Below, piece after piece: positions 1-8,538 of a stretch of 8,538 nucleotides of DNA. The stretch's first letter is position 1. Each line of letters begins with the position of its first letter. The DNA comes from Candidatus Latescibacterota bacterium. Lineage in GTDB: Bacteria; JAAXHH01; JACQVL01. The translations under genes and the position numbers were made by a program. The stretch is taken from the NCBI GenBank assembly GCA_016209865.1, contig JACQVL010000198.1:1-8538 (forward strand). The letters run 5' to 3'. The notes beneath the pieces were generated by a model. That model was given only the letters and a program-made list of their open reading frames with translations, did not search any database and was not told where the DNA came from.

Positions 1-3000
1 GCGTCCCCGTCAGTCCCACGGTCGAGTCGGCGAACGCCAGCCGGTACGCCCGGCCCGCAGGCCGCGCGGGCAGGACATCCGGCTGATCGGACCCCGCCGG
101 AAGCGGCTCCGCGGCGACCGTCAACACGACCGGACGAGACACCGCGCCGGGCGGGACGGAGAAAACGCACTGGCCGTCGGGACTGGCCGCCCAGGCAGAG
201 GTGACCCCGTCGAACGTCAGGCCGGCGTCCGGAGTCACTTGAAACCGCGTGACTTCCAGCACCCGCGTCGTCCGATTATTCCCACGGTTCGGCTCATCCA
301 GCCGGGCGTCCGGGTCGATCACGACAGAGACACGCTGCGTCCCGGCCGGCAAGAGAGCCGTCCACGCCGCCGCCGCGCTCTCTCCCGCCGCGACCCGCGG
401 GATGACTTGATCCGGCCCGATCGGCTGATCCCCCTGAGGAGTCTCACGCCACCCCCGCACGACGACCGAGTCCGCGCTGGTTTCCCCGACGTTTCGGACG
501 CGAACAGCGATCTGCACCGCTTCCCGGCCCGCCAGTTCGACATGCGCGGGGACAACCACCAGGTCGATCGGACGCCGAACCCGGTACCCGGCGGCCGAAC
601 TGGCGATCGTGTTCCCCGCCTGGTTCAGTGCAGAGATCGTGTACGTGACGCTCATCCCGGCCGGCACAGGCGGGATCGGCCGCTGCGTCCGGTACCGGCC
701 GGCGGTCGCGTCCGACACCATCGGCACCTGGTGCGACTCGCCCTGCCCGGACGCCCACGAGCAGGTCACGGCGGCCACCCCGTGCCGGGCTGCGATCTCC
801 GCGAACACCTCCACACTGTCCGACGCGCCCGGCGATGCCGGGCTGTGTGTCACGTTGCCGATGTACCCCTTCCCGATCGCGATCGTCGTCGCGCCCTGTC
901 CATCCCGCCGCTCCCGGTCGCTCCGGTGGTACGCCTTCACGACCGCGTCTCCCGAAGACACCGTGTCGGGAACCGTCACCACGGTGACGAACGTCCCATC
1001 GCGGACGGGCACGGCCGTCACAGACAGGATCGCCTCATCGGGCGCGGCATCCGGCCGCCGGTACAGCGCGAAGTCGACCGTCCCTTCGGCCGCCCCCGTG
1101 ACTCTCCCCTCGACCCGGAGTTGCTCACCGGGGAAGACGGCGGCGGGCGTCGCCCGGAGCGTCACGGTCAGCGGCGGCAGGCCGATGGCGAGCGCCGGGT
1201 CGCCCAACAAGAGGTACTGAAACACCTGGCTTCGGGCGAGATGCCCGCTCAGTCCCTTCCCGTACACGCCGAGGTAGGCCGCTTTGGCCTCCGCGAACAT
1301 CCGGCCGACCTCGCGCGTCCCGTGCGTGAAGAGCGACTGGAACAACGCCTGGTTGATGTAGAAGTCGTTATAGAGCCACCCCGCTCCCGTCGACCCGAAG
1401 AACGCCACAGCGCCGCGGCCGGGCGTCTTGAGAAACCACTCTCCCAGGCCGTCCCCGTCGTGATCGAACGACCCGGTAAAACAGGTCATGCTGACGATCA
1501 CCGGCAGCCGGCCTCCGTTGGTCATCCGGGAGATATCGTCGTACTCCCAGATATTCCGGTCCGACCAGGTGCCCCCGCCGCCATGACCAATAAAATTGAG
1601 GAGCGCCGTCCCGTCATTGAGCTGGCTCACCAACCGCTGCTTGCTGACGGCGTCAAAATCAGGGTTGACCGCATGGGTGTAGAGCAGGCTCAACCGGGCC
1701 ACCAGGTACGCATCCGGGACGTACTCCTGGATGAGGACCTCAGACTCCGCTTCAAACTCTCCCCGCTGATCCCCGCTGACGAAGAACACCGTCCGGCGCC
1801 AATCCCCCCACTCCGGGCTGGCCTCGTACGCGATCGTCTTCTCGATGACCGCGTTCACCTCATCGACGGTGCGCACCGGAAACCGGCCGACGGCCAGGTC
1901 GGGCAGCAGGTCGTCCCCGCTGACGAGGGCGTACGGATGATCACTCCCGATCACGCCGAACGCGACCGTCTGCGCGAGATGGACGGGCACAAAACTCCCG
2001 ACCGCCTCCTTCCCCTTATAGTCGAGGCTCCCGTCCCCGACGAGCAACACATACGACGGCGCGGGCGACCAGTGGGCATACGCGTACCGGAGGAACTGCC
2101 GGATGGCGTCTGGACTGAGTATCCCGTCGTTGAACTGGTCGTAGATCGTCGAAACGTTGACCGTCTCCACCCTCAGGCCCCGGCTCCTTCGATGCGCCGC
2201 GAGCCGCTGGATCGCCTCGTAGAACCGGTCATGGGTGATGATCACGTAATCCGCTCCCCGCGTCGGGTCGGCCAAATTCGGCTCCGGGTCGACCCGCTGA
2301 ACCGCCGCAGGAGTCCGCTTTCCGTCCGGCGTGAGGGCGATGAACCGGGTGTCCGGGTCGAGCACCGGCGTCTGAAAGATCACCCGGTAGCGCCCGCTGG
2401 GCACGACGGGGGTCACCGTCACGTTGACGACACGGCTCACCCCGATCTTATAGACCTGGATGGCGGGCGTGCTGAACCCGTCGATCGTGAACTGATACAG
2501 GCCGAGCGGGCTGTGCTTCGGCTTCGTGAACACGATCTGATCGTCCACCGCCCGGTAGGTCCGTGGATATTCGACCTCCAGCCAGTTCACCCGGACGGCA
2601 TCGACCGCCCCGGCCGGCGTGTCGCCGGGCGCGGCGAGCGAGACGGTCACCGTGTCCCGGAGGCGGGCGGTGGCGGCGAGACGGGAATCCACAGCTCTCT
2701 GCCAGGCGACCCCATCCCAGCGGACGTCCGCCGTCAGGGCCCGGTCGAGAGCGGTCATGACCAGATGATGGTCTGGCGAGTCCGGGCTTTCCGTCCGGCC
2801 GTGGAACATCCCCCGGAGGGTAGTCGGGCTGTCCGCGCCGGGGGCCGGCGCCGGGATGACCAGGGTGTAGTCTCTGGACTGCCCGGCGTTGAGGTCGTCC
2901 CAGAACCAGTGATCGCTCATCGGCTCGACCGACCCACCCAGTCGGTCGAACGCCACGTCCTGCTCGACGTGCACGGTCGACTCATACCAGGCGGGCGCGA

Positions 3001-4102
3001 CGTACCGCGACGGGTCGGTCTGCGCGAGACTGCCGTTTTCTCTGGCCATCCGCCCGCCCGGCTCACTCCCCCAGGAGAGCCAGTAGACGTTCATGTCAGT
3101 GTACGGATCCCGGTACATATCCGGAAACCGGGCCTGGAACGTCTGGCGCTGGCCGACGCCGTAAAATTCGATCCCATCCTCCTCATCGAAGGCGCCGTCG
3201 TCCTCGCCGTCAACGAGGATGGCCACCGGCTGGCCTTTGTTCGTCATCGAGAACGTCCTGGAGTCGATCGTCCGGACGTCAACCCCGGCGTCGACGAGCT
3301 GCCGGGCGGTCACCCGGTACAGCCCGTCGGTGTCGACCATGATTCGGCATCGTGTCCCTGCACCGCCCGCTGTCGGCTTCCTGCGTCCCATCGGCGAGGG
3401 GGGAACTCGCCACCTCCCGATCTCAGCGCCGTTGAGGAGACTGGCTTCCACCGTCCGGTCAAACGCTCCGGGCTGGCGCGGAAACGGGGTCACCGGACGG
3501 GTGACTGGCGTGGTCGTGAGGAAGCGGACGTTGATGAGTAGCCGTGTATAGATGCGCAGTTCTTTCGTGATAGGATGGTAGACGAACGGGTGGACGGTCA
3601 CGGCCGCGACCGGAGTCGACCGGAACAGACCGAGCCGGGTCACGTCAACCAGCCGTTCCGGGGACGCCGGGTCACCGGCCGGGGGACCGCCTCTCATCAC
3701 CGGCACGGGCGCGATGAGGACGCCGGGCACGACCTCGACCGTCGTCTCAACGACCTCGGCGAACAGGCTTCCTTCGGCCGGCACGCCGATGAGGCCTCCG
3801 GTGACCGGAAGCTGCGGTCGGCCGGGCGTCTCGGTCAGACCGTACCCGGCGGCGGTCACCACCGTCCACGATCGTCCGTCACGCTCGACCGGCTGCAGCG
3901 TGTACGCGTTCGTCACCACCTCGACTGTGACCCCATCCGGCCCCGACCGGACCGCCCGGATGTCGTTGCGCAGCTCCCCCAGCGCCACGGCAGGAACGAT
4001 CCCCCAGAACGCCCAGATCAGCGTCAATGCCTCCAGGAGCAGCCCCACACGGCGGGCATCGGCGCGCTGATAGCACTTGGGATGAACAGGAACACTACGC
4101 AT
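1..4102 (-). CDS. Secreted C25 (gingipain-like) cysteine peptidase, multidomain, 3' end outside window
   Basis: The minus frame starting at ATG 4102-4100 stays open to the window edge, giving at least 1367 codons. It begins with a probable signal peptide: basic residues up to RR at 17-18, a hydrophobic stretch at about 19-36, and a possible cleavage site after PAVA (37-40). Residues about 41-600 are a beta-rich prodomain-like region with an acidic motif at 298-315 (DGEDDGAFDEEDGIEFYG). The C25 catalytic domain spans about 618-970. It has DYVIITHDRF at 618, LVGDG at 687-691, the NFIGHGGGG motif with His840, and SMTCFTGSF with Cys874. The His-Cys spacing of 34 is close to that of gingipain R. 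After it come an Ig-like region (about 975-1085), a CARDB-like domain (about 1173-1283, ending LDEPNRGNNRTTRVLEV) and the start of another beta domain with PPGAV. The protein is likely exported and acts outside the cell or at its surface. A type IX secretion signal would lie at the unseen C-terminus, so the export route is unknown. No clear Shine-Dalgarno precedes the ATG, so the exact start is uncertain; an in-frame GTG lies at 4114. Confidence 0.93.
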   Translation of the reverse strand, partial: MRSVPVHPKCYQRADARRVGLLLEALTLIWAFWGIVPAVALGELRNDIRAVRSGPDGVTVEVVTNAYTLQPVERDGRSWTVVTAAGYGLTETPGRPQLPVTGGLIGVPAEGSLFAEVVETTVEVVPGVLIAPVPVMRGGPPAGDPASPERLVDVTRLGLFRSTPVAAVTVHPFVYHPITKELRIYTRLLINVRFLTTTPVTRPVTPFPRQPGAFDRTVEASLLNGAEIGRWRVPPSPMGRRKPTAGGAGTRCRIMVDTDGLYRVTARQLVDAGVDVRTIDSRTFSMTNKGQPVAILVDGEDDGAFDEEDGIEFYGVGQRQTFQARFPDMYRDPYTDMNVYWLSWGSEPGGRMARENGSLAQTDPSRYVAPAWYESTVHVEQDVAFDRLGGSVEPMSDHWFWDDLNAGQSRDYTLVIPAPAPGADSPTTLRGMFHGRTESPDSPDHHLVMTALDRALTADVRWDGVAWQRAVDSRLAATARLRDTVTVSLAAPGDTPAGAVDAVRVNWLEVEYPRTYRAVDDQIVFTKPKHSPLGLYQFTIDGFSTPAIQVYKIGVSRVVNVTVTPVVPSGRYRVIFQTPVLDPDTRFIALTPDGKRTPAAVQRVDPEPNLADPTRGADYVIITHDRFYEAIQRLAAHRRSRGLRVETVNVSTIYDQFNDGILSPDAIRQFLRYAYAHWSPAPSYVLLVGDGSLDYKGKEAVGSFVPVHLAQTVAFGVIGSDHPYALVSGDDLLPDLAVGRFPVRTVDEVNAVIEKTIAYEASPEWGDWRRTVFFVSGDQRGEFEAESEVLIQEYVPDAYLVARLSLLYTHAVNPDFDAVSKQRLVSQLNDGTALLNFIGHGGGGTWSDRNIWEYDDISRMTNGGRLPVIVSMTCFTGSFDHDGDGLGEWFLKTPGRGAVAFFGSTGAGWLYNDFYINQALFQSLFTHGTREVGRMFAEAKAAYLGVYGKGLSGHLARSQVFQYLLLGDPALAIGLPPLTVTLRATPAAVFPGEQLRVEGRVTGAAEGTVDFALYRRPDAAPDEAILSVTAVPVRDGTFVTVVTVPDTVSSGDAVVKAYHRSDRERRDGQGATTIAIGKGYIGNVTHSPASPGASDSVEVFAEIAARHGVAAVTCSWASGQGESHQVPMVSDATAGRYRTQRPIPPVPAGMSVTYTISALNQAGNTIASSAAGYRVRRPIDLVVVPAHVELAGREAVQIAVRVRNVGETSADSVVVRGWRETPQGDQPIGPDQVIPRVAAGESAAAAWTALLPAGTQRVSVVIDPDARLDEPNRGNNRTTRVLEVTRFQVTPDAGLTFDGVTSAWAASPDGQCVFSVPPGAVSRPVVLTVAAEPLPAGSDQPDVLPARPAGRAYRLAFADSTVGLTGT

Positions 4103-4126
4103 AACGCGCTGCACAACAGGAGCTTT

Positions 4127-4157
4127 ATAATTAAGCGGAAATGTAATCACATGTCAA
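4127..4157 (-). promoter_or_regulatory. Candidate sigma70-type promoter for the C25 peptidase gene
   Basis: On the minus strand a perfect TTGACA lies at 4157-4152 in the AT-rich 63-base gap between the glycosyltransferase remnant and the peptidase. Possible -10 boxes are TTAATT at 4134-4129 (17-base spacer, 3 of 6 matches) and AATTAT at 4132-4127 (19-base spacer, 4 of 6 matches). A transcription start near 4120 would leave a leader of only about 20 bases before the ATG. The -10 match is mediocre, and promoter consensus in this lineage is unknown, so this is a suggestion. Confidence 0.35.
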
Positions 4158-4165
4158 CGGAAATT

Positions 4166-4870
4166 TTACGCGCGGGGGTCGACAGTCGGGGACAGGATCG
4201 GAGCACGGCGGTTCGCGTGCAGGCGATTGCGTCCCTCCTCCTGCCGCCTGGCCTGGAATTCGGCGACGGTGTCCTGGATGTGCTGTTGCAGCCGTGCTTG
4301 AAAGATGGAGCGATCGTCCGAGGGGCTGATGATGACCGCCTCCCGCCGGTAATACTTCCGAACCTGGGCCGCCACCGGCTCCGAACTGGCGATGAAGTGA
4401 TCCACCCGCTGGGCCGACACGACATCCCAGATGCGGAGGTACTGCGCGATCACGGGAAGCAGCACTCGTGTGATCGGGTTCCGCACATGCTGAACCTCAC
4501 GATGATACCCCCCCCAAATAGCCCGCATGGGTCGATGGCAATAACAGATATGGCAGGTATCCGGCTGTGTCAACACACCCTTGGCGACACACTGACTGCT
4601 GGAGATGACGAGGTCGTAACCACTGAGGTCGAACTGCTCGATCGTGGTCGGAAACAGGGGCACATAATACGGATAATAAGCCATGATCCAGGGGAATCGC
4701 TGGAGCAGCGAAGTCTGGATGTCCATCCGGCTGATCGTCTCGGAAACACTGCCCGGTTTGTGGAAGAGCGTGAACAGGCGCGCGGACGGGAAGAGCGCAC
4801 ACAGCCCTTCCAGGCACTGTTCTTCCTCATCCATCCCGACGAGCCAGTCATGCACTAAGGCCACTCGCAC
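4166..4870 (-). CDS. Truncated GT4-like glycosyltransferase (N-terminal GT-B domain only), probable remnant
   Basis: This 234-residue frame starts at GTG 4870 with a good Shine-Dalgarno (AAGGGAG, 7-base spacer). The first ~180 residues match the acceptor-side half of a GT-B glycosyltransferase of the kind that adds sugars to polysaccharide or lipopolysaccharide intermediates at the cytoplasmic membrane. Landmarks are LVHDWL (5-10), DLSGYDLVISSSQCVAKG (81-98), CHICYCHRPMR (106-116), VDHFIASSEPVA (156-167) and RKYYRREAVII (171-181). Relatives usually continue with 'YPPVDTDRF' and a Rossmann domain of about 150-180 residues that binds the nucleotide sugar. Here residue ~182 is followed directly by a short helical tail (SIFQARLQQHIQDTVAEF) and the stop. 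The glycine-rich loop usually read as GGE near residues 14-17 is DEEE. Activity as a glycosyltransferase is therefore unlikely. It may be a decaying gene or a retained acceptor-binding domain. GC in one sampled stretch (4561-4680) is about 54%, lower than its neighbours. Confidence 0.75.
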   Translation of the reverse strand: MRVALVHDWLVGMDEEEQCLEGLCALFPSARLFTLFHKPGSVSETISRMDIQTSLLQRFPWIMAYYPYYVPLFPTTIEQFDLSGYDLVISSSQCVAKGVLTQPDTCHICYCHRPMRAIWGGYHREVQHVRNPITRVLLPVIAQYLRIWDVVSAQRVDHFIASSEPVAAQVRKYYRREAVIISPSDDRSIFQARLQQHIQDTVAEFQARRQEEGRNRLHANRRAPILSPTVDPRA

Positions 4871-4877
4871 CGGCCTG

Positions 4878-4884
4878 CTCCCTT
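4878..4884 (-). promoter_or_regulatory. Ribosome binding site of the truncated glycosyltransferase
   Basis: AAGGGAG is followed by a 7-base spacer and then GTG at 4870. This fixes the GTG start, which also gives the family-typical N-terminus MRVALVHDWL. The site lies at the end of the purine-rich leader. Confidence 0.6.
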
Positions 4885-4896
4885 CTTTTGCTCTTT

Positions 4897-4928
4897 CCCC
4901 TCTGCTCCCCTGCCCCTCTGCTCCTCTG
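4897..4928. repeat. Two tandem copies of a 16-bp unit in a purine/pyrimidine-biased leader
   Basis: On the plus strand, cccctctgctcccctg (4897-4912) is followed immediately by cccctctgctcctctg (4913-4928), with one mismatch. They lie in a tract from about 4878 to 4930 that is almost entirely pyrimidine on the plus strand, hence purine-rich (AGGAG/GGGGAG-like) in the minus-strand transcript. It fills most of the 72-base gap between the GGGPS gene and the glycosyltransferase remnant. It may be slippage-prone or part of a dispersed GC-rich repeat family; one copy cannot show which. Confidence 0.7.
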
Positions 4929-4942
4929 CGTTTTTCGCCTGT

Positions 4943-5689
4943 TTATCCCCGCGCGTGGATGGCCGCCGCGAATTCCCGGATCAGGCCCGGACTGCCGCGT
5001 TCCTCCAAAATATTCCCGGTCACGATAAAATCCGCCCCGGCCGCGACCTTCTCTGAGGCGACTCGGGGGTCTCGAATCCCTCCCCCGACGATCAGCGGGA
5101 TGGACACATACTCCCGGACGCGCCGAATGAGGGCATCGGGGACCGGGAAGCGCGCGCCGCTGCCCGCCTCTAAGAACACGAGTTTCATCCCTAAGTATTC
5201 CGCCGCCAGGGCGTGCGCCATAGCGATCATCGGCTTCTTCCGCGGAATCGGCCGGGTATCGCTCATGAACTCGGCGGACGTCATCCGGCCCGACTCGATC
5301 AGCAGATACCCGGTCGGGATGGGCTCGACCCCGAATTGCTTGATGAGCGGGGCGGCGCGCACCTGGTCGCCGATCAGATGATGGGGGTTCCGCCCGCTGA
5401 TGAGGGACAGGAACAGGATGGCATCCGCGTGGCGGGAAAGCTGGTTCGACCCGCCCGGAAAGAGGATGACCGGGATATCGACCCGCTGTTTCACCGACCG
5501 TACGACCTCATCGAAGTCTGTAGAGAACAGCAGGCTGCTCCCGATGAGCAGGGCATCCACCCCGTTCTCGGCGCACTGGACGGCGACCTGGGTCAGCGCC
5601 GGGCCGGCCAGTTTGTCCGGGTCGAGCAGAGCGAGATACCCGGCCCCCTTCTCTGCGCGCACCCGCTGGAGGTAGTCGAAGATGGGCAT
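4943..5689 (-). CDS. Geranylgeranylglyceryl phosphate synthase family prenyltransferase (bacterial group II type)
   Basis: This family joins sn-glycerol-1-phosphate to a polyprenyl diphosphate through an ether bond, the first committed step of archaeal-type ether lipids, on a TIM barrel in the cytosol. The 248-residue length is normal for the family. Visible motifs are LLDPDK (21-26, phosphate/metal end), DALLIGSS (45-52), FPGGSNQLS (77-85), ADAILFLSLISGRNP (88-102), PTGYLLIESG (125-134), FLEAGSGA (172-179), VGGGIRDP (201-208) and TGN (224-226, second phosphate-binding loop). The FPGG...SGRNP pattern and the EAGSGA loop fit group II enzymes of Bacteroidota and allied bacteria better than Bacillus PcrB. 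Prenyl chain length cannot be read from sequence alone. The ATG lies 3 bases after the alaS TGA, and no strong Shine-Dalgarno is visible in the preceding bases, which suggests translational coupling to alaS. No other ether-lipid gene is in the window. Confidence 0.93.
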   Translation of the reverse strand: MPIFDYLQRVRAEKGAGYLALLDPDKLAGPALTQVAVQCAENGVDALLIGSSLLFSTDFDEVVRSVKQRVDIPVILFPGGSNQLSRHADAILFLSLISGRNPHHLIGDQVRAAPLIKQFGVEPIPTGYLLIESGRMTSAEFMSDTRPIPRKKPMIAMAHALAAEYLGMKLVFLEAGSGARFPVPDALIRRVREYVSIPLIVGGGIRDPRVASEKVAAGADFIVTGNILEERGSPGLIREFAAAIHARG

Positions 5690-5692
5690 CGT

Positions 5693-8359
5693 TCAACCGT
5701 TCTGAAGCCTTGCCCTCACGATCACGGGCACCTGTTTGATCGCCTCGTCCAGTTTGGCCGCCTCTTTCCCGCCTGCCTGGGCCATGTGGGGCTTCCCGCC
5801 GCCGCCCCCGCCGATGATCTTCGCGATGTCCTGGGCGATCGGGCCGGCGGCAAGACGCGCCGCGGAGATGGCCGAGTCGGTCGCCACCGTGATGCAGACT
5901 GGCCGGTCGGCAATGACCGCGAACAGCGCCCCGATGGCGGCTCCGGGGAGTCTGCTGCGGACCGCATCCGCCATCGTCCTCAGCGACTCCACGTCGGGAC
6001 TCTCGACGCGGGCCGCCGCGACCGTGACCCCGTCCACCTGCGTGGCGTCGGCGAGCATCTCATCCAGCCAGTTTTTAGCGGATTCATTGCGCAGGCGTTT
6101 GATCTCCCGCTCCAATTCCCGGATGCGGGCGGTCAACCCCTCGGCCCGGCGGACGACGTCCCCCGGCTCGGTCTTCAGGAGGGCGGCCATCTCTTGAAGC
6201 GTGCGCGTCTCCTGCTTGATCGCCTGGTACGCCGCCTCGCCCGTGAGGGCTTCGATCCGGCGGACCCCGGCCGCGCTCGCCGATTCCCGGACCAAGCGGA
6301 AACAGCCGATCTCCCCCGTCGCTCGGAGATGCGTCCCGCCGCAGAGTTCCAGGCTCACATCCCCGACCCGGACGACCCGCACCCGGTCGCCGTATTTCTC
6401 CTCGAACAGCGCCATCGCGCCCATCCGCTTCGCGTCGTCGAAGCCCGTCTCGAACGACTCGACCGGCAGGTTCTCCCACACCCATTCGTTCACCATCCGC
6501 TCGATCTCGTCCAGCTCCCGTGGGTCGACGGAAGAGAAGTGGGAAAAATCAAACCGGAGCCGGTCGGGAGCGACCAGCGACCCGGTTTGATGGACGTGCG
6601 TGCCCAACACCGCGCGCAGGGCGGCGTGGAGGAGATGGGTGGCGGTATGGTTCCGCATGATCGCCCGGCGACGGGCCGCATCCACGCGGGCGGCGACCTT
6701 TGTAAGAGGAGGTAGTAAACGGGTATCTGCTGGGTCGCAACGATGAATGATTGCCGTTCCATGTCTAATAGTATCGATGATTCGGTATTCTTCCCCACTT
6801 TCCATGATCAACACACCTGTATCACCAACTTGACCCCCAGACTCGGCATAGAATGGAGTCTGATTGAGGAGCACTGACGAATCGAAGACCGCGACAACTT
6901 GGACATCACAAACTTTAAGGGTGTCATATCCAAGAAATTTGGAGTGTGCCACTGGTATTGCACCATGCTCAGTTGCAAATTTATCTGACCGATCTTGTGC
7001 ATCAAGAAATGTTCTGGCTGCCTCATTAATACCCGCCCGCGACCGCGCCCGCTGTCGCTCCATCTCCCGCTCGAACCCGGCAAGATCGACGATCAAACCC
7101 CTCTCTGCCGCGATGAGCTGAATCAGGTCGACCGGAAACCCGAACGTATCGTAGAGTTTGAACGCCTCCGCCCCGGCGATCTCCCGGCGGCCTTCCCGTC
7201 CGGCCTGTTCCGCCACCGCCTCGAACAACTCCAGCCCGCGGTCGAGCGTCCGGCCGAACCCTTCTTCTTCCGCCTTGATGACGAGGGCGACGCGCTCGTG
7301 CTCCGCCCGGACCTCCGGGTACGCCCCCCCCATGATGTCCACCACCGTGGGGACGAGCCGGTAGATGAACGGCTCGTGCTGGTCGAGCGTCCGGCCGAAC
7401 CGGGCGGCGCGCCGCAGGATGCGCCGGAGGACGTAGCCGCGGCCCTCGTTCGACGGCAGCCCCCCGTCGGCGATGGCGAACGTCAGGGCGCGCACGTGGT
7501 CGGCGATCACCCGGAACGCGGCCGCATGCGTCTCGTCGTCCGGCTGGCCCGTCAACTCCGCGATCCGGTCGAGGAGGGAGACGAACAGGTCGGTGTCGTA
7601 GTTCGACTCCACCCCCTGGAGGAGGGCGACCATCCGCTCGAACCCCATCCCGGTGTCGACGTGCTTGGCGGGGAGCGGGTGGAGCGCGCCCGTCTCATCC
7701 CGGTTGTACTGGATGAACACTAAGTTCCAGATCTCCATGTACCGGCCGCACCCGGCGTTCACCCCGCACTGATGCCCGGGCACGCCTCGTTGGCCACACC
7801 GGTCGGGACCGAGGTCGATACTGATCTCCGAGCAGGGTCCGCATGGGCCAGTCTCCCCCATCTCCCAGAAGTTGTCCTTCTCCCCGAACCGTAGGATGTG
7901 TCCGCGGTCGATGTCCGTGCACTCCCCCCACAGGCCGGCCGCTTCGTCGTCCTCCAAGAAGACGGTCGCCCACAGCACCTCCTTCGGGAGCTTCCATTCC
8001 TCTGTCAGGAGTTCCCACGCCCAGGCGATCGCCTCGCGCTTGTAGTAATCGCCGAACGACCAGTTCCCCAACATTTCGAAGAACGTGTTGTGGTAGGTAT
8101 CTCTCCCCACATCTTCCAGGTCGTTGTGCTTCCCGCCCGCCCGGATGCATTTCTGCGAATCGACCGCCCGCCGGTAGCTCCGGGTTCCGGTCCCCAAGAA
8201 GACATCCTTGAACTGGTTCATCCCCGCGTTCGAGAACAGCAGGGTGGGGTCATCCCAGGGGATGACGCTCGAGCTGGGGACGATGGTATGGCCCCGCGCG
8301 GCGAAAAAATCCAGGAATGATTGCCGAATGTCCTGACTGGTCAACTGATGCTCCTTCAT
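5693..8359 (-). CDS. alaS: Alanyl-tRNA synthetase
   Basis: The enzyme charges tRNA-Ala with alanine and hydrolyses mischarged Ser/Gly-tRNA-Ala. Its 888 residues are close to the bacterial norm of about 875. From the ATG at 8359: the catalytic core includes RAGGKHNDLEDVGRDT (73-88, class II motif 2 region) and GMGFERM (237-243, motif 3). The editing domain has TPFYAESGGQVGDTG (501-515), H571 and H575 in NHTATHLLH, and C673 and H677 in LCGGTHL, the four metal ligands expected. A coiled coil follows at about 715-760, and the C-terminal C-Ala domain has GGGGGGKPHMAQAGGK (850-865). A cysteine-rich insert lies at 173-204. The frame opens 16 codons earlier at 8407, but those codons are a dispersed repeat. 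The ATG at 8359 has only a poorly spaced AGGGA; a TTG at 8344 with AAGGAG 6 bases upstream is an equally good start. Residues 443-554 are encoded by unusually AT-rich DNA. Confidence 0.98.
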   Translation of the reverse strand: MKEHQLTSQDIRQSFLDFFAARGHTIVPSSSVIPWDDPTLLFSNAGMNQFKDVFLGTGTRSYRRAVDSQKCIRAGGKHNDLEDVGRDTYHNTFFEMLGNWSFGDYYKREAIAWAWELLTEEWKLPKEVLWATVFLEDDEAAGLWGECTDIDRGHILRFGEKDNFWEMGETGPCGPCSEISIDLGPDRCGQRGVPGHQCGVNAGCGRYMEIWNLVFIQYNRDETGALHPLPAKHVDTGMGFERMVALLQGVESNYDTDLFVSLLDRIAELTGQPDDETHAAAFRVIADHVRALTFAIADGGLPSNEGRGYVLRRILRRAARFGRTLDQHEPFIYRLVPTVVDIMGGAYPEVRAEHERVALVIKAEEEGFGRTLDRGLELFEAVAEQAGREGRREIAGAEAFKLYDTFGFPVDLIQLIAAERGLIVDLAGFEREMERQRARSRAGINEAARTFLDAQDRSDKFATEHGAIPVAHSKFLGYDTLKVCDVQVVAVFDSSVLLNQTPFYAESGGQVGDTGVLIMESGEEYRIIDTIRHGTAIIHRCDPADTRLLPPLTKVAARVDAARRRAIMRNHTATHLLHAALRAVLGTHVHQTGSLVAPDRLRFDFSHFSSVDPRELDEIERMVNEWVWENLPVESFETGFDDAKRMGAMALFEEKYGDRVRVVRVGDVSLELCGGTHLRATGEIGCFRLVRESASAAGVRRIEALTGEAAYQAIKQETRTLQEMAALLKTEPGDVVRRAEGLTARIRELEREIKRLRNESAKNWLDEMLADATQVDGVTVAAARVESPDVESLRTMADAVRSRLPGAAIGALFAVIADRPVCITVATDSAISAARLAAGPIAQDIAKIIGGGGGGKPHMAQAGGKEAAKLDEAIKQVPVIVRARLQNG
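6698..7033 (-). other. Low-GC segment inside alaS (possible recombinant patch)
   Basis: Counting 6721-7020 gives 138 G+C in 300 bases (46%). Sampled lines on either side give 73% (7201-7260) and 68% (6601-6660). The edges are sharp: the right edge is at the GGT ATT AAT GAG codons (residues 443-446) and the left at CCT CTT ACA AAG (551-554). Codons here favour A/T in third position and include TTA and CTA, which I see little of elsewhere in the gene. The encoded residues (GINEAARTFL to the PPLTK region) still fit the AlaRS family and contain the first strands of the editing domain with TPFYAESGGQVGDTG. Confidence 0.75.
8351..8356 (-). promoter_or_regulatory. Strong Shine-Dalgarno inside the annotated alaS start region
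   Basis: AAGGAG at 8356-8351 is followed by CATCAG and then TTG at 8344-8342. Starting there gives a protein beginning (M)TSQDIRQSFLDFF, a normal AlaRS N-terminus. The ATG at 8359 has only AGGGA two bases upstream. This site therefore supports TTG 8344 as an alternative or true start. Confidence 0.5.
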
Positions 8360-8380
8360 GTTCCCTGTTATTGCGCTGTT

Positions 8381-8406
8381 GTCATTCCCGCGAAAGCGGG
8401 AATCCA
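8381..8406. repeat. Dispersed palindromic repeat between recX and alaS
   Basis: The plus strand has a perfect 8-bp inverted repeat, attcccgc (8384-8391) and gcgggaat (8396-8403), around a GAAA loop, inside gtcattcccg...aatcca. This is the widespread bacterial intergenic element whose translation on one strand reads '(M)DSRFRGND'. In the minus-strand transcript it forms a hairpin with a UUUC loop 25 bases upstream of the alaS ATG at 8359. No T-run follows, so it is not an intrinsic terminator. Such elements are usually multicopy and can be mobilised by REP-associated transposases; none is present here. Confidence 0.85.
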
Positions 8407-8407
8407 T

Positions 8408-8538
8408 TTACTCGCCGAGAACCTGTCTCACCGCTGCGTACACCGTCTCGCTGTCAAACCCGCGCCGGGCGAGCAGTCCGGCCATCCGGCGCCGGGCGGT
8501 CTGCGGGTCGAGGCCGGCGTACCGGCCCTGCCGCCGGA
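8408..8538 (-). CDS. recX: RecX regulatory protein, C-terminal fragment (5' end outside window)
   Basis: The last 42 codons of a minus-strand gene end at TAA 8410-8408. The peptide contains QGRYAGLDPQTARRRMAG followed by LLARRGFDSETVYAAVRQVLGE. This is the closing three-helix repeat of RecX, which binds RecA filaments and limits their activity. The position immediately upstream of alaS supports the call, since recA-recX-alaS is a common bacterial order. The TAA directly abuts the ATG that opens the repeat-derived extension of the alaS frame. The fragment is short, so identity rests on the motif plus context. Confidence 0.82.
   Translation of the reverse strand, partial: RRQGRYAGLDPQTARRRMAGLLARRGFDSETVYAAVRQVLGE

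Follow-up and report, generated by a model that had tools for sequence, protein, structure and literature searches.

Many genes with internal recombination breakpoints were found in a survey of 144 prokaryotic genomes, in which the regions encoding protein domains were not preferentially kept intact, nor were protein domains the preferred units (Chan et al., 2009; PMC2639706). For alanyl-tRNA synthetase (AlaRS), we found nothing specific on intragenic recombination in an open-access library. Here, we describe an alaS gene in which an internal patch differs abruptly in codon composition from the sequence on both sides, probably as the result of a homologous replacement.

The alaS gene and its low-GC3 patch

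The window, i.e. the whole stretch of DNA analysed, is one entire contig of 8,538 bases (G000:C148) from a draft genome of 3.75 Mb, which is assembled in 356 contigs and 83% complete. The features of alaS discussed below, with codons and residues counted from the first ATG, are:

5693..8407, minus strand: alaS, alanyl-tRNA synthetase, a 904-codon open frame counted from the first ATG, with a likelier start at Met17 (8359)
6698..7033, minus strand: low-GC3 patch, codons 459-570, covering the linker helix after the catalytic fragment and the beta-barrel part of the editing domain
7027..7042, minus strand: upstream patch edge, the 95% change-point interval for the first patch codon (456-461)
6689..6704, minus strand: downstream patch edge, with the last patch codon at 568-573 (95% change-point interval), immediately ahead of the strand that in the structure model leads into the HTATH helix
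6635..6649, minus strand: HTATH editing-site motif, residues 587-591, outside the patch, in alignment columns that are invariant or nearly so
6329..6343, minus strand: CGGTH editing-site motif, residues 689-693, outside the patch, likewise in invariant or nearly invariant columns

The alaS frame is unbroken and present as a single copy; a search of its own genome for a second alaS matched only alaS itself. The product carries the Pfam domains tRNA-synt_2c (26-578), tRNA_SAD (676-719) and DHHA1 (794-893), the set expected of a full AlaRS. Judged by its sequence, it has the parts of a functional bacterial AlaRS, namely a catalytic domain, an editing domain with both HTATH and CGGTH, and a C-terminal DHHA1 domain, all in one unbroken frame. 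A palindromic repeat, TCATTCCCGCGAAAGCGGGAATCC, lies at 8382-8405 between recX and alaS, and its motif with one free base had 107 matches in the genome (both strands counted), compared with 0 for the reversed control. Because this repeat sits there, the first 16 codons of the 904-aa frame (MDSRFRGNDNSAITGN) are likely non-coding, and alaS therefore probably starts at Met17. Upstream of alaS, positions 8408-8538 hold the 3' end of a gene that by eye resembles the RecX C-terminus (ARRRMAGLLARRGFDSETVYAAVRQVLGE). A PcrB-family gene resembling geranylgeranylglyceryl phosphate synthase (4943-5689) directly adjoins alaS downstream, and positions 2-4150 encode a large, gingipain-like peptidase (family C25) of secreted type, which has a C25 propeptide and a CARDB domain.

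A sequence-only reading of the window had described a sharp low-GC patch at 6698-7033 within a gene of about 70% GC. The patch is real, as the sliding GC profile, a GC3 segment score and a change-point model all agree. In the sliding profile, GC drops from 62-67% to 47-50% and then recovers; the gene is indeed GC-rich outside the patch, although at a measured 66-69% instead of 70%. When third codon positions were coded as a string of GC or AT, the best AT3 segment comprised codons 459-569 of the 904-aa frame (7033..6701; codon 459 at 7033, codon 569 at 6701), where GC3 is 0.32 as opposed to 0.87 in the remainder of alaS. The maximal segment score of 39 far exceeded the top of 10,000 shuffles, which was 10. 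The change-point model gained 72 in log-likelihood and placed each edge within ~6 codons, and within these limits the coordinates 6698-7033 are right to a few bases. Counting from the ATG at 8407 turns the residues 443-554 assigned to the patch in the same reading into 459-570, whereas counting from the likelier start at Met17 gives 443-554.

The shift is strong at the third codon position only, with GC1/2/3 of 0.61/0.42/0.32 inside the patch and 0.67/0.45/0.87 outside. Within the patch, GC3 amounts to 0.22 in the variable linker and 0.37 in the conserved barrel. As in a mosaic gene, the composition differs sharply from both flanks with localised edges, and the patch aligns position by position with its homologues while keeping the frame, which is the pattern of a replacement and not of an insertion.

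We also asked how unusual such a patch is. A sample of the same genome comprised 100 contigs, 0.90 Mb of called bases (24% of the genome) and 1,321 open frames of at least 200 codons. Of the internal GC3 dips flanked on both sides by high GC3, the alaS patch was by far the strongest, and no patch of comparable strength was found inside another gene of this sample. Four other internal dips were much weaker, short, or resembled non-coding read-through. Several further apparent patches, each at the 5' end of an open frame, were set aside; judging by the translations that were read, such frames extend too far upstream, into the gene before them or into intergenic DNA. In a comparison of 108 alaS genes (same order, other phyla and Alphaproteobacteria), the window's patch again had the largest signal, with a log-likelihood gain of 73; the next was 32, for a 20-codon stretch.

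Encoded segment, relatives and donor search

A structure was modelled for residues 436-735 with a mean pLDDT of 86, and the model matches solved structures of AlaRS and AlaX-M (2zze, 3wqy, 2e1b and 9iuw). The patch corresponds to model residues 24-135, predicted to form the strands of the beta-barrel and, ahead of them, the latter half of a long helix or linker that is modelled with less confidence. The match to a crystallised catalytic fragment, that of E. coli AlaRS, stops at query residue 458, which coincides with the upstream edge of the patch. The sequence-only reading had suggested that the patch could change mischarging correction, which we find unsupported. The patch keeps the invariant columns of a 23-sequence alignment, those of TPFYAESGGQ included, which by definition are present in it, and both the HTATH and CGGTH motifs lie outside. 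From these residues and motifs, the enzyme looks intact, with no sign of altered editing.

AlaX-M carries the same part of the editing domain as the patch encodes. By similarity, however, the patch comes nearest to full-length alaS genes from its own order and is a piece of alaS. Capture of a free-standing AlaX was rejected, as even the most similar AlaX-like protein of the order, found in G011, is only 25% identical.

The relatives compared were 15 genomes of the same order, none nearer. When 110 alaS proteins were ranked by similarity to the patch, all 15 order members took ranks 1-15, above the other 95, and showed 0-3 gap positions against the patch as opposed to 6-30 in the best non-members. 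Most of the other bacteria compared have an additional stretch of ~14 residues before TPFYAESGGQ, which is absent from the patch. A position of the window within the outgroup was rejected on the patch data (AU 4e-5) and on the barrel alone (AU 9e-4). Placements within the order, tested explicitly in 10-taxon patch trees with ~100 sites, were statistically indistinguishable. With all order members included, the full patch alignment rejected the flank tree (AU 0.001), but this result is uninformative about the window because the trees also differ among members of genus g3 and outgroups. The separate phylogenies proposed earlier as a check on the patch consequently did not set the segments apart: all fall in the same order, with the position of the patch within it indistinct.

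The divergence of the patch protein is normal for its region, with a mean regression residual of +0.02 on pairwise identities. Throughout the order, this region of alaS evolves fast, and the relatives differ from the window's patch no more than they do from one another. Because the patch protein looks like an ordinary order-level AlaRS, the case for import rests on codon composition and the sharpness of the edges.

Searches for a donor matched only alaS itself in the own genome, no closely matching sequence in the class and the 15 order relatives, and only short conserved stretches in plasmids. A scan of genome contigs gave best matches of 33-52% identity at the protein level, mostly from Rhodobacteraceae and Bradyrhizobium, and no donor. 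The alaS genes of these two groups show no comparable GC3 dip at the patch position; amino-acid divergence is raised there in Rhodobacteraceae. None of the order genomes examined has an alaS GC3 as low as 0.32, the lowest gene-wide value being about 0.5, and a donor would therefore be an unsampled low-GC lineage.

Origin of the patch

We consider it likely that the patch is a homologous replacement by DNA from an unsampled lineage of this order with a lower GC content. Replacement by a lower-GC relative had been proposed in the sequence-only reading, and it fits the composition, the edges and the same-order resemblance best, although the segments did not yield the different phylogenies expected of it. 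In its favour, GC3 over residues 519-569 is 0.33 here versus 0.69-0.92 in twelve g3 relatives. On the other side, recombination between sequences so divergent should be rare, no donor was found, and the within-order patch trees show no topological conflict with the flanks. The normal divergence of the patch also weighs against replacement, because a vertically inherited segment would show the same.

We envisage that an alaS fragment from the donor entered this lineage and that ~336 bp, encoding the linker and the beta-barrel subdomain, were swapped in frame by recombination that ended within the conserved stretches flanking them. The import would be recent enough that its codons are still unadapted to the GC3 of the host. 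Because the protein keeps the conserved family residues, aminoacylation and editing would be expected to be unchanged, and drift or hitchhiking could have fixed the segment as readily as any advantage.

Alternatively, the assembly might be chimeric, with an alaS segment of a low-GC relative present in the sample joined into the contig at both ends, which we regard as unlikely. The fragmented state of the draft would suit such an error, as would the alaS gene of G011, which is broken over two contig ends that overlap by 140 bp at about residues 395-438. A chimera, however, would have to arise from two joins no more than 336 bp apart, each of them in frame and at a homologous position. Moreover, the host side of each edge consists mostly of GC-ending codons, which a donor with a GC3 of 0.32 would rarely share, so that a shared k-mer of at least 21 bases at the edges is improbable (~3e-4 and 7e-4, from the third-position class alone). 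The contig-end overlap in G011 (L113 and L128) is 99.3% identical and lies ~20 codons upstream of the position of the patch edge; it possibly reflects local strain variation in the assembly graph.

Quite improbable in our view is local relaxation, by which a weakly constrained, fast-evolving segment would have drifted to AT-ending codons without any import. The alaS linker of genus g3 (461-510) is hypervariable, with high amino-acid and synonymous divergence and a lower GC3. These features recur together in the variable linker of dnaX, so that in this clade a lower GC3 accompanies weak constraint. However, the g3 dip is milder than that of the window, both edges of the window's patch are abrupt, and its GC3 of 0.37 persists across the conserved barrel to residue 569, where the g3 relatives have the much higher values given above. 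The g3 dip itself is mostly explained by weak constraint. In the g3 dnaX linker (L238-L250; for instance L247:15904-17905, presumably dnaX, a name taken from reading the translated sequence), GC3 is ~0.6 versus 0.85 and synonymous divergence is high, and weakly constrained stretches in the clade seem to lose GC-ending codons.

That a second coding or regulatory function, such as an overlapping gene, an internal promoter or an RNA element, forces the codon choice would agree with the confinement of the strong shift to third positions, but it is hardly credible given that no other open frame of at least 100 aa spans the patch, that another reading frame contains 10 stops, and that the low GC3 through the barrel is not common to the relatives.

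Recurrence and comparison with known systems

A general alaS hot spot in g3, at first striking, was dropped, since dnaX there shows the same weak constraint, low GC3 and high divergence, and only G010 is still suggestive. Its alaS flanks are 93% and 89% identical to those of G012 at the DNA level, while the segment between them is only 61% identical. Compared with its nearest relative L006, the DNA identity of the G010 gene (L010) falls from ~0.9 to 0.1-0.8 across residues 461-570 and is at least 0.9 again from 571. GC3 of this segment is 0.56 versus 0.84, and synonymous divergence in 519-569 is raised, 0.47 versus 0.29, albeit with a median Fisher p of only 0.13. The G010 segment is a possible second replacement with nearly the same edges as the window's patch. 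Only tentatively, residues ~459-570 of AlaRS might then be a spot of recurrent replacement in the order, with imports in the window's genome and in G010 on top of the hypervariable g3 linker. Such recurrent exchange could be kept up by flanking conserved sequence that favours crossing over, or by selection on the linker and barrel.

The alaS patch is most likely a new, clean case of an already well-documented process. It resembles the intragenic lateral transfers surveyed by Chan et al. (2009; PMC2639706) in that a homologous segment from a different lineage would have taken the place of a portion of a core gene, within which both breakpoints lie. It differs from them in that the alaS segment happens to match a structural unit, the linker plus beta-barrel, and in the kind of evidence, as the survey used breakpoint detection in aligned orthologues whereas the alaS case rests on composition. 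The patch is an unusually legible exchange below the level of the gene, in an essential housekeeping gene and across a wide gap in composition. It also illustrates that separate trees for each part, the usual test, can miss an exchange when donor and recipient belong to one order, while the trace in codon composition persists. If the segment were indeed exchanged repeatedly, a protein subdomain would become a testable unit of recombination, contrary to the general tendency in the survey of Chan et al. (2009; PMC2639706).
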